From assembly GCA_017650305.1 (NCBI GenBank), contig JAGCFD010000024.1, forward strand, positions 1 through 50,270: a DNA stretch of 50,270 nt, written 5' to 3'. This DNA comes from Bacteroidales bacterium. GTDB taxonomy: Bacteria > Bacteroidota > Bacteroidia > Bacteroidales > WCHB1-69. Below, piece by piece: positions 1 through 50,270 of the stretch. Each line of letters opens with the position of its first letter. Positions within the stretch are counted from its first letter, which is position 1. Below the pieces are notes generated by a model, which was not told the origin of the DNA, ran no database searches, and saw only the letters and a program-made list of their open reading frames with translations. The position numbers and the translations under genes were made by a program.

Positions 1-75
1 ATCACCATCGGAATTCCTTTACGATTAGTTTGTCTCCTTCCTTTAACTGACGATGACAACTATGAAACTGAATAA
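1..75 (+). CDS. 3' end of an edge-truncated gene, unidentified
   Basis: Frame 1 is open from the window edge to a TAA at 73-75, giving a 24-residue tail that starts hydrophobic and ends in an acidic stretch (TDDDNYETE). It is too short to identify. The stop overlaps the ATG at 62 of the next, damaged gene, an arrangement typical of translationally coupled neighbours. Alternatively this frame and the one after the TAA are a single decayed gene, because the downstream coding frame is the same frame 1. Confidence 0.35.
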   Translation: MTIGIPLRLVCLLPLTDDDNYETE

Positions 76-645
76 AAAAAGTTTGGTAATTATTTTACAA
101 AAGACATACTGGTAATTCTGTTAATAGCTACAGTAAGTTTCATACCGTTGAGTATTGGTATGGTTGTTTATAATTGGGATAACACTCCAGATAAATTTAT
201 TAAACGCCACAAATGGGAATATGGCTATGTTGTTTTTCAGCAAATGCAATGAGAGAGTAGAGGAGAGAGTGCACAATATGTTTTAGTTACTAAAAATGGT
301 GACGAATACGATGTCACAGGAGGCCCCCACTGGCTTCCCAACAACAACACGGGCTATCCTGGTTTGAAATATTTGTGCGTCTATGACATAAATAACCCCA
401 AGTCGTTTGCCATTTACTATGATTGTCCGATACTTGATTCTATTCCAAAATTCAGAGCTATTGGAAGTATTAGAAAAATCAAAAAGACTGACCAAATTTT
501 CCGTATTGATTTTGAAATAGATAGTGTCTTAATACTCGATTTTTTTCGAAAAACAATCGAATATGAATTGTGTATCATTCGAATATCAATCGAGTATCCT
601 TGCTCTCATCATCGACGCAACATGCTTACTATGACGATGCAATAA
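62..645 (+). pseudogene. decayed membrane-anchored protein gene (frameshift plus in-frame stop)
   Basis: From the ATG at 62 the frame opens with MKLNK and then breaks in a run of seven A (74-80). Adding one A, or slipping back one base, joins it to a frame encoding a hydrophobic anchor (KDILVILLIATVSFIP) followed by a soluble domain. That frame meets an in-frame TGA at 250-252 and then continues open to the TAA at 643-645. The part after 364 is ordinary-looking coding sequence (KYLCVYDINNPKSF and onward). Two lesions in one gene argue for decay rather than one sequencing error. I do not recognise the family. The restored protein would be about 190 residues: a short basic N-terminus, one membrane segment and an extracytoplasmic domain. 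Programmed slippage on the A run is possible for the first lesion but would not explain the TGA. Confidence 0.55.
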
Positions 646-658
646 GCTTTCAATTTTG

Positions 659-1738
659 TTATTTCAAAGCCTCTTCGTTAAAATTGAAATTAATATCCAA
701 ATGCCCTGCTGCCCCATCTTGACATTGGACACATACTCCTACCGGAAGTGCACCAACATTATACCACCGCGTCAAGTCAACGTATGGGGTTCTGTTATGT
801 CGATTTGGAACAATCCAAATTTCAACCGACTCCGCTTCGCGGACCAGCCACTCCGGAATAACGGATTTTACTTTCCAACGACCGTAAGACATTTTACATA
901 CAACTTCGAAATTCTTCCATTCCTCCTTGACATAAAGATCTTCAACTGGGATTACATTCCCAAAGTATCGAACTTCTTTTATTTTACCCGCAAAAGACAA
1001 TTTTTCGTTTTCACCTCCAGTTTCCCCACCCCATGCCGCAATCAATTCCCGCACTACAGGCATCACCTTTACAATAGGTTTCACATCCCCTTCTCTTACA
1101 GCTTTTTCCACAGAGAAATGAATCCTATTGAAACGCTGAACATTCCGAACCGTGTCGTCTGAACAGGAATGACGGAACGGGTCATTCACAACACCGCCAG
1201 GGAATGCTCCTGAATAAAAAGACCATCCCCATCCGTCCATTATTGGTGGTTCATCGCTGACACATGTGTCACAACGGGCGGTCTTCACAGCCAAACGGTA
1301 CAGTTCCGTCAAAGGAGCCGCCAGACTATCGGGTAACCTAATCGAACGACGTTTGGTCTTTACTTTCTTTACTTCTTCAAAGATAGGATTCCCAGCCGAA
1401 TCGATCATCGCAGAACCATTTGGATTCAGGCGAATACCTGGTATGTTGATAAACGTCTCACACTCCACCAGCGTCAACTTATGAGTCTTATGGCTATAGG
1501 AGTAACCGTAATCGGGTTTTTCAATTCCTGGAATATAAAGACATCCGAAATCATAGTCCTTAACGAGCAAATAATCTTTTCTACACGAATCCCAATAAAG
1601 GAATCTAGCGTCTTTATCATCGTAATAAGGGGCAAACACCCGCTGAGCATGAAGTGCAGTCGGAAAAGCAAAAGAAGTTAGCAAAATAACAACTGTCATT
1701 AACAAGCTGTTATGGATTAGAGATCTTTTGAATATCAT
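659..1738 (-). CDS. secreted protein of unknown function (359 aa)
   Basis: The start at 1738 gives MIFKRSLIHNS followed by a hydrophobic stretch and an A-L-H-A cleavage site before QRVFAPYYDD, a standard Sec signal peptide. ATGs at 1747 and 1756 are in frame, but they lie closer to the -7 box at 1762-1769 and would leave almost no leader. The same frame stays open far upstream into parE, which is only the antisense shadow of a GC-rich gene. The mature part has no motif I recognise. It holds a CDTC pair near the middle and a C-terminal region rich in W, Y and V of beta type. It is convergent with the damaged gene upstream. Periplasmic or outer-membrane-associated location is inferred from the signal peptide. 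Confidence 0.7.
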   Translation of the reverse strand: MIFKRSLIHNSLLMTVVILLTSFAFPTALHAQRVFAPYYDDKDARFLYWDSCRKDYLLVKDYDFGCLYIPGIEKPDYGYSYSHKTHKLTLVECETFINIPGIRLNPNGSAMIDSAGNPIFEEVKKVKTKRRSIRLPDSLAAPLTELYRLAVKTARCDTCVSDEPPIMDGWGWSFYSGAFPGGVVNDPFRHSCSDDTVRNVQRFNRIHFSVEKAVREGDVKPIVKVMPVVRELIAAWGGETGGENEKLSFAGKIKEVRYFGNVIPVEDLYVKEEWKNFEVVCKMSYGRWKVKSVIPEWLVREAESVEIWIVPNRHNRTPYVDLTRWYNVGALPVGVCVQCQDGAAGHLDINFNFNEEALK

Positions 1739-1761
1739 CTTTAACATTGGAATCATTTCGG

Positions 1762-1769
1762 CAAAAGTA
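1762..1769 (-). promoter_or_regulatory. -7 box of the secreted protein gene
   Basis: The minus strand reads TACTTTTG followed by C, matching the Bacteroidota primary sigma consensus TAnnTTTG. It ends 24 nt before the ATG at 1738. Confidence 0.6.
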
Positions 1770-1844
1770 CAAAATTTTGCGTCGCTACAATGCGAAAAAA
1801 AATGTGTTCGACCCTGGCTACGACATCTGCATCCGTATTTTTTG

Positions 1845-1852
1845 TATTTTTG
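1845..1852 (+). promoter_or_regulatory. -7 box upstream of parE
   Basis: TATTTTTG followed by C matches the Bacteroidota -7 consensus. It lies 108 nt before the parE ATG, so the leader is about 100 nt long and contains the palindrome at 1893-1922. Confidence 0.6.
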
Positions 1853-1892
1853 CGCTCCTTTCAAAAGAAGGGGCAAAACCATTATGTAACGT

Positions 1893-1922
1893 TGTAGAGA
1901 CGCGCTATGGCACGTCTCTACA
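1893..1922 (+). repeat. REP-like palindrome (TGTAGAGACG type)
   Basis: Two 13-nt arms, TGTAGAGACGCGC (1893-1905) and GCACGTCTCTACA (1910-1922), pair with one mismatch around a TATG loop. There is no T-tract, so it is not a simple terminator. It lies in the parE leader. Palindromes with GTAGAGACG arms are familiar as dispersed intergenic elements in several bacterial phyla, so a REP-like element is likelier than a gene-specific regulatory hairpin. Only this one copy is in the window. Confidence 0.55.
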
Positions 1923-1960
1923 GACCGCAAAACCTGATTTGACAATTGTAAGACAGTGAT

Positions 1961-3796
1961 ATGGCAGATTATCAAGATGATAACATTATAACCCTGAATT
2001 GGTACGAGCACATCCGGACAAGACCCGGCATGTACATCGGCAAGAAGGGCGACGGCTCGTCGCACGACGACGGCATCTACGTGCTCCTGAAGGAGGTGAT
2101 GGACAACGCCATCGACGAGTTCATGAACGGCTACGGCAAGGTCATCGACATCACCATCAAGGAAAACCGCGTGACCGTGCGCGACTACGGCCGCGGCATC
2201 CCCTTGAACAAGGTGGTCGATTGCTACTCCAAGATGAACACGGGCCGCAACTTCAAGGGCGATTTCGCTTCCATCGGCATGAACGGCGTGGGCGTGAAGG
2301 CGGTGAACGCGCTCTCCACGCACCTGCTCGTGCAAAGCGTGCGCGACGGCCAGATGAAAAGAGCCGAGTTCTCCGCCGGCCTCCTGACCAAGGAGTACCC
2401 CATCGAGGCGACCGACGAGAAGAACGGCACGATGGCCTCCTTCCTCCCCGACAACACCATCTTTGAGAACTACGAATGGTACACCGAATACATCGAGAAT
2501 CTGCTCTGGAACTACGTCTATCTGAACCGCGGCCTGACCATCAACTTCAACGGCAAACGCTTTTACTCCAAAAACGGCCTCTTGGATTTGCTCAACAAAA
2601 AAGTGGGCGACAACGCCCTGTATGAGCCTATCTACCTGAAAGACGACAACTTCGAGTTCGCCATGGTCCACACCAACCGGAAATACGGCGAGGAGTACTA
2701 CACGTTCGTCAACAGCCAGTACACGGAGCACGGCGGCACCCACCAGCAGGCCATGCGCGAAGCCATCGTCAAGACCTTCCGCGACTTCTTCAAGAAGAAC
2801 TTCGAGCCCGGAGATGTCAGAAATTCTATAGTCGCCAACATGTCCATCAAGGTCAAAGACCCCATCTTCGACTCCCAGACCAAAACCAAGTTAGGTTCCG
2901 AGCACATGGAGCCAGGTGGGCAGACCATCCGCAACTACGTCAACGACATGATCGGCCGTCTGTTAGACAACTATCTGCACAAAAATCTGGAAGTGGCAGA
3001 TGTGATTCTAAAGAAGATTCAGGAAGCCGAGAAAGAGCGTACCGCCATTGCCAACTTGAAAAAGCAGTCGAAGGAGATACAGAAAAAGGTAAGCCTGCAC
3101 AACAGCAAGTTGCGCGATTGCCGTTACCATTTCAACACCAATGATGCCAGAGGGTTGGAGACCATGATTTTCATCACGGAGGGCGATTCCGCATCAGGCT
3201 CCATCACCCAGTCTCGTGATGCCAACACCCAAGCGGTATTCAGCCTGATGGGCAAGCCTGCCAACGTTATCAAAACCAAAAGTGCTATCTACAACAACGA
3301 AGAACTCAGTCTGTTACAAGCTGCCCTCAACCTTGAAGACGGCATTGACGGCCTACGATACAACAACATTGTCATAGCCACTGATGCTGATGTGGACGGC
3401 ATGCACATCCGCCTCCTGTTGTTGGCTTTCTTCCTCAAACTCTTTCCAGATGTGGTGCGCTCCGGCCATGTCTATGTGCTTCAAACTCCGCTGTTCCGTG
3501 TCCGCAACAAGAAAGAGACCATTTATTGTTATTCAGAGCTGGAGAAGGTAAATGCTATCCGCAAATTGGGCAACAAGCCTGAGATTACCCGATTCAAAGG
3601 TCTGGGCGAAATCGACCCCAAGGAATTCAAAGGCTTTATTGGAAAATCCATCCGCCTTGAGCCAGTAGTTCTGAATCCCAATAGCAACATCGATGATATC
3701 ATCGAGTTCTACATGGGCTTGAACACGCAAGAGCGACAAAACTTCATCATGGAGAACCTCCGTGAAGAGGTGGATAACTTTTCTGAAGAATCATAA
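1961..3796 (+). CDS. parE: DNA topoisomerase IV subunit B (ParE/GyrB family)
   Basis: The 611-residue protein is the ATPase subunit of a type IIA topoisomerase, which decatenates or relaxes DNA with the ParC/GyrA-type subunit. Visible motifs in order: RTRPGMYIG, the GHKL N box in KEVMDNAIDEF near residue 50, DYGRGIP (about 75), GMNGVGVKAVNAL (about 108), the TOPRIM acidic motif EGDSASGS near 407, DADVDGMHIR near 475, and RFKGLGEI close to the end. The length is shorter than GyrB and fits Bacteroidota ParE. The ATG at 1961 is the natural start, since MADYQDDNIITLNWYEHIRTRPGMYIG gives the usual N-terminus. No parC follows; a lipoprotein and tilS do, which is odd for this pair. Base composition is clearly more GC-rich in roughly the first 500 nt than in the rest. 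Confidence 0.92.
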   Translation: MADYQDDNIITLNWYEHIRTRPGMYIGKKGDGSSHDDGIYVLLKEVMDNAIDEFMNGYGKVIDITIKENRVTVRDYGRGIPLNKVVDCYSKMNTGRNFKGDFASIGMNGVGVKAVNALSTHLLVQSVRDGQMKRAEFSAGLLTKEYPIEATDEKNGTMASFLPDNTIFENYEWYTEYIENLLWNYVYLNRGLTINFNGKRFYSKNGLLDLLNKKVGDNALYEPIYLKDDNFEFAMVHTNRKYGEEYYTFVNSQYTEHGGTHQQAMREAIVKTFRDFFKKNFEPGDVRNSIVANMSIKVKDPIFDSQTKTKLGSEHMEPGGQTIRNYVNDMIGRLLDNYLHKNLEVADVILKKIQEAEKERTAIANLKKQSKEIQKKVSLHNSKLRDCRYHFNTNDARGLETMIFITEGDSASGSITQSRDANTQAVFSLMGKPANVIKTKSAIYNNEELSLLQAALNLEDGIDGLRYNNIVIATDADVDGMHIRLLLLAFFLKLFPDVVRSGHVYVLQTPLFRVRNKKETIYCYSELEKVNAIRKLGNKPEITRFKGLGEIDPKEFKGFIGKSIRLEPVVLNPNSNIDDIIEFYMGLNTQERQNFIMENLREEVDNFSEES

Positions 3797-3814
3797 ACTT
3801 AATAAATACGAGTC

Positions 3815-4792
3815 ATGTCAAAGAGAATTTGTTTATTGCTGCTTTGTAGCATTTGTCTGCTACTGACAAGTTGCCGCAACCGGCATCAGGAACCGACAGT
3901 GGAAGAAGCCGACTACGACTATCCCATTGCCATTATTCCTGATACGATCAAGACCAACATTTCCGAAAACGGGGAACTCTACTCAATGGAAGAGACAATG
4001 TTGGAAAACTTCCTGCGTCAGAGTAACAGTTATCAAGGAGAACATTTGACCATCCGCTCCACTTTCCCTGAAGAATGGGGAGTGTTGTGTGTTGAACGTC
4101 TTCCGGAAGGGCGCGAACTTATGCTTGTACAATCCAAAAATCGGGAATGGAAATACCTGCTGGTGACTTCCGGATACGGCACCCAGCGCATCCTCGACTT
4201 GATGCCTGTCGCATTGAATCTGGCGACACAAGAAGGTGATATCTTGGAAACAGAAAGATGGACCACTTATCGCCAACCCGACGGAGCTTTCCGCATCATA
4301 AAAAAATACGACTGGACCCGTTCTGTCACTGGCGCCACCAAACAACAGGTTCTAGCAAACCCGGAAAAATATCATCGCATTCAAACCTATACTGAGCAAT
4401 ATATCATCAACGACATGGGGCATTTCGAAGCAGTGGAAATCGACACTCTGCCTGACTACAAAGCCGTGGTCTTTTTCTACAATCACAATGACAAGCCCGA
4501 ACTCTGGGATGAGTACGTTGAGATGTTGCAATCCTATTGCGAAGAGAACAACATCCTTTTTGAGGAAGTGTACCAAGAGTACAACCGTGTGGTTCTCCAC
4601 AATTACGACATGAGCTTCTCTTTGGAGGCCGACATCACACCCTACACCGAATCGTTGGAACAAGGTCTTGTCTTGCTGTGTAAAGGTCAGGAGCCAAAAA
4701 CCATCCCATTTGGCAGTTTTGAGTACATGAGGATGATTATCAACCGATACTTTCATCTTGACAAACAAGAGTCGTCACGACCAGCTATATGA
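3815..4792 (+). CDS. lipoprotein of unknown function (325 aa)
   Basis: MSKRICLLLLCSICLLLTSC is a type II signal peptide with lipobox LLTSC, so Cys20 would be lipidated and the protein anchored in the envelope. The mature region is acidic and has no recognised domain; it alternates predicted beta segments with helices and has no internal repeat. It sits 18 nt after parE and its stop overlaps the tilS start by 4 nt (ATGA), so all three are probably one transcript. No function can be inferred from the context. Confidence 0.8.
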   Translation: MSKRICLLLLCSICLLLTSCRNRHQEPTVEEADYDYPIAIIPDTIKTNISENGELYSMEETMLENFLRQSNSYQGEHLTIRSTFPEEWGVLCVERLPEGRELMLVQSKNREWKYLLVTSGYGTQRILDLMPVALNLATQEGDILETERWTTYRQPDGAFRIIKKYDWTRSVTGATKQQVLANPEKYHRIQTYTEQYIINDMGHFEAVEIDTLPDYKAVVFFYNHNDKPELWDEYVEMLQSYCEENNILFEEVYQEYNRVVLHNYDMSFSLEADITPYTESLEQGLVLLCKGQEPKTIPFGSFEYMRMIINRYFHLDKQESSRPAI

Positions 4793-6090
4793 TTGAACGC
4801 TTTCAGAGACAGATGACCCGACTTGTCGGTTGTCCACATGACCGCCGCTATCTGTTGGCAGTCAGTGGTGGCGCTGACTCCATGGTCATGGCACACCTGT
4901 TTCTACTGTCCGATTATCACTTTGCCATTGCGCACTGCAACTTCCATCTGCGGGGTGAGGAATCCAATCGCGACATGTTTTTTGTAAGGCACTGGTCTGA
5001 AGAACATGGTATTACATTTTATGTCAAAGAATTCGACACCTTGTCGGAAAAAGAGCGGACGGGCGAGTCAGTGGAGATGACCGCGCGGCGTTTGCGATAT
5101 CAATGGTTTGAGGAAGTCGGGAAGGATTATGATTTTGTCGTGACAGCCCACCAGGCAGATGATACGGCAGAGACCATTTTGCTCAACCTCACCCGAGGCA
5201 CCGGGCTCAAAGGTCTGACTGGCATTCCGGAGAAATCTGGCAAGCTACTGCGACCTCTTCTCTCTTTTGGTGCCGAAGAAATCCTCCTTTTCGCCCATGA
5301 GCATCATATCGATTTTGTGACAGACGCAACTAATGCCGATGAGCAGATCAGTCGGAACAGAATCCGCCATACCGTAATGCCTGCATTGCGAGCCATCAAC
5401 CCCAGCTTGACCAACACCTTTGCACACAACATAGCCACATTACGACAGCAATACGGCATCTACAAGGCTGCCATTGAGCAAATTATCTCACAAGCTGTCA
5501 CGCAGGACGGAGACACTCTTCGTATCCATCGTGAAGTGATCGAGGCTCTCCCCTATAGAGAAACTGTGTTGTTCGAGATTTTGCAGCCTTACGGCTTTAC
5601 CGATGCCGCAGTGAGAGACATTCTGAAACCCGGGCAAACAGGACGGATCTTCCATGCTCCAGAGCTCATTCTTGTCGCAGACCGCTCAGATTTTGTGGTT
5701 CAACCCATCACGCCGCGAAAAGAAGAACGGGTATTTCAAGACCTTGATTCCTTGAAATCATTTTTTGACATTGAGCTTCAACAGGCACATCCCATTGATC
5801 TTCCTTGCGACAACCGTACTTTCCTTGTTGCGTCCGACAAGCTGAAATTCCCCGTCACGCTACGCACGTGGCGTCATGGCGACTTTTTCTATCCTTTTGG
5901 CGGCAAAGGGAAAAAGAAACTCAGCGATTTTTTCATCGACCAGAAAATCAACAGGTTACAAAAGGAGCAAATTCTTCTTTTCTGTATTGAAGGCGACATT
6001 GCCTGGGTGGTCGGGTACCGCAGTGACGAACGCTACAAAGTTACCGACACGGAGGCACAATACTATCGTATCACACTACCGCAATCATAA
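4789..6090 (+). CDS. tilS: tRNA(Ile)-lysidine synthase TilS
   Basis: It attaches lysine to the C34 wobble base of tRNA-Ile(CAU) using ATP, changing both amino acid identity and codon reading to AUA. The N-type PP-loop SGGADSM is near residue 26, and NFHLRGEESNRD, TAHQADDTAETILLNLTRG and SRNRIRHTVMP are typical of the catalytic domain. The C-terminal TilS domain is also present (RTWRHGDFFYPFGGKGKKKL then SDFFIDQKI). At 433 residues it is full length. The start overlaps the preceding lipoprotein stop by 4 nt, which supports translational coupling. Confidence 0.93.
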   Translation: MIERFQRQMTRLVGCPHDRRYLLAVSGGADSMVMAHLFLLSDYHFAIAHCNFHLRGEESNRDMFFVRHWSEEHGITFYVKEFDTLSEKERTGESVEMTARRLRYQWFEEVGKDYDFVVTAHQADDTAETILLNLTRGTGLKGLTGIPEKSGKLLRPLLSFGAEEILLFAHEHHIDFVTDATNADEQISRNRIRHTVMPALRAINPSLTNTFAHNIATLRQQYGIYKAAIEQIISQAVTQDGDTLRIHREVIEALPYRETVLFEILQPYGFTDAAVRDILKPGQTGRIFHAPELILVADRSDFVVQPITPRKEERVFQDLDSLKSFFDIELQQAHPIDLPCDNRTFLVASDKLKFPVTLRTWRHGDFFYPFGGKGKKKLSDFFIDQKINRLQKEQILLFCIEGDIAWVVGYRSDERYKVTDTEAQYYRITLPQS

Positions 6091-6096
6091 TATTTG

Positions 6097-6104
6097 TACT
6101 TTTG
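6097..6104 (+). promoter_or_regulatory. -7 box of the membrane protein-sufS unit
   Basis: TACTTTTG followed by CGC, 7 nt after the tilS stop and 37 nt before the next ATG. It marks the start of a new transcription unit. Confidence 0.6.
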
Positions 6105-6140
6105 CGCCCAAATTACAATCAGTTCTAATAGAATACGGTC

Positions 6141-6668
6141 ATGCAAATCCCCAACATTCCCCAACCCCCTGCTGTCAAACCGCAACGCACCTTTATCTTG
6201 TGGTTCATGAGCATCTGCTCCATGTTGGATGCTATCAGCAATATTATCACCTACACCTTTCTGATCATCATGCCAGAGCGGATTGCCGAGATGATGCCCA
6301 AGATGGGTGTCACGATGGGAATGAGCAAGGAAAGTGTTGAGCTCCTGATGGAGACTTTTGCCTCCGTCACCACGCCCCAATGGCTCATGTTAATCGGCGT
6401 GGAGGTGCTGATGTTTGTTGGCGTTTTAATCATGATATGGAGACTCCATCAAATTGGTTTTCACCTATATGCCATCGGTCAGCTACTCAACATCCTCATT
6501 ATGAACTTTGTCATTGGCGGAAACATGACGATGGACTTCACTGCCATTCTGACGGTAGTATTCCTGATTGCCATCTACGCCATGCACTTGCGCTATATGC
6601 ATCCGTTGAAAGAACAGCAGCAGGAAGAGACTGACGAAATCACCGAAAACACAAAACAAGATGAATAG
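6141..6668 (+). CDS. four-helix membrane protein of unknown function (175 aa)
   Basis: A Pro-rich cytoplasmic N-terminus is followed by about four hydrophobic helices (residues near 18-43, 81-100, 105-128 and 130-148) and an acidic, charged C-tail. A Met-rich loop separates helices 1 and 2. I do not recognise the family. The stop lies 8 nt inside sufS, so the two genes are translationally linked, but the overlap does not tell the function. Confidence 0.72.
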   Translation: MQIPNIPQPPAVKPQRTFILWFMSICSMLDAISNIITYTFLIIMPERIAEMMPKMGVTMGMSKESVELLMETFASVTTPQWLMLIGVEVLMFVGVLIMIWRLHQIGFHLYAIGQLLNILIMNFVIGGNMTMDFTAILTVVFLIAIYAMHLRYMHPLKEQQQEETDEITENTKQDE

Positions 6669-7863
6669 AGAAGATTTCCCGATATTAACCCAAGAGGTCT
6701 ACAACAGACCTTTAGTCTATTTAGACAATGCAGCGACGACACAAAAACCTCAGGTGGTCATTGATGCTTTGGATCATTATTACAAGAGCATCAACAGTAA
6801 TATTCACCGTGGAGTGCACTATCTTAGTCAGCTGGCCACCAATGAGTTTGAGTTAGCCCGCCGCTGTGTTCAGCAATTCATCAACGCCGCCCATGATTAT
6901 GAGATCATCTTCACGCGCGGGGCCACTGAAGGTATCAACTTGGTGGCGGCCTCTTTCGGCAGGACCTATATTCAGCGTGGCGACGAGATTATCATCTCCG
7001 AGATGGAGCACCACTCCAACATCGTGCCATGGCAGTTCTTATGCGAAGACCGCGGGGCCGTGCTGAAGGTCATCCCGATAAGCGATGAAGGCATGTTGGA
7101 CATGGACTACTACGCAGCGCTTTTCACTGAAAAAACCAAGATTGTAGCTGTAACGCACGTCTCCAACACCTTAGGGACCATCAACAATGTGGCAGAGATA
7201 ATCCGCATCGCGCATGAGCACGGCGTGCCCGTCATGGTTGATGGTGCACAGGCGGTGGCACACGAACCCGTGGATGTGCAGGCTCTCGATTGCGACTTCT
7301 ACTGTTTCTCCGGACATAAGATGTATGCCCCGATGGGCGTGGGCGTGATGTACGGCAAGGAACGATGGCTCAACGAGATGAAACCCTATCAGGGTGGCGG
7401 CGAGATGATCAGCTCCGTGACCTTCGAGAAGACCACCTACAACGATCTGCCGTTCAAGTTCGAGGCAGGCACTCCCTCTGTGGGTGATGTCATCGGTTTG
7501 CGCAAGGCCATTGAATATATGCAGGGCATCGGGATGGAGAAAATCCGAAAACACGAGAGCGATCTTCTTCAGTATGGTATGGAGGCGCTATCCCAGATAG
7601 AGGGAATCCGTTTTATTGGCACGGCACCTCGCAAGGCAGCCGTCATCTCCTTCCTGTTGGGCAACGCACACCCCTACGACGTAGGCGTTCTACTTGATCA
7701 TCAAGGCATTGCTGTACGCACCGGGCACCACTGCACCCAACCTATCATGACTCACTATGGCATCCCTGGCACCGTGCGAGCATCCTTCGCCCTTTATAGC
7801 TCCCATTCAGAAATAGACAGGCTGGTGGAAGCGCTGAACAAAGCAAAATCCATGTTGTTATAA
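6661..7863 (+). CDS. sufS: cysteine desulfurase, SufS type
   Basis: This PLP-dependent enzyme removes sulfur from cysteine to give alanine and a persulfide used for Fe-S cluster assembly; selenocysteine lyase activity is common in the family. YLDNAATTQKP at the N-terminus, HRGVHYLS, the aldimine lysine K220 in FSGHKMYAPMGVG, and the persulfide cysteine C358 in RTGHHCTQPIM place it in the group II (SufS/CsdA) branch. The 400-residue length is typical. No sufB, sufC, sufD or sufU is adjacent, so either the Suf scaffold genes are elsewhere or this is a stand-alone paralogue. It overlaps the upstream membrane-protein gene by 8 nt. Confidence 0.9.
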   Translation: MNREDFPILTQEVYNRPLVYLDNAATTQKPQVVIDALDHYYKSINSNIHRGVHYLSQLATNEFELARRCVQQFINAAHDYEIIFTRGATEGINLVAASFGRTYIQRGDEIIISEMEHHSNIVPWQFLCEDRGAVLKVIPISDEGMLDMDYYAALFTEKTKIVAVTHVSNTLGTINNVAEIIRIAHEHGVPVMVDGAQAVAHEPVDVQALDCDFYCFSGHKMYAPMGVGVMYGKERWLNEMKPYQGGGEMISSVTFEKTTYNDLPFKFEAGTPSVGDVIGLRKAIEYMQGIGMEKIRKHESDLLQYGMEALSQIEGIRFIGTAPRKAAVISFLLGNAHPYDVGVLLDHQGIAVRTGHHCTQPIMTHYGIPGTVRASFALYSSHSEIDRLVEALNKAKSMLL

Positions 7864-7872
7864 ATCAGACCT

Positions 7873-8643
7873 ATGAGTTATGCAGTAATTACCGGCGGCA
7901 GCTCCGGCATCGGACTGGCTTACGCAGAAGAATTGGCCTCACGCCATTTCAACATCTTAATCGTCAGCAATCGTGACGACCTCAACTCTTCTGCCCAACA
8001 ACATTTGCAAACCGAGTACCCCACCCTTGAAGTCAAGACCATGATGATGGACTTGGCCGTTCCTGAGGCTGCACAACAATTGTTCGACTATTGCCAAAAT
8101 CAAAATCTGGATGTAGAAGTGCTGGTCAACAATGCCGGCATGTTCTACTTTGGGGCCACAGTAGAGAAACCCTTGTCTTTATCTCAAAAGATGCTGAACC
8201 TACATGTTCATACTCCCGTTTCACTTTCCATCCTTTTTGGCAAAGCCATGAAAGAGCGTGGGCATGGATATATCCTCAATGCCAGCTCTATCACTGCCTT
8301 CATGAAGTTCCCAACCGTGGCAGTATATGAGAGTACCAAGACTGCCTTGATGTCCTTCAGCTATGCTCTCTCTTCTGAGTTAAAACACCATGGGGTAAAT
8401 GTTTGCTGCGTATGTCCTGGCGCAGTTGACACGGACCTCTACAACCTGCCGGTCAACACTCGTAAATGGCTATGTCGTTTGGGTTTCATGCTGAAACCCC
8501 ATCAAGTTGCCAAGAAGGGAGTACGCGCTCTATTCCGTGGCTGGAAAAGACGCATACCTGGCGTTTGGAGCCGCATCTTTGTTGCGGTGAGCATCATCGC
8601 CCCCGACTGGATTGTGGATATCATCAAGAAGAAATTTGTGTAA
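7873..8643 (+). CDS. short-chain dehydrogenase/reductase
   Basis: A classical SDR of 256 residues. The NAD(P)-binding TGGSSGIG is at residues 7-14, NNAG is near 90, and the catalytic Ser sits in NASSI with YESTK (YxxxK) downstream. An ND-type adenine-binding segment follows strand 2 (SNRDD), which does not decide between NADH and NADPH. The C-terminus is hydrophobic and basic and may associate with the membrane. The substrate is unknown. It follows sufS by 9 nt and is probably co-transcribed. Confidence 0.85.
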   Translation: MSYAVITGGSSGIGLAYAEELASRHFNILIVSNRDDLNSSAQQHLQTEYPTLEVKTMMMDLAVPEAAQQLFDYCQNQNLDVEVLVNNAGMFYFGATVEKPLSLSQKMLNLHVHTPVSLSILFGKAMKERGHGYILNASSITAFMKFPTVAVYESTKTALMSFSYALSSELKHHGVNVCCVCPGAVDTDLYNLPVNTRKWLCRLGFMLKPHQVAKKGVRALFRGWKRRIPGVWSRIFVAVSIIAPDWIVDIIKKKFV

Positions 8644-8684
8644 AATGTAATCTTTCTTTTCCCCTCATCATAAAAAACAACATT

Positions 8685-9005
8685 ATGGCATCTTTCATTT
8701 GTATCTCATTGCTCATCATCATCCCCTTTTTTGTTGGGATGGTCTATTTCATGTATCGCTACATGTTATCCAAATTCCGGGGCGTTAAAGAACGCAGCTA
8801 CGATTTGACGGGAATGATTTTCCTGCTGATCGTGTTCTGCAGCGGGGGAAGCAGTTTTGTAGGACGATTGTTGGAAACATCTGTCACAGAGCCTAACAGC
8901 CGGATGCTCTTCTCTTTGCTCATCACCGTGGTGTTCACTCTCGCGACCTATGTGGTCACCAGGGGGTGTGCCAAGCGCAAGGTGTCTCGGGAAAAAGAGG
9001 CTTAG
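8685..9005 (+). CDS. small membrane protein (106 aa), unknown
   Basis: ATG at 8685 starts a 106-residue protein with about three hydrophobic helices (residues near 3-23, 42-60 and 74-92), a basic cytoplasmic loop (KFRGVKER) and a basic tail. No family recognised. Its TAG at 9003-9005 directly abuts the stop codon of the convergent gene at 9006, with no intergenic base. It is probably the last gene of the sufS unit. Confidence 0.65.
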   Translation: MASFICISLLIIIPFFVGMVYFMYRYMLSKFRGVKERSYDLTGMIFLLIVFCSGGSSFVGRLLETSVTEPNSRMLFSLLITVVFTLATYVVTRGCAKRKVSREKEA

Positions 9006-10997
9006 CTATTCGCCTTGGAGAATTGCGCGCAGCTCCTCCACAGAGAAACAGACCTTGCGGACGCGCGGGGCGCGCACATGCTTGCGCTTCGGGGACTTCG
9101 GCAAGATAGGGGGCTCCGCAAAGCGCTGACATATTCCATAGCCTGCCATCACACAATACTGAAGAAGCGTCTTCCCGGTCGGATCTTCAATCTCCAGACT
9201 GCTTTGGACATTACTCCGAAAATCCTCCATACTATTCATAAAGAAATAGTCGGCCAGGTCGGCACGAATAGTATAATAGTATATCAGCTGATCCTGGCTA
9301 ATGCTCAACGAGTCAATTCTTCCGAAGTTGGGAAGCTCCATCGGACAGTAGCGGTTATTCGACCTCACTATCATGGACAAGGCGTTACGGCTTTCGAATA
9401 ACGAATCGCTCTCGGTAGTTAGCAATGAGCGAACCTCTTGGGGAGTGAAGGTAAACTGGAGAGAGTCCTGGGTGGGGGCATTTAGAATATGGAGACAGAT
9501 TCCCAGGCCGAGTTGGACGATATATTGGCCGAACTCATTCCGACTTTCTGCTCGCAACGCGAATTCCATCAATTTGCGCAAGTCGGCTGTATCCAAAAAG
9601 TCCAGCACTTCTTCCTTCCTCTCGTAATAGAGATGCACTGCCTCTCCATCATATTCAACCTTGGTCATCATCACATTGCCAGCAGGTATCGGGCACTGCT
9701 CATTGGTCATCTCCAGGACACGTTTGAACTCCTCCATTTCCAGCTTAGCCAAGGCCTCCGCCTGAAGATCCTCATGGGAATAAAACGCCTTGGGCTCCGC
9801 ATTTTGCAACTCGTCCACGCTCATCAGGATCTCAGAATAACGATGGCTTTTATTTTCCACGAACACCAAACGCACCCCTTTCAACAGTTCATAACAATGG
9901 TCCAGCGTATAGACCTTATCGCCTTGAACCGCAGGTGTGAACTCTGTCATCAATAGATAAGCCCAATGCGAAAGCAGGAGATCTTTGAGCGCCGTGACAT
10001 CCCGCTGTTCCATCACCGCATCATCTTCATAGGTAAGAACAAGCTGAAGGATATCATCCTCATAATCGAATTCCACATTCATCAACTCTTCGTTACGAGC
10101 AAGCATTTCTTCCCGTGAGATCTCTAAATCCTTGCGGGCGAACTCTTTCAGATAGGCTCGCATCTCATCATCGGAAGCCTCCTGCAGCTGTTCTGACTGC
10201 GCCATTAATTGCTTCAATTGCTCGTTGGGATAATCCAGCTTGAAAGAGCGAGTGTGGTTCGCATCCCAATACAAGAATCGCAATCCGTAACCAGCATAGA
10301 ACAAAGCACTTGTGAATGAAGGATTGGTGAGAAGCACATTGGTGATGTGCTTATCCGTTTCCTCAAACCCGGGAAGCACTTCCTTATCCCAAGAGAGCGG
10401 AGCTCTCAACGAATAGAAATAGGTCACCCAGGAGTCTACCAACATGATCGTATCCGTAGAAAAGGCCTCGTCTTCGGGTTCAAGATCCTGATTCTCCATA
10501 TAGATCTGTCTGGCCACCAGATAGCGAGCCATCCACTGGTCGGAATTCTTATATTCGGGCTTTTCGCTGTCTTTCAGAAACTGCCGGACCTCCTCCGCCG
10601 AGTAGCGCAAGGTAATGACACTATCGTTTTCCATCAAGCGAAGCACATAGACGAGACCACCTTTCACATCCTGTTTTAAGGGGACATAGAATGCACCGAA
10701 TGGTTCCAGCCACTCTTGATATCGAAGTCTGTCCGCAAAAAGCTGTCTCAGGGTCAAGCTATCAAATCCCGCGAGATCACTCTCCGCTATCGTGGCATAG
10801 AAACAGAGGGAGCCTTCCTTGAAACGGAAATCAGTAATGATGCAGTCTTCCATTTGAATGGGACATACAGCATCCGCCGTTTGGTTGATTCGCTGGGCAT
10901 ATTGCGAGGCGGTAGGCTGCGCCTGCACCTTCATACACAGCAAACACACCAACACACACACGAGCCAGCCACACCACGAAATTTGTTGTTCAGACAT
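9006..10997 (-). CDS. secreted protein made of about five divergent repeats (663 aa)
   Basis: The start at 10997 gives MSEQQISWCGWLVCVLV with an A-Q-A-Q cleavage site, a Sec signal peptide; an in-frame start 10 codons upstream would spoil it. The mature chain is about five divergent copies of a 110-125-residue unit (roughly residues 30-140, 150-270, 285-405, 425-535 and 545-662). Units share a start near NxxxxCPI/CPM followed by beta strands, a central helix, a GYG or GLG turn (YAGYGLRFLYW, QLGLGICLHIL, MAGYGICQRF), and an end of the form S-x-E-E-h-x-x-h-L (SAEEVRQFL, TPQEVRSLL, SVEELRAIL). I know no named domain with this pattern. A periplasmic or surface location is inferred. A KRKHVRAPRVRK stretch precedes the last strand. 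Confidence 0.72.
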   Translation of the reverse strand: MSEQQISWCGWLVCVLVCLLCMKVQAQPTASQYAQRINQTADAVCPIQMEDCIITDFRFKEGSLCFYATIAESDLAGFDSLTLRQLFADRLRYQEWLEPFGAFYVPLKQDVKGGLVYVLRLMENDSVITLRYSAEEVRQFLKDSEKPEYKNSDQWMARYLVARQIYMENQDLEPEDEAFSTDTIMLVDSWVTYFYSLRAPLSWDKEVLPGFEETDKHITNVLLTNPSFTSALFYAGYGLRFLYWDANHTRSFKLDYPNEQLKQLMAQSEQLQEASDDEMRAYLKEFARKDLEISREEMLARNEELMNVEFDYEDDILQLVLTYEDDAVMEQRDVTALKDLLLSHWAYLLMTEFTPAVQGDKVYTLDHCYELLKGVRLVFVENKSHRYSEILMSVDELQNAEPKAFYSHEDLQAEALAKLEMEEFKRVLEMTNEQCPIPAGNVMMTKVEYDGEAVHLYYERKEEVLDFLDTADLRKLMEFALRAESRNEFGQYIVQLGLGICLHILNAPTQDSLQFTFTPQEVRSLLTTESDSLFESRNALSMIVRSNNRYCPMELPNFGRIDSLSISQDQLIYYYTIRADLADYFFMNSMEDFRSNVQSSLEIEDPTGKTLLQYCVMAGYGICQRFAEPPILPKSPKRKHVRAPRVRKVCFSVEELRAILQGE

Positions 10998-11003
10998 AAA
11001 AAA

Positions 11004-11070
11004 GTTATCAGTTATCAGTTTTGTCAAAGTTCAAAGTCAAAGTCTCAAAAATAGCCAATGGCCAACAGCC
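11004..11070 (+). repeat. composite intergenic repeat block
   Basis: Three simple motifs follow one another between two minus-strand genes: a GTTATCA tandem (11004-11017), a GTCAAAGTTCAAAGTC block (11023-11044) and GCCAATGGCCAACAGCC (near 11054-11070). The second and third motifs recur in other gaps of the window (29164-29202, 26475-26510, 47017-47040). No coding potential or terminator is seen. Confidence 0.6.
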
Positions 11071-11074
11071 GAAG

Positions 11075-12721
11075 CTAAAGATTCACATTCTGGTCCTTCG
11101 GGTACTTCACGCTATAGGAGACGCTGAAGGTGCGGGTTTCGCCGGCCTTGAGCTCCACATCCCAGGTCAGGACGCCAATGCCCTCCTTGTTATAGGTAGC
11201 GGCGGGAGTCACATCGCCCAGCTTGACCTCGATGTCCTTGTTGTTGGAGATCGGATATTGCTCCTTGAGGGTCAGCTTCACAGGCTTGGTCTGGTTGTTT
11301 TTGACCGTGATCTGGTACGCCTGGGTGACGGTAGTGGTGTTCCCCACATGTTTGGTGCTGCAGTAGTTGCTCATCTTCTCCCGTTTGACGGAGATGCGCG
11401 GGTCGGTGGTCAGCGTCAGCGAGATGTGTTCATCGGTCACATTGGGGCGCAGGAAAGTCTTGCCCACGAAAGTGTTCTCGAAGGTCACGGTAGCGTAGCC
11501 CGGCAACAAGTTGTATTGTTCATAGTCGGACAGGTCGGCGATGAGGTAGGTCTCGTCAGACAGCTTCGGGGCACAGTAGTATTTGTAGTCGGCCTTGATG
11601 TCGTAGCTCTTCAGGTCGATGAGCTGCTCTTTGCCGTTGCCGGGGATGTCGTAGGGCACCGAGATATTGTAGTTGACGGCCACCTCCTGCATATCCACGT
11701 CCACGTAGTCGTCCATCACCAGCGGCGCGGTGGGCGTCCTGACAGAGGAGCTTTCGCCCTCCTTGACAGAAACACCTTCCAGTGAAGCGGTAGCGTATGT
11801 GACACTATTGCTTCTGGCTTGCACCCCATCCACAATGTAGGATTTGCCCTGACGATGAGGATTGTAAAAGCTGAGGAACCACGTCTTGAACACGGGGGCC
11901 TCCTTCGTGCGGTTGGGCGTGGCGTTGGAGAGTGTCAGTTTCACGTTGTTCCAGTCGATGCCCGTCACCTGCGTCACCTGGGCTTTGGACTTCAGCACCA
12001 CGGGTTTGTCCATGGAGGCGATGTTGATGTCGTAGCAGGGCACCCAGCCAGCCATAACGGTAAAATAGGTGATGGTGAACACCGTGTTGACAGTCTGCGG
12101 CACGCTCACGGTGAGGCGCAACACACCGGTGCGCTGCTTGTCTTTGGACTGATCCTGGGAGATCTGCCGCTGGAGACGCTTCACCGTCTCGTCAAGCTTG
12201 GCGATTTTGAGGTTATCCTGGTCGATGCTATGCTGCAGCGGGGCAGCCTTCGACTTATAGAGCTCCATGTTGGCGTTGATGTCGGCCACGGAAACGGTGC
12301 CATCCTTCTGACTCATATTGTTGAGGGTGCCGTCGGTCAGCATCTTGAGCAGATGGGTGTGGACGGTCAACTCGTCCTTGGCCTCTTGCAGCTGGCGTTT
12401 GTAGGTGTCCAAGGAGTCTTGCAACTTCTTGATGCGAGCGCTCTCATCCTTGGGGGTGATATAATCGTTGGAGAACTCCGAGGCGGAGATGAGCACGCCG
12501 TTGGCGGAGACCTTCAGGCTGGCAATCTCGATGTCAGGGCTCAGCCCATTGATCATCACATCATAGCTTCCGCTCTTCAGGGAAGCGGTGGCAGTGTGGG
12601 TCAAGGCAGCGCCTTGCAGATAAACGGTGGCGTGGTCAATCTTGGCGGTAAACTCATTCTGGGCAGACAAAGAGAACACTGCCCATAACATCAAAAAACT
12701 AAAGATGATGGTTCTTTTCAT
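11075..12721 (-). CDS. MuiA-like (mucoidy inhibitor A) family exported protein, DUF4139
   Basis: 548 residues with signal peptide MKRTIIFSFLMLWAVFSLSA. The order matches the MuiA/DUF4140-DUF4139 family: an N-terminal beta domain (KIDHATVYLQGAALTH), a coiled coil at about 95-215 (KKLQDSLDTYKRQLQEAKDEL and on), then the long beta-rich DUF4139 region with the conserved YFTVMAGWVPCYDI segment and WNNVKLTLSNATPN. The family is widespread but biochemically unassigned; the name comes from a mucoidy phenotype, and an envelope role is inferred. It lies 76 nt after the nitroreductase fusion gene. I see no TAnnTTTG box in that gap, so co-transcription is possible. Confidence 0.85.
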   Translation of the reverse strand: MKRTIIFSFLMLWAVFSLSAQNEFTAKIDHATVYLQGAALTHTATASLKSGSYDVMINGLSPDIEIASLKVSANGVLISASEFSNDYITPKDESARIKKLQDSLDTYKRQLQEAKDELTVHTHLLKMLTDGTLNNMSQKDGTVSVADINANMELYKSKAAPLQHSIDQDNLKIAKLDETVKRLQRQISQDQSKDKQRTGVLRLTVSVPQTVNTVFTITYFTVMAGWVPCYDINIASMDKPVVLKSKAQVTQVTGIDWNNVKLTLSNATPNRTKEAPVFKTWFLSFYNPHRQGKSYIVDGVQARSNSVTYATASLEGVSVKEGESSSVRTPTAPLVMDDYVDVDMQEVAVNYNISVPYDIPGNGKEQLIDLKSYDIKADYKYYCAPKLSDETYLIADLSDYEQYNLLPGYATVTFENTFVGKTFLRPNVTDEHISLTLTTDPRISVKREKMSNYCSTKHVGNTTTVTQAYQITVKNNQTKPVKLTLKEQYPISNNKDIEVKLGDVTPAATYNKEGIGVLTWDVELKAGETRTFSVSYSVKYPKDQNVNL

Positions 12722-12796
12722 ATCGTTCTATTTTAATTATCAATAATATACGGAGAGAATAACGAGAAAACGGAGGGAATTATTACATCCTTCACT

Positions 12797-13969
12797 CTAT
12801 CTTCGTTTAGCACTTAAAATTCTTCCAATATATTGATGATGGATTCCAGCAGGGAAGTTTTCGTAGCGTTTTTGAGGAATCTCCCCGAAACCATCCTTGT
12901 CGAACTGGTCACGGTAGATGATTTCGCACTCATACACCTCCACAGCTTCCAGATAGTAGGGGGCACCGTGTTCAGTATAGGCCACATGCAGTCCCAACTC
13001 TTTTTCTTTGTTGACATCGCGGCCGCTGTGGGTGCCCATATACTCGAGCACATCTTTTCGACTCTCGTCAAACCTCATGACTGTGAAATATTGGTATTTC
13101 TCCATAAACTCATAGGTATAACGTGCCGGAGCCACATACACGGTAATCGTATTCACATTTGAACTCCACACATTGCCGAGGGCACCCCAACCGATGGTCA
13201 TCGCATTATGGTTTTTCTTGTCACCGCAAGCAAGCAGAAGACCTTTGCCTTTGAAGAAGGTAAAGGGGTTCTCATTGAACTCTTTGGCATAGTCGAAATC
13301 GGTGAAACCGCCTCTTGTCGATGCAGGAACCATATCTTTTGGACGGGCACCACCATAGGTGTTGTAGGAGATATTTTTAGGATCCCATTTGTCTTTGGGT
13401 TTATTTTCTTTATCTGGGTAACCGATAACGATTGTGTTAAGGGGCACGATATTGGCAGGTAGTTTCAGTATAGCGGAGACATCCTTGCAGCGTTTCGCGT
13501 CAGGATAAGTTCCCGTCCATACGGCGCCCAGACCGAGCGCATTGGCTGCCAAAAGGATGTTTTCGGTGGCTGCGGAACAGTCCTGAACCCAAAACTCGCG
13601 GGCCTCGCCTTCGAATGTTTTGTCCATGTTGCCGCAAACGACGATGGCAAGGGGCGCTTTTTCAAGCATGGATGCGTAAGGATTGGCTTTGGCCAAGGCA
13701 TTGAGCTGCTTGCGCTCTGTGACCACCACAAAATGCCAAGGCTGCTTGTTCGCCGCTGAGGGAGCCGCCATGCCCGCACGAAGCATCTGCTCCACCTTCT
13801 CGGGCTCCACCGGTTTGTCCAGATAACTACGCACCGAAACACGCGTGGAGATATTATCCAGCGCGATTCGTCCATAGCTGGGCGCGCGCTGTGCATCAAC
13901 CGGTGTAGTATTGACCATGGCCATCACACACGTTAATATGATCATACAGAATGATTTAACAGATTTCAT
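12797..13969 (-). CDS. exported nitroreductase / flavin-reductase-like fusion protein
   Basis: 390 residues from the ATG at 13969 (a TTG two codons earlier is less likely). A signal peptide (MKSVKSFCMIILTCVMAMVN ... VDAQ) precedes two flavoprotein domains. Residues about 35-190 are a nitroreductase fold with STRVSVRSYLDKPV, MAAPSAANKQPWHFVVV and the GLGAVWTGTYP segment. Residues about 225-390 resemble an FMN-binding split-barrel flavin reductase (NPFTFFKGKGLLLACGDKK, NAMTIGWGALGNVWSS, PARYTYEFME). Both domains normally bind FMN, so the fusion could pass electrons between two flavins outside the cytoplasm. Substrate unknown. How FMN would load outside the cytoplasm is unclear unless the signal acts as an anchor. 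Confidence 0.82.
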   Translation of the reverse strand: MKSVKSFCMIILTCVMAMVNTTPVDAQRAPSYGRIALDNISTRVSVRSYLDKPVEPEKVEQMLRAGMAAPSAANKQPWHFVVVTERKQLNALAKANPYASMLEKAPLAIVVCGNMDKTFEGEAREFWVQDCSAATENILLAANALGLGAVWTGTYPDAKRCKDVSAILKLPANIVPLNTIVIGYPDKENKPKDKWDPKNISYNTYGGARPKDMVPASTRGGFTDFDYAKEFNENPFTFFKGKGLLLACGDKKNHNAMTIGWGALGNVWSSNVNTITVYVAPARYTYEFMEKYQYFTVMRFDESRKDVLEYMGTHSGRDVNKEKELGLHVAYTEHGAPYYLEAVEVYECEIIYRDQFDKDGFGEIPQKRYENFPAGIHHQYIGRILSAKRR

Positions 13970-14010
13970 AATCAATAATGTTTAACAAAAAGTGGAAAGA
14001 AAGCATCTGT

Positions 14011-16155
14011 TTACTCCACAATTTTCAATTCTTGCATCAAATTCTGCGCATTAGCCATCTTGTCGATGATGAAGAGCAGATAGCGGACATCCATACAGAT
14101 GGTACGCTGCACATTTTGCTCAAAAGAGATGTCGCCACTCATAGCTTCCCAGTTTCCATCGAAGGCCAAACCGATGAGATTGCCCTCGCCATCAAGGACC
14201 GGACTGCCGGAGTTGCCACCCGTGATATCATTGGTAGTGATGAAGTTAACGACCAAGTCACCATTTTTGTCGGCGTAACGGCCATAATCGTGGTTTTCCC
14301 ACAGTTTGATAAGGTCTTTGGGCACGTCAAACTCCCAATCGCCGGGTTTGTATTTTTCCATCACGCCGTCCAAAGTCGTGATGTAGTCGTAGGTCACAGC
14401 GTTGGCAGGTTTGCAATCCTGCACGCTTCCGTAGGTGAGTCGCATCGTGAAGTTGGCATCCGGATAGAAGTTGCGTTCCTTTTGCATCTCCATCAGGCCT
14501 TGCATATAAAGACGATCGGCACGACTGCTGCTTACCTGTTCAGCCTGTTCTCCCAGATCCCAATAGGAATAGAGAATGTTGTACATCAAGGCGAAGATAG
14601 GATCTTTAGCCAATGACTTGGGATTTTCGAGCCAAGCATTCATCTTGTCTTGATCCACGAAGATGGACTTGGCAAAGGCCTTGTCAACGAAAGCCGTGAA
14701 GTTGCCATGGCTCTTGTCACCCACCTTTTTGATGATAGAAGGAAGTTGGTCAGCATTCACATCTTGATAGAAGAGGTTCAGCAAGGCAATGGTGACGTCT
14801 CGATCCAGGGCTTTGTTGTAGTCTTTGAAGAAGTTCTGAACAGATTTCTTCATGCCGTTGGCGCGTTCCTTGATAACATCTGGCGTGGCGGTTTTGTTCT
14901 CGATAATATTATTCAACTGTCTGAATCTCAAAGCAAAATAAACAGCCTCACTGCCAGTCAAACCAGCCTCGCGGTGATAAATCAAGGCTTTGGTGTACTT
15001 ATTCTGATGATTCCAATAGGCGTCAAACTCTTCAAAGATGCCGGCATATTTGTCTTTGCGGTCTTTGTCGGCATTCATCCAGTTGCGGAAGTCCTGTTCT
15101 TGGGCCAAACGTTTCTCGACCACTTTGTTGCGTTGCAGCTGTTTCACCTGACCGATATAGTATTTCCAGTAGTTGCTGACGCTGGCCTGTTTGGAGGCAT
15201 ATTGGATGAAGACAGCGGGGTCGGCGTCCATGTGTTTACGATACTGGTTGAGCTTGGTAGTGCGGCAATCCACGATAGCGGGACCTTCGAGGTCGATGAT
15301 GTTTTTGACGGCACCGGAGTAGGAATATCGATCGGTAGAGCCGGGGTAGCCCAGAATCATGGCATAATCGCCTGGTTGAACGCCCTTCAGAGATATTGGC
15401 AGGAAGTGTTTGGACTTCATCGGCACATTATCTTTGCTGTATTTGGCGGGGGAACCGTCGGGAGCGGTATAGACGCGGAAGATGCAGAAATCGCCTTTGT
15501 GGCGCGGCCAGGTCCAGTTGTCCGTATCGGCACCATATTTGCCAATGCCCCAAGGCGGACAAGCCACGAGGCGCACATCTCTATACTCATTGTAAACGAA
15601 CAGGATGTATTGGTTGCCATGATAGAAAGGGACGATCTCCACCGTCACATCCCGTTTCCCTTTGCGTTCTTCAGAGAGCCGTTTGCCATTCTTCTCAATC
15701 AGACTGGCGCGCTCCGTTTCCGACATATTGTCGGTAACACCTTTCAAGACAATCTCCGTGACATCTTCTATATAGTTCAGGAAGAGGACGGAAAGACCTT
15801 CATTGGGAAGTTCCTGGTCTTTGCTACGAGCCCAGAATCCTTCTTGCAAGTAGTCGTGCTCCACGGAGGAGTGTGCCTGCACTTGGGAAAGGCCGCAGTG
15901 GTGGTTCGTGAGCAGCAGTCCTTCGGGAGAGATCAGTTCACCCGTACAGCCGCCGCCGAACTGGACGATAGCATCCTTGAGGCTGGGTTGGTTGAAACTG
16001 AAAATCTGGTCGGCTGTCAATTTGCAACCAAGGCGTTGCATTTCAGCCAGATTCTTGCCATTAATGGAATAGGGAAGCCACATGCCCTCATCTGCGCGGG
16101 CTCCCAAGACGAGCATCATCAAGGCGATGCACAAAAGATTGATTTTCTTTGCCAT
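14011..16155 (-). CDS. dpp7: S46 family dipeptidyl-peptidase, DPP7 type
   Basis: 714 residues from MAKKINLLCIALMMLVLGARA, a signal peptide; the longer in-frame start has an implausible N-terminus. The chymotrypsin-like S46 serine peptidase removes dipeptides from peptide N-termini in the periplasm. The catalytic His lies in TNHHCG (85-86) and the catalytic Ser is S649 in GGNSGSP. In characterised S46 enzymes a Gly in the FDGNWE segment goes with DPP7 (hydrophobic P1) and an Arg with DPP11 (Asp/Glu P1). Here it is Gly (G667), so DPP7-like specificity is expected. The length matches the family. It suggests growth on peptides, together with the C69 dipeptidase and the peptide-type ABC ATPase in this window. 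Confidence 0.93.
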   Translation of the reverse strand: MAKKINLLCIALMMLVLGARADEGMWLPYSINGKNLAEMQRLGCKLTADQIFSFNQPSLKDAIVQFGGGCTGELISPEGLLLTNHHCGLSQVQAHSSVEHDYLQEGFWARSKDQELPNEGLSVLFLNYIEDVTEIVLKGVTDNMSETERASLIEKNGKRLSEERKGKRDVTVEIVPFYHGNQYILFVYNEYRDVRLVACPPWGIGKYGADTDNWTWPRHKGDFCIFRVYTAPDGSPAKYSKDNVPMKSKHFLPISLKGVQPGDYAMILGYPGSTDRYSYSGAVKNIIDLEGPAIVDCRTTKLNQYRKHMDADPAVFIQYASKQASVSNYWKYYIGQVKQLQRNKVVEKRLAQEQDFRNWMNADKDRKDKYAGIFEEFDAYWNHQNKYTKALIYHREAGLTGSEAVYFALRFRQLNNIIENKTATPDVIKERANGMKKSVQNFFKDYNKALDRDVTIALLNLFYQDVNADQLPSIIKKVGDKSHGNFTAFVDKAFAKSIFVDQDKMNAWLENPKSLAKDPIFALMYNILYSYWDLGEQAEQVSSSRADRLYMQGLMEMQKERNFYPDANFTMRLTYGSVQDCKPANAVTYDYITTLDGVMEKYKPGDWEFDVPKDLIKLWENHDYGRYADKNGDLVVNFITTNDITGGNSGSPVLDGEGNLIGLAFDGNWEAMSGDISFEQNVQRTICMDVRYLLFIIDKMANAQNLMQELKIVE

Positions 16156-16216
16156 ATAGATATAGTTTTTTACATTATGATCATAAAGACTCATTGACAA
16201 GCATCCATATTGCCGG

Positions 16217-18502
16217 TCAGTGAGGTTCTATCCTCATCAGGTATTCGTCAATGCTTTGGGCGGCGCTCTTGCCTGCGCCCATAGCGAGGATGACTGTGGC
16301 GGCGCCCGTGACGATGTCGCCGCCGGCGAAGATGCCACGACGAGAGGTCTGGCCTCCCTCATCGGCATTCACACAGCCATGACGGTTCGTTTCAAGACCA
16401 TCGGTGGTGGAGACGATGAGCGGATTAGGCGAGGTGCCGACCGCGATGATGACCATGTCCACATCGATAGTGAAGTCGGAACCGGGGATGGGTATGGGTC
16501 TGCGACGACCGGAGGCGTCGGGCTCGCCCAGTTCCATGCGGGTGCAGACGATGCCCTTGACCCAGCCTTTCTCATCGCTGAGTATCTCTTTAGGATTGCA
16601 GAGCAGGTTCATGACCACCCCCTCTTCTTTTGCGTGGTGCACCTCCTCGGCGCGGGCGGGAAGCTCGGCTTCGGAACGACGATAGACGATATGCACCTCT
16701 GCCCCGAGGCGGATAGCGGTGCGTGCGGCATCCATGGCCACGTTGCCACCGCCGACCACTGCCACGCGCTTACCCACATAGTTGGGTGTCTCATGCTCCT
16801 TCTTGTAGGAGAACAAGAGGTTGTTACGCGTCAAGAATTCATTGGCAGATACCACTCCGCAGAGATTCTCACCTTCGATATTCAAGAAGTTGGGGAAGCC
16901 GGCGCCAGTCCCCAAGAAGATAGCATCGAAGCCCCACTTGTTGAGGATGTCATCCACCGTGACGGTGCGCCCAACCACGATGTCGCTCTCGAACTGCACC
17001 CCCATACGACGGAGGTTGTCAATCTCGGATTTCACCACCGTGTCCTTGGGCAAACGGAATGAGGGGATACCATAGACGAGCACGCCGCCGAATTCGTGCA
17101 AGACCTCAAAGACGGTCACACCATAACCTTTGGCGCGGAGCTCTTTGGCGCAGGTCAGGCCTGCGGGACCACTACCGATAACGGCCACATTGAAGCCATT
17201 CTCGACAATCTCACTGTTGAAAGAGAGCTTGTGCTCTCGCATATAGTCGCCCACAAAGCGCTCGAGTTTGCCGATAGCGACAGGCTCGCCTTTGCGACCG
17301 AGGATGCACTGTCCCTCGCACTGTGTCTCCTGGGGGCAGACACGTCCGCAGACAGCAGGCAAGGCCGTGTCGGCACTGATGATGCGGGCGGCTTCTTCAA
17401 AGTTGCCTTCCGCCACCTTTTGGATGAATTCGGGAATATGGATGGACACCGGGCAGCCTGTAACACAGAGCGGTTTCTTGCAGTTAAGACAACGGCGGGC
17501 CTCCTCAACGGCCTCCTCGGCATTGTAGCCATAGCAGACCTCCTCAAAGTTGCGGCGGCGCTGCTCGGCAGGTTGCTCGCGAACAGGCACCCGACGCTTC
17601 GGCATCGGCGGCTCGTGGGTGATGCCACCGACATGACACACATGACCTTCTTCCTTCTCCTGCTGCTCCATCTGCTTCCGGGTCTCTATATGATCATACA
17701 TCACCTGACGGCGCATGCACTCGTCAAAGTCTATCTTGGAGGCGTCAAACTCGGGACCGTCCACACAGGTGAACTTGGTCTCGCCACCCACCGTCACACG
17801 ACAGGCGCCACACATGCCCGTGCCATCCACCATCAGGGAGTTGAGGCTGACAACACAGGGGATGCCCAGTTCCTGGCACTTTTTGGCAGTGAACTTCATC
17901 ATAATCATCGGACCAATGGCCGTGACCTCGTCGTAGTGCTTTCCCTCTTCTTTCACCAAACGTTGCAACAAGTCCGTAACGGTCCCTTTGAATCCTATAG
18001 AACCGTCATCCGTGGCGATATAGAGATTTTTGGATACAGGGCGCAGTTTCTCGAGATAGAACAGCAGGGATTCGGTACGGGCGCCGATAATCACATCACT
18101 GTCGAGACCATGGGCGTACATCCAGCGCACCAAAGGCAGGATGGGTGCTATACCCACACCGCCTGCGATGAAACAGTACCGCTGCTTGCGCAACAACTCC
18201 ATGGGGCGGTTCACGAAAGCCGAGGGCTGTCCCAACGGTCCGGCAACATCCAAAAAGGAATCCCCTACCGCAAAATTGCTGACCAACTTGCGCGTGGAGA
18301 ACCCTATCGTTTTGATAACCAACGAAATTGTTCCCCTCATCAGGTTAGAGTCACTGATAGTAAGCGGGATGCGTTCTGCTGTTGCATCAGATTTTACTAT
18401 GACAAACTGTCCGGGCAATGCGGCACGGGCAATGTGCGGGGCTTCCACCACTATAAGGTGCGTGTCTTGACCCAATTCCTCTTTTTTCGTGATTCTATAC
18501 AT
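16217..18502 (-). CDS. fused FNR-type and GltD-type flavoprotein (NfnAB/sulfide dehydrogenase-like)
   Basis: 761 residues with two modules. Residues 1-280 are a ferredoxin-NADP-reductase-type module (RIPLTISD, GGVGIAPILPLVRW) ending in a [2Fe-2S] site with C231, C234 and C246 (CGACRVTVGGETKFTC). From about 330 a GltD-like module carries two [4Fe-4S] sets (CLNCKKPLCVTGCP at 338-350, CGRVCPQETQCEGQC at 385-399), an FAD GSGPAG at 443-448 and an NADPH motif VVGGGNVAMDAART. Separate NfnA and NfnB subunits in other anaerobes bifurcate electrons between NADH, ferredoxin and NADPH. The fused form is common in Bacteroidota and often mis-named as DHODH B subunit/glutamate synthase. Nfn-like function is inferred. 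Confidence 0.88.
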   Translation of the reverse strand: MYRITKKEELGQDTHLIVVEAPHIARAALPGQFVIVKSDATAERIPLTISDSNLMRGTISLVIKTIGFSTRKLVSNFAVGDSFLDVAGPLGQPSAFVNRPMELLRKQRYCFIAGGVGIAPILPLVRWMYAHGLDSDVIIGARTESLLFYLEKLRPVSKNLYIATDDGSIGFKGTVTDLLQRLVKEEGKHYDEVTAIGPMIMMKFTAKKCQELGIPCVVSLNSLMVDGTGMCGACRVTVGGETKFTCVDGPEFDASKIDFDECMRRQVMYDHIETRKQMEQQEKEEGHVCHVGGITHEPPMPKRRVPVREQPAEQRRRNFEEVCYGYNAEEAVEEARRCLNCKKPLCVTGCPVSIHIPEFIQKVAEGNFEEAARIISADTALPAVCGRVCPQETQCEGQCILGRKGEPVAIGKLERFVGDYMREHKLSFNSEIVENGFNVAVIGSGPAGLTCAKELRAKGYGVTVFEVLHEFGGVLVYGIPSFRLPKDTVVKSEIDNLRRMGVQFESDIVVGRTVTVDDILNKWGFDAIFLGTGAGFPNFLNIEGENLCGVVSANEFLTRNNLLFSYKKEHETPNYVGKRVAVVGGGNVAMDAARTAIRLGAEVHIVYRRSEAELPARAEEVHHAKEEGVVMNLLCNPKEILSDEKGWVKGIVCTRMELGEPDASGRRRPIPIPGSDFTIDVDMVIIAVGTSPNPLIVSTTDGLETNRHGCVNADEGGQTSRRGIFAGGDIVTGAATVILAMGAGKSAAQSIDEYLMRIEPH

Positions 18503-18552
18503 ATCTGTCTTGTTGCTGTTAAATATCTATATCGCTTTTAAAAAACAAGTTG

Positions 18553-18560
18553 CAAAAATA
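18553..18560 (-). promoter_or_regulatory. -7 box of the FNR/GltD fusion gene
   Basis: The minus strand reads TATTTTTG followed by CAAC, 50 nt before the ATG at 18502 and just after the tetR stop at 18589. Confidence 0.6.
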
Positions 18561-18588
18561 TCAATTTTTGCTGAAGTAACAAATCTAA

Positions 18589-19170
18589 TTATGCGTCATC
18601 CATACTTCCGATAACGAATTCCATCAATTCCTTTCCCCGCTCATTCATCGCTGGCGTGAGCAGATATCGAATCAAATCCCCATCCAGCTTTTTGTCAATG
18701 ACATAATGAAAGACATTGAAGAGAAAAAATGTGGTATATGTGGCTATATTCAATGTCTCCAGAATCTGATAGTGTTGTTTTCCTGTTTGCAAAACCTCCA
18801 TGACAATCTTTGCGAAAGGGGTTTTCACATCCATCATGATATTATGCTTTGCTGCAAAAGTATAATATGACGCCTCCTCGACAGCGACTGCCTGCATCTC
18901 CACTACAAAGACAACCAATGCCTCCACCACATTGTTGCAGGCTGCCTGTCGTTCCCTGATACGCCCTGCAAGATTGCGCATCCAAAGGTCAAAAGAGAGT
19001 TTGGCAGAATTCTCTTTAGAGTGATAACGATTGAAGAATGTCTTTTTTGCAATACCCATCCGGGCTGCAATCTCTTCCACAGAATGGTCAAAACCATTGG
19101 ACATATAGTATTGGTATATCTCCTCGATCTTTTTCTGATAGGTCGTATTCTGTTTCCTTTTGCTATACAT
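18589..19170 (-). CDS. TetR/AcrR family transcriptional regulator
   Basis: 193 residues. The N-terminal helix-turn-helix is visible at about 28-55 (HSVEEIAARMGIAKKTFFNRYHS), with the aromatic FFNRYHSKE end typical of TetR recognition helices. The C-terminal ligand and dimer domain is helical and unassigned. It begins 10 nt after the MauE-like gene stop on the same strand and so is almost certainly co-transcribed with it. This makes it a candidate regulator of that gene, of the adjacent lipoprotein genes, or of itself. No operator palindrome was identified. Confidence 0.85.
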   Translation of the reverse strand: MYSKRKQNTTYQKKIEEIYQYYMSNGFDHSVEEIAARMGIAKKTFFNRYHSKENSAKLSFDLWMRNLAGRIRERQAACNNVVEALVVFVVEMQAVAVEEASYYTFAAKHNIMMDVKTPFAKIVMEVLQTGKQHYQILETLNIATYTTFFLFNVFHYVIDKKLDGDLIRYLLTPAMNERGKELMEFVIGSMDDA

Positions 19171-19180
19171 GGGAAGAGTC

Positions 19181-20119
19181 TTATTTCGATTGGGGTATGA
19201 AATCCACCATGTCGCGTTCTGTCAGCTGGCGCAGATCCGCCGTCTTTACCACCTGGCCGTTGTGGACATAAAGATATGTTGGGAAACGTCCATTAACCAA
19301 TTGCACGGCTACTATGGGTGAGATCGGCACATAGCGGAACTTACTGTCGCCCGTTATCTCCTCAAACTCCGCCAACGACTCTTCCTTTCCCCAGATAGTC
19401 ATCAGGATACGATTGTCATCCAGGTTGTTACGTTCACTTATGGCATGAAGTTTCTCCGCACTTACCTTACAATACTTGCATCCTGAAGCGACCACTCCGA
19501 TAATATAGTTACCCGTATCCAGTTGCTGGGCCTTCATCACGGAATCCTGCATAAATGACTGGAAGGCTTCTTCATTATAGATGTTTTTATCTTTTTTGAA
19601 AAGATTATACACTCCGTCCAAGGGGAACAAGATGAAGGTGGCAGTAAAGGCGGCAAGGAGGCCAAGAATACCCACCAATCTCCAGCCTTTGAAATGCGCG
19701 GGGGGCTCCTTCCGGATCAAGAGCAACAAAGCTATGGTGACAACATTCTTTACTATAGACCAGGCAGGATTCAACTCCACCAGGTCGCCCATACAATGAC
19801 AACTGCTATCATTGCGGAAAATGGCCACATAGACAAGAAACAAAGTGAAACCACACATCATCAGCATCGTGGCCCACCACGTAGGTTTATATAGAATCTT
19901 GAAGATAAGGAAGAATCCCAAAATCATCTCCACCGCAATGACGAGTCGGGCGATGATGGTACTGAACACAAAACTGAAAATCTGGAAACTGAAAATATAG
20001 AGCTCAAAGTGATCCAGAGACAGCAGCTTCATGACGGCAGTGGCAATGAAGAAGGCGCCCAAGAGGATCCGAAGAACCATTTTGAGAATGGAGATAATGT
20101 TGTTATGGGTTGTTTCCAT
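19181..20119 (-). CDS. MauE/DoxX-like redox membrane protein with C-terminal CxxC domain
   Basis: 312 residues. The first 165 form about five membrane helices and hold the MauE/DoxX-type signature: a CxC pair (C107, C109 in SSCHCMGD) followed by a short loop and NPAWSIVKN. After helix 5 an extracytoplasmic domain of about 140 residues contains SGCKYCK (C214/C217), placed where a thioredoxin-like CxxC would be. A TIWGKEESLAEF strand-helix and a PTYLYVHNGQVV segment follow, the latter resembling the cis-Pro strand of thioredoxins. MauE relatives are linked to disulfide formation in methylamine dehydrogenase maturation, so a membrane thiol-redox role is reasonable but inferred. The promoter box at 20161-20168 is directly upstream and tetR follows by 10 nt. 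Confidence 0.8.
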   Translation of the reverse strand: METTHNNIISILKMVLRILLGAFFIATAVMKLLSLDHFELYIFSFQIFSFVFSTIIARLVIAVEMILGFFLIFKILYKPTWWATMLMMCGFTLFLVYVAIFRNDSSCHCMGDLVELNPAWSIVKNVVTIALLLLIRKEPPAHFKGWRLVGILGLLAAFTATFILFPLDGVYNLFKKDKNIYNEEAFQSFMQDSVMKAQQLDTGNYIIGVVASGCKYCKVSAEKLHAISERNNLDDNRILMTIWGKEESLAEFEEITGDSKFRYVPISPIVAVQLVNGRFPTYLYVHNGQVVKTADLRQLTERDMVDFIPQSK

Positions 20120-20160
20120 ATAATAATCGGGTTACTATCTATTAAATTCAAAATGAGCGG

Positions 20161-20168
20161 CAAAGATA
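20161..20168 (-). promoter_or_regulatory. -7 box of the MauE-like gene, touching a terminator T-tract
   Basis: The minus strand reads TATCTTTG, 42 nt before the ATG at 20119. The T-run of the terminator at 20169-20202 ends exactly where this box begins. Confidence 0.6.
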
Positions 20169-20202
20169 AAAAAAAAGAGGATACCCGACAGGATATCCTC
20201 TT
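20169..20202 (-). terminator. intrinsic terminator of the 68-aa lipoprotein gene
   Basis: On the minus strand, arms AAGAGGATA (20202-20194) and TATCCTCTT (20183-20175) form a perfect 9-bp stem with a 10-nt loop, followed by an uninterrupted T-run down to the -7 box of the next gene. It lies 21 nt after the lipoprotein stop codon. Confidence 0.75.
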
Positions 20203-20223
20203 GTAGAAGGTTTCACCTAATTT

Positions 20224-20430
20224 TTAGTGGCACTCCATACCAGTCTTGTGACCATCGATCACAATAACGGTGTTGTAGTCGGAGCACTTCTTGCCACCCT
20301 CGTTGTCGAAAGAGGTTTCGCTAACCACTTCACCATCGAGATAGGTTTTGCAGTTACAGGTCTTGCTGCAGGAAGCTCCACCAATGATAAATAACAGGGC
20401 GAAAGCACTGGCACATAAGAATTTTTTCAT
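20224..20430 (-). CDS. Cys-rich small lipoprotein (68 aa)
   Basis: MKKFLCASAFALLFIIGGASC is a lipoprotein signal with lipid-site Cys21. The mature 47 residues contain four more cysteines (25, 27, 49, 67), enough for two disulfides. The sequence is SKTCNCKTYLDGEV, an acidic stretch, KKCSDYNTVIVIDG and a C-terminal MECH. Similar small lipoproteins with KTCxCxTY and KxCSD patterns occur across Bacteroidales without a known function. The promoter and first 13 codons are almost identical to those of the 152-residue lipoprotein gene at 22219-22677. It has its own promoter (20468-20475) and terminator. Confidence 0.8.
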   Translation of the reverse strand: MKKFLCASAFALLFIIGGASCSKTCNCKTYLDGEVVSETSFDNEGGKKCSDYNTVIVIDGHKTGMECH

Positions 20431-20484
20431 GATGCTTTGAAAATTTTTAGGTTAATAATTCTGGGAGCAAAAGTACACTTTTTT
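20386..20484 (-). repeat. promoter-leader cassette, copy A
   Basis: A 99-nt block identical at 97 positions to 22633-22731 on the same strand. It spans the -7 box, the whole 5' leader, the ATG and about 15 codons of signal peptide (MKKxLCASAFALL). Homology stops inside the signal peptide and the mature proteins are unrelated, so the cassette moved or was duplicated as an expression-and-secretion module. Confidence 0.9.
20468..20475 (-). promoter_or_regulatory. -7 box of the 68-aa lipoprotein gene
   Basis: The minus strand reads TACTTTTG followed by CTCC, 38 nt before the ATG at 20430. The same box and leader are repeated at 22715-22722. Confidence 0.65.
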
Positions 20485-20578
20485 TCTTCTTAAAAACATT
20501 TTTTATAAAAAAAATCACTTGTTTAAAAAAAAATATTGATCAGAAAATTTATGAAACATATTTTTGAAGAAAAAACTA

Positions 20579-22204
20579 CTAATACTCAATCAGATACTTA
20601 AGATTGGAAGGATTGATAATAGTATCAGAAACAATATTCCCGGCATTGTCATATCGGATATGGCGGGCATTAACCCAATAGGCAAAGTATCTGTGAAATG
20701 TTTGATTCGTATCAGCATACATTGGGATTTGAGGCGACACTTTGACTTGGCCTGGGTTTCTCAACTCTCCATCAGACCATAAAACAAACTTCTGAATAAA
20801 ATCCATATCTTGGTTGATTAAGACGACCGCCATGGATCTGTCAAGAAAAGTTTGTCGATGTTCCTTCAAAAAATCAGCATATAGAGGAACGCAATTAAAA
20901 CAGGAGGATTCCGACAATATCAAAAATTCCGAATATTTGCTAAAATCCTTGCCGACAATATTTTTCAAATACGAAGTTAACGCCTCCTTTTCGCTCATTT
21001 TGGGAGCAATTTGGTTCCACTTGTATTTTCTGTTATCAATTTGATTCTTTAAATAAGAGACTTTTCTTGTTTGAATTTGAGGAGTAAAATAGGTATAAGT
21101 CCTATGCGAACAATTCTTTTTGAACAAAAGAAAACCATCTCTATAAGGGATAATGGAAGGTGCATAACCTTCCGGGATGAGACCTTCTCCTATAAGATTC
21201 AAGTTTTCGTCCAACATCATAAAACAATATATGAAATTGTTATACTGCAAAGCTAATGGTGAATCCATTGTGTCGCAGGCGATTCTTGCTGTCACATATA
21301 TTCTTTTATTGACTGTGTCACAAAAAACACGCTCATAACGAGCTTTATACGGATCATATTGTTTGGCTTCCTCGTTTATTTTATAAGGAGAGATGGACGA
21401 TATTAGGCTGGATTTTACCTTTTTATGATAAGTATTGTTGTTTGAAAGGGAATATCTGTAGATGACGGAGTTATTGGGAAACAATGCATAAACATATTCA
21501 GAAGTAGCCACAGCTCTTGGAGAACTATAAAACATTGACCAATAATGATTTTTATCTGTTTTCGGACAAGCAATAGGTAATTTGGTAAAATCCCAGTCTC
21601 GCGATCCATCTTTACTGACACAACCTAAAAAACTTGCTGGCATTATTCCATCCTCATTCCATTTGATAAGCGGCGTGAAAACTTTTCCTCGCTTAAAAAT
21701 CAGAGGAAAATCACAATAAAACACATAGTACCTGCCTGCATCGTTATACATCGGATGACTTTTGGTTCTAACCGGCAACGCATCTAATTTTACCGTGTCT
21801 GAGATGTTTCCATGCCTGTCTATCATAAGAAGTGCCCCATCTTGAAAATCATGGTCGTAAACAGTATTAACTGCTATCAGCACCGTGTCATGAGATATAG
21901 GAAGGACTCGATTAATTTCCAGATTTTGTTTCACATTCAAGTTGAACGAGTCAAGTAGCATGTTTTGAGTCAAATCATAGACTATCCACTGATTGGCTGG
22001 ACGACGAATTCCTTCAGTAATAATATGACCAGTGCTGTCGATACGGGTACAAAACACAAAACCAGGAGAAAGATCCTTTGTATTAACAGGGGTGACAATA
22101 TCATAATTATCTTGCAAGGAAATCACTGTCACATCACGTTCTATGTGACATGAATAAAACAGACACAACAAAAGAATAATCGCTATGGCCTTTCGAGAAA
22201 GCAT
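20579..22204 (-). CDS. large lipoprotein, beta-propeller-like with C-terminal CxxC (DUF4221-like)
   Basis: 541 residues from the ATG at 22204, which gives MLSRKAIAIILLLCLFYSC with a lipobox ending at Cys19. An ATG 8 codons upstream would overlap the previous gene and weaken the signal. The body is beta-rich with repeated strand-turn units (NQWIVYDLTQNMLLDSF, GALLMIDRHGNISDTVKL, VIYRYSLSNNNTYHKKV), resembling the six-bladed propeller lipoproteins found beside small exported peptides in Bacteroidota; the DUF4221-like label is tentative. From about 425 comes a separate thioredoxin-like strand-helix with C435-x-x-C438 (SSCFNCVPLYADFLKEH) and a DIQ-type strand (MAVVLINQDMDFIQKF). It starts 14 nt after the 152-aa lipoprotein gene and is presumably co-transcribed with it. 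Confidence 0.78.
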   Translation of the reverse strand: MLSRKAIAIILLLCLFYSCHIERDVTVISLQDNYDIVTPVNTKDLSPGFVFCTRIDSTGHIITEGIRRPANQWIVYDLTQNMLLDSFNLNVKQNLEINRVLPISHDTVLIAVNTVYDHDFQDGALLMIDRHGNISDTVKLDALPVRTKSHPMYNDAGRYYVFYCDFPLIFKRGKVFTPLIKWNEDGIMPASFLGCVSKDGSRDWDFTKLPIACPKTDKNHYWSMFYSSPRAVATSEYVYALFPNNSVIYRYSLSNNNTYHKKVKSSLISSISPYKINEEAKQYDPYKARYERVFCDTVNKRIYVTARIACDTMDSPLALQYNNFIYCFMMLDENLNLIGEGLIPEGYAPSIIPYRDGFLLFKKNCSHRTYTYFTPQIQTRKVSYLKNQIDNRKYKWNQIAPKMSEKEALTSYLKNIVGKDFSKYSEFLILSESSCFNCVPLYADFLKEHRQTFLDRSMAVVLINQDMDFIQKFVLWSDGELRNPGQVKVSPQIPMYADTNQTFHRYFAYWVNARHIRYDNAGNIVSDTIINPSNLKYLIEY

Positions 22205-22218
22205 CTGACAAAATATTA

Positions 22219-22677
22219 TCAAGAACATGAAACAATCAACACAGAAACGTCAGAACCACCAGGACTGACCGAAATTTCAAGATGGCAAGTGTTTCCTCGT
22301 CCCGAACAAGTTACGTATGTATTACCTTGATCATCATACGTTTGCGAAAAAATATGGTCGCATTCGCTCATAGCACTTGCAATAGTGAGGGAATCTCTTG
22401 AATTATAGCATACAGGAATTAATAAACGATCCCTTGAAGTATCTTTAAAAACTGTAAAATCTATGTAACCAGGCGTAATATACTCATCCAAATTGAAATC
22501 TAACAGATCTGGATCAATCTGAATATAGCCACATTCATTCATAAAGGATGTGACATCTGAATAATAAGGGACACCTTGGGGTGTCAATTGCGTTTGGGAG
22601 TTCTCTATTTTATCCTTGGAGCATGAAAAAAAGATCAATAACAGGGCGAAAGCACTGGCACATAAGATTTTTTTCAT
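22219..22677 (-). CDS. Cys-rich lipoprotein (152 aa)
   Basis: MKKILCASAFALLLIFFSC is the lipoprotein signal with lipid-site Cys19. The mature chain has six further cysteines (49, 90, 106, 124, 131, 151), again an even number compatible with disulfides. Other visible parts are an N-terminal Thr/Gln-rich linker, an acidic DPDLLDFNLDEYITPG region and a C-terminal beta-rich stretch (GNTYVTCSGRGNTCHLEISV). No family recognised. The promoter, leader and first 13 codons are shared with the 68-residue lipoprotein gene. The large CxxC lipoprotein gene follows 14 nt downstream, so this promoter probably drives both. Confidence 0.75.
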   Translation of the reverse strand: MKKILCASAFALLLIFFSCSKDKIENSQTQLTPQGVPYYSDVTSFMNECGYIQIDPDLLDFNLDEYITPGYIDFTVFKDTSRDRLLIPVCYNSRDSLTIASAMSECDHIFSQTYDDQGNTYVTCSGRGNTCHLEISVSPGGSDVSVLIVSCS

Positions 22678-22731
22678 GATGCTTTGAAAATTTTTAGGTT
22701 AATAATTCTGGGAGCAAAAGTACACTTTTTT
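22633..22731 (-). repeat. promoter-leader cassette, copy B
   Basis: Partner of 20386-20484 in direct orientation, 97 of 99 positions identical. It covers the -7 box, leader, start codon and the shared N-terminal half of the signal peptide. The two copies are 2.2 kb apart and flank the large lipoprotein gene. Confidence 0.9.
22715..22722 (-). promoter_or_regulatory. -7 box of the 152-aa lipoprotein gene
   Basis: TACTTTTG on the minus strand, 38 nt before the ATG at 22677, the same spacing as in copy A. Confidence 0.65.
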
Positions 22732-22819
22732 ATATTGCAACACCTTTCTGAAAAAAAAATTGGGAGTTATATACTTGATGGCACAGTCTCCCCTTTCGCG
22801 GCGGCCGTTACAAGCATCA

Positions 22820-22856
22820 TGGCAAGTGTCACCCGCGCCGCGGGAGACACTTGCCA
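22820..22856. repeat. 37-nt GC-rich near-perfect palindrome
   Basis: Outer arms TGGCAAGTGTC (22820-22830) and GACACTTGCCA (22846-22856) pair perfectly over 11 bp. After one A/A mismatch, inner arms CCCGCG and CGCGGG pair over 6 bp around a single C at 22838. A second small hairpin follows (GCGAAG 22879-22884 with CTTCGC 22893-22898). The surrounding 22790-22930 is much richer in GC than its AT-rich flanks and has no convincing gene. There is no T-run, so a simple intrinsic terminator for the ABC gene is unlikely. A protein-binding site, cruciform element or structured RNA are all possible. Confidence 0.75.
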
Positions 22857-22956
22857 CAAGACACAGCACGAACCCGGTGCGAAGTGGGGGAGCTTCGCAG
22901 GATGCCATCTAATATCGACACAAAGGTGCCATCATGTATATAATTACTAATATTTT

Positions 22957-24675
22957 TTACTCACGAATACCTTGTGGAATAGCATTGAGTAAAGTGCGTG
23001 TATAGTCGGTTTGGGGATTGCGGCAGAGCTCGTCAGCCTCGCCTAATTCCACGATTCGGCCTTGCTGCATCACGGCGATGCGGTCGGACATGAAGCGGAC
23101 CACGGAGAGGTCGTGCGAAATAAAGATATAGGTAAACTGGTACTCGTTTTTCAGTTCATTGAGAAGATTGAGGACTTGGGCCTGGACGGACACATCGAGG
23201 GCGGACACGGACTCGTCACAGATGATGAAGCGGGGGTTGACAGCCAATGCACGGGCGATGGAGATACGCTGGCGCTGGCCGCCGGAGAACTCGTGTGGAT
23301 AGCGATAAAAATGCGACTCGTTCAGGCTCACGCGCTCCAACAAGGCAATAGCTTTGCTTCGGCGCTCCTTCTCATTGCCTCCAATGCCATGCACGCGCAT
23401 CGGCTCGGTGAGCATATCGCCTATGGTAAGCCTTTGGTTTAACGACGAATAGGGATCCTGCAAGATAATCTGTAGATCTTTGCGTACAGAACGCAACTCC
23501 CGGGAGGAGAGTTTCATCAGGTCGCGGCCCTGATAGGTTACGGAGCCTGCGGTAGGCTCTATAAGCCGTATCATGGAGCGTCCGAGGGTGGTCTTGCCGC
23601 ATCCCGATTCTCCAACGAGTCCCAGCGTCTCTCCTTCGTAGATGTCAAGGTTGATGTCTTGCAACGCCTCCACAAAGCGTCGCTTTTCAAAAAGTTTCTC
23701 CTTCCGCACAGGATATCGTTTGCTGAGACCCCGGATAGTGATGAGCGGCTTGGCGGAATACAATTGTTGATGTTTCTTGTTTCTCTCCTCCGGCGTAACC
23801 TGCTGGCGAGGGACTTGGCCGTCATGGCTCACGAAATCATCGACCGTAGGCAAGGTGACAAGTCGTTCGGTCATGGAGGGACGGCAGGCCAAGAGACCCT
23901 GGGTATATGGATGTTGTGGATGCAAGAAGATATCACGGATATCGCCTTGCTCTACCACTTCGCCCTTGAAGAGCACCACCACTTTGCGAGCGATTTCTGC
24001 CACCACGCCCAAGTCATGAGTGATAAAGAAGACGCTCATGCCATGTTTCTTCTGCAGTCTCTTGATGAGGTCGAGGATACCTTTCTGGACAGTCACATCC
24101 AAGGCGGTGGTAGGCTCATCGGCAATGAGAACGTCAGGTTGGCAGCTCATGGCCATGGCGATCATGACGCGCTGTTTCTGACCTCCGGAGAGCTCATGCG
24201 GGTAGGATTGGAATATCTGTTCGGGACGAGGCAGCATCACCTCGTTAAAGAGTTCTATGACGCGCGCTTTGGCAGCCTCGGGGGTGCAGTGGGTATGCAA
24301 CAGCAGCTGTTCTGTAATCTGTTCGCCACAGCGGATGACCGGATTGAGGGAGGTCATGGGCTCCTGGAAGATCATCGCCACCCGGCGACCGCGCATCGAC
24401 CGCATCTCCTTCTCCGTCAATTTGAGAAGGTCTGTTCCCTCTTCCTGGCCTTCTTCACAAAAAAGAATTCGGCCTGACGGATAGCGGGCGATATTTCGGT
24501 TCAGCAGTTGCATGACGGATAACGCCGTCACTGACTTGCCGGAGCCGGACTCGCCAACAATGCCAATGGTTTCGCCTCTGCCCACTTCAAAAGTGACATG
24601 CCGAAGGATGGACTTCCATTCCCCGTCCTGCTTCAAATCCAGCGAAAGATCTTCTATTTTTAAAAGCGCATCCAT
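22957..24675 (-). CDS. fused DppD-DppF-type ABC transporter ATP-binding protein
   Basis: 572 residues from MDALLKIEDLSLDLK (ATG 24675; a start four codons earlier falls within the promoter region). It contains two complete ABC ATPase domains. The first has Walker A GESGSGKS, signature ELSGGQKQR and Walker B IADEPTTALD; the second has GESGCGKT, EFSGGQRQR and ICDESVSALD. Each is followed by the oligopeptide/dipeptide C-terminal extension (HPQHPYTQGLL, NPQTDYTRTLL). This is the architecture of the fused nickel/peptide importer ATPases. No permease or binding-protein gene is adjacent, so its membrane partners must lie elsewhere. Peptide import is inferred from the family and suits the peptidases in the window. 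Confidence 0.92.
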   Translation of the reverse strand: MDALLKIEDLSLDLKQDGEWKSILRHVTFEVGRGETIGIVGESGSGKSVTALSVMQLLNRNIARYPSGRILFCEEGQEEGTDLLKLTEKEMRSMRGRRVAMIFQEPMTSLNPVIRCGEQITEQLLLHTHCTPEAAKARVIELFNEVMLPRPEQIFQSYPHELSGGQKQRVMIAMAMSCQPDVLIADEPTTALDVTVQKGILDLIKRLQKKHGMSVFFITHDLGVVAEIARKVVVLFKGEVVEQGDIRDIFLHPQHPYTQGLLACRPSMTERLVTLPTVDDFVSHDGQVPRQQVTPEERNKKHQQLYSAKPLITIRGLSKRYPVRKEKLFEKRRFVEALQDINLDIYEGETLGLVGESGCGKTTLGRSMIRLIEPTAGSVTYQGRDLMKLSSRELRSVRKDLQIILQDPYSSLNQRLTIGDMLTEPMRVHGIGGNEKERRSKAIALLERVSLNESHFYRYPHEFSGGQRQRISIARALAVNPRFIICDESVSALDVSVQAQVLNLLNELKNEYQFTYIFISHDLSVVRFMSDRIAVMQQGRIVELGEADELCRNPQTDYTRTLLNAIPQGIRE

Positions 24676-24684
24676 AAGAAAGTG

Positions 24685-24692
24685 CAAAAATA
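24685..24692 (-). promoter_or_regulatory. -7 box of the ABC ATPase gene, nearly leaderless
   Basis: TATTTTTG on the minus strand, ending only 10 nt before the ATG at 24675, so the leader would be about 3 nt. This fixes the start codon, because the earlier in-frame ATG at 24687 overlaps the box. Confidence 0.6.
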
Positions 24693-24786
24693 GGAAAAAT
24701 TACGTGAAAGAAATAAAGAAAAATGGTAACAGACAGACTTGGCCAGATATGTTTTTTATCTTCTATAGCTCAATAGAAAAAAATAT

Positions 24787-24794
24787 TATTTTTG
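24787..24794 (+). promoter_or_regulatory. -7 box of the glycosyltransferase unit
   Basis: TATTTTTG followed by CGG, 49 nt before the ATG at 24843. It is divergent from the ABC promoter about 95 bp away. Confidence 0.6.
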
Positions 24795-24842
24795 CGGCAT
24801 TATTTTTAAAACCCCAACACTCAAGAACCGACATATCAAAAA

Positions 24843-25832
24843 ATGCTATCTGTCATTTGCCCTATCTATAACGAGGAGAAGTATATAGTCGCGTGTATTG
24901 ACTCCATTATCGCTCAGGATTATCCCAAAGATGACCTGGAGGTTTTGCTGATGGATGGCATGAGCACAGATCGCACACGAGAGTTGATCAGCCCTTATCT
25001 GCCTAATTGCCCTTATCTGCGTCTGTTGGACAATCCAGGCAGGACTGCGCCTCGCGCGTTGAACCGCGGCATTGCAGAGGCTCAAGGAGATGTCATCCTG
25101 CGCATCGACGCCCACTCAAGCTATCCTTCCAACTATTTCTCCACTCTCGTACGCCGGCTTTTTGAGTTGAATGCCGACAATGTGGGAGCTGTTTGGAAAA
25201 CTGTCGTGATGAATGAGACTCCCAAGTCGTTGGCCATCCGTGAGGTGCTTAGCCATAGTCTTGGCGTCGGCAATGCCCTTTTCCGCACCGGCATCACGGA
25301 GGTTCGTGAAGTGGATACGGTGCCCTTCGGATGTTGGAGACGCGATGTCTTCGACAAGTATGGTCTCTTTGACGAGCGGCTGACCCGCAATCAGGACATC
25401 GAACTTAACAAACGCATCATCCGCGGCGGCGGAAAGATATACCTCGTGCCAGACACATACTGCACCTATTATGCCCGCGAAACCTTCGACAAGCTTTTCG
25501 ACAACAACTACAGTAATGGCAAATGGAATATCATGACCGTCTATTACACTCGTGAGATGAGCTCCCTCTCCTTGCGCCATTTCGTACCGCTGCTCTTCAT
25601 ACTCTCATTGTTGTTGCCCGTCATCGCCGGTTTCTTTTGGCATCCATTGTGGCTTATAACCGCCTTTATCCTGCTGATCTATCTATCCCTGATTGGAACC
25701 GTCAGCGCCAAGTTGGCAAAATCCAAAGGACTTAGCTTCATTCGGCTCATCGAAAGCTTCTTCATTCTTCATTTTTCGTACGGCCTTGGATCTCTGATGG
25801 GACTGTTATCCATTCCTTTCACTAAAAGATAA
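24843..25832 (+). CDS. family 2 glycosyltransferase, membrane-associated
   Basis: 329 residues. The N-terminal GT-A domain starts directly with MLSVICPIYNEEKYI, followed by LLMDGMSTDRT (nucleotide-sugar site) and the metal-binding region in ILRIDAHSSYP; DERLTRNQDIELNKRI contains the acidic catalytic-base-type motif. Two or three C-terminal hydrophobic helices (about 245-300) anchor it to the membrane. It resembles succinoglycan/exopolysaccharide-type GT2 enzymes. The sugar-phosphate transferase gene 8 nt downstream suggests assembly of a lipid-linked glycan, but this is only a two-gene set and not a full polysaccharide locus. Confidence 0.88.
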   Translation: MLSVICPIYNEEKYIVACIDSIIAQDYPKDDLEVLLMDGMSTDRTRELISPYLPNCPYLRLLDNPGRTAPRALNRGIAEAQGDVILRIDAHSSYPSNYFSTLVRRLFELNADNVGAVWKTVVMNETPKSLAIREVLSHSLGVGNALFRTGITEVREVDTVPFGCWRRDVFDKYGLFDERLTRNQDIELNKRIIRGGGKIYLVPDTYCTYYARETFDKLFDNNYSNGKWNIMTVYYTREMSSLSLRHFVPLLFILSLLLPVIAGFFWHPLWLITAFILLIYLSLIGTVSAKLAKSKGLSFIRLIESFFILHFSYGLGSLMGLLSIPFTKR

Positions 25833-25840
25833 TCACTTTA

Positions 25841-26452
25841 ATGGTCCTTAAACACATCTTTGATCGTATAATATCATTCATTGGCCTAATATGTTTTAGT
25901 CCGCTGCTGTTCATTTTGGCCATACTGATCAAAGTGCGTATGCCTGGAGGGCCTGTTCTGTTCACCCAAAAGAGAGTTGGGAAAAACGGACGACTGTTCA
26001 ACATTTACAAGTTCCGCACAATGGTTGTGAACCACGGCGGCTCTTCCGTGTCGGTAGCTGGCGAAACGCGCATCACTCCCCTCGGAGCCACCCTGCGCAA
26101 ATACAAACTGGACGAGCTGCCCGAGCTGTGGAACGTCTTCATTGGCAACATGAGTTTTGTCGGTCCGCGCCCAGACGTGCCGGGATATGCCGATCAGCTC
26201 AAGGGTGACGACCTCGAGGTGCTCCAGCTTCTTCCGGGCATCACCGGCCCCGCATCCCTCAAATACCGAAATGAAGAGGAACTCCTTGCAACCGTGGAGG
26301 ATCCGCAGAGATACAACGACGAGGTCATCTTTCCCGACAAGGTGCGAATCAACCGCTACTATCTCCATCATTACTCCTTCTGGATGGATATCAAAATCAT
26401 TCTCGCCACTGTCACAGGGAGGAAGATCCTGTACAACGGGGAAATGATATAG
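25841..26452 (+). CDS. polyprenyl-phosphate sugar-1-phosphate transferase (initiating PGT)
   Basis: 203 residues, a small monotopic phosphoglycosyl transferase of the PglC/WcaJ C-terminal-domain family that transfers sugar-1-phosphate from a nucleotide sugar to undecaprenyl phosphate. One N-terminal hydrophobic re-entrant helix (residues about 8-32) is followed by [59 protein letters not shown] and a C-terminal [14 protein letters not shown]. The acidic pair in LDELPE and the FVGPRP motif are conserved in the family. It probably works before the adjacent GT2 in the same pathway. Confidence 0.92.
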
Positions 26453-26611
26453 ATACACCCGCAACCGAGTCACCATGGCCGAAAACCAACGGCCAACAGC
26501 TAATAGCCAACACCCTCTTTATTCAAAAATCATTGTTTATAATTTTTTCTTTTTTTGCCTTTTGCTATTGTTAAAGGCTGTATTTTTGCACATTACCTCA
26601 AATAACAAACA
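26453..26611 (+). repeat. intergenic gap with GGCCAA-type repeat and OmpA-gene promoter
   Basis: 26475-26510 carries GGCCGAAAACCAACGGCCAACAG and AATAGCCAACAC-type units related to those at 11054-11070 and 47017-47040. The rest is AT-rich promoter DNA. No gene is seen. Confidence 0.5.
26561..26588 (+). promoter_or_regulatory. promoter of the OmpA-like lipoprotein gene
   Basis: A TTTG at 26561-26564 and TATTTTTG at 26581-26588 give a plausible -33/-7 pair of the Bacteroidota type, 23 nt before the ATG at 26612. Confidence 0.65.
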
Positions 26612-27592
26612 ATGAAAAAGATAATAATTCTCAGTTCAATCTTGATTTTATGCCTTTCTGGCTGTGTCACCAAACAGAAATATGATGAATTGCAACAGCG
26701 TTACCAGAAATGTCAGGACGAGTTGACATACATCAACGCGGAAAATGTGGATGCCAACAACATGTTGAAAGATATCCGTTCCAAGCTGGAGGCAATGACC
26801 AAACAGGTGGACCAATTAGTCCAGGACACCCTTTCCTTGTCACGCCGTCTGCGGATGTCGGAACGCGACTTAGCCAAGGCCACGCAAGACTATGACGACC
26901 TGCTGAAGGACTTCACAGATCTGAATGTCAGCAACCAATCGGCCATGAACAAACTGTTGGGCAACATTGATGCTTACAAAGATGAACTCACGGCAAAGGA
27001 GAAGTTGCTCAATGCTCAGCGCGACTCCTTAGAGGCCGCCAAGGCCATCTTAGCTGAAAAAGAGGCACGCATCAACGAAATGGAGAAGATCCTGAACCAA
27101 AAAGATGCCGAAGTCAAGGCTTTGAAAGACAAGGTCACGGCCGCTCTGAAGGGTTTTGAAGGCAGTGGCTTGGATGTCTACGAGAAAAACGGCAAGGTGT
27201 ATGTCTCCATGCAAGACAAATTGCTTTTCCCTTCCGCCAGCTGGAGTCTGAACGAGCAAGGTTTGAAGGCTATCCGCAACTTGGCCAGTGTTTTGGAGAA
27301 TGAAAAGGACATCTCGGTGCTCATCGAGGGCCATACTGACAACGTACCATACAACGGCAATGGGCAAGTCAAGGACAACTGGGACTTGAGTGTCATGCGT
27401 GCCACCTCTGTAGTCAAGGCTTTATTACAGAATGGCGACATTGACCCTGTCAGGCTTTCCGCCTCCGGTCGCAGCCAGTACCTGCCCATTGACAGCAGCG
27501 ACAATGCCGAGGCGCGTGCCAAAAACCGTCGCACCGAAATCATCCTGACCCCCAACTTGGACCAGCTGTTCCAACTCATCCAGGGCAACTAA
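26612..27592 (+). CDS. OmpA-family peptidoglycan-associated lipoprotein with coiled coil
   Basis: 326 residues. Signal MKKIIILSSILILCLSGC has lipid-site Cys18. Residues about 22-195 are a long heptad-rich coiled coil (KYDELQQRYQKCQDEL and on through EKEARINEMEKILNQKDAEV). The C-terminal OmpA-like domain (about 200-320) carries LLFPSASWSLNEQG, VLIEGHTDNVPYNG, NWDLSVMRATSVV and RAKNRRTEIIL, the Asp and Arg of which bind diaminopimelate in peptidoglycan. It probably tethers the outer membrane to peptidoglycan with the coiled coil as spacer. It is the first gene of a likely run with mutY and tadA. Confidence 0.92.
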   Translation: MKKIIILSSILILCLSGCVTKQKYDELQQRYQKCQDELTYINAENVDANNMLKDIRSKLEAMTKQVDQLVQDTLSLSRRLRMSERDLAKATQDYDDLLKDFTDLNVSNQSAMNKLLGNIDAYKDELTAKEKLLNAQRDSLEAAKAILAEKEARINEMEKILNQKDAEVKALKDKVTAALKGFEGSGLDVYEKNGKVYVSMQDKLLFPSASWSLNEQGLKAIRNLASVLENEKDISVLIEGHTDNVPYNGNGQVKDNWDLSVMRATSVVKALLQNGDIDPVRLSASGRSQYLPIDSSDNAEARAKNRRTEIILTPNLDQLFQLIQGN

Positions 27593-27601
27593 CCTCTCGT
27601 T

Positions 27602-28597
27602 ATGTTTGCTCAGGCGCTACTCTCCTGGTACGACGACCATCAACGCGACTTGCCATGGCGAGGCGAGCAGGACCCCTACAAAGTCTGGGTGTCTGAAATC
27701 ATCCTCCAGCAGACGCGAGTCCAGCAAGGGTGGGACTACTACCATCGCTTTGTCGAAACATTTCCCGACGTCCAGACATTAGCTGAAGCTGATGAGCAGG
27801 AAGTCTTGCGCTTATGGCAGGGCTTGGGCTATTACTCCCGCGCCCGCAACATTCACTATGCTGCCAAACAGATCATGAACGATTATGGCGGCACATTCCC
27901 AAAAAGCTATGAGGAGATTCGCGCACTGAAGGGTGTGGGAGACTACACTGCCGCGGCCATTGCCGCTTTTGCCTTCGGGCTCCCCTACCCAGCCGTGGAT
28001 GGCAACATGATGCGCGTCATCAGCAGACTCTACGGCATTCGTGAGAACATAGCGTTGCCAAAAACCCGCAAGGAGATCACCGCCATCGTCAGTCGCGAAA
28101 TGACAGGTACGGACCCTGCAAAATTCAACCAAGCGATAATGGATTTCGGCTCTATCCAATGCACGCCCGCCTCCCCAGACTGCGAAAATTGTCCACTAAG
28201 AAAAAAATGTCATGCCTTTCAAAACAACATAGTCGGCGTATTACCTGTTAAAATACAGAATATCAAGAAAAAACAACGGTACTTCCAACTTACCATGTAT
28301 CTCTCTCAGGAAAAAACCATCTTGGAAAAACGGGTAGCCCATGACATCTGGCGTAATATGTATCAGTTCCCCTTGCAAGAGTTTGCGGAACCGCAAGAAC
28401 AGCGCGAGCATTTTGTAGTCACAATTCACGAAACACTGACTCATCAGCAACTGCAAGCTGATTTGTATGTGGTACCCTGCAAGAGTCTTCCACAACTACA
28501 AGATCATCAGGTCGTTGTCTCATTGGATCAACTCTCACAATATCCGATGCCGAAAATCATGACCATCTTTTTGAAAGAACATCTATCCTTATTATAA
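27602..28597 (+). CDS. mutY: A/G-specific adenine DNA glycosylase MutY
   Basis: It removes adenine mispaired with 8-oxoguanine. 331 residues, with catalytic E32 in SEIILQQTRV, helix-hairpin-helix LKGVGDYTAAAIAAFAFG (about 109-126) and catalytic D133 in AVDGNMMRV. The [4Fe-4S] cluster has exact C-x6-C-x2-C-x5-C spacing (CTPASPDCENCPLRKKC). The C-terminal NUDIX-like 8-oxoG recognition domain (about 225-331) is shortened but present. It starts 9 nt after the OmpA-like gene. Confidence 0.95.
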   Translation: MFAQALLSWYDDHQRDLPWRGEQDPYKVWVSEIILQQTRVQQGWDYYHRFVETFPDVQTLAEADEQEVLRLWQGLGYYSRARNIHYAAKQIMNDYGGTFPKSYEEIRALKGVGDYTAAAIAAFAFGLPYPAVDGNMMRVISRLYGIRENIALPKTRKEITAIVSREMTGTDPAKFNQAIMDFGSIQCTPASPDCENCPLRKKCHAFQNNIVGVLPVKIQNIKKKQRYFQLTMYLSQEKTILEKRVAHDIWRNMYQFPLQEFAEPQEQREHFVVTIHETLTHQQLQADLYVVPCKSLPQLQDHQVVVSLDQLSQYPMPKIMTIFLKEHLSLL

Positions 28598-28609
28598 AAA
28601 ACAAAAACG

Positions 28610-29050
28610 ATGACAGCACAAGACGAACATTTCATGCGGTTGGCTTTAGAAGAGGCCTTGTTAGCAGCCGAGGAGGACGAGGTTCCCGTGGGCGCAGTGG
28701 TCGTCATGGACGGGCAGATTTTAGGGCGCGGCCACAACCAGACGGAGACATTGCGGGATGTGACGGCACATGCGGAGATGATCGCGCTAACAGCAGCAGC
28801 AAACCACCTGGGAGCCAAGTACCTGCCGGGATGCACCCTTTACGTCACCTTGGAACCGTGCGACATGTGCGCCGGAGCCATCGCGTTGTCACAGGTCAGT
28901 CGCGTGGTCTTCGGGGTGGCTGACCCCAAGCGGGGATTCACCCGCCACCCCGACGCACAAATCCTGCATAAGAAGGTCGTCATCGATCAAGGCCCTCTCG
29001 CGGATGAGTGCAGCCGACTGCTGAAAGAGTTCTTCGCGGGAAAACGGTAA
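28610..29050 (+). CDS. tadA: tRNA adenosine(34) deaminase TadA
   Basis: 146 residues. It converts A34 to inosine in tRNA-Arg(ACG). The zinc and catalytic residues are visible as HAE (H54, E56) and PCDMC (C84, C87). N-terminal helix MRLALEEALLAAEEDEVPVGAVVV and GRGHNQTE are typical. It starts 12 nt after mutY, so is probably in the same transcript. The following gap is full of simple repeats. Confidence 0.93.
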   Translation: MTAQDEHFMRLALEEALLAAEEDEVPVGAVVVMDGQILGRGHNQTETLRDVTAHAEMIALTAAANHLGAKYLPGCTLYVTLEPCDMCAGAIALSQVSRVVFGVADPKRGFTRHPDAQILHKKVVIDQGPLADECSRLLKEFFAGKR

Positions 29051-29234
29051 TGGGTACCGCAAAGAAAGTGGACCGCAAAGGCGCAAAGGGCGCAAAGAGG
29101 AGACCACAAAGGCACAAAGAAAAACTAAGAAACTAAGAAGTTAAGAAACTAAGAAAGGGGATAGTTCAACGTCAAAGTTCAATGTCAAAGTTCAAAGTTC
29201 ATCGTTCAACCATCCACCATATCCATTTTTTCAT
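29051..29234 (+). repeat. composite intergenic repeat block upstream of gmk
   Basis: No gene is seen. From 5' to 3': CGCAAAG/CACAAAG units (29056-29120), AACTAAGA and GTTAAGA units (29123-29156), and GTCAAAGTTCAA units (29164-29202). Each family recurs elsewhere in the window. The repeats stop just before the gmk promoter. Confidence 0.7.
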
Positions 29235-29242
29235 TACCTTTG
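29235..29242 (+). promoter_or_regulatory. -7 box of gmk
   Basis: TACCTTTG followed by CCG, 22 nt before the gmk ATG at 29265. Confidence 0.55.
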
Positions 29243-29264
29243 CCGTCTCAAAAAAACAACATGT

Positions 29265-29831
29265 ATGCAAGGCAAAGTCATCATCGTTTCCGCCCCTTCC
29301 GGCACTGGCAAGACCTCTCTGGTCCGCCATCTGTTGCAAGAGCTTCCTGAACTCAAGTTCTCCATCTCCGCCACCACCCGCCCCAAGCGCGATTATGAGG
29401 TAGATGGCCAGGACTACTATTTCATCACCGAAGAAGAGTTCCACCAGCACCGCTCCGAAGATGCCTTCCTGGAGTGGCAAGAGGTATATGCCCATCAGTT
29501 CTACGGTTCGTTGAAGAGCGAAGTGGAACGGATTTGGAAAGAAGGCAACACCGTCATCTTCGATGTGGATGTGCTCGGTGGCCTCAACATCAAAAAGTTC
29601 TACGGCGACCAAGCCTTGGCCATCTTCATCAAGGCGCCCTCCATGGAGGAATTGAAAAGACGTCTTCTCAATCGGGGCAGCGAAACGGAAGAGACCCTCA
29701 AAAAGCGATTAGACAAGGCAGAATACGAGATCTCTTTTGCGCCACAGTTCGACATCACCGTCCTGAACGACGACCTTTTCACCGCCCAGCAGGAGATCTA
29801 TCAGTTGGTAAAAGAATTCCTTGACAAATAG
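29265..29831 (+). CDS. gmk: guanylate kinase
   Basis: 188 residues. It phosphorylates GMP to GDP with ATP. P-loop SAPSGTGKTSLV at about 8-19, GMP-binding SISATTRPKRDYEVDGQDYYF (split here as SISATTRPKR and DYEVDGQDYYF), the lid region LLNRGSETEETLKKRL, and FDITVLNDDL near the C-terminus are all standard. It shares the purine pathway with purL and guaA in this window but is not in one operon with them. Confidence 0.95.
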   Translation: MQGKVIIVSAPSGTGKTSLVRHLLQELPELKFSISATTRPKRDYEVDGQDYYFITEEEFHQHRSEDAFLEWQEVYAHQFYGSLKSEVERIWKEGNTVIFDVDVLGGLNIKKFYGDQALAIFIKAPSMEELKRRLLNRGSETEETLKKRLDKAEYEISFAPQFDITVLNDDLFTAQQEIYQLVKEFLDK

Positions 29832-29843
29832 CAAGACAGGGTT

Positions 29844-30947
29844 ATGCGAAGAATCGCCATTATCGGGGCCGGGGCCTCCGGATTATTCCTCTCCAGGCTA
29901 TTGCGAGAGCAGCCCGACATGGAGATTTACCTCTTTGACCGTTGCAAGCAGGTGGGCACCAAACTGCGCGCCTCCGGAGGCGGAAAGGCCAACATCTTCA
30001 ACACCAACATCTTCCCTGAAGGCTATAACCATCCAGACTTCGCTGCCAAAGTTCTTGAAAAGGTCACCCCAGACAGATTGCGCCAGGCTTTCGACTCCTT
30101 CGGTCTGGCAATGTGCGCGGATGAGGAGGGGCGTGTCTATCCGCTGACACAATTCTCCCAAACGGTAGTCGATATCTTATGGAACCCTGAGCACCCTCGC
30201 ATCAACCCTGTGTTGGAGTATGAGGTTTCGCATCTTACATACCAAGACAACCGCTGGCACATCAATGACTACCCCACAGCATTCGACTCTGTGGTGCTTG
30301 CATCAGGCACTCCGGCCAACATAATCCCCAAAAATCGCAAAAATTATAACAACTATTTGTCAACTCTTCAGTTGTACACTCATCCATGGGTTCCGTCGTT
30401 GGTAGGTTTCAAGATAAAGGATTACCCCGCTCTGCTCTCTGGATGCAGAGTCAAAGCCATCGCCTCACTATATCAAGGCAGAGACCTGATACACAAAGAA
30501 TTCGGCGAAATCACCTTCAAAGATGACGGCATCTCCGGGATTGTCATCCTCAACCTCTCGGCCTATTACAACCGTTTGGACGACAAGCGAGACTGCCACA
30601 TTTCCTTGAACTTCATGTATCACGACACAGCTCTTGACATAGAAAAACATTTGCTCCGTCACGGGTCTTTGCAGGGCATCTTGCATCCCAAACTCAATGC
30701 TCTTTACGAGCGCAAACCTTTTGACGTGAGGGACTTTAAAATGGACATCTCGGAGCCTTACGATCTCACCTTCGCGCAGGTGTGCCACGGAGGCATCGAC
30801 TTGTCGGAGGTAGACGATAATCTCATGATAAAACGGCATCCCAACCTCTTTGCCATGGGAGAGATACTGGATATGGACGGTATCTGCGGAGGCTATAACC
30901 TTTTCTTCGCCTTTGCCACGGCCATCATGGTGGCAGAAGGGTTATAG
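29844..30947 (+). CDS. BaiN/HI0933-family FAD flavoprotein
   Basis: 367 residues. FAD-binding IGAGASGLFLSRLL at 6-19 and KLRASGGGKANIFNTN (with the family's GGGKCN-type motif, here GGGKAN), DEEGRVYPLTQFSQTV and C-terminal GEILDMDGICGGYNLFFAFATA place it in the HI0933/BaiN family of NAD(P)/FAD-dependent oxidoreductases. The Cys usual in GGGRCN/GGGKCN is replaced by Ala, which may matter for activity. It is slightly shorter than the usual 400 residues. It follows gmk by 12 nt and is convergent with the next unit. Physiological substrate unknown. Confidence 0.87.
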   Translation: MRRIAIIGAGASGLFLSRLLREQPDMEIYLFDRCKQVGTKLRASGGGKANIFNTNIFPEGYNHPDFAAKVLEKVTPDRLRQAFDSFGLAMCADEEGRVYPLTQFSQTVVDILWNPEHPRINPVLEYEVSHLTYQDNRWHINDYPTAFDSVVLASGTPANIIPKNRKNYNNYLSTLQLYTHPWVPSLVGFKIKDYPALLSGCRVKAIASLYQGRDLIHKEFGEITFKDDGISGIVILNLSAYYNRLDDKRDCHISLNFMYHDTALDIEKHLLRHGSLQGILHPKLNALYERKPFDVRDFKMDISEPYDLTFAQVCHGGIDLSEVDDNLMIKRHPNLFAMGEILDMDGICGGYNLFFAFATAIMVAEGL

Positions 30948-30964
30948 TCATTGCTGAAAGTCTT

Positions 30965-31002
30965 GCAGGCTTCCTGCTTCTTCTGCGGTTTCCCGCAATA
31001 TT
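30965..31002 (+). terminator. weak candidate terminator between convergent genes
   Basis: Two 5-bp mini-hairpins follow one another: GCAGG/CCTGC (30965-30977), then TGCGG/CCGCA (30984-30997) ending in ATATTTTT. The stem is short, so this is tentative. Confidence 0.3.
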
Positions 31003-31034
31003 TTTGACAACGCGGAAATAGCAAAACGGGTCAT

Positions 31035-31739
31035 TTACGCTCGCTTGTCCAGTTCCTGCTGGATCTTCTCCGCTAATTCATAATCTTCGCTATCTACAGC
31101 GGCATCCAACAATTCCTGAAGCTCGTCCTTGGACATCTGCGACAACTCTATGCGGAACTCCTCCTCTTGCGACTGGCTTTCCTCTTGTCGCAAGGTGGAT
31201 TCATCTATATCCTCCCTCATGGCTTCCAGCAGACTATCATCGCGTATAGCTCCTTGTTTCTCATCCGATTGGCAATTTTCTTCAAAAATGTCGGGACGAA
31301 TGTGAATCATGACGCCCAATTTCAGAGCTAATGCGATGGCGTCGGACGGACGGGCGTCAATATGGATGGTTTGTTGGTTTTCCTTATTAAGCATCACCAT
31401 ATCAGCAAAATAGACACCATTCTCAAAATGAATGATATTGACCATCAGGAGCTCAAAATGGGCATGTAAGGAAAGAATGTGAAAGAGTTCGTGAGTCAGC
31501 GGACGGTGTGTGGGCAATTTGTTAAGTTCCACCAAAATAGCACGCGCTTCACTCTGTCCGATGATAATAGAGATGTAGCGGTTCGTGGGCACACTATGAG
31601 AACCTTGCTCGTCTTTTTCCACCTTCATCTCGCGCAAGATAAGGGAAAAAGCCTCCGTTGTCTGGGGAGAAGGGAGCACATCCTCGACTTTCACTTCCAT
31701 GAGACCGGCCATATTCGGGTTGTTTTGAGGAGTTTCCAT
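31035..31739 (-). CDS. bifunctional nuclease (DUF151) family protein with UVR-like tail
   Basis: 234 residues. Residues about 14-150 form the DUF151/BFN domain: TTEAFSLIL, IIIGQSEARAILVEL, THELFHILSL and the hallmark DARPSDAIALALKLGVMIHI. A linker rich in Glu and Gln leads to a C-terminal UvrB/UvrC-type helical hairpin (LQELLDAAVDSEDYELAEKIQQELDKRA, read as LQELLDAAVDSEDYELAEKI plus QQELDKRA). The family was named for nuclease activity reported for a thermophile homologue; its bacterial role is unsettled. Its ATG shares one base with the purL stop (TAATG), so it is translationally coupled to purL. That coupling is the strongest contextual clue and has no obvious metabolic explanation. Confidence 0.85.
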   Translation of the reverse strand: METPQNNPNMAGLMEVKVEDVLPSPQTTEAFSLILREMKVEKDEQGSHSVPTNRYISIIIGQSEARAILVELNKLPTHRPLTHELFHILSLHAHFELLMVNIIHFENGVYFADMVMLNKENQQTIHIDARPSDAIALALKLGVMIHIRPDIFEENCQSDEKQGAIRDDSLLEAMREDIDESTLRQEESQSQEEEFRIELSQMSKDELQELLDAAVDSEDYELAEKIQQELDKRA

Positions 31740-34700
31740 TACTTTGTGAAATATTCAACCGCGTTGCGGAAGATATCTTGAGACTTGTTGCCATCCACAT
31801 TCTTATACAGGTTTTCACCTTTTCGCTCGCTGTGGCCCATCTTGCCCAGAATAAGTCCGTCGGGCGACACGATACCTTCGATGGCGTAGAATGAGCCATT
31901 GGGGTTGTCGGCGGGATTCATGGAAGGCTGCCCTTGTTCGTCGCAATATTGGAAGGCCACCTGACCATTCTCGAAGAGGCGTTTAGCCATCTCGGGCGTC
32001 ACGATGAACTTGCCTTCTCCATGGCTGACTGCGATAGTGTGCACGTCACCCACCTGGAAAGAGGAGAGCCACGGAGAGTGCACCGATGCCACGCGCGTGC
32101 GCACCAAGCGGGAGATGTGGCGGTTGATATTATTACGGTAGAGAGTCGGGGACTGCGAAGTCACATCGCCAATCTTGCCATCGGGCAGTAATCCCGACTT
32201 CACCAGTGCCTGGAAGCCGTTGCAGATACCGAGAATCAAGCCTTTACGTTGCAGCAGATGTTCTATCGCGGCCTTCACTTTGGCTTGGTTTAGCACATTG
32301 GCGATAAACTTGCCACTGCCGTCGGGTTCGTCACCCAAACTGAAACCACCGCACAGCGCCAAGATGTGAGATTCCTCGATGGCGGCTGCCAATTCATCAA
32401 TAGAATCGTTGATTTCCTTCTCATTCAGATTGCGGAAAACGAAAATGCGCGGTTCTGCGCCAGCGTCCTCAAAAGCCTTGGCCGTGTCGTAGTCGCAGTT
32501 CGTGCCAGGGAACACCGGCAAGATGACCTTGGGCTTGGCCACTGGGGTCTCCTTCGCCGCTGTCTTGACGGAGGCCTTCTCTTGAGAGAATTCCGCCCCA
32601 ACAGAGTGCGTCTCGTTGGCACACATCTCCGGATAGAGTTTGTCATAGACTCCGCGCCAAGCAGCCAAACAGGCCTTTTTATCTATCTTTTCACCATTGA
32701 CGACAAACACATCGTCCACCTTACCCAACAAAATGGCAAAATCAGCCTCCAACGGCACTGTGCTCTCCACTACAAAACTACCGTAACCATAATCGAATAG
32801 CGGTTGGTCTGTAGAGATGTCAAATCCGAGGTCATTGCCGAAACTCATCTTGCAAAGCGCCTCCATAACCCCACCGAATTGCAAGGTGAATGCGGAAACA
32901 ATGTGACCATTTCCGATTTCCTGATGAACGAAATCAAAGATATTTTTTGTTTGTTGAATATTGGGAAGATTGTTTTCTATCTTATTTTTAATCAAGTAGA
33001 TATAATTCCCTTTTTTCTTGAATTCAGGGGAGATGATTTGATTGGCATTTGAAGGAGTGATGGCAAAAGAGACGAAGGTGGGCGGCACGTGCATATCTTT
33101 GAAGGTACCGCTCATGGAGTCTTTGCCGCCCAGTGATGCCAGGTCAAAGGATTTGAGCATCCAGACGGAACCGAGCATGGCAGCCACAGGTTTGCCCCAA
33201 CGCTCCGGCACGCCGGCCATCTTCTCAAAATACTCCTGGAAGGTGAAACGGATGGTCTTGTAGTCAGCGCCGGTAGCCACCACCTTGGACATGGATTCCA
33301 GGATCGCAAAAACAGAAGCGTGGAAAGGTGATTTAAGCGCGATGAACGGATTATAACCGAAGGCCATCACAGAACAGGTATTGGTATGTCCGTGAAGAAC
33401 AGGCAGTTTCTGTACGGAGGCTTGAGCCTCTGTCAACTGGTGTTTGCCGCCGAAAGGCATCAGCACGGTGGTGGCACCGATAGTGGCATCAAACATCTCA
33501 ATAAGTCCTTTCTGAGATGCCACATTGGGATTAGAAAGGCAACTGATGATGCGCTCTTGCATAGAGTGGCCTTTCACAGGCTCGGCGGCCAACACATCTT
33601 CTGGGATCTCATTGACCACAGCCTCTGTCTTCTGGCGCACACCATTGGTATTGATGAAATCACGGTTCAGGCTGACGATGGTCTTGCCGCGCCAGGTCAT
33701 GGTGAGACGGTTGTCATCGGTGACGTAAGCGATGATGTTGGCCTCGATATTTTCCTGACGGCAGTATTCGAAGAAGGTCTCCACATCGGCCTTGTCGACC
33801 ACCACGCTCATACGCTCTTGCGACTCGCTGATGGCCACTTCCGTGCCGTTGAGGCCTTTGTATTTGGTTCTGACAGAGTCGAGGTTGATGGTCAGGCCGT
33901 CGGCCAGCTCGCCGATGGCGACACTGACACCGCCCGCGCCGAAGTCGTTGGACTTCTTGATGAGGCGAGTCACTTCGGGGCGACGGAAGAGGTGTTGTAT
34001 TTTTCGTTCTTCGGGAGCGTTACCCTTCTGCACCTCGGCGGCGCAGGTGTCGAGGGATTTCTCGTTATGTTCTTTGGAGGAACCGGTGGCGCCGCCGATG
34101 CCGTCACGACCAGTGCGGCCACCAAACATGATGATGACATCGCCAGGTTGCGGTCGCTCGCGACGGACGTGATCCTGCGGGGCTGCACCCACCACCGCGC
34201 CAATCTCCAATCGCTTGGCTCGATAGTCTTGATGATAGAGCTCACGCACGTGCGTGGTGGCCAGACCAATCTGGTTACCATAGGAAGAGTAGCCTGCTGC
34301 GGCACTCTTGGAGATGACCGACTGCGGGAGCTTACCTTCAATAGTCTCACTGATGGGCGCATTGATGTCGCCCGCACCCGTCACACGCAATGCCTGGTAC
34401 ACATAGCTACGGCCACTCAGCGGGTCGCGGATGGCACCGCCCACACAAGTGGCAGCACCGCCAAAAGGCTCTATCTCAGTAGGATGGTTGTGCGTCTCAT
34501 TCTTGTACATCAGCAACCAAGGCTCCTTTTTGCCGTCCACCTCCACCGTAATGCAGATGCTACAGGCGTTGTTCTCTTCCGAAACCTCCATGTCGGGCAG
34601 ATGACCCGCCTTCCGCTCATATTTGGCATTGATAGAGGCCATATCCATCAGCGTTTGCGGTTTCTCCCGATCCCCATACACCTCCTTACGCAAGGCAAGA

Positions 34701-35452
34701 TATTGATTATAGGCTTCTTGCAGCTGCTGCTGGAATGTGGATGGCTTGAAGGTTATCTTCGTCAGTTCTGTCTCAAAAGTTGTATGGCGGCAGTGGTCGC
34801 TCCAATAGGTGTCCAGAAGACGAATCTCCGTGTCGGTCGGGTTACGGCGCTCTTCATCCCTGAAATATTGCTGAATGAACATCAGATCTTCCAGCGACAT
34901 GGCCAATCCCATCTGCTGGCGAAAATCTTGAAGACGCGCATGGTCCCATTGGATGAAATCCTCATAAACGGGAACATCCTGGACATCGGGATTCTCCGTC
35001 AACTCCAACAGGTCCATATTCTTTTCACGGGCCTCCACCTCGTTGATACAATATTTTTTGATCTGCTGATATTGGCTGTCTGAAAGGTCCGCATCCAGAA
35101 TATACAGCGAAGCGCTCTTAATGACGGCCTCCGTCTTGGGGTCCAGCAACGCGAGGCACTGCATGGCACTATCCGCCCGCTGGTCAAACTGGCCGGGCAG
35201 AAACTCTACCGCCACAAAAGGATGTCCTTCATAATCCACCGATTCAGAAACATTGTCTGTAACCGGCTCTGAAAAAATCACCGTTTTGGCCTGTTCCAGC
35301 AAATCCTCATCCACATGGAAAATGTCATACACTTTCACAAGGCGAAGATCGCGTATGTTCAGATTAAAATTGTGATTCAGTGTGTTTTTCAAACTTTCAG
35401 CTTCCACATTGAAGCCCTGTTTTTTTTCTACAAAAATACGAGCGTTACGCAT
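31739..35452 (-). CDS. purL: phosphoribosylformylglycinamidine synthase (large single-chain type)
   Basis: 1237 residues from [14 protein letters not shown] (ATG 35452). It converts FGAR, glutamine and ATP to FGAM in purine synthesis. N-terminal PurS-like domain, linker, duplicated AIR-synthase-type ATPase domains ([39 protein letters not shown] split by the conserved GGAAT, [9 protein letters not shown]) and a C-terminal class I glutaminase domain are all present. The glutaminase domain carries [23 protein letters not shown] and the nucleophile Cys in GICNGFQ. This is the long single-chain form, not the PurSLQ complex. The promoter box is at 35478-35485. Confidence 0.95.
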   Translation of the reverse strand: [1237 protein letters not shown]

Positions 35453-35477
35453 GACACGATTATTTTTTTTGAAGTTG

Positions 35478-35485
35478 CAAAAATA
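35478..35485 (-). promoter_or_regulatory. -7 box of purL
   Basis: TATTTTTG followed by CAAC on the minus strand, 26 nt before the ATG at 35452. It excludes the longer frame that begins at 35506. Confidence 0.6.
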
Positions 35486-35565
35486 ATAAAAAATATCTGG
35501 TATCAATTAACGTTATAATGTTTATAAAATAATCACTACCAAAAAAAACAAAAGCATCATTAACG

Positions 35566-35573
35566 TATTTTTG
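35566..35573 (+). promoter_or_regulatory. -7 box of the EnvC-like unit
   Basis: TATTTTTG followed by CAAC, 22 nt before the ATG at 35595; it is divergent from the purL promoter about 80 bp away. Confidence 0.6.
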
Positions 35574-35594
35574 CAACCTTAATATTCCCATAAT

Positions 35595-36911
35595 ATGCAA
35601 AATCGTCATCGTTATATTTCAAAATGGCTCTTTTTATGTGTCTTGACTCTTGGATTATGCGCTTATACGCCTGTATATGGGCAGAAAAAGAGCAGCGCGC
35701 AGCTTAAGAAAGACAAGCAAAAGTTGGAACAGGAAATTGCCAACACGCAGAATCTATTGAAGAAGACCGAGAAAAACCAGCAAGCCTCTTTACAGCAGGC
35801 TGCCGTATTGCGCCAACAAATCAACAACCGTGAGAAATATATCACCACGTTGAATAACGAGATCTTGCAGATTGAGGTACAACAAGAAGACAACCAACAA
35901 GCAATCAATACTCTGCAGAAAAAGTTGGAATATATGAAGACGGATTATGCGCAAATGGTATACATGGCATATCGTCATCGTCGCCTAATGGATAAGATAA
36001 CTTTCATATTAGCGGCGGAGGATTTCCAGCAGATGTTTCATCGTATCCGCTATTATTCGTTGATTTCCAAAAGCATGCACGAGCAAGTAGAACAGATCAA
36101 TGCCACGAAGCAAGAGCTCCAGCAAAGAAATGAGGAGATTATTCAGCTGAAGGGTGAGAAGTTGAATGTTTTGTCTGGTAAAGAAAAGGAGATCAAGCAA
36201 CTGGAAAAAGATCGGAATCAAAAGACGAAAAACGCGGAAGCTTTAAAGAAAAAATCGCAGCAGTTAAGTGCCGAGTTGAAGAAAAAACAGCAACAGCGCA
36301 AGCAAATCGATGCGGCCATCCAAGCTGCTATCAAGGCAGAAATTGCCGCAGCCAATGCCAAAAGCAGCAAAGCATCCTCTAAAAGCTCATCCGGCAGTGC
36401 GTCAAGCGGGTCAAGCAGTTCCTCATCCTCTGCATCTTCAAGCTCCTCAGCCAGAAACAGTGCTGTCATAACGCTGACGCCAGAAGAGAAGACACTCAAC
36501 AACTCGTTCGTCAACAACAAAGGCAGTCTGCCATGGCCTGTTGCCAAAGGCGCCAAGGTGGGCGACTATGGCAACTATCCTCACCCCGACGTTCCCTCTG
36601 TAATGGTCGAAAACCATGGCATCGACATCATGACAGATGCCGGCACCCCGGTACGTGCTATCTATCAAGGAGAGGTGTCCGCAGTGTTGGACGTGATGGG
36701 TTCCAAGGTAGTCATGATTCGCCATGGAGAATATATATCTGTATATCAAAATGTTATCGGCGTAAAAGTTAAAAAAGGTGATAAAGTGACGACCAAGCAG
36801 ACGATCGGCACCGTGGGCAAGAACAGCGCCACTGACACTTACGAATTGCATTTTGAGTTGTGGAAAAATGCCGTAACAGTAAATCCTAACAGCTGGTTAG
36901 CAAGAAGATAG
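35595..36911 (+). CDS. EnvC-like protein: coiled coil plus degenerate LytM domain
   Basis: 438 residues. A signal peptide (about residues 1-29, ending CAYTPVYGQ) is followed by a long coiled coil (about 30-265), a Ser-rich linker (about 270-300) and a C-terminal LytM/M23 domain (about 325-438). The M23 zinc/catalytic set looks broken. The first motif reads ENHGIDI, with His next to Gly rather than the usual HxGxD, and the HLHFE motif reads ELHFE, so the catalytic His is replaced by Glu. EnvC-type proteins with such degenerate domains activate cell-division amidases rather than cutting peptidoglycan, so that role is inferred. It starts an operon with engB and a second copy of the domain. Confidence 0.87.
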   Translation: MQNRHRYISKWLFLCVLTLGLCAYTPVYGQKKSSAQLKKDKQKLEQEIANTQNLLKKTEKNQQASLQQAAVLRQQINNREKYITTLNNEILQIEVQQEDNQQAINTLQKKLEYMKTDYAQMVYMAYRHRRLMDKITFILAAEDFQQMFHRIRYYSLISKSMHEQVEQINATKQELQQRNEEIIQLKGEKLNVLSGKEKEIKQLEKDRNQKTKNAEALKKKSQQLSAELKKKQQQRKQIDAAIQAAIKAEIAAANAKSSKASSKSSSGSASSGSSSSSSSASSSSSARNSAVITLTPEEKTLNNSFVNNKGSLPWPVAKGAKVGDYGNYPHPDVPSVMVENHGIDIMTDAGTPVRAIYQGEVSAVLDVMGSKVVMIRHGEYISVYQNVIGVKVKKGDKVTTKQTIGTVGKNSATDTYELHFELWKNAVTVNPNSWLARR

Positions 36912-36913
36912 TC

Positions 36914-37531
36914 ATGGTCATCAAGCAAGCTGAATTCATACAAAGCAACACAGACTGGCGCAAATGCCCGCCTGCCACAATGCCGGAGTACGCCTTTATC
37001 GGCCGCTCCAACGTGGGCAAGTCATCGCTCATCAACATGTTGGTAAACAACAAGAAGCTGGCCAAGACCTCCTCCAAACCCGGCAAGACACAGACCATCA
37101 ACCACTTTCTCATCAACAAAAGCTGGTACTTGGTGGATTTGCCCGGCTATGGTTATGCTTCCATCTCCAAGGCCATGCGCGAGAAGTGGAAGAAGATGAT
37201 CTCCGACTATTTGCTACTTCGGGAGAATCTACAAATCGTTTTCGTTTTGATAGACTCCCGACTGGAGCCGCAGAAGATAGACCTTGAGTTCATCAACAAC
37301 CTTGGCGAACAGGGTGTTCCATTCGCGCTCATTTTTACCAAGGCAGATAAGATATCCAGCGGCAAGGTGCAAGGCAACATCCAAAGGATGAAAAATGCCC
37401 TGTCGGAACAGTGGGAAGAGATGCCCTTGATGATTGCCACCTCCGCCGAGACCTGCTACGGCAAAGAGCGGGTCCTCGATCTGATTGAAGAAATCAACCA
37501 ACAATATTCATCTAATCCAAATAATCCATGA
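36914..37531 (+). CDS. engB: ribosome-assembly GTPase EngB/YsxC
   Basis: 205 residues. The TRAFAC-class GTPase needed for 50S subunit assembly: G1 GRSNVGKSSLI near residue 29, G2 region KPGKTQTINHF, G3 DLPGYGYA, G4 TKADK and G5 SAE. It starts 2 nt after the envC-like stop and its own stop overlaps the next start by 4 nt (ATGA), so it is embedded in a cell-wall operon. Confidence 0.95.
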   Translation: MVIKQAEFIQSNTDWRKCPPATMPEYAFIGRSNVGKSSLINMLVNNKKLAKTSSKPGKTQTINHFLINKSWYLVDLPGYGYASISKAMREKWKKMISDYLLLRENLQIVFVLIDSRLEPQKIDLEFINNLGEQGVPFALIFTKADKISSGKVQGNIQRMKNALSEQWEEMPLMIATSAETCYGKERVLDLIEEINQQYSSNPNNP

Positions 37532-38070
37532 AAAAGTTCATTCCCCTCATTCTGGCATGTTTCATGTGCTTTGTCAGCTGCAGCACCACCCAGAAAGCCA
37601 CCAGCACAAAGACTTCCTCCGCCACGCTAACCCCTGAGGAAACGGCAGTTTGCCAAGCCTTTCAGAACAAGCAAGGCAAACTCGCGTGGCCCGTCGCAAA
37701 AGGCACCAAGGTGTCCGACTATGGAACCCAACCGCACCGCGAAATACCCTCCGTATCTTTTGAAAACCATGGCATCGACATCCTAACAAAGCCCGGAACT
37801 ACGGTACGCGCCATTTTCAAAGGCAAAGTGACCACAATCATTGAGATTATGGGTAAAAATGTAGTCATGATCAGGCATGGTTGTTATGTTTCAGTATATC
37901 AGAATCTTACCGATATATGTGTTAAAAAGGGTGACGTGGTATCCACCAAACAACCCATCGGTAAAGTATCCAATGATTATACAACTGATGAGTTCTTACT
38001 GCATTTTGAACTATGGGAGGAATCTGAACACGTTAATCCAAACCTTTGGTTATCAAGAAAAAATCGCTAA
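37528..38070 (+). CDS. lipoprotein carrying a stand-alone degenerate LytM domain
   Basis: 180 residues. Signal MKKFIPLILACFMCFVSC has lipid-site Cys18 and is followed directly by a Thr/Lys-rich linker. A LytM domain then matches the C-terminal domain of the EnvC-like protein two genes upstream almost motif for motif: FENHGIDILTKPGTTVRAIF, IRHGCYVSVYQN, VKKGDVVSTKQPIGKV, LHFELWEESEHVNPNLWLSR. The same active-site changes are seen (NHGID; LLHFE in place of HLHFE), so it is unlikely to be a peptidase. It is probably a duplicated regulatory domain displayed from a membrane. It is coupled to engB by a 4-nt overlap. Confidence 0.87.
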   Translation: MKKFIPLILACFMCFVSCSTTQKATSTKTSSATLTPEETAVCQAFQNKQGKLAWPVAKGTKVSDYGTQPHREIPSVSFENHGIDILTKPGTTVRAIFKGKVTTIIEIMGKNVVMIRHGCYVSVYQNLTDICVKKGDVVSTKQPIGKVSNDYTTDEFLLHFELWEESEHVNPNLWLSRKNR

Positions 38071-38100
38071 CGACTATTCATACTTCAAACAATCCGAACA

Positions 38101-38532
38101 ATGAAAAAAATCATCCCCGTTTTATGTATTAGCCTTATGTGTTTCACCTGTTGTAAAACCACGAAAAAAGCTGCTTCCAACGACATGCCTCTTTGTCAGA
38201 CGCAATGGAATCTCATCACCATTGAGCAAGATGATTTGTCGGGGAAAAGCCCTGTGCAGCCATACATCATGTTTGACGCAGAAGGTAAATTTTATGGCAA
38301 TCTGGGTTGCAATGAATTTCAGGGCACCTATTATCAAAACAAACAGAAAATAAAACTCGAGTATTCCGGTTCCACTAAAAAGTTGTGCAAAAACATGGAA
38401 GACGAGAAAGCTTTCATGAAAGCGCTGAAATCAGAAATCGACAATTTCATCATTGAAGGGAATGTGTTGATTTTGAATGACGGGTCCAGAGAAATCATGC
38501 GTTTTGAAGGAACCGCTCCTACGGAAGAGTAG
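38101..38532 (+). CDS. META-domain-like lipoprotein (143 aa)
   Basis: Signal MKKIIPVLCISLMCFTCC with lipid site at Cys17 or 18. The domain resembles META/HslJ: TQWNLITIEQ at the start, the GNLGCNEFQGTYY turn, and a later STKKLCKNMEDEKAFMKAL segment corresponding to the usual MACPxxxxxxE helix, with Cys retained. Such proteins are small envelope beta proteins of unclear function, linked to heat or antibiotic stress in E. coli. It is the last gene of the envC-engB unit, 30 nt after the LytM lipoprotein, and ends before a strong terminator. Confidence 0.8.
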   Translation: MKKIIPVLCISLMCFTCCKTTKKAASNDMPLCQTQWNLITIEQDDLSGKSPVQPYIMFDAEGKFYGNLGCNEFQGTYYQNKQKIKLEYSGSTKKLCKNMEDEKAFMKALKSEIDNFIIEGNVLILNDGSREIMRFEGTAPTEE

Positions 38533-38586
38533 AGTTAACACATAATTTGTAAATGCCATCCAAGAGAATAGTAGAGGCATTTTACA

Positions 38587-38622
38587 AAAATAGCGTGCCG
38601 TTTGGCACGCTATTTTCTTTTA
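38587..38622. terminator. bidirectional intrinsic terminator
   Basis: A perfect 13-bp stem AAAATAGCGTGCC (38587-38599) and GGCACGCTATTTT (38604-38616) with a GTTT loop. T-rich runs flank both outer ends. It lies between the META lipoprotein gene (+) and the C69 peptidase gene (-, stop 38637) and serves both. Confidence 0.9.
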
Positions 38623-38636
38623 GGATAAACCGGCAA

Positions 38637-40379
38637 TTACTTGGCCTGGATATTGTTTCCGCAATCATCGACAATCATCTTGTACCATTTTTGCGGATAT
38701 TCCGGCTGATCAGGGAACACAACCTGAGGATTTGCTGTTCCGTTGGTCTTGAACTTGCCATTTTCCTCTTTCTTGACATTACCGTCGTGGTATTTAACCA
38801 GCAGGTATTCAAACAAGCGGTTCCATTCATTGACCACATCGGTAGCGGCCTGGGCCGAATACTTGTTCAGCTCCACACGGGCCTTTTCCGGATCGGATTT
38901 GCACAGATCGGCAAGCTTATTGGAGAGTTTGTTGGTCTCATCGATGAAACGATTCTCCCAATAGTCTTGCTTGGCGTTCACATGTTTGATCATATCGCTG
39001 TAGCGGGTATAGACGTAGTTGCTGACTTTGGTGAAGGTCCAGAAGGCAGCCGTGGGGGAATATTCAGCCATGGAGCCGTTGCCTTCGGCATATTGCAGAG
39101 GAATGCGATTGATACCGCAGAACATAGGCACGAAGCAGGAGCTTGCGCAGTCGTCAACACCGAACCAGAAGATACCGCCGACCATGTCGGGGAGCCAGCT
39201 GCGGCATTGGGCCAGGAAGGTGAAGCCGGTCTGTTGGGTAGCTGTGGCGCGCTCGTGGATATAGTCTTTGCCGTCGCATGACCAGGTCATAGGTCTCCAG
39301 CGGTACGGGCAGGCGTATGGGCCGGCGCCAAGGTCTTTGGTCATGTCCATAGAGGAACCCTCATAGTGGTCGCGCATCAGTTTCATGACAAAGCGGGCAT
39401 CGATTTGATCTTTGTTGGCAGGTTTGATCCAAAGAGGCATGCGGTGTTTGAGGTTATCGCCGCGGGCGTAGTCCTCATATTGGGCCATCAGGCCGGGGTT
39501 GCAGCGATAGAAGCCCATCCACACGCGAGCATCGCAGAAGCGGGCGCCGCTGAAGTCAATCGGGTTGAAGGCATCGCAGAAGCTGAAGTCGGCGGGCTTG
39601 CCATCTTGAGGATAGAGGCCGGCAGCTTTGGCGAAATCGACAATCTCGGCAGAATAGACCGTCTCCACGGTAGGCAGAAAGATCTTGCTCATCTCCTTGC
39701 TGGTGATGGAAGTCTTGCCGTCGCGTTGCGGGAAAGTGGTGATACGGGACTGGTTAGCATGGCCGCAGATATAGCCATCGGGGACGCGGCGGGCCACCCA
39801 CACGGCACCGGTGCTCCACACCTTGGAGACCTTGCCCTTAGCATCGTAGAGGGTCTCGCCCTTGCCGATGAGGTCCATGACCCATGCCTCGTTGGGATCC
39901 ACGAAGGAGAACGACTCGCCCTCGCTGGCATAACCGTATTGGGCGATGAGCTCGGTCATCACCTTGATGGCCTCGCGGGCGGTGCGGGCACGTTGGAGGG
40001 TGATGTAGATCAGGGAACCGTAGTCGAGCAGGCCTTGACCATGCTCCAGCTTCTCGATGCCACCATAGGTGGTTTCACCGATAGCCAGCTGGAACTCGTT
40101 CATGTTGCCGACCACAGAATAGGTATGTGCCACCTGCGGAATCTGGCCAAGCAGTTTGCCTGAATCCCACTCAATAACGTCCATCATAGTGCCGAGAGGA
40201 TAGTCAGCGGCAGGACGATAGTAGAGTTCACCATAGAGCTGGTGAGAGTCGGCGGAATAGGTCAGCATGCAGGAACCGTCCTTGCTGGCACCTTTCGTAA
40301 CAATAAAGTTGGTGCAGGCCATCGTGGTGCCTATGCAAAGAAGGCCACACAGCCATGTCAAGAGAAATGCTTTTTTCAT
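38637..40379 (-). CDS. C69 family dipeptidase (Ntn-type)
   Basis: 580 residues. Signal MKKAFLLTWLCGLLCIGTTMA is followed immediately by C22-TNFIVTKGASKDGS, the N-terminal nucleophile of peptidase family C69 (PepD type); signal cleavage after MA would expose the catalytic Cys. ADSHQLYGELYY, TYGGIEKLEHGQGLLDYG, EGESFSFVDPNEAWVMDLIG and CGHANQSRI are family motifs. It cleaves dipeptides, probably in the periplasm, and so complements the S46 dipeptidyl-peptidase. The long C-terminal half is beta-rich and ends in an acidic tail. The promoter box is at 40421-40428. Confidence 0.92.
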   Translation of the reverse strand: MKKAFLLTWLCGLLCIGTTMACTNFIVTKGASKDGSCMLTYSADSHQLYGELYYRPAADYPLGTMMDVIEWDSGKLLGQIPQVAHTYSVVGNMNEFQLAIGETTYGGIEKLEHGQGLLDYGSLIYITLQRARTAREAIKVMTELIAQYGYASEGESFSFVDPNEAWVMDLIGKGETLYDAKGKVSKVWSTGAVWVARRVPDGYICGHANQSRITTFPQRDGKTSITSKEMSKIFLPTVETVYSAEIVDFAKAAGLYPQDGKPADFSFCDAFNPIDFSGARFCDARVWMGFYRCNPGLMAQYEDYARGDNLKHRMPLWIKPANKDQIDARFVMKLMRDHYEGSSMDMTKDLGAGPYACPYRWRPMTWSCDGKDYIHERATATQQTGFTFLAQCRSWLPDMVGGIFWFGVDDCASSCFVPMFCGINRIPLQYAEGNGSMAEYSPTAAFWTFTKVSNYVYTRYSDMIKHVNAKQDYWENRFIDETNKLSNKLADLCKSDPEKARVELNKYSAQAATDVVNEWNRLFEYLLVKYHDGNVKKEENGKFKTNGTANPQVVFPDQPEYPQKWYKMIVDDCGNNIQAK

Positions 40380-40420
40380 ATTGAAACTGTTTTTGAATAT
40401 TAGATATCGTAAAGAAAGCG

Positions 40421-40428
40421 CAAAGATA
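40421..40428 (-). promoter_or_regulatory. -7 box of the C69 dipeptidase gene
   Basis: TATCTTTG followed by CGC on the minus strand, 42 nt before the ATG at 40379 and shortly after the guaA stop at 40450. Confidence 0.55.
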
Positions 40429-40449
40429 GGAATTTTTGAATATGATATA

Positions 40450-42054
40450 TTACTCCCACTCGATCGTCGCGGGCGGTTTGGAGCTGATGTCGTAGCAGAC
40501 GCGGTTCACGCCTTTCACCTTGTTGATGATGTCATTGGACACCTTGGCCATGAACTCGTAGGGCAGATGGGCCCAGTCGGCGGTCATGGCGTCGGTGCTG
40601 GTGACGGCGCGCAAAGCCACCGCCTGCTCATAGGTACGCTCGTCGCCCATGACACCCACGCTCTTGATGGGTAGCAGGATGACGCCCGCTTGCCAGATCT
40701 GGTCATATAGCGACACTTCGATTTCTCCGTTGGACATATTGGCAGGCACGCCGGCGGCCAACACCTTGCGGGCATCTTCGCCGCTCAGCCTGACCTTCCA
40801 GTCACGCAACCCTTGGATGAAGATGTCGTCGGCATCTTGCAGCACACGCACCTTCTCGCGGGTGATGTCGCCGAGGATACGCACAGCCAAACCCGGTCCG
40901 GGGAATGGATGGCGCGTGATGAGATGCTCGGGCATGCCCAGCTGACGACCCACACGACGCACCTCGTCCTTGAAGAGCCATTTCAGCGGTTCGCAAAGCT
41001 GCAGATGCATCTTCTCGGGCAGTCCGCCCACATTATGGTGACTCTTGATGACCATGCCTGTGATACTCAAACTCTCAATGCGGTCGGGATAGATGGTGCC
41101 CTGCGCCAACCACTTGGCATCCGTGATCTTTTGGGCCTCTGCATTGAAGACATCAATGAAGCCGGCGCCGATGATCTTGCGTTTGCGCTCCGGCTCGGTG
41201 ACGCCCTCCAGTTCTTTGAAGAACTTCTCGCTGGCATCCACGCCGATGACATTCAAGCCCAACCCTTCATAGTCGCGCATCACATTCTGGAACTCGTTTT
41301 TGCGCAACAAGCCGTGGTCAACAAAGATACAGGTCAAGTTTTTGCCAATGGCCCGGTGCAACAGCATGGCGCACACGGACGAGTCCACGCCGCCACTCAA
41401 GCCCAAGATGACGCGGTCGTTGCCAATCTGCTCCTTGAGCTCGGCCACCGTGGTCTCCACGAAAGAGGCGGGGCTCCAGGTCTGATGACCTCCACAAATG
41501 CCTACCACAAAGTTTTTCAGCAATTGGGTGCCTTGAACGGTATGGAAGACTTCCGGATGGAACTGAACGCCCCAAACCTGCTCTCCCTCAAACTGATAAG
41601 CGGCAAAGTCCACCTTGTCAGTAGAGGCAATCTTGCGGCAATGCTCAGGCAGTCGGGTGATGGTGTCGCCATGACTCATCCAGACCTGTGCGTTATCGGC
41701 AAGCCCTTGCAGCAGCGGGTTGTCGTGTTCGAAAGACGACAAGTTGGCGCGACCGTACTCGCGACTGCCGGCAGGCTCCACCATGCCACCGTTGGTGTAG
41801 GCCATAAACTGGGCTCCGTAGCAGATGCCGAGAATGGGCAGGCGTCCGCGGATGGCGGAGAGATCCACCTTGAAAGCCTTCTCGTCATACACACTGAATG
41901 GCGAGCCGCTGAGGATGACTCCTATCACATCCTTATCGTCATAAGGAAATTTATTGTAGGGCACAATCTCACAGAACATATCCAGCTCGCGCACCCGGCG
42001 GCCGATCAGTTGGGTGGTTTGGGATCCAAAATCCAGAATTATAATTTTTTCCAT
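40450..42054 (-). CDS. guaA: GMP synthase (glutamine-hydrolysing)
   Basis: 534 residues. It converts XMP to GMP. The N-terminal class I glutaminase has its nucleophile in LGICYGAQ and its His in QFHPEVFHT. The ATP-pyrophosphatase P-loop SGGVDSSV is near residue 220, and the C-terminal dimerisation domain ends with [31 protein letters not shown]-less but with [10 protein letters not shown], confirms the family. Full length, slightly longer than the common 510-525. The promoter box is at 42083-42090. Confidence 0.95.
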
Positions 42055-42082
42055 AAGGCACTATTTTGTTAAAAAGAGTGCG

Positions 42083-42090
42083 CAAAAATA
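42083..42090 (-). promoter_or_regulatory. -7 box of guaA
   Basis: TATTTTTG followed by CGC on the minus strand, 29 nt before the ATG at 42054. Confidence 0.6.
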
Positions 42091-42162
42091 GGAAAAATGT
42101 TGGATTATTGAAAGTAGGAAATGATGTCGGCTCGTAATTGTCTTTCTTTTGATGACAAAAGA

Positions 42163-44187
42163 TCATCTGGACGACGCCCATCGCCTCCGATAAAATGGTG
42201 TTACCGTGCCATCTACGATGACATACTGGTAACGTACTCCCCTCGCCACCTCTTCCGGAAGTTGTCGCGGATTATACTGAAGGACAATCCCATCCACCTC
42301 TATGGGATGCGCAGTCGGATAAATTTTCTCGTTTTTCTTCAATAAAAGATATTTTTTCTCATTGAAACAAAGAAACCTGCCACTTTTGAAGACATATTCT
42401 CCGCAAAATCTATATGTATCCATGTTGACAAACCTATAGTTGGCATGCTGTTTTCGAAAATGGTTACCTATATTATATTCAAACAACGGGTTTTGCATAT
42501 CCTGAATAGAATCTGAGAAAAACACGCATTCTTTCCCGCATTGAACTCCTATCGCACTCACGTTACGGATCTGGTAAACCACCATTTCATCACTATTGGC
42601 TAACATGATTCTCTTCGCCGCAAAAGTGCCCGAAAACAGGGTGAACGAGCTTAGCATGGTCCAAAACCAATATTTTCGTTTCTTGACAATCAAAAGATAG
42701 AGAGCAAAAATCGTGACATATAAAAAAATCACCTGAAGAAAATGGTAATCGATATTAGGGGTGACGGAGTTCGGCAGATGTTCCACAAAACTGATGATGC
42801 CGTTCATGAGCCGTATTTCGCCTGTCAGGATGAGGGCAACACCTTTCACTAGAAACGGGACGAAAGAGATGGCCAGCAAGATGATGCCAGAGATGATGAC
42901 CACTGACGACAAGGTGATGACCGACAGATTGGAAAGGATGAAATAGTTGGGAAACTGACCGAAGTAGAAGATGGAGATGGGGAAAGTGCCGAGTTGTGCG
43001 GCAATGGAGACGGAAAGCAGCTCGAGAAAGTAGCGTCCCGGTTTTGTCTTGGCATGATACAAAGAGGCGATGAGCGGTTGGAAGAGGACGATGCCGAAGA
43101 CGGCGAGATAGCTGAGTTGGAAGCCGACCTCAAACAGCAATAGAGGATTGATTATCAGCAAAATGAAAAGCGAGGCAGTCAGACTGTGGAAGATATTGGT
43201 GTTGCGGTGGACCAGTCCGCCGATGGTGACGAAAGAGAACATGGTGGCGGCGCGGATCACGGATGGCGAGAGGCCCGTGATACAGGCATAGAGCCAGATG
43301 GAGAGGATGAGCAGCAGGGCTTTGAGGGCGCGGGTCTGGCGGGACAGTTCCATCGGTTTCATCAGGAAGTTGAGGATCATGAAGATGACGCCGACGTGCA
43401 TGCCGGAGACGCAGAGGATGTGGCTGACGCCGGCGGCGGCGTACGACTGCCGCAACTCGGGGTCCAGGGTGCCGCCGGCGCCGAGGAGCACCGCCGCGAT
43501 GACCTCGTACTCATGGCCGCTCATCCCCGACCACCGGAAGATGTCCGTCAGGCTGCCCTGTAGTCGTTGGGAGAAGGCCTTCAAGGGGTTTGGCGTGCGA
43601 TGGGCCAGTCGCTGCCAGCCTCCGGCAGACACGTAGCCCGTCAGCGAGATGCCCCGTTTGCGGAGGTACTGCCGGTAGTTGAACATGTCGGGGTTCTGAG
43701 GCCCCTCCACGGCCTTCAGCTGCGTGCGTACCAGCAGCAAGTCGCCATAGTGGACAGGGTGGAGTGTGTCGGGGACGAGGTAGAGCAGCACCCTCTCGCG
43801 GAAGGAGGAGCCGCGCGCGCCGCCCAACACCTGCACGGTGGCACGCACACTCCGCGCGCGCGGCTCCGGCACCTCCACGACCTCCACCAGCCAAGTACGG
43901 TTTTCCGCCATCATGCGCTCCTCCTCAGCCGTCACTGTCGGCTTCATCCGCCATGTCATCGCTGTCAAACCCGCAAAAACGAAGACCATCCACAACAAGA
44001 GGGTCTTCGCCACACGCCAAAAATAGTTTCTTCTTTGCCGAAAAAGCAAAGAAATGAGCCAGAAAACGACAGCTACAAAAAAGAAAAACTGACAAAAGTA
44101 GCCTGAAAAGTGGATAAAATAGCCCCATAACAGGCCCATGACATAGGGGATTAGTATTTTGAGCAGAGGGTAGTTAGAGAAGTTCAT
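42163..44187 (-). CDS. ComEC/Rec2 family competence-type membrane protein without MBL domain
   Basis: 674 residues from MNFSNYPLLKILIPYVMG (ATG 44187; an ATG 6 codons earlier lies in the promoter). An N-terminal DUF4131-like soluble/membrane part (WLVEVVEVPEPRARS, GDLLLVRTQLKAVEGPQNPDMFNYRQYLRKRGI broken by the conserved NPDMFNYRQYL) is followed by the Competence domain with the hallmark SHILCVSGMHVGVIF and GLSPSVIRAATMFSFV and many helices. ComEC moves single-stranded DNA across the inner membrane in transformable bacteria. The C-terminal metallo-beta-lactamase HxHxDH motif is absent; the last 150 residues form a shorter, basic domain of unknown kind. No other competence genes are in the window. 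Confidence 0.9.
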   Translation of the reverse strand: MNFSNYPLLKILIPYVMGLLWGYFIHFSGYFCQFFFFVAVVFWLISLLFRQRRNYFWRVAKTLLLWMVFVFAGLTAMTWRMKPTVTAEEERMMAENRTWLVEVVEVPEPRARSVRATVQVLGGARGSSFRERVLLYLVPDTLHPVHYGDLLLVRTQLKAVEGPQNPDMFNYRQYLRKRGISLTGYVSAGGWQRLAHRTPNPLKAFSQRLQGSLTDIFRWSGMSGHEYEVIAAVLLGAGGTLDPELRQSYAAAGVSHILCVSGMHVGVIFMILNFLMKPMELSRQTRALKALLLILSIWLYACITGLSPSVIRAATMFSFVTIGGLVHRNTNIFHSLTASLFILLIINPLLLFEVGFQLSYLAVFGIVLFQPLIASLYHAKTKPGRYFLELLSVSIAAQLGTFPISIFYFGQFPNYFILSNLSVITLSSVVIISGIILLAISFVPFLVKGVALILTGEIRLMNGIISFVEHLPNSVTPNIDYHFLQVIFLYVTIFALYLLIVKKRKYWFWTMLSSFTLFSGTFAAKRIMLANSDEMVVYQIRNVSAIGVQCGKECVFFSDSIQDMQNPLFEYNIGNHFRKQHANYRFVNMDTYRFCGEYVFKSGRFLCFNEKKYLLLKKNEKIYPTAHPIEVDGIVLQYNPRQLPEEVARGVRYQYVIVDGTVTPFYRRRWASSR

Positions 44188-44202
44188 ATTTTGTTTTTTC
44201 GC

Positions 44203-44210
44203 CAAATATA
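44203..44210 (-). promoter_or_regulatory. -7 box of comEC, abutting a terminator T-tract
   Basis: TATATTTG on the minus strand, 16 nt before the ATG at 44187. It begins within a few nt of the T-run of the pta terminator. Confidence 0.5.
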
Positions 44211-44211
44211 T

Positions 44212-44255
44212 AAAAAAACGCAGAACACGAAAACCGTATTCTGCGTTTGATTTTT
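44212..44255. terminator. bidirectional-looking terminator downstream of pta
   Basis: AAACGCAGAA (44216-44225) and TTCTGCGTTT (44239-44248) form a perfect 10-bp stem, with an inner ACG/CGT extension. On the minus strand a run of seven T follows. On the plus strand TTTGATTTTTTT follows. It ends pta transcription 27 nt after its stop. Confidence 0.85.
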
Positions 44256-44274
44256 TTGGCGAGGCGTGACCCGG

Positions 44275-45282
44275 TTAGAAGGTGTTGCCGGCAGCCTGGC
44301 AAGCCGTGATGGCTACAAGGCTGACGATGTCGTCCACGGAACAACCACGGGAGAGGTCGTTGATAGGAGCGGCCATACCTTGCATGACCGGTCCGATAGC
44401 ATCCGCACCTGCCATACGCTGTACCAGCTTGTAGGCGATGTTGCCGACTTCGAGGGACGGGAACACCAACACGTTGGCTTTGCCAGCGACAGGGCTGCCA
44501 GGGGCTTTCTTCTCACCCACAGACGGAACGATGGCCGCATCAGCTTGCAGGTCACCATCGATGACGAGGTTGGGATCCATTTCCTTGGCGATACGGGTAG
44601 CGTTGACCACCTTGTCAACCAACTCGTGCTTAGCGGAACCCTTGGTGGAGAAACTCAACATGGCCACGCGCGGCTCGATACCGGCGATGGTGCGGGCAGT
44701 CTGGGCCGTCACCACTGCAATCTGGGCCAGTTTGTTCTCATCCGTGTTCGGGTCGGCGGCACAATCGGCGAAGACCATGATGCCATCATCACCCCACTTC
44801 TTGTCGGGGAAGCACATAATGAAGGCTCCAGACACCACGGAGATGCCTGGCAAAGTCTTCACAATCTGGAAGGCAGGACGCAGCACATCGCCAGTAGCAT
44901 GCTCAGCACCCGTCACTTCACCGTCAGCATCACCGTTCTTGATGAGCAGTGTGGCAAGATATAACGGATCCTCAACCAGACGGAGAGCCTCATCCATTGT
45001 CATACCTTTTTTCTTACGGATTTCACAAAGCATCTCTGCGTAAAACTCCTTTTTAGGATTGTTCAGAGGGTCGATAATTTCGGCTTTGCCGATATTGGTC
45101 AAACCCCATTGTGCAGCCTTGGCTTCAATGTTGTCCTTGTTGCCTAACAAAACGATGCGAGCGTAACCTTTCTCCAGGATAATGTCCGCAGCTTTGAGGT
45201 TTCTCTCTTCTTCGCCCTCAGCCAAAACGATTCTCTTGTTGGCCTTGATGGCATTTGCTTTAATCTTGTCTATCAAATTCAT
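44275..45282 (-). CDS. pta: phosphate acetyltransferase
   Basis: 335 residues, the short single-domain Pta that interconverts acetyl-CoA and acetyl phosphate. RIVLAEGEEERNLKAADIILE near the start (read RIVLAEGEEERN then LKAADIILE), GAEHATGDVLRPAFQIV, SGAFIMCFPDKKWGDDGIMVFADC (key SGAFIM and FADCA), TKGSAKHELVDKV, NVLVFPSLEVGNIAYKL and GMAAPINDLSRG are family motifs. No ackA is adjacent, which is unusual. It follows tdk by 28 nt without a visible promoter, so the two are probably one transcript. Confidence 0.93.
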   Translation of the reverse strand: MNLIDKIKANAIKANKRIVLAEGEEERNLKAADIILEKGYARIVLLGNKDNIEAKAAQWGLTNIGKAEIIDPLNNPKKEFYAEMLCEIRKKKGMTMDEALRLVEDPLYLATLLIKNGDADGEVTGAEHATGDVLRPAFQIVKTLPGISVVSGAFIMCFPDKKWGDDGIMVFADCAADPNTDENKLAQIAVVTAQTARTIAGIEPRVAMLSFSTKGSAKHELVDKVVNATRIAKEMDPNLVIDGDLQADAAIVPSVGEKKAPGSPVAGKANVLVFPSLEVGNIAYKLVQRMAGADAIGPVMQGMAAPINDLSRGCSVDDIVSLVAITACQAAGNTF

Positions 45283-45310
45283 AATACAATAGTGTTTAGT
45301 TGATATAAAA

Positions 45311-45895
45311 TTATTTTTTGTTCACTTCATTGAAACAATGGCGGCACAAAGGCTCGTATGAATCCTTCTCTCCCAACAATACCTGGCCCTGTTGTGCCAC
45401 AATACGATGGGAAAACTGGGCCAGTTCGCCACATCGAGTGCATATCGCATGCTGTTTGGACACATACTCCGCCACCGCCATCAACTGCGGCATCGGGCCG
45501 AAAGGTTTTCCAAGATAATCCATATCCAAACCACTGACAATCACTCTAATACCAGCATCCGCCAGCTTGTTACAGACATCCACGATGCCTTCATCAAAAA
45601 ACTGCACCTCATCAATAGCAACCACCTGGACGCTGTCGAAATTGACATACAGCAGTATTTCCGAAGAGTTATGCACAGGCGTGGAGACACGGGACGACTC
45701 GTTATGCGACACCACAGCCGTCTCATCATAACGGACATCAATAGCAGGTTTGAACAATTCAATCTGCTGGTTGGCAAACTCCGCCCTGCGAATTCGCCGG
45801 AGAAGTTCTTCCGTTTTCCCGGAAAACATGGAACCGCAAATGACTTCTATCCACCCGCGTTTGGTATTTCTATTGGCTCTATTTTCTAAAAACAT
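45311..45895 (-). CDS. tdk: thymidine kinase (type II, zinc-binding)
   Basis: 194 residues. It phosphorylates thymidine in salvage. P-loop [11 protein letters not shown] near residue 22, [13 protein letters not shown] with the catalytic Glu, [19 protein letters not shown], and two zinc-site pairs CTRC and CRHC in the lasso/zinc domain. Length and order are typical of TK1-like enzymes. It probably leads a tdk-pta transcript; I see no clear TAnnTTTG box in front of it (a TAGCTTTT is present near 45905-45912). Confidence 0.93.
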
Positions 45896-45923
45896 TATTG
45901 AAAAAAGCTATTAAGAAATTTTG

Positions 45924-45931
45924 TATTTTTG
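45924..45931 (+). promoter_or_regulatory. -7 box of the Pro/Glu-rich protein gene
   Basis: TATTTTTG, 65 nt before the ATG at 45997. It is divergent from tdk. Confidence 0.55.
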
Positions 45932-45996
45932 TCCGATTTTTTTGCACGGCAAAATTAAAAAAAAACACGTTCAAAGACCATCAAACCTGACCGAAA

Positions 45997-46920
45997 ATGG
46001 AGAATACTTATCAACAGATTCAAAATCTTATTAAATCGCTTCAGAATCTGATCGACGAAAAACCATCAATGTCGCTGATAGAGAAAGACATCCTCTTGGA
46101 AGAAATGCGCCGACTCTACGCCCGCATAGCTGACATTTCCGTTTCTGAAGTATCAACACCTGTCATTGTGGAAGAGCCCGAGGCGATAGCCGAAGAGAGT
46201 GCCGATGTGGCGGAACCCGATTCTGCACCGATGTCCGAGGATGCACCCGCTCCCGAGCGCCTAGAAGAGACGGAACAGCCCAAAGCACATGAAGAATATA
46301 ACTCCCACACCCAAATGGATGAGAATGTGGACCTGTTCTTCTCTTTGGATTTGCCCAACAAAGAAGAAGTTGTGGCTACAGAGGAAGAAAACGAGCCGCA
46401 GCAAGAAGAGCTTTTTAAGGAAGAAGTAGCGGCAGAACCTGTCGGAACGACCACCGACGAGGATGATCTACTGCATTTTGCCAACCCAGAGCCGGCACCG
46501 GAGCCCACTCCTGAACCGGAACCCATCCCTGAACCCAAACCTGCTCCTGAAGTGAAACCCGAGCCCAAGCCTGAACCCAAGCCGAAAACCGAGACTCCGA
46601 AAGCAGCCGCTCCCCAGCGTTCGCTCAATGATCTCTTTTCAGAAAAAATGGAAGATCGTTCTGTGGCCGGACAATTCCAGCAAGCCAAGGTGACGGACCT
46701 AACCAAAGCTATTTCCGTGAATGACAAGTTCACATTTATCCGGGAGCTCTTCAATAACAAGGGAGAGGAATTCAGCTCAGCCATCCAAAAATTGAACCAA
46801 TGTCGCGATATGGATGAGGCTTTCAACTGTCTGGAAGAGATGAAGAAGACCCATTTTTGGGACTCCACCACCACAGCATACCTATCCTTGTGTGACCTGA
46901 TAAGAAGGAGATACTTGTAG
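45997..46920 (+). CDS. cytoplasmic protein with Pro-Glu-rich linker and conserved C-terminal helical domain
   Basis: 307 residues, no signal peptide. Residues 1-45 are a helical N-terminus (YQQIQNLIKSLQNLIDEKP). About 46-155 is very acidic and low-complexity. About 158-205 is a run of PEP and KPEP units (EPAPEPTPEPEPIPEPKPAP and similar). The last 95 residues form a helical domain: SLNDLFSEK, VTDLTKAISVNDKFTFIREL, FNNKGEEFSSAIQKLNQC, then YLSLCDLIRRRYL. This C-terminal module (ISLNDKFxFIxELF, AIxxLN) is common in uncharacterised Bacteroidota proteins. Function unknown; the long flexible arm suggests a tethering or scaffolding role. Confidence 0.8.
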   Translation: MENTYQQIQNLIKSLQNLIDEKPSMSLIEKDILLEEMRRLYARIADISVSEVSTPVIVEEPEAIAEESADVAEPDSAPMSEDAPAPERLEETEQPKAHEEYNSHTQMDENVDLFFSLDLPNKEEVVATEEENEPQQEELFKEEVAAEPVGTTTDEDDLLHFANPEPAPEPTPEPEPIPEPKPAPEVKPEPKPEPKPKTETPKAAAPQRSLNDLFSEKMEDRSVAGQFQQAKVTDLTKAISVNDKFTFIRELFNNKGEEFSSAIQKLNQCRDMDEAFNCLEEMKKTHFWDSTTTAYLSLCDLIRRRYL

Positions 46921-47098
46921 CTGAGGAGAGAAGAAGCCCTCTAGGGTAAATGGGGTTGGAGGATAGAGTGTTGATTTGTTGAATTATAGAGGAGAGAAGA
47001 ATCTAAGAAGTTAAAAAGCCAATGGATAATGGCCAATGGCGAAACTTTTGACACACTGACTACAAATATCCAATAAACACACTCTAAAATACATTGTT
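46921..47098 (+). repeat. intergenic repeats upstream of the outer-membrane protein gene
   Basis: GTTGATTTGTTGAATT at 46970-46985 is repeated exactly at 47763-47778. CTAAGAAGTTAA (47003-47014) and AGCCAATGG/GGCCAATGG (47017-47040) match the families seen at 29123-29156 and 11054-11070. No gene or clear promoter is seen. Confidence 0.6.
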
Positions 47099-47671
47099 AT
47101 GAAAAAAATCATTCCAATTTTATGTTTATGTCTTTGGACTGTGCTTCCGGCAGAGGCCCAGAATCCCAATTCTGAATTTCAAAAAGGATACAACATCACT
47201 GCCGATGTAAGTGGCGGCATTAACAGACTGCCATTTCTCTACGATGATGTTTCTCCCGGCTTTGGCTTTGGCCTTGGCATTGGGATGCGCTATGACTTCC
47301 ATCGTTACTGGGGCGTGCGCACAGGGCTACGCTACGAACATATCTTCTTTTTCGGCTCCCAACACATCAACAGCTTGCTCATTCCCGTGGAAATGGAGTT
47401 TCATCTGCCTCATTTCTATGTGCAGGGAGGCATCCTGCTCGGTGTTTGCTTCGACAGTCCTGTCGCCGCCAACGCAAAGGAGGTGCTGGACCTTGGGGGC
47501 ACCCTGGGTCTGGGAGGCCGCATCAGCTTGACAAATCAAGACAAACTGACCATAGGCGTACACGGCACACTCTTCTGCAACTGGGAAGAGGTCAATGACA
47601 ATGGCCAGTTATCTTTAGGCTACCCGAGGTACACCGTCATGCTGCGAGTCGGGTATGAGCATAGGTTTTAA
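47099..47671 (+). CDS. outer-membrane beta-barrel protein (190 aa)
   Basis: Signal peptide MKKIIPILCLCLWTVLPAEA is cleaved before QNPNSEF. The mature chain alternates amphipathic strands and turns (ITADVSGGINRLPFLY, GFGFGLGIGMRYDFHRYWGV, RTGLRYEHIFFFG, HFYVQGGILLGVCF, GTLGLGGRISL) and ends in MLRVGYEHRF with a terminal Phe, the usual outer-membrane insertion signal. It is a small, probably 8-stranded barrel of the Bacteroidota outer-membrane beta-barrel type. Function unknown. Confidence 0.82.
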   Translation: MKKIIPILCLCLWTVLPAEAQNPNSEFQKGYNITADVSGGINRLPFLYDDVSPGFGFGLGIGMRYDFHRYWGVRTGLRYEHIFFFGSQHINSLLIPVEMEFHLPHFYVQGGILLGVCFDSPVAANAKEVLDLGGTLGLGGRISLTNQDKLTIGVHGTLFCNWEEVNDNGQLSLGYPRYTVMLRVGYEHRF

Positions 47672-47850
47672 AGACGAGGTGTTACATACAAAAAATGGGT
47701 TAAGAGGTTAAGGGAGTTAAGAAACTAAGGAGTTAAGGGGGTAGAGGGTGAATCGTTGAACTGTTGATTTGTTGAATTCCGAGCTTCGAACTGATCACTG
47801 CTCACTGATCACAAATCACTCTTCACTCTTAACTTTCCTCGTGACTTATC
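47672..47850 (+). repeat. composite intergenic repeat block upstream of mutB
   Basis: No gene is seen. GTTAAG/AACTAAGG units (47699-47738), GTTGAACTGTTGATTTGTTG (47755 onward) and CTGATCACTGCTCACTGATC-type units (47791-47820) follow one another. The mutB promoter lies after them. Confidence 0.65.
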
Positions 47851-47888
47851 AAAAACTTTCGCACTGCAAAATCGTACCATTTTTTTTG

Positions 47889-47896
47889 TATTTTTG
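47889..47896 (+). promoter_or_regulatory. -7 box of mutB
   Basis: TATTTTTG followed by CCG, 32 nt before the ATG at 47929. It shows mutB is transcribed alone here. Confidence 0.6.
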
Positions 47897-47928
47897 CCGT
47901 CTTAAAATATAGAAAGTGCAATTAGATT

Positions 47929-50076
47929 ATGCGTTGTGATTTCAGTAATGTAGATTTCAAGAAAATCTCTCAAGAAAAGAAAGATTTCCGCGAGTGGGAA
48001 AAGGAACATGGCATCTCCACCGACTGGATGACATCCGAGCAAATACCTGTGAAACAAGCATATGGCGAGGATGACCTTCTCGGAATGGAGCACCTGAACT
48101 ATACCGCCGGTATTCCTCCCTTCTTGCGCGGACCCTATTCCATGATGTACGCCTTCCGTCCTTGGACTATCCGTCAGTATGCCGGATTCTCCACCGCCGA
48201 GGAGTCCAATGCCTTCTACCGCCGCAACTTGGCGGCTGGTCAGAAGGGTCTGTCCATCGCCTTCGACTTGGCGACGCACAGAGGCTACGACTCCGACCAT
48301 CCCCGTGTGGTGGGCGATGTGGGCAAGGCTGGTGTGGCCGTGGACTCCATCCTCGACATGCGGATCCTCTTCGACCAGATCCCGTTGGACAAGATGTCTG
48401 TCTCCATGACGATGAACGGAGCCGTGCTGCCCATCCTGGCCTTCTATATCCTCGCCGCTGAGGAGCAGGGCGTCAGCATGGACAAGCTGTCGGGTACCAT
48501 CCAAAACGACATCTTGAAGGAGTTCATGGTGCGTAACACCTACATCTATCCTCCGTTGCCATCCATGAAGATCATTGCCGACATCTTCGAGTTCACCTCC
48601 AAGAACATGCCGAAGTTCAACTCCATCTCCATCTCCGGCTACCACATGCAGGAGGCAGGTGCCACCGACGACATCGAGCTGGCTTACACACTGGCCGATG
48701 GTCTGGAGTACCTCCGCGCCGGTGTCAACGCTGGTATGAGTGTGGACGACTTCGCGCCGCGCTTGTCCTTCTTCTGGGGCATCGGCATGAACCACTTCAT
48801 GGAGATTGCCAAGATGCGTGCCGCCCGTATGCTCTGGGCCAAGATCGTGAAACAGTTCAACCCGCAAAATCCGAAGTCCATGGCTTTGCGTACGCACTGT
48901 CAGACTTCCGGCTGGTCGCTCACGGAGCAAGATCCTTTCAACAACGTATGCCGTACCTGCGTAGAGGCTATGGGTGCCGCCCTGGGTCATACCCAGTCGC
49001 TGCATACCAACGCGCTGGATGAGGCTATCGCCCTGCCGACCGACTTCTCCGCCCGTATTGCCCGTAACACGCAAATCTATATCCAAGAAGAGACCAAGAT
49101 CTGCAAGTCCATCGATCCGTGGGCTGGCTCTTACTATGTGGAGAGCCTGACCCATCAGATTGCCCACCGCGCATGGATGCACCTCCAGGAGATTGAATCT
49201 CTGGGTGGTATGGCCAAGGCTATTGAGACGGGTGTGCCGAAGATGCGTATCGAGGAGGCTTCTGCCCGCAAGCAGGCCCGTATCGACTCCGGCAAGGAGG
49301 CTATCATCGGTGTCAGCAAGTACAAACTCGACAAGGAAGAGCCTATCGAGACCCTTGAGGTGGACAACACGACCGTGCGCGAGGCCCAGCTCAAACGTCT
49401 GGCCGAGTTGCGTGCCAACCGTAATGATGACGAAGTCAAGGCAGCCTTGAATGCGCTGACCGAATGTGCCCGCACCGGCGAAGGCAACCTGCTGGATCTC
49501 TCCATCAAGGCCGCCCGTGCCCGTTGCTCCTTAGGTGAAATCTCCGACGCCCTCGAAGTGGTGTTCGGTCGTTATAAAGCAAAAATAAATCTGATCTCAG
49601 GCGTGTATAGTGCAGAACAACAAAGCAATGAAGCCTTCAAGAAGGCTTGTAAGATGTGCGACGAGTTTGCCATGAAGGAAGGCCGTCGCCCCCGTATCAT
49701 GGTTGCCAAGATGGGCCAGGATGGCCACGACCGCGGCGCCAAGGTGGTAGCCACTGGCTATGCCGACATCGGTTTCGATGTGGATATGGGCCCGCTCTTC
49801 CAAACCCCCGCAGAAGCTGCCAAACAGGCTGTGGAAAACGACGTGCACATTCTCGGTGTCTCCTCCCTGGCCGCTGGTCACAAGACCCTCGTGCCGCAGG
49901 TGATTGAGGAACTCAAGAAGCTGGGCCGCGAGGACATCATCATCACCGTCGGTGGTGTGATTCCTCCGCAAGACTACCAGTTCCTGTACGACTGTGGCGT
50001 GGCCGCCATCTTCGGACCGGGAACGCCTATCGCCACCTCCGCTATCGCCATGCTCGAACTGCTGATGGCAGAGTAA
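47929..50076 (+). CDS. mutB: methylmalonyl-CoA mutase, large (catalytic) subunit
   Basis: 715 residues. The adenosylcobalamin-dependent enzyme interconverts succinyl-CoA and methylmalonyl-CoA in the propionate/succinate route. The N-terminal TIM barrel includes [55 protein letters not shown] (shown here in two overlapping parts, FDLATHRG and DSDHPR) and [15 protein letters not shown]. The C-terminal B12 domain has the cobalt ligand His600 in [13 protein letters not shown], then [12 protein letters not shown] and the GGVIPPQDY segment. Usually the small subunit gene mutA precedes it; here the upstream gap is noncoding and mutB has its own promoter, so the partner must be elsewhere or absent. 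Confidence 0.96.
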
Positions 50077-50100
50077 GGCAACATGAGATATTTCGACATC

Positions 50101-50139
50101 AGAGGGTGACTAAAAAGTAGTCATCCTCTTTTTTTTTTT
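50101..50139 (+). terminator. intrinsic terminator of mutB
   Basis: AGAGGGTGACTA (50101-50112) and TAGTCATCCTCT (50118-50129) form a 12-bp stem with one G-U pair and a 5-nt loop, followed by about ten T. Confidence 0.92.
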
Positions 50140-50192
50140 GCAATTTAGGTTGTGATCATAATAAGTTGGTATTATCTAACAATGGCAAAAAA

Positions 50193-50229
50193 AATGGCTA
50201 TTATTCTGCATTTCAGAAAAATAGCCATT
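50193..50229. repeat. long hairpin downstream of the mutB terminator
   Basis: AATGGCTATTATTCTG (50193-50208) and CAGAAAAATAGCCATT (50214-50229) pair over 16 bp with a single mismatch and a CATTT loop. There is no T-run directly after, but a TTATTTG follows. It may be a second terminator, a REP-like element or the leader-proximal element of the next promoter. Confidence 0.6.
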
Positions 50230-50249
50230 GTTATTTGATGAATTTTTTG

Positions 50250-50257
50250 TATTTTTG
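50250..50257 (+). promoter_or_regulatory. -7 box of a gene beyond the window
   Basis: TATTTTTG followed by CAT, 13 nt before the window end. The gene itself is not visible. Confidence 0.5.
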
Positions 50258-50270
50258 CATTGACACAAAC

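Follow-up and report, generated by a model that had tools for sequence, protein, structure and literature searches.

A fused MauE-thioredoxin protein and its CxC mini-lipoprotein partner as a candidate thiol-disulfide relay in the Bacteroidales envelope

A short row of genes for cysteine-rich lipoproteins, a redox-type membrane protein and a regulator raises the question of which of them belong to one system. The window, the whole stretch of Bacteroidales DNA that was analyzed, is 50,270 nucleotides long. A sequence-only reading of it had taken five genes as an envelope thiol-redox island, and all five open reading frames are indeed present on the minus strand within positions 18589-22731 (Table 1). 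In transcription order, an ABC ATPase gene is followed by the genes for a 152-aa lipoprotein, a 549-aa lipoprotein (the large lipoprotein), a 68-aa lipoprotein (the CxC mini-lipoprotein), a membrane protein referred to here as MauE-Trx, and a TetR-like protein. A gene for a ferredoxin/pyridine-nucleotide oxidoreductase (16217-18502) and then one for an S46 peptidase are located 3' of the TetR-like gene. The four and six mature cysteines counted earlier in the two small lipoproteins are both correct, excluding the lipid Cys. The conserved unit of this locus is a pair, MauE-Trx and the small CxC lipoprotein, and not the five-gene island.

Table 1. Features of the locus and their positions in the window.
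Feature	Positions	Strand	Description
ABC transporter ATPase gene	22957-24687	-	Oligopeptide type
Leader copy 2 (95 bp)	22637-22731	-	At the 152-aa lipoprotein gene
152-aa Cys-rich lipoprotein	22219-22677	-	10-bp overlap with the large-lipoprotein gene
Large lipoprotein (549 aa)	20579-22228	-	C-terminal redoxin-like CxxC domain; DUF4221-like in 2 of 8 aligned members
95-bp leader of the mini-lipoprotein gene	20390-20484	-	Promoter-like region, start and signal peptide
CxC mini-lipoprotein (68 aa)	20224-20430	-	Lipid Cys21, then C25-x-C27, C49 and C67; identified from alignments and enrichment beside MauE-Trx
Intrinsic terminator	20175-20202	-	12-bp stem and T tract, between the mini-lipoprotein and MauE-Trx genes
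TATCTTTG	20161-20168	-	Similar to the -7 box of Bacteroidota promoters; MauE-Trx may have its own promoter here
MauE-Trx	19181-20119	-	MauE/DoxX-type membrane domain fused to a thioredoxin-like domain
TetR-like regulator	18589-19170	-	Putative role; neighbor kept within the window's genus only

MauE-Trx is a member of the Pfam MauE family (PF07291), with a score of 80.9 bits against a cut-off of 27. DoxX (24.8 bits, cut-off 23.6) is the only other family matched in the Pfam scan. The model of the protein contains five long helices, in agreement with the sequence-only reading. That reading had also placed the C107-x-C109 motif in the membrane part, whereas in the model it is located in the loop between helices 77-102 and 118-134 rather than inside a helix, the loop being modeled with low confidence (pLDDT below 50 at residues 110-115). 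A conserved CxC between the third and fourth long helices is a feature of the MauE domain family. The helical part resembles NACHO in a single row of the structural comparison, at a Z score that helical bundles can reach without kinship, and the modeled region may have a membrane fold other than that of NACHO.

The C-terminal part of MauE-Trx (residues 183-312) has structural matches to DsbF, ResA, CcmG and TlpA. The second motif, C214-x-x-C217, opens the first helix of this thioredoxin-like domain (as seen in the model, with Foldseek and with VIA), and Pro280 is positioned like the cis-Pro of thioredoxins. A thioredoxin-like fold, which the sequence-only reading had proposed to look for, is thus predicted for this CxxC region. 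The domain is probably periplasmic. Thioredoxin folds nearest to it comprise reductants and oxidants alike. The residues C107, C109, C214 and C217 are invariant in all 21 aligned MauE sequences, including that of the window. Sequence searches of the Protein Data Bank with the single MauE-Trx protein, and likewise with the single large lipoprotein, found nothing useful.

The mature part of the mini-lipoprotein contains four conserved cysteines in a protein of 50 residues. In an alignment of 10 small lipoproteins, found by their similarity to that of the window, the lipid Cys and four further Cys residues are invariant. The proteins are hardly conserved outside the cysteines, with a mean column identity of 21%. 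No Pfam or NCBIfam family was matched by the mini-lipoprotein of the window, and none was matched by more than one of 52 mature mini-lipoproteins at an E value of 0.1. The positive genomes of the window's family have 1 to 9 matches each, and arrays are also found away from MauE-Trx. The profile used in this family-wide search included the signal peptide, and certain weaker matches may therefore rest on that segment.

The pairing of the two genes was examined at 127 MauE-Trx loci from 39 genera, 97 in the window's family and 30 order-level ones outside it. The search pattern for the lipoprotein was a lipobox, 2 to 7 residues, CxC and two further Cys in 45-130 amino acids, and the per-locus count additionally required a start with MK, MR, MY or MN. 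Of the 127 loci, 45 (in 22 genera) have a CxC lipoprotein within 600 bp of MauE-Trx, as compared to 3 (in 2 genera) with one at distances above 1.5 kb, in almost five times more DNA. The density of pattern matches falls steeply with distance, from 54 in 147 kb (0-600 bp) to 9 in 214 kb (0.6-1.5 kb), 6 in 333 kb (1.5-3 kb) and 1 in 370 kb (3-6.5 kb), and one of the 7 matches at 1.5-6.5 kb is an evident false match. One round of base-shuffled MauE-Trx loci (1.19 Mb) gave zero matches. The Cys pattern was a search criterion, and therefore the invariance of the cysteines among lipoproteins found by it is partly by construction; the position of the lipoprotein genes next to MauE-Trx is not.

There are differences in the arrangement of the pair. 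The lipoprotein gene is upstream on the same strand and within 300 bp of MauE-Trx in 16 of the 39 genera. Among the 124 loci in the tree (3 of the 127 MauE-Trx rows were too short for it), 24 have the lipoprotein upstream on the same strand, 16 downstream and convergent, 2 divergent and 1 downstream on the same strand, and the pairing thus does not reflect a single fixed order of genes. Both main branches of this quick, midpoint-rooted tree with long branches contain the upstream arrangement, which by its distribution may be ancient. No CxC lipoprotein is located within 600 bp at 82 of the 127 loci, including 36 of the 39 in the window's genus. At the level of the phylum, 1 of 11 loci besides that of the window has a CxC lipoprotein within 1.5-kb flanks, about 50 bp before the MauE-Trx match.

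Most genomes of the window's family contain MauE-Trx (97 of 104, and 53 of 53 among the good ones). In a sample of 247 genomes from across the order, 34 have it, of which 4 belong to the window's genus; in a phylum-wide sample of 296, 12 have it (including the window's), 3 of which match little past the membrane half. The 21 related loci that carry titles are all from Bacteroidales or Bacteroidetes, many of them, as judged by these titles, from ruminants or horses.

The mini-lipoproteins have so far been observed almost exclusively in genomes carrying MauE-Trx. With a profile built from mini-lipoproteins of the window's family alone (A6), 7 genomes of other families were matched (G176, G184, G193, G212, G264, G336 and G345). 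All 7 have MauE-Trx, as compared to 30 of 243 overall, and in 5 of them the two genes are located on different contigs or hundreds of kb apart. The hypergeometric probability of this co-occurrence is 2e-7 by genome and 3e-4 by genus; as the seven genomes come from four genera, the genome count overstates the independent evidence. Outside the family, 23 of the 30 genomes with MauE-Trx gave no lipoprotein match to A6. Two other profiles were also used. An earlier one with signal peptides (A1) was positive in 8 of the 247 order-level genomes, all 8 with MauE-Trx, 4 of them from the window's genus and 3 from one other genus. With profile A5, from which one pattern match (L212) had been excluded as not lipoprotein-like, 21 of 247 genomes were positive, all 21 with MauE-Trx. 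This result was rejected as proof of co-occurrence, as A5 held lipoproteins from many of the same loci, and A6 was used instead. Even A5, which contains members from many of these loci, matched no lipoprotein in 13 of the 30 outside-family MauE-Trx genomes.

Within the family, four metagenome-assembled genomes that are 76-89% complete (G015, G067, G079 and G083) have lipoprotein matches and no MauE-Trx match. The reverse is seen in G097 (95% complete) and G098 (53%), and G049, G050 and G074 have neither. Overall, the partnership of MauE-Trx and the mini-lipoprotein is well supported. The link proposed earlier between a redox membrane protein with a thioredoxin-like CxxC and a small Cys-rich lipoprotein extends over many genera, and the neighborhood is conserved for this pair, not for the five genes together.

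The large lipoprotein has its lipid Cys at position 27 and its CxxC at C443 and C446, numbered from the first ATG; the C435/C438 of the sequence-only reading is the same pair, counted from an ATG eight codons later. Both residues are invariant in the 8 aligned sequences, including that of the window, taken from 8 of 9 loci (G045, a fragment with stops, was left out). Two of the 8 match DUF4221 (PF13970; best E value 1e-5) and 3 match Redoxin (best 0.003), while the protein of the window matches neither. Profile and fold searches with the C-terminal domain found thioredoxin-fold proteins at weak E values, together with unrelated ones. The best fold match has an E value of 0.02 and was obtained with a poor single-sequence model (pLDDT 59.8), so the matches are only suggestive. 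Profile comparison of this domain with that of MauE-Trx gave a probability of 31% and was uninformative. The CxxC domain of the large lipoprotein thus looks thioredoxin-like, though weakly so.

This protein is found in 9 of 104 genomes of the window's family, and no MauE-Trx was found around its other 8 copies (9-17.5 kb examined for each). The proposal that the large lipoprotein forms a relay with the membrane protein is not borne out by this distribution. The 152-aa lipoprotein, with lipid Cys19 and C49, C90, C106, C124, C131 and C151, had likewise been included in the system. A relative of it precedes the large lipoprotein at 4 of the 8 other loci, and it thus accompanies this sporadic protein instead. 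The two are probably not part of the MauE-Trx pair; they form a separate, sporadic pair, which may be a redox system of its own.

The TetR gene described as the last in the row is present, but its assignment is weak, as the score against TetR_N (PF00440) is 20.6 bits with a cut-off of 24, and it is kept here as TetR-like. In the window's genus, 38 of 39 genomes have a relative of this gene less than 1 kb downstream of MauE-Trx; in the 39th the sequence ends 89 bp past MauE-Trx. None was detected at 58 MauE-Trx loci from the other genera of the family. The TetR control proposed earlier is putative.

Between the mini-lipoprotein and MauE-Trx genes, the terminator is followed by TATCTTTG, which we liken to the Bacteroidota -7 box, presumably of consensus TAnnTTTG. 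This order makes two transcripts likely, and judged from these signals the two genes are likely to be transcribed separately in the window. The terminator site is the longest of 5 terminator-like sites in the region (3.4 expected), and 7 of 200 shuffled sequences fold equally well. The two 95-bp leaders in the window differ by one mismatch, and G014 has its own matched leader pair (judged by eye), which suggests local copying or conversion.

Of the 97 loci of the family, 56 have the ABC ATPase gene no more than 800 bp upstream of MauE-Trx, and in the window's genus 33 of 39 do, with a lipoprotein gene between them in one of the latter (G028). The window belongs to a clade of six species (support 100) in which the mini-lipoprotein gene is found after the ABC gene. 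Other genes intervene in G014, in G017 and in the window, among them the 152-aa and large lipoprotein genes in G014 and the window. The mini-lipoprotein gene also precedes MauE-Trx in the window, G017 and G028, and MauE-Trx is located elsewhere in G013, G014 and G020. These gene orders suggest that MauE-Trx and the mini-lipoprotein gene came together anew in this clade and that the two extra genes arrived beside the ABC gene.

We propose, with moderate confidence, that MauE-Trx and the CxC mini-lipoproteins are a dedicated thiol-disulfide relay of the Bacteroidales envelope. Gene pairing, co-occurrence, domain folds and invariant cysteines are computed results, and from them we infer the physical interaction, the topology, the electron path, the quinone and the direction. 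The mini-lipoprotein would be exported and lipidated on Cys21, and its remaining four cysteines could form two disulfides. The C214/C217 pair, outside the inner membrane, would exchange thiols with the lipoprotein, and the C107/C109 pair, at the outer face of the membrane, would exchange with the thioredoxin-like domain. The flow would most likely be oxidizing, from the lipoprotein thiols to the thioredoxin-like domain, the CxC and then quinone. MauE-Trx would then be comparable in its action to a VKOR-Trx fusion or to DsbA together with DsbB, and its range of clients would be narrow.

The oxidizing direction is the weakest step of this relay. A DsbB profile (PF02600) matched none of 40 genomes of the genus, including that of the window, and DsbD_TM is present in 31 of the 40, which leaves room for an oxidase. 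VKOR (PF07884) has no match in the window's genome and is absent from the four genomes of the genus in the order set. Across that set, the genomes with VKOR (14 of 247) and with MauE-Trx (34 of 247) do not overlap, a result expected by chance in 12% of cases, so an exclusion of VKOR is weak. More tentatively, the pair may be an undescribed Bacteroidota relay, in which MauE-Trx would be a one-protein membrane oxidase beside DsbB and VKOR, and a large, fast-evolving family of CxC mini-lipoproteins would be its clients.

The same observations can be read in other ways. MauE-Trx could work in the opposite direction, as a reductase by which the CxC, C, C cysteines stay in the thiol form, for instance so that a metal or another cofactor can be loaded on the lipoprotein. 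The thioredoxin-like domain is near ResA, DsbF, CcmG and TlpA, of which ResA, CcmG and TlpA are reductants in well-studied cases, and the four conserved cysteines of a 50-residue lipoprotein could be a metal site. On the other hand, the 31 genus genomes with DsbD_TM already have a DsbD-type reductant route, and we consider the reductase unlikely. Less likely again is that the lipoproteins, instead of being clients, act as mobile carriers that shuttle electrons between MauE-Trx and further proteins of the envelope. Their often multiple copies per genome, the arrays away from MauE-Trx and the CxC in both partners would suit such a role, although their low column identity (21%) would be unusual for a carrier with multiple docking partners. 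The fixed Cys skeleton, variable loops and multiple copies are also what effector- or antigen-like peptides would have, with MauE-Trx merely their maturation enzyme. The oligopeptide-type ABC gene often found near MauE-Trx agrees with this, as do the Streptomyces RiPP-like clusters for which MauE is proposed as the maturation enzyme (PMC7794033). However, the ABC gene is also present at loci with no nearby lipoprotein, and the lipobox, itself part of the search pattern, implies membrane anchoring and not release; this role appears improbable.

Two further explanations are very improbable. In one, the two genes would be functionally unrelated, and neighbors by chance or through a hot spot that small genes share. 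The pair is indeed missing at the 36 loci of the window's genus mentioned above, but the enrichment near MauE-Trx and the out-of-sample co-occurrence argue against chance. The other, equally improbable, is that all five genes of the proposed redox island work as one system. These genes are adjacent on one strand in the window, the CxxC of the large lipoprotein is invariant in its weakly thioredoxin-like domain, and G014 repeats the order of the ABC gene, the 152-aa lipoprotein, the large lipoprotein and the mini-lipoprotein. In G014, however, the large-lipoprotein gene is on a different contig from MauE-Trx, beside a GMP-synthase-like gene, and the protein is as sporadic elsewhere as described above. 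The neighborhoods thus largely refute the five-gene island, which was rejected as a unit, and the remaining genes are mostly bystanders.

Among known systems, MauE (PF07291) of methylamine dehydrogenase maturation shares with MauE-Trx the membrane domain, the CxC loop and the link to a small Cys-rich exported protein. In comparison, MauE-Trx carries its own fused thioredoxin-like domain, whereas MauD is a separate protein in mau clusters, and its candidate client is a lipoprotein of 50 residues. Among the eight window genes scanned, there were no mau structural genes and no members of methylamine dehydrogenase families. VKOR-Trx fusions and DsbA/DsbB are alike in having membrane helices, a thioredoxin-like domain and a relay of two cysteine pairs, as predicted for MauE-Trx. 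They act on general substrates, whereas MauE-Trx matches neither VKOR nor DsbB, has a MauE/DoxX-type domain and is proposed to have narrow clients. The thioredoxin-like domain is similar to ResA, DsbF, CcmG and TlpA, but is fused to a MauE domain here. The NCBIfam BT_3928 family (NF045576) has a similar membrane domain (residues 14-136), but the score of MauE-Trx, 51.9 bits, is far below its cut-off of 250 and the protein is not a member. The Streptomyces RiPP-like clusters likewise have a MauE homolog beside a small Cys-rich protein, with a maturation role proposed; they belong to another phylum and their precursors have at least 8 Cys, with no lipobox mentioned in the excerpt available (PMC7794033).

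No account of the MauE-Trx/mini-lipoprotein pair was found in the open-licence papers searched. Disulfide formation in gut Bacteroidales lacking DsbB is, to our knowledge, little studied. MauE is a speculated disulfide maker for a methylamine dehydrogenase subunit, and the function of MauE-type proteins is still termed speculation (PMC7794033). MauE-Trx and its genetically linked, tiny candidate client make a simple two-protein system for direct tests. The pair also offers a first point of access to a small-lipoprotein family that is outside the Pfam and NCBIfam models and often present in multiple copies per genome.

In one protein of the window, Pfam assigns electron-transfer domains of the dihydroorotate dehydrogenase type to the N-terminal side and, after them, an Fe-S and pyridine-nucleotide part resembling glutamate synthase. 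Ferredoxin:NADP oxidoreductases have a similar make-up. Two different lipoprotein genes of the window share a 95-bp leader, with one mismatch between the copies, which contains a promoter-like region and the start of the signal peptide. The family genome G014 has its own matched leader pair.

Locations of the features described here
Feature	Sequence	Position
Oxidoreductase	window	16217-18502
Leader, first copy	window	20390-20484
Leader, second copy	window	22637-22731
Second MauE-domain protein (399-aa frame)	G000:C3 (L002, L198)	20556-20978
Two adjacent relatives of the 152-aa lipoprotein	G038 (L065)	8625-9320
Different Cys-rich lipoprotein (170-aa frame)	L068	6749-7261

The second MauE-domain protein is encoded in the window's own genome. 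In family f91 (loci L208 and L209), the longest MauE-Trx frame is overlapped by 13 bp by a gene for a 1076-aa product, putatively AsmA-like as judged by eye. The CxC lipoprotein genes are convergent to MauE-Trx in genera g10 (L070, L162-L168) and g14 (L178-L184), with the gene ends -3 to 16 bp apart, and belong to two distinct subtypes. Genus g90 (L238, L239, L240), which also has MauE-Trx, carries CxC mini-lipoproteins apart from it, in arrays of 2 to 4.

The lipoprotein relatives in genome G038 are located upstream of the large lipoprotein, and the 170-aa frame in L068 is upstream of a distant relative of it. A small Cys-rich lipoprotein and a large CxxC lipoprotein may constitute a recurring pair of their own.
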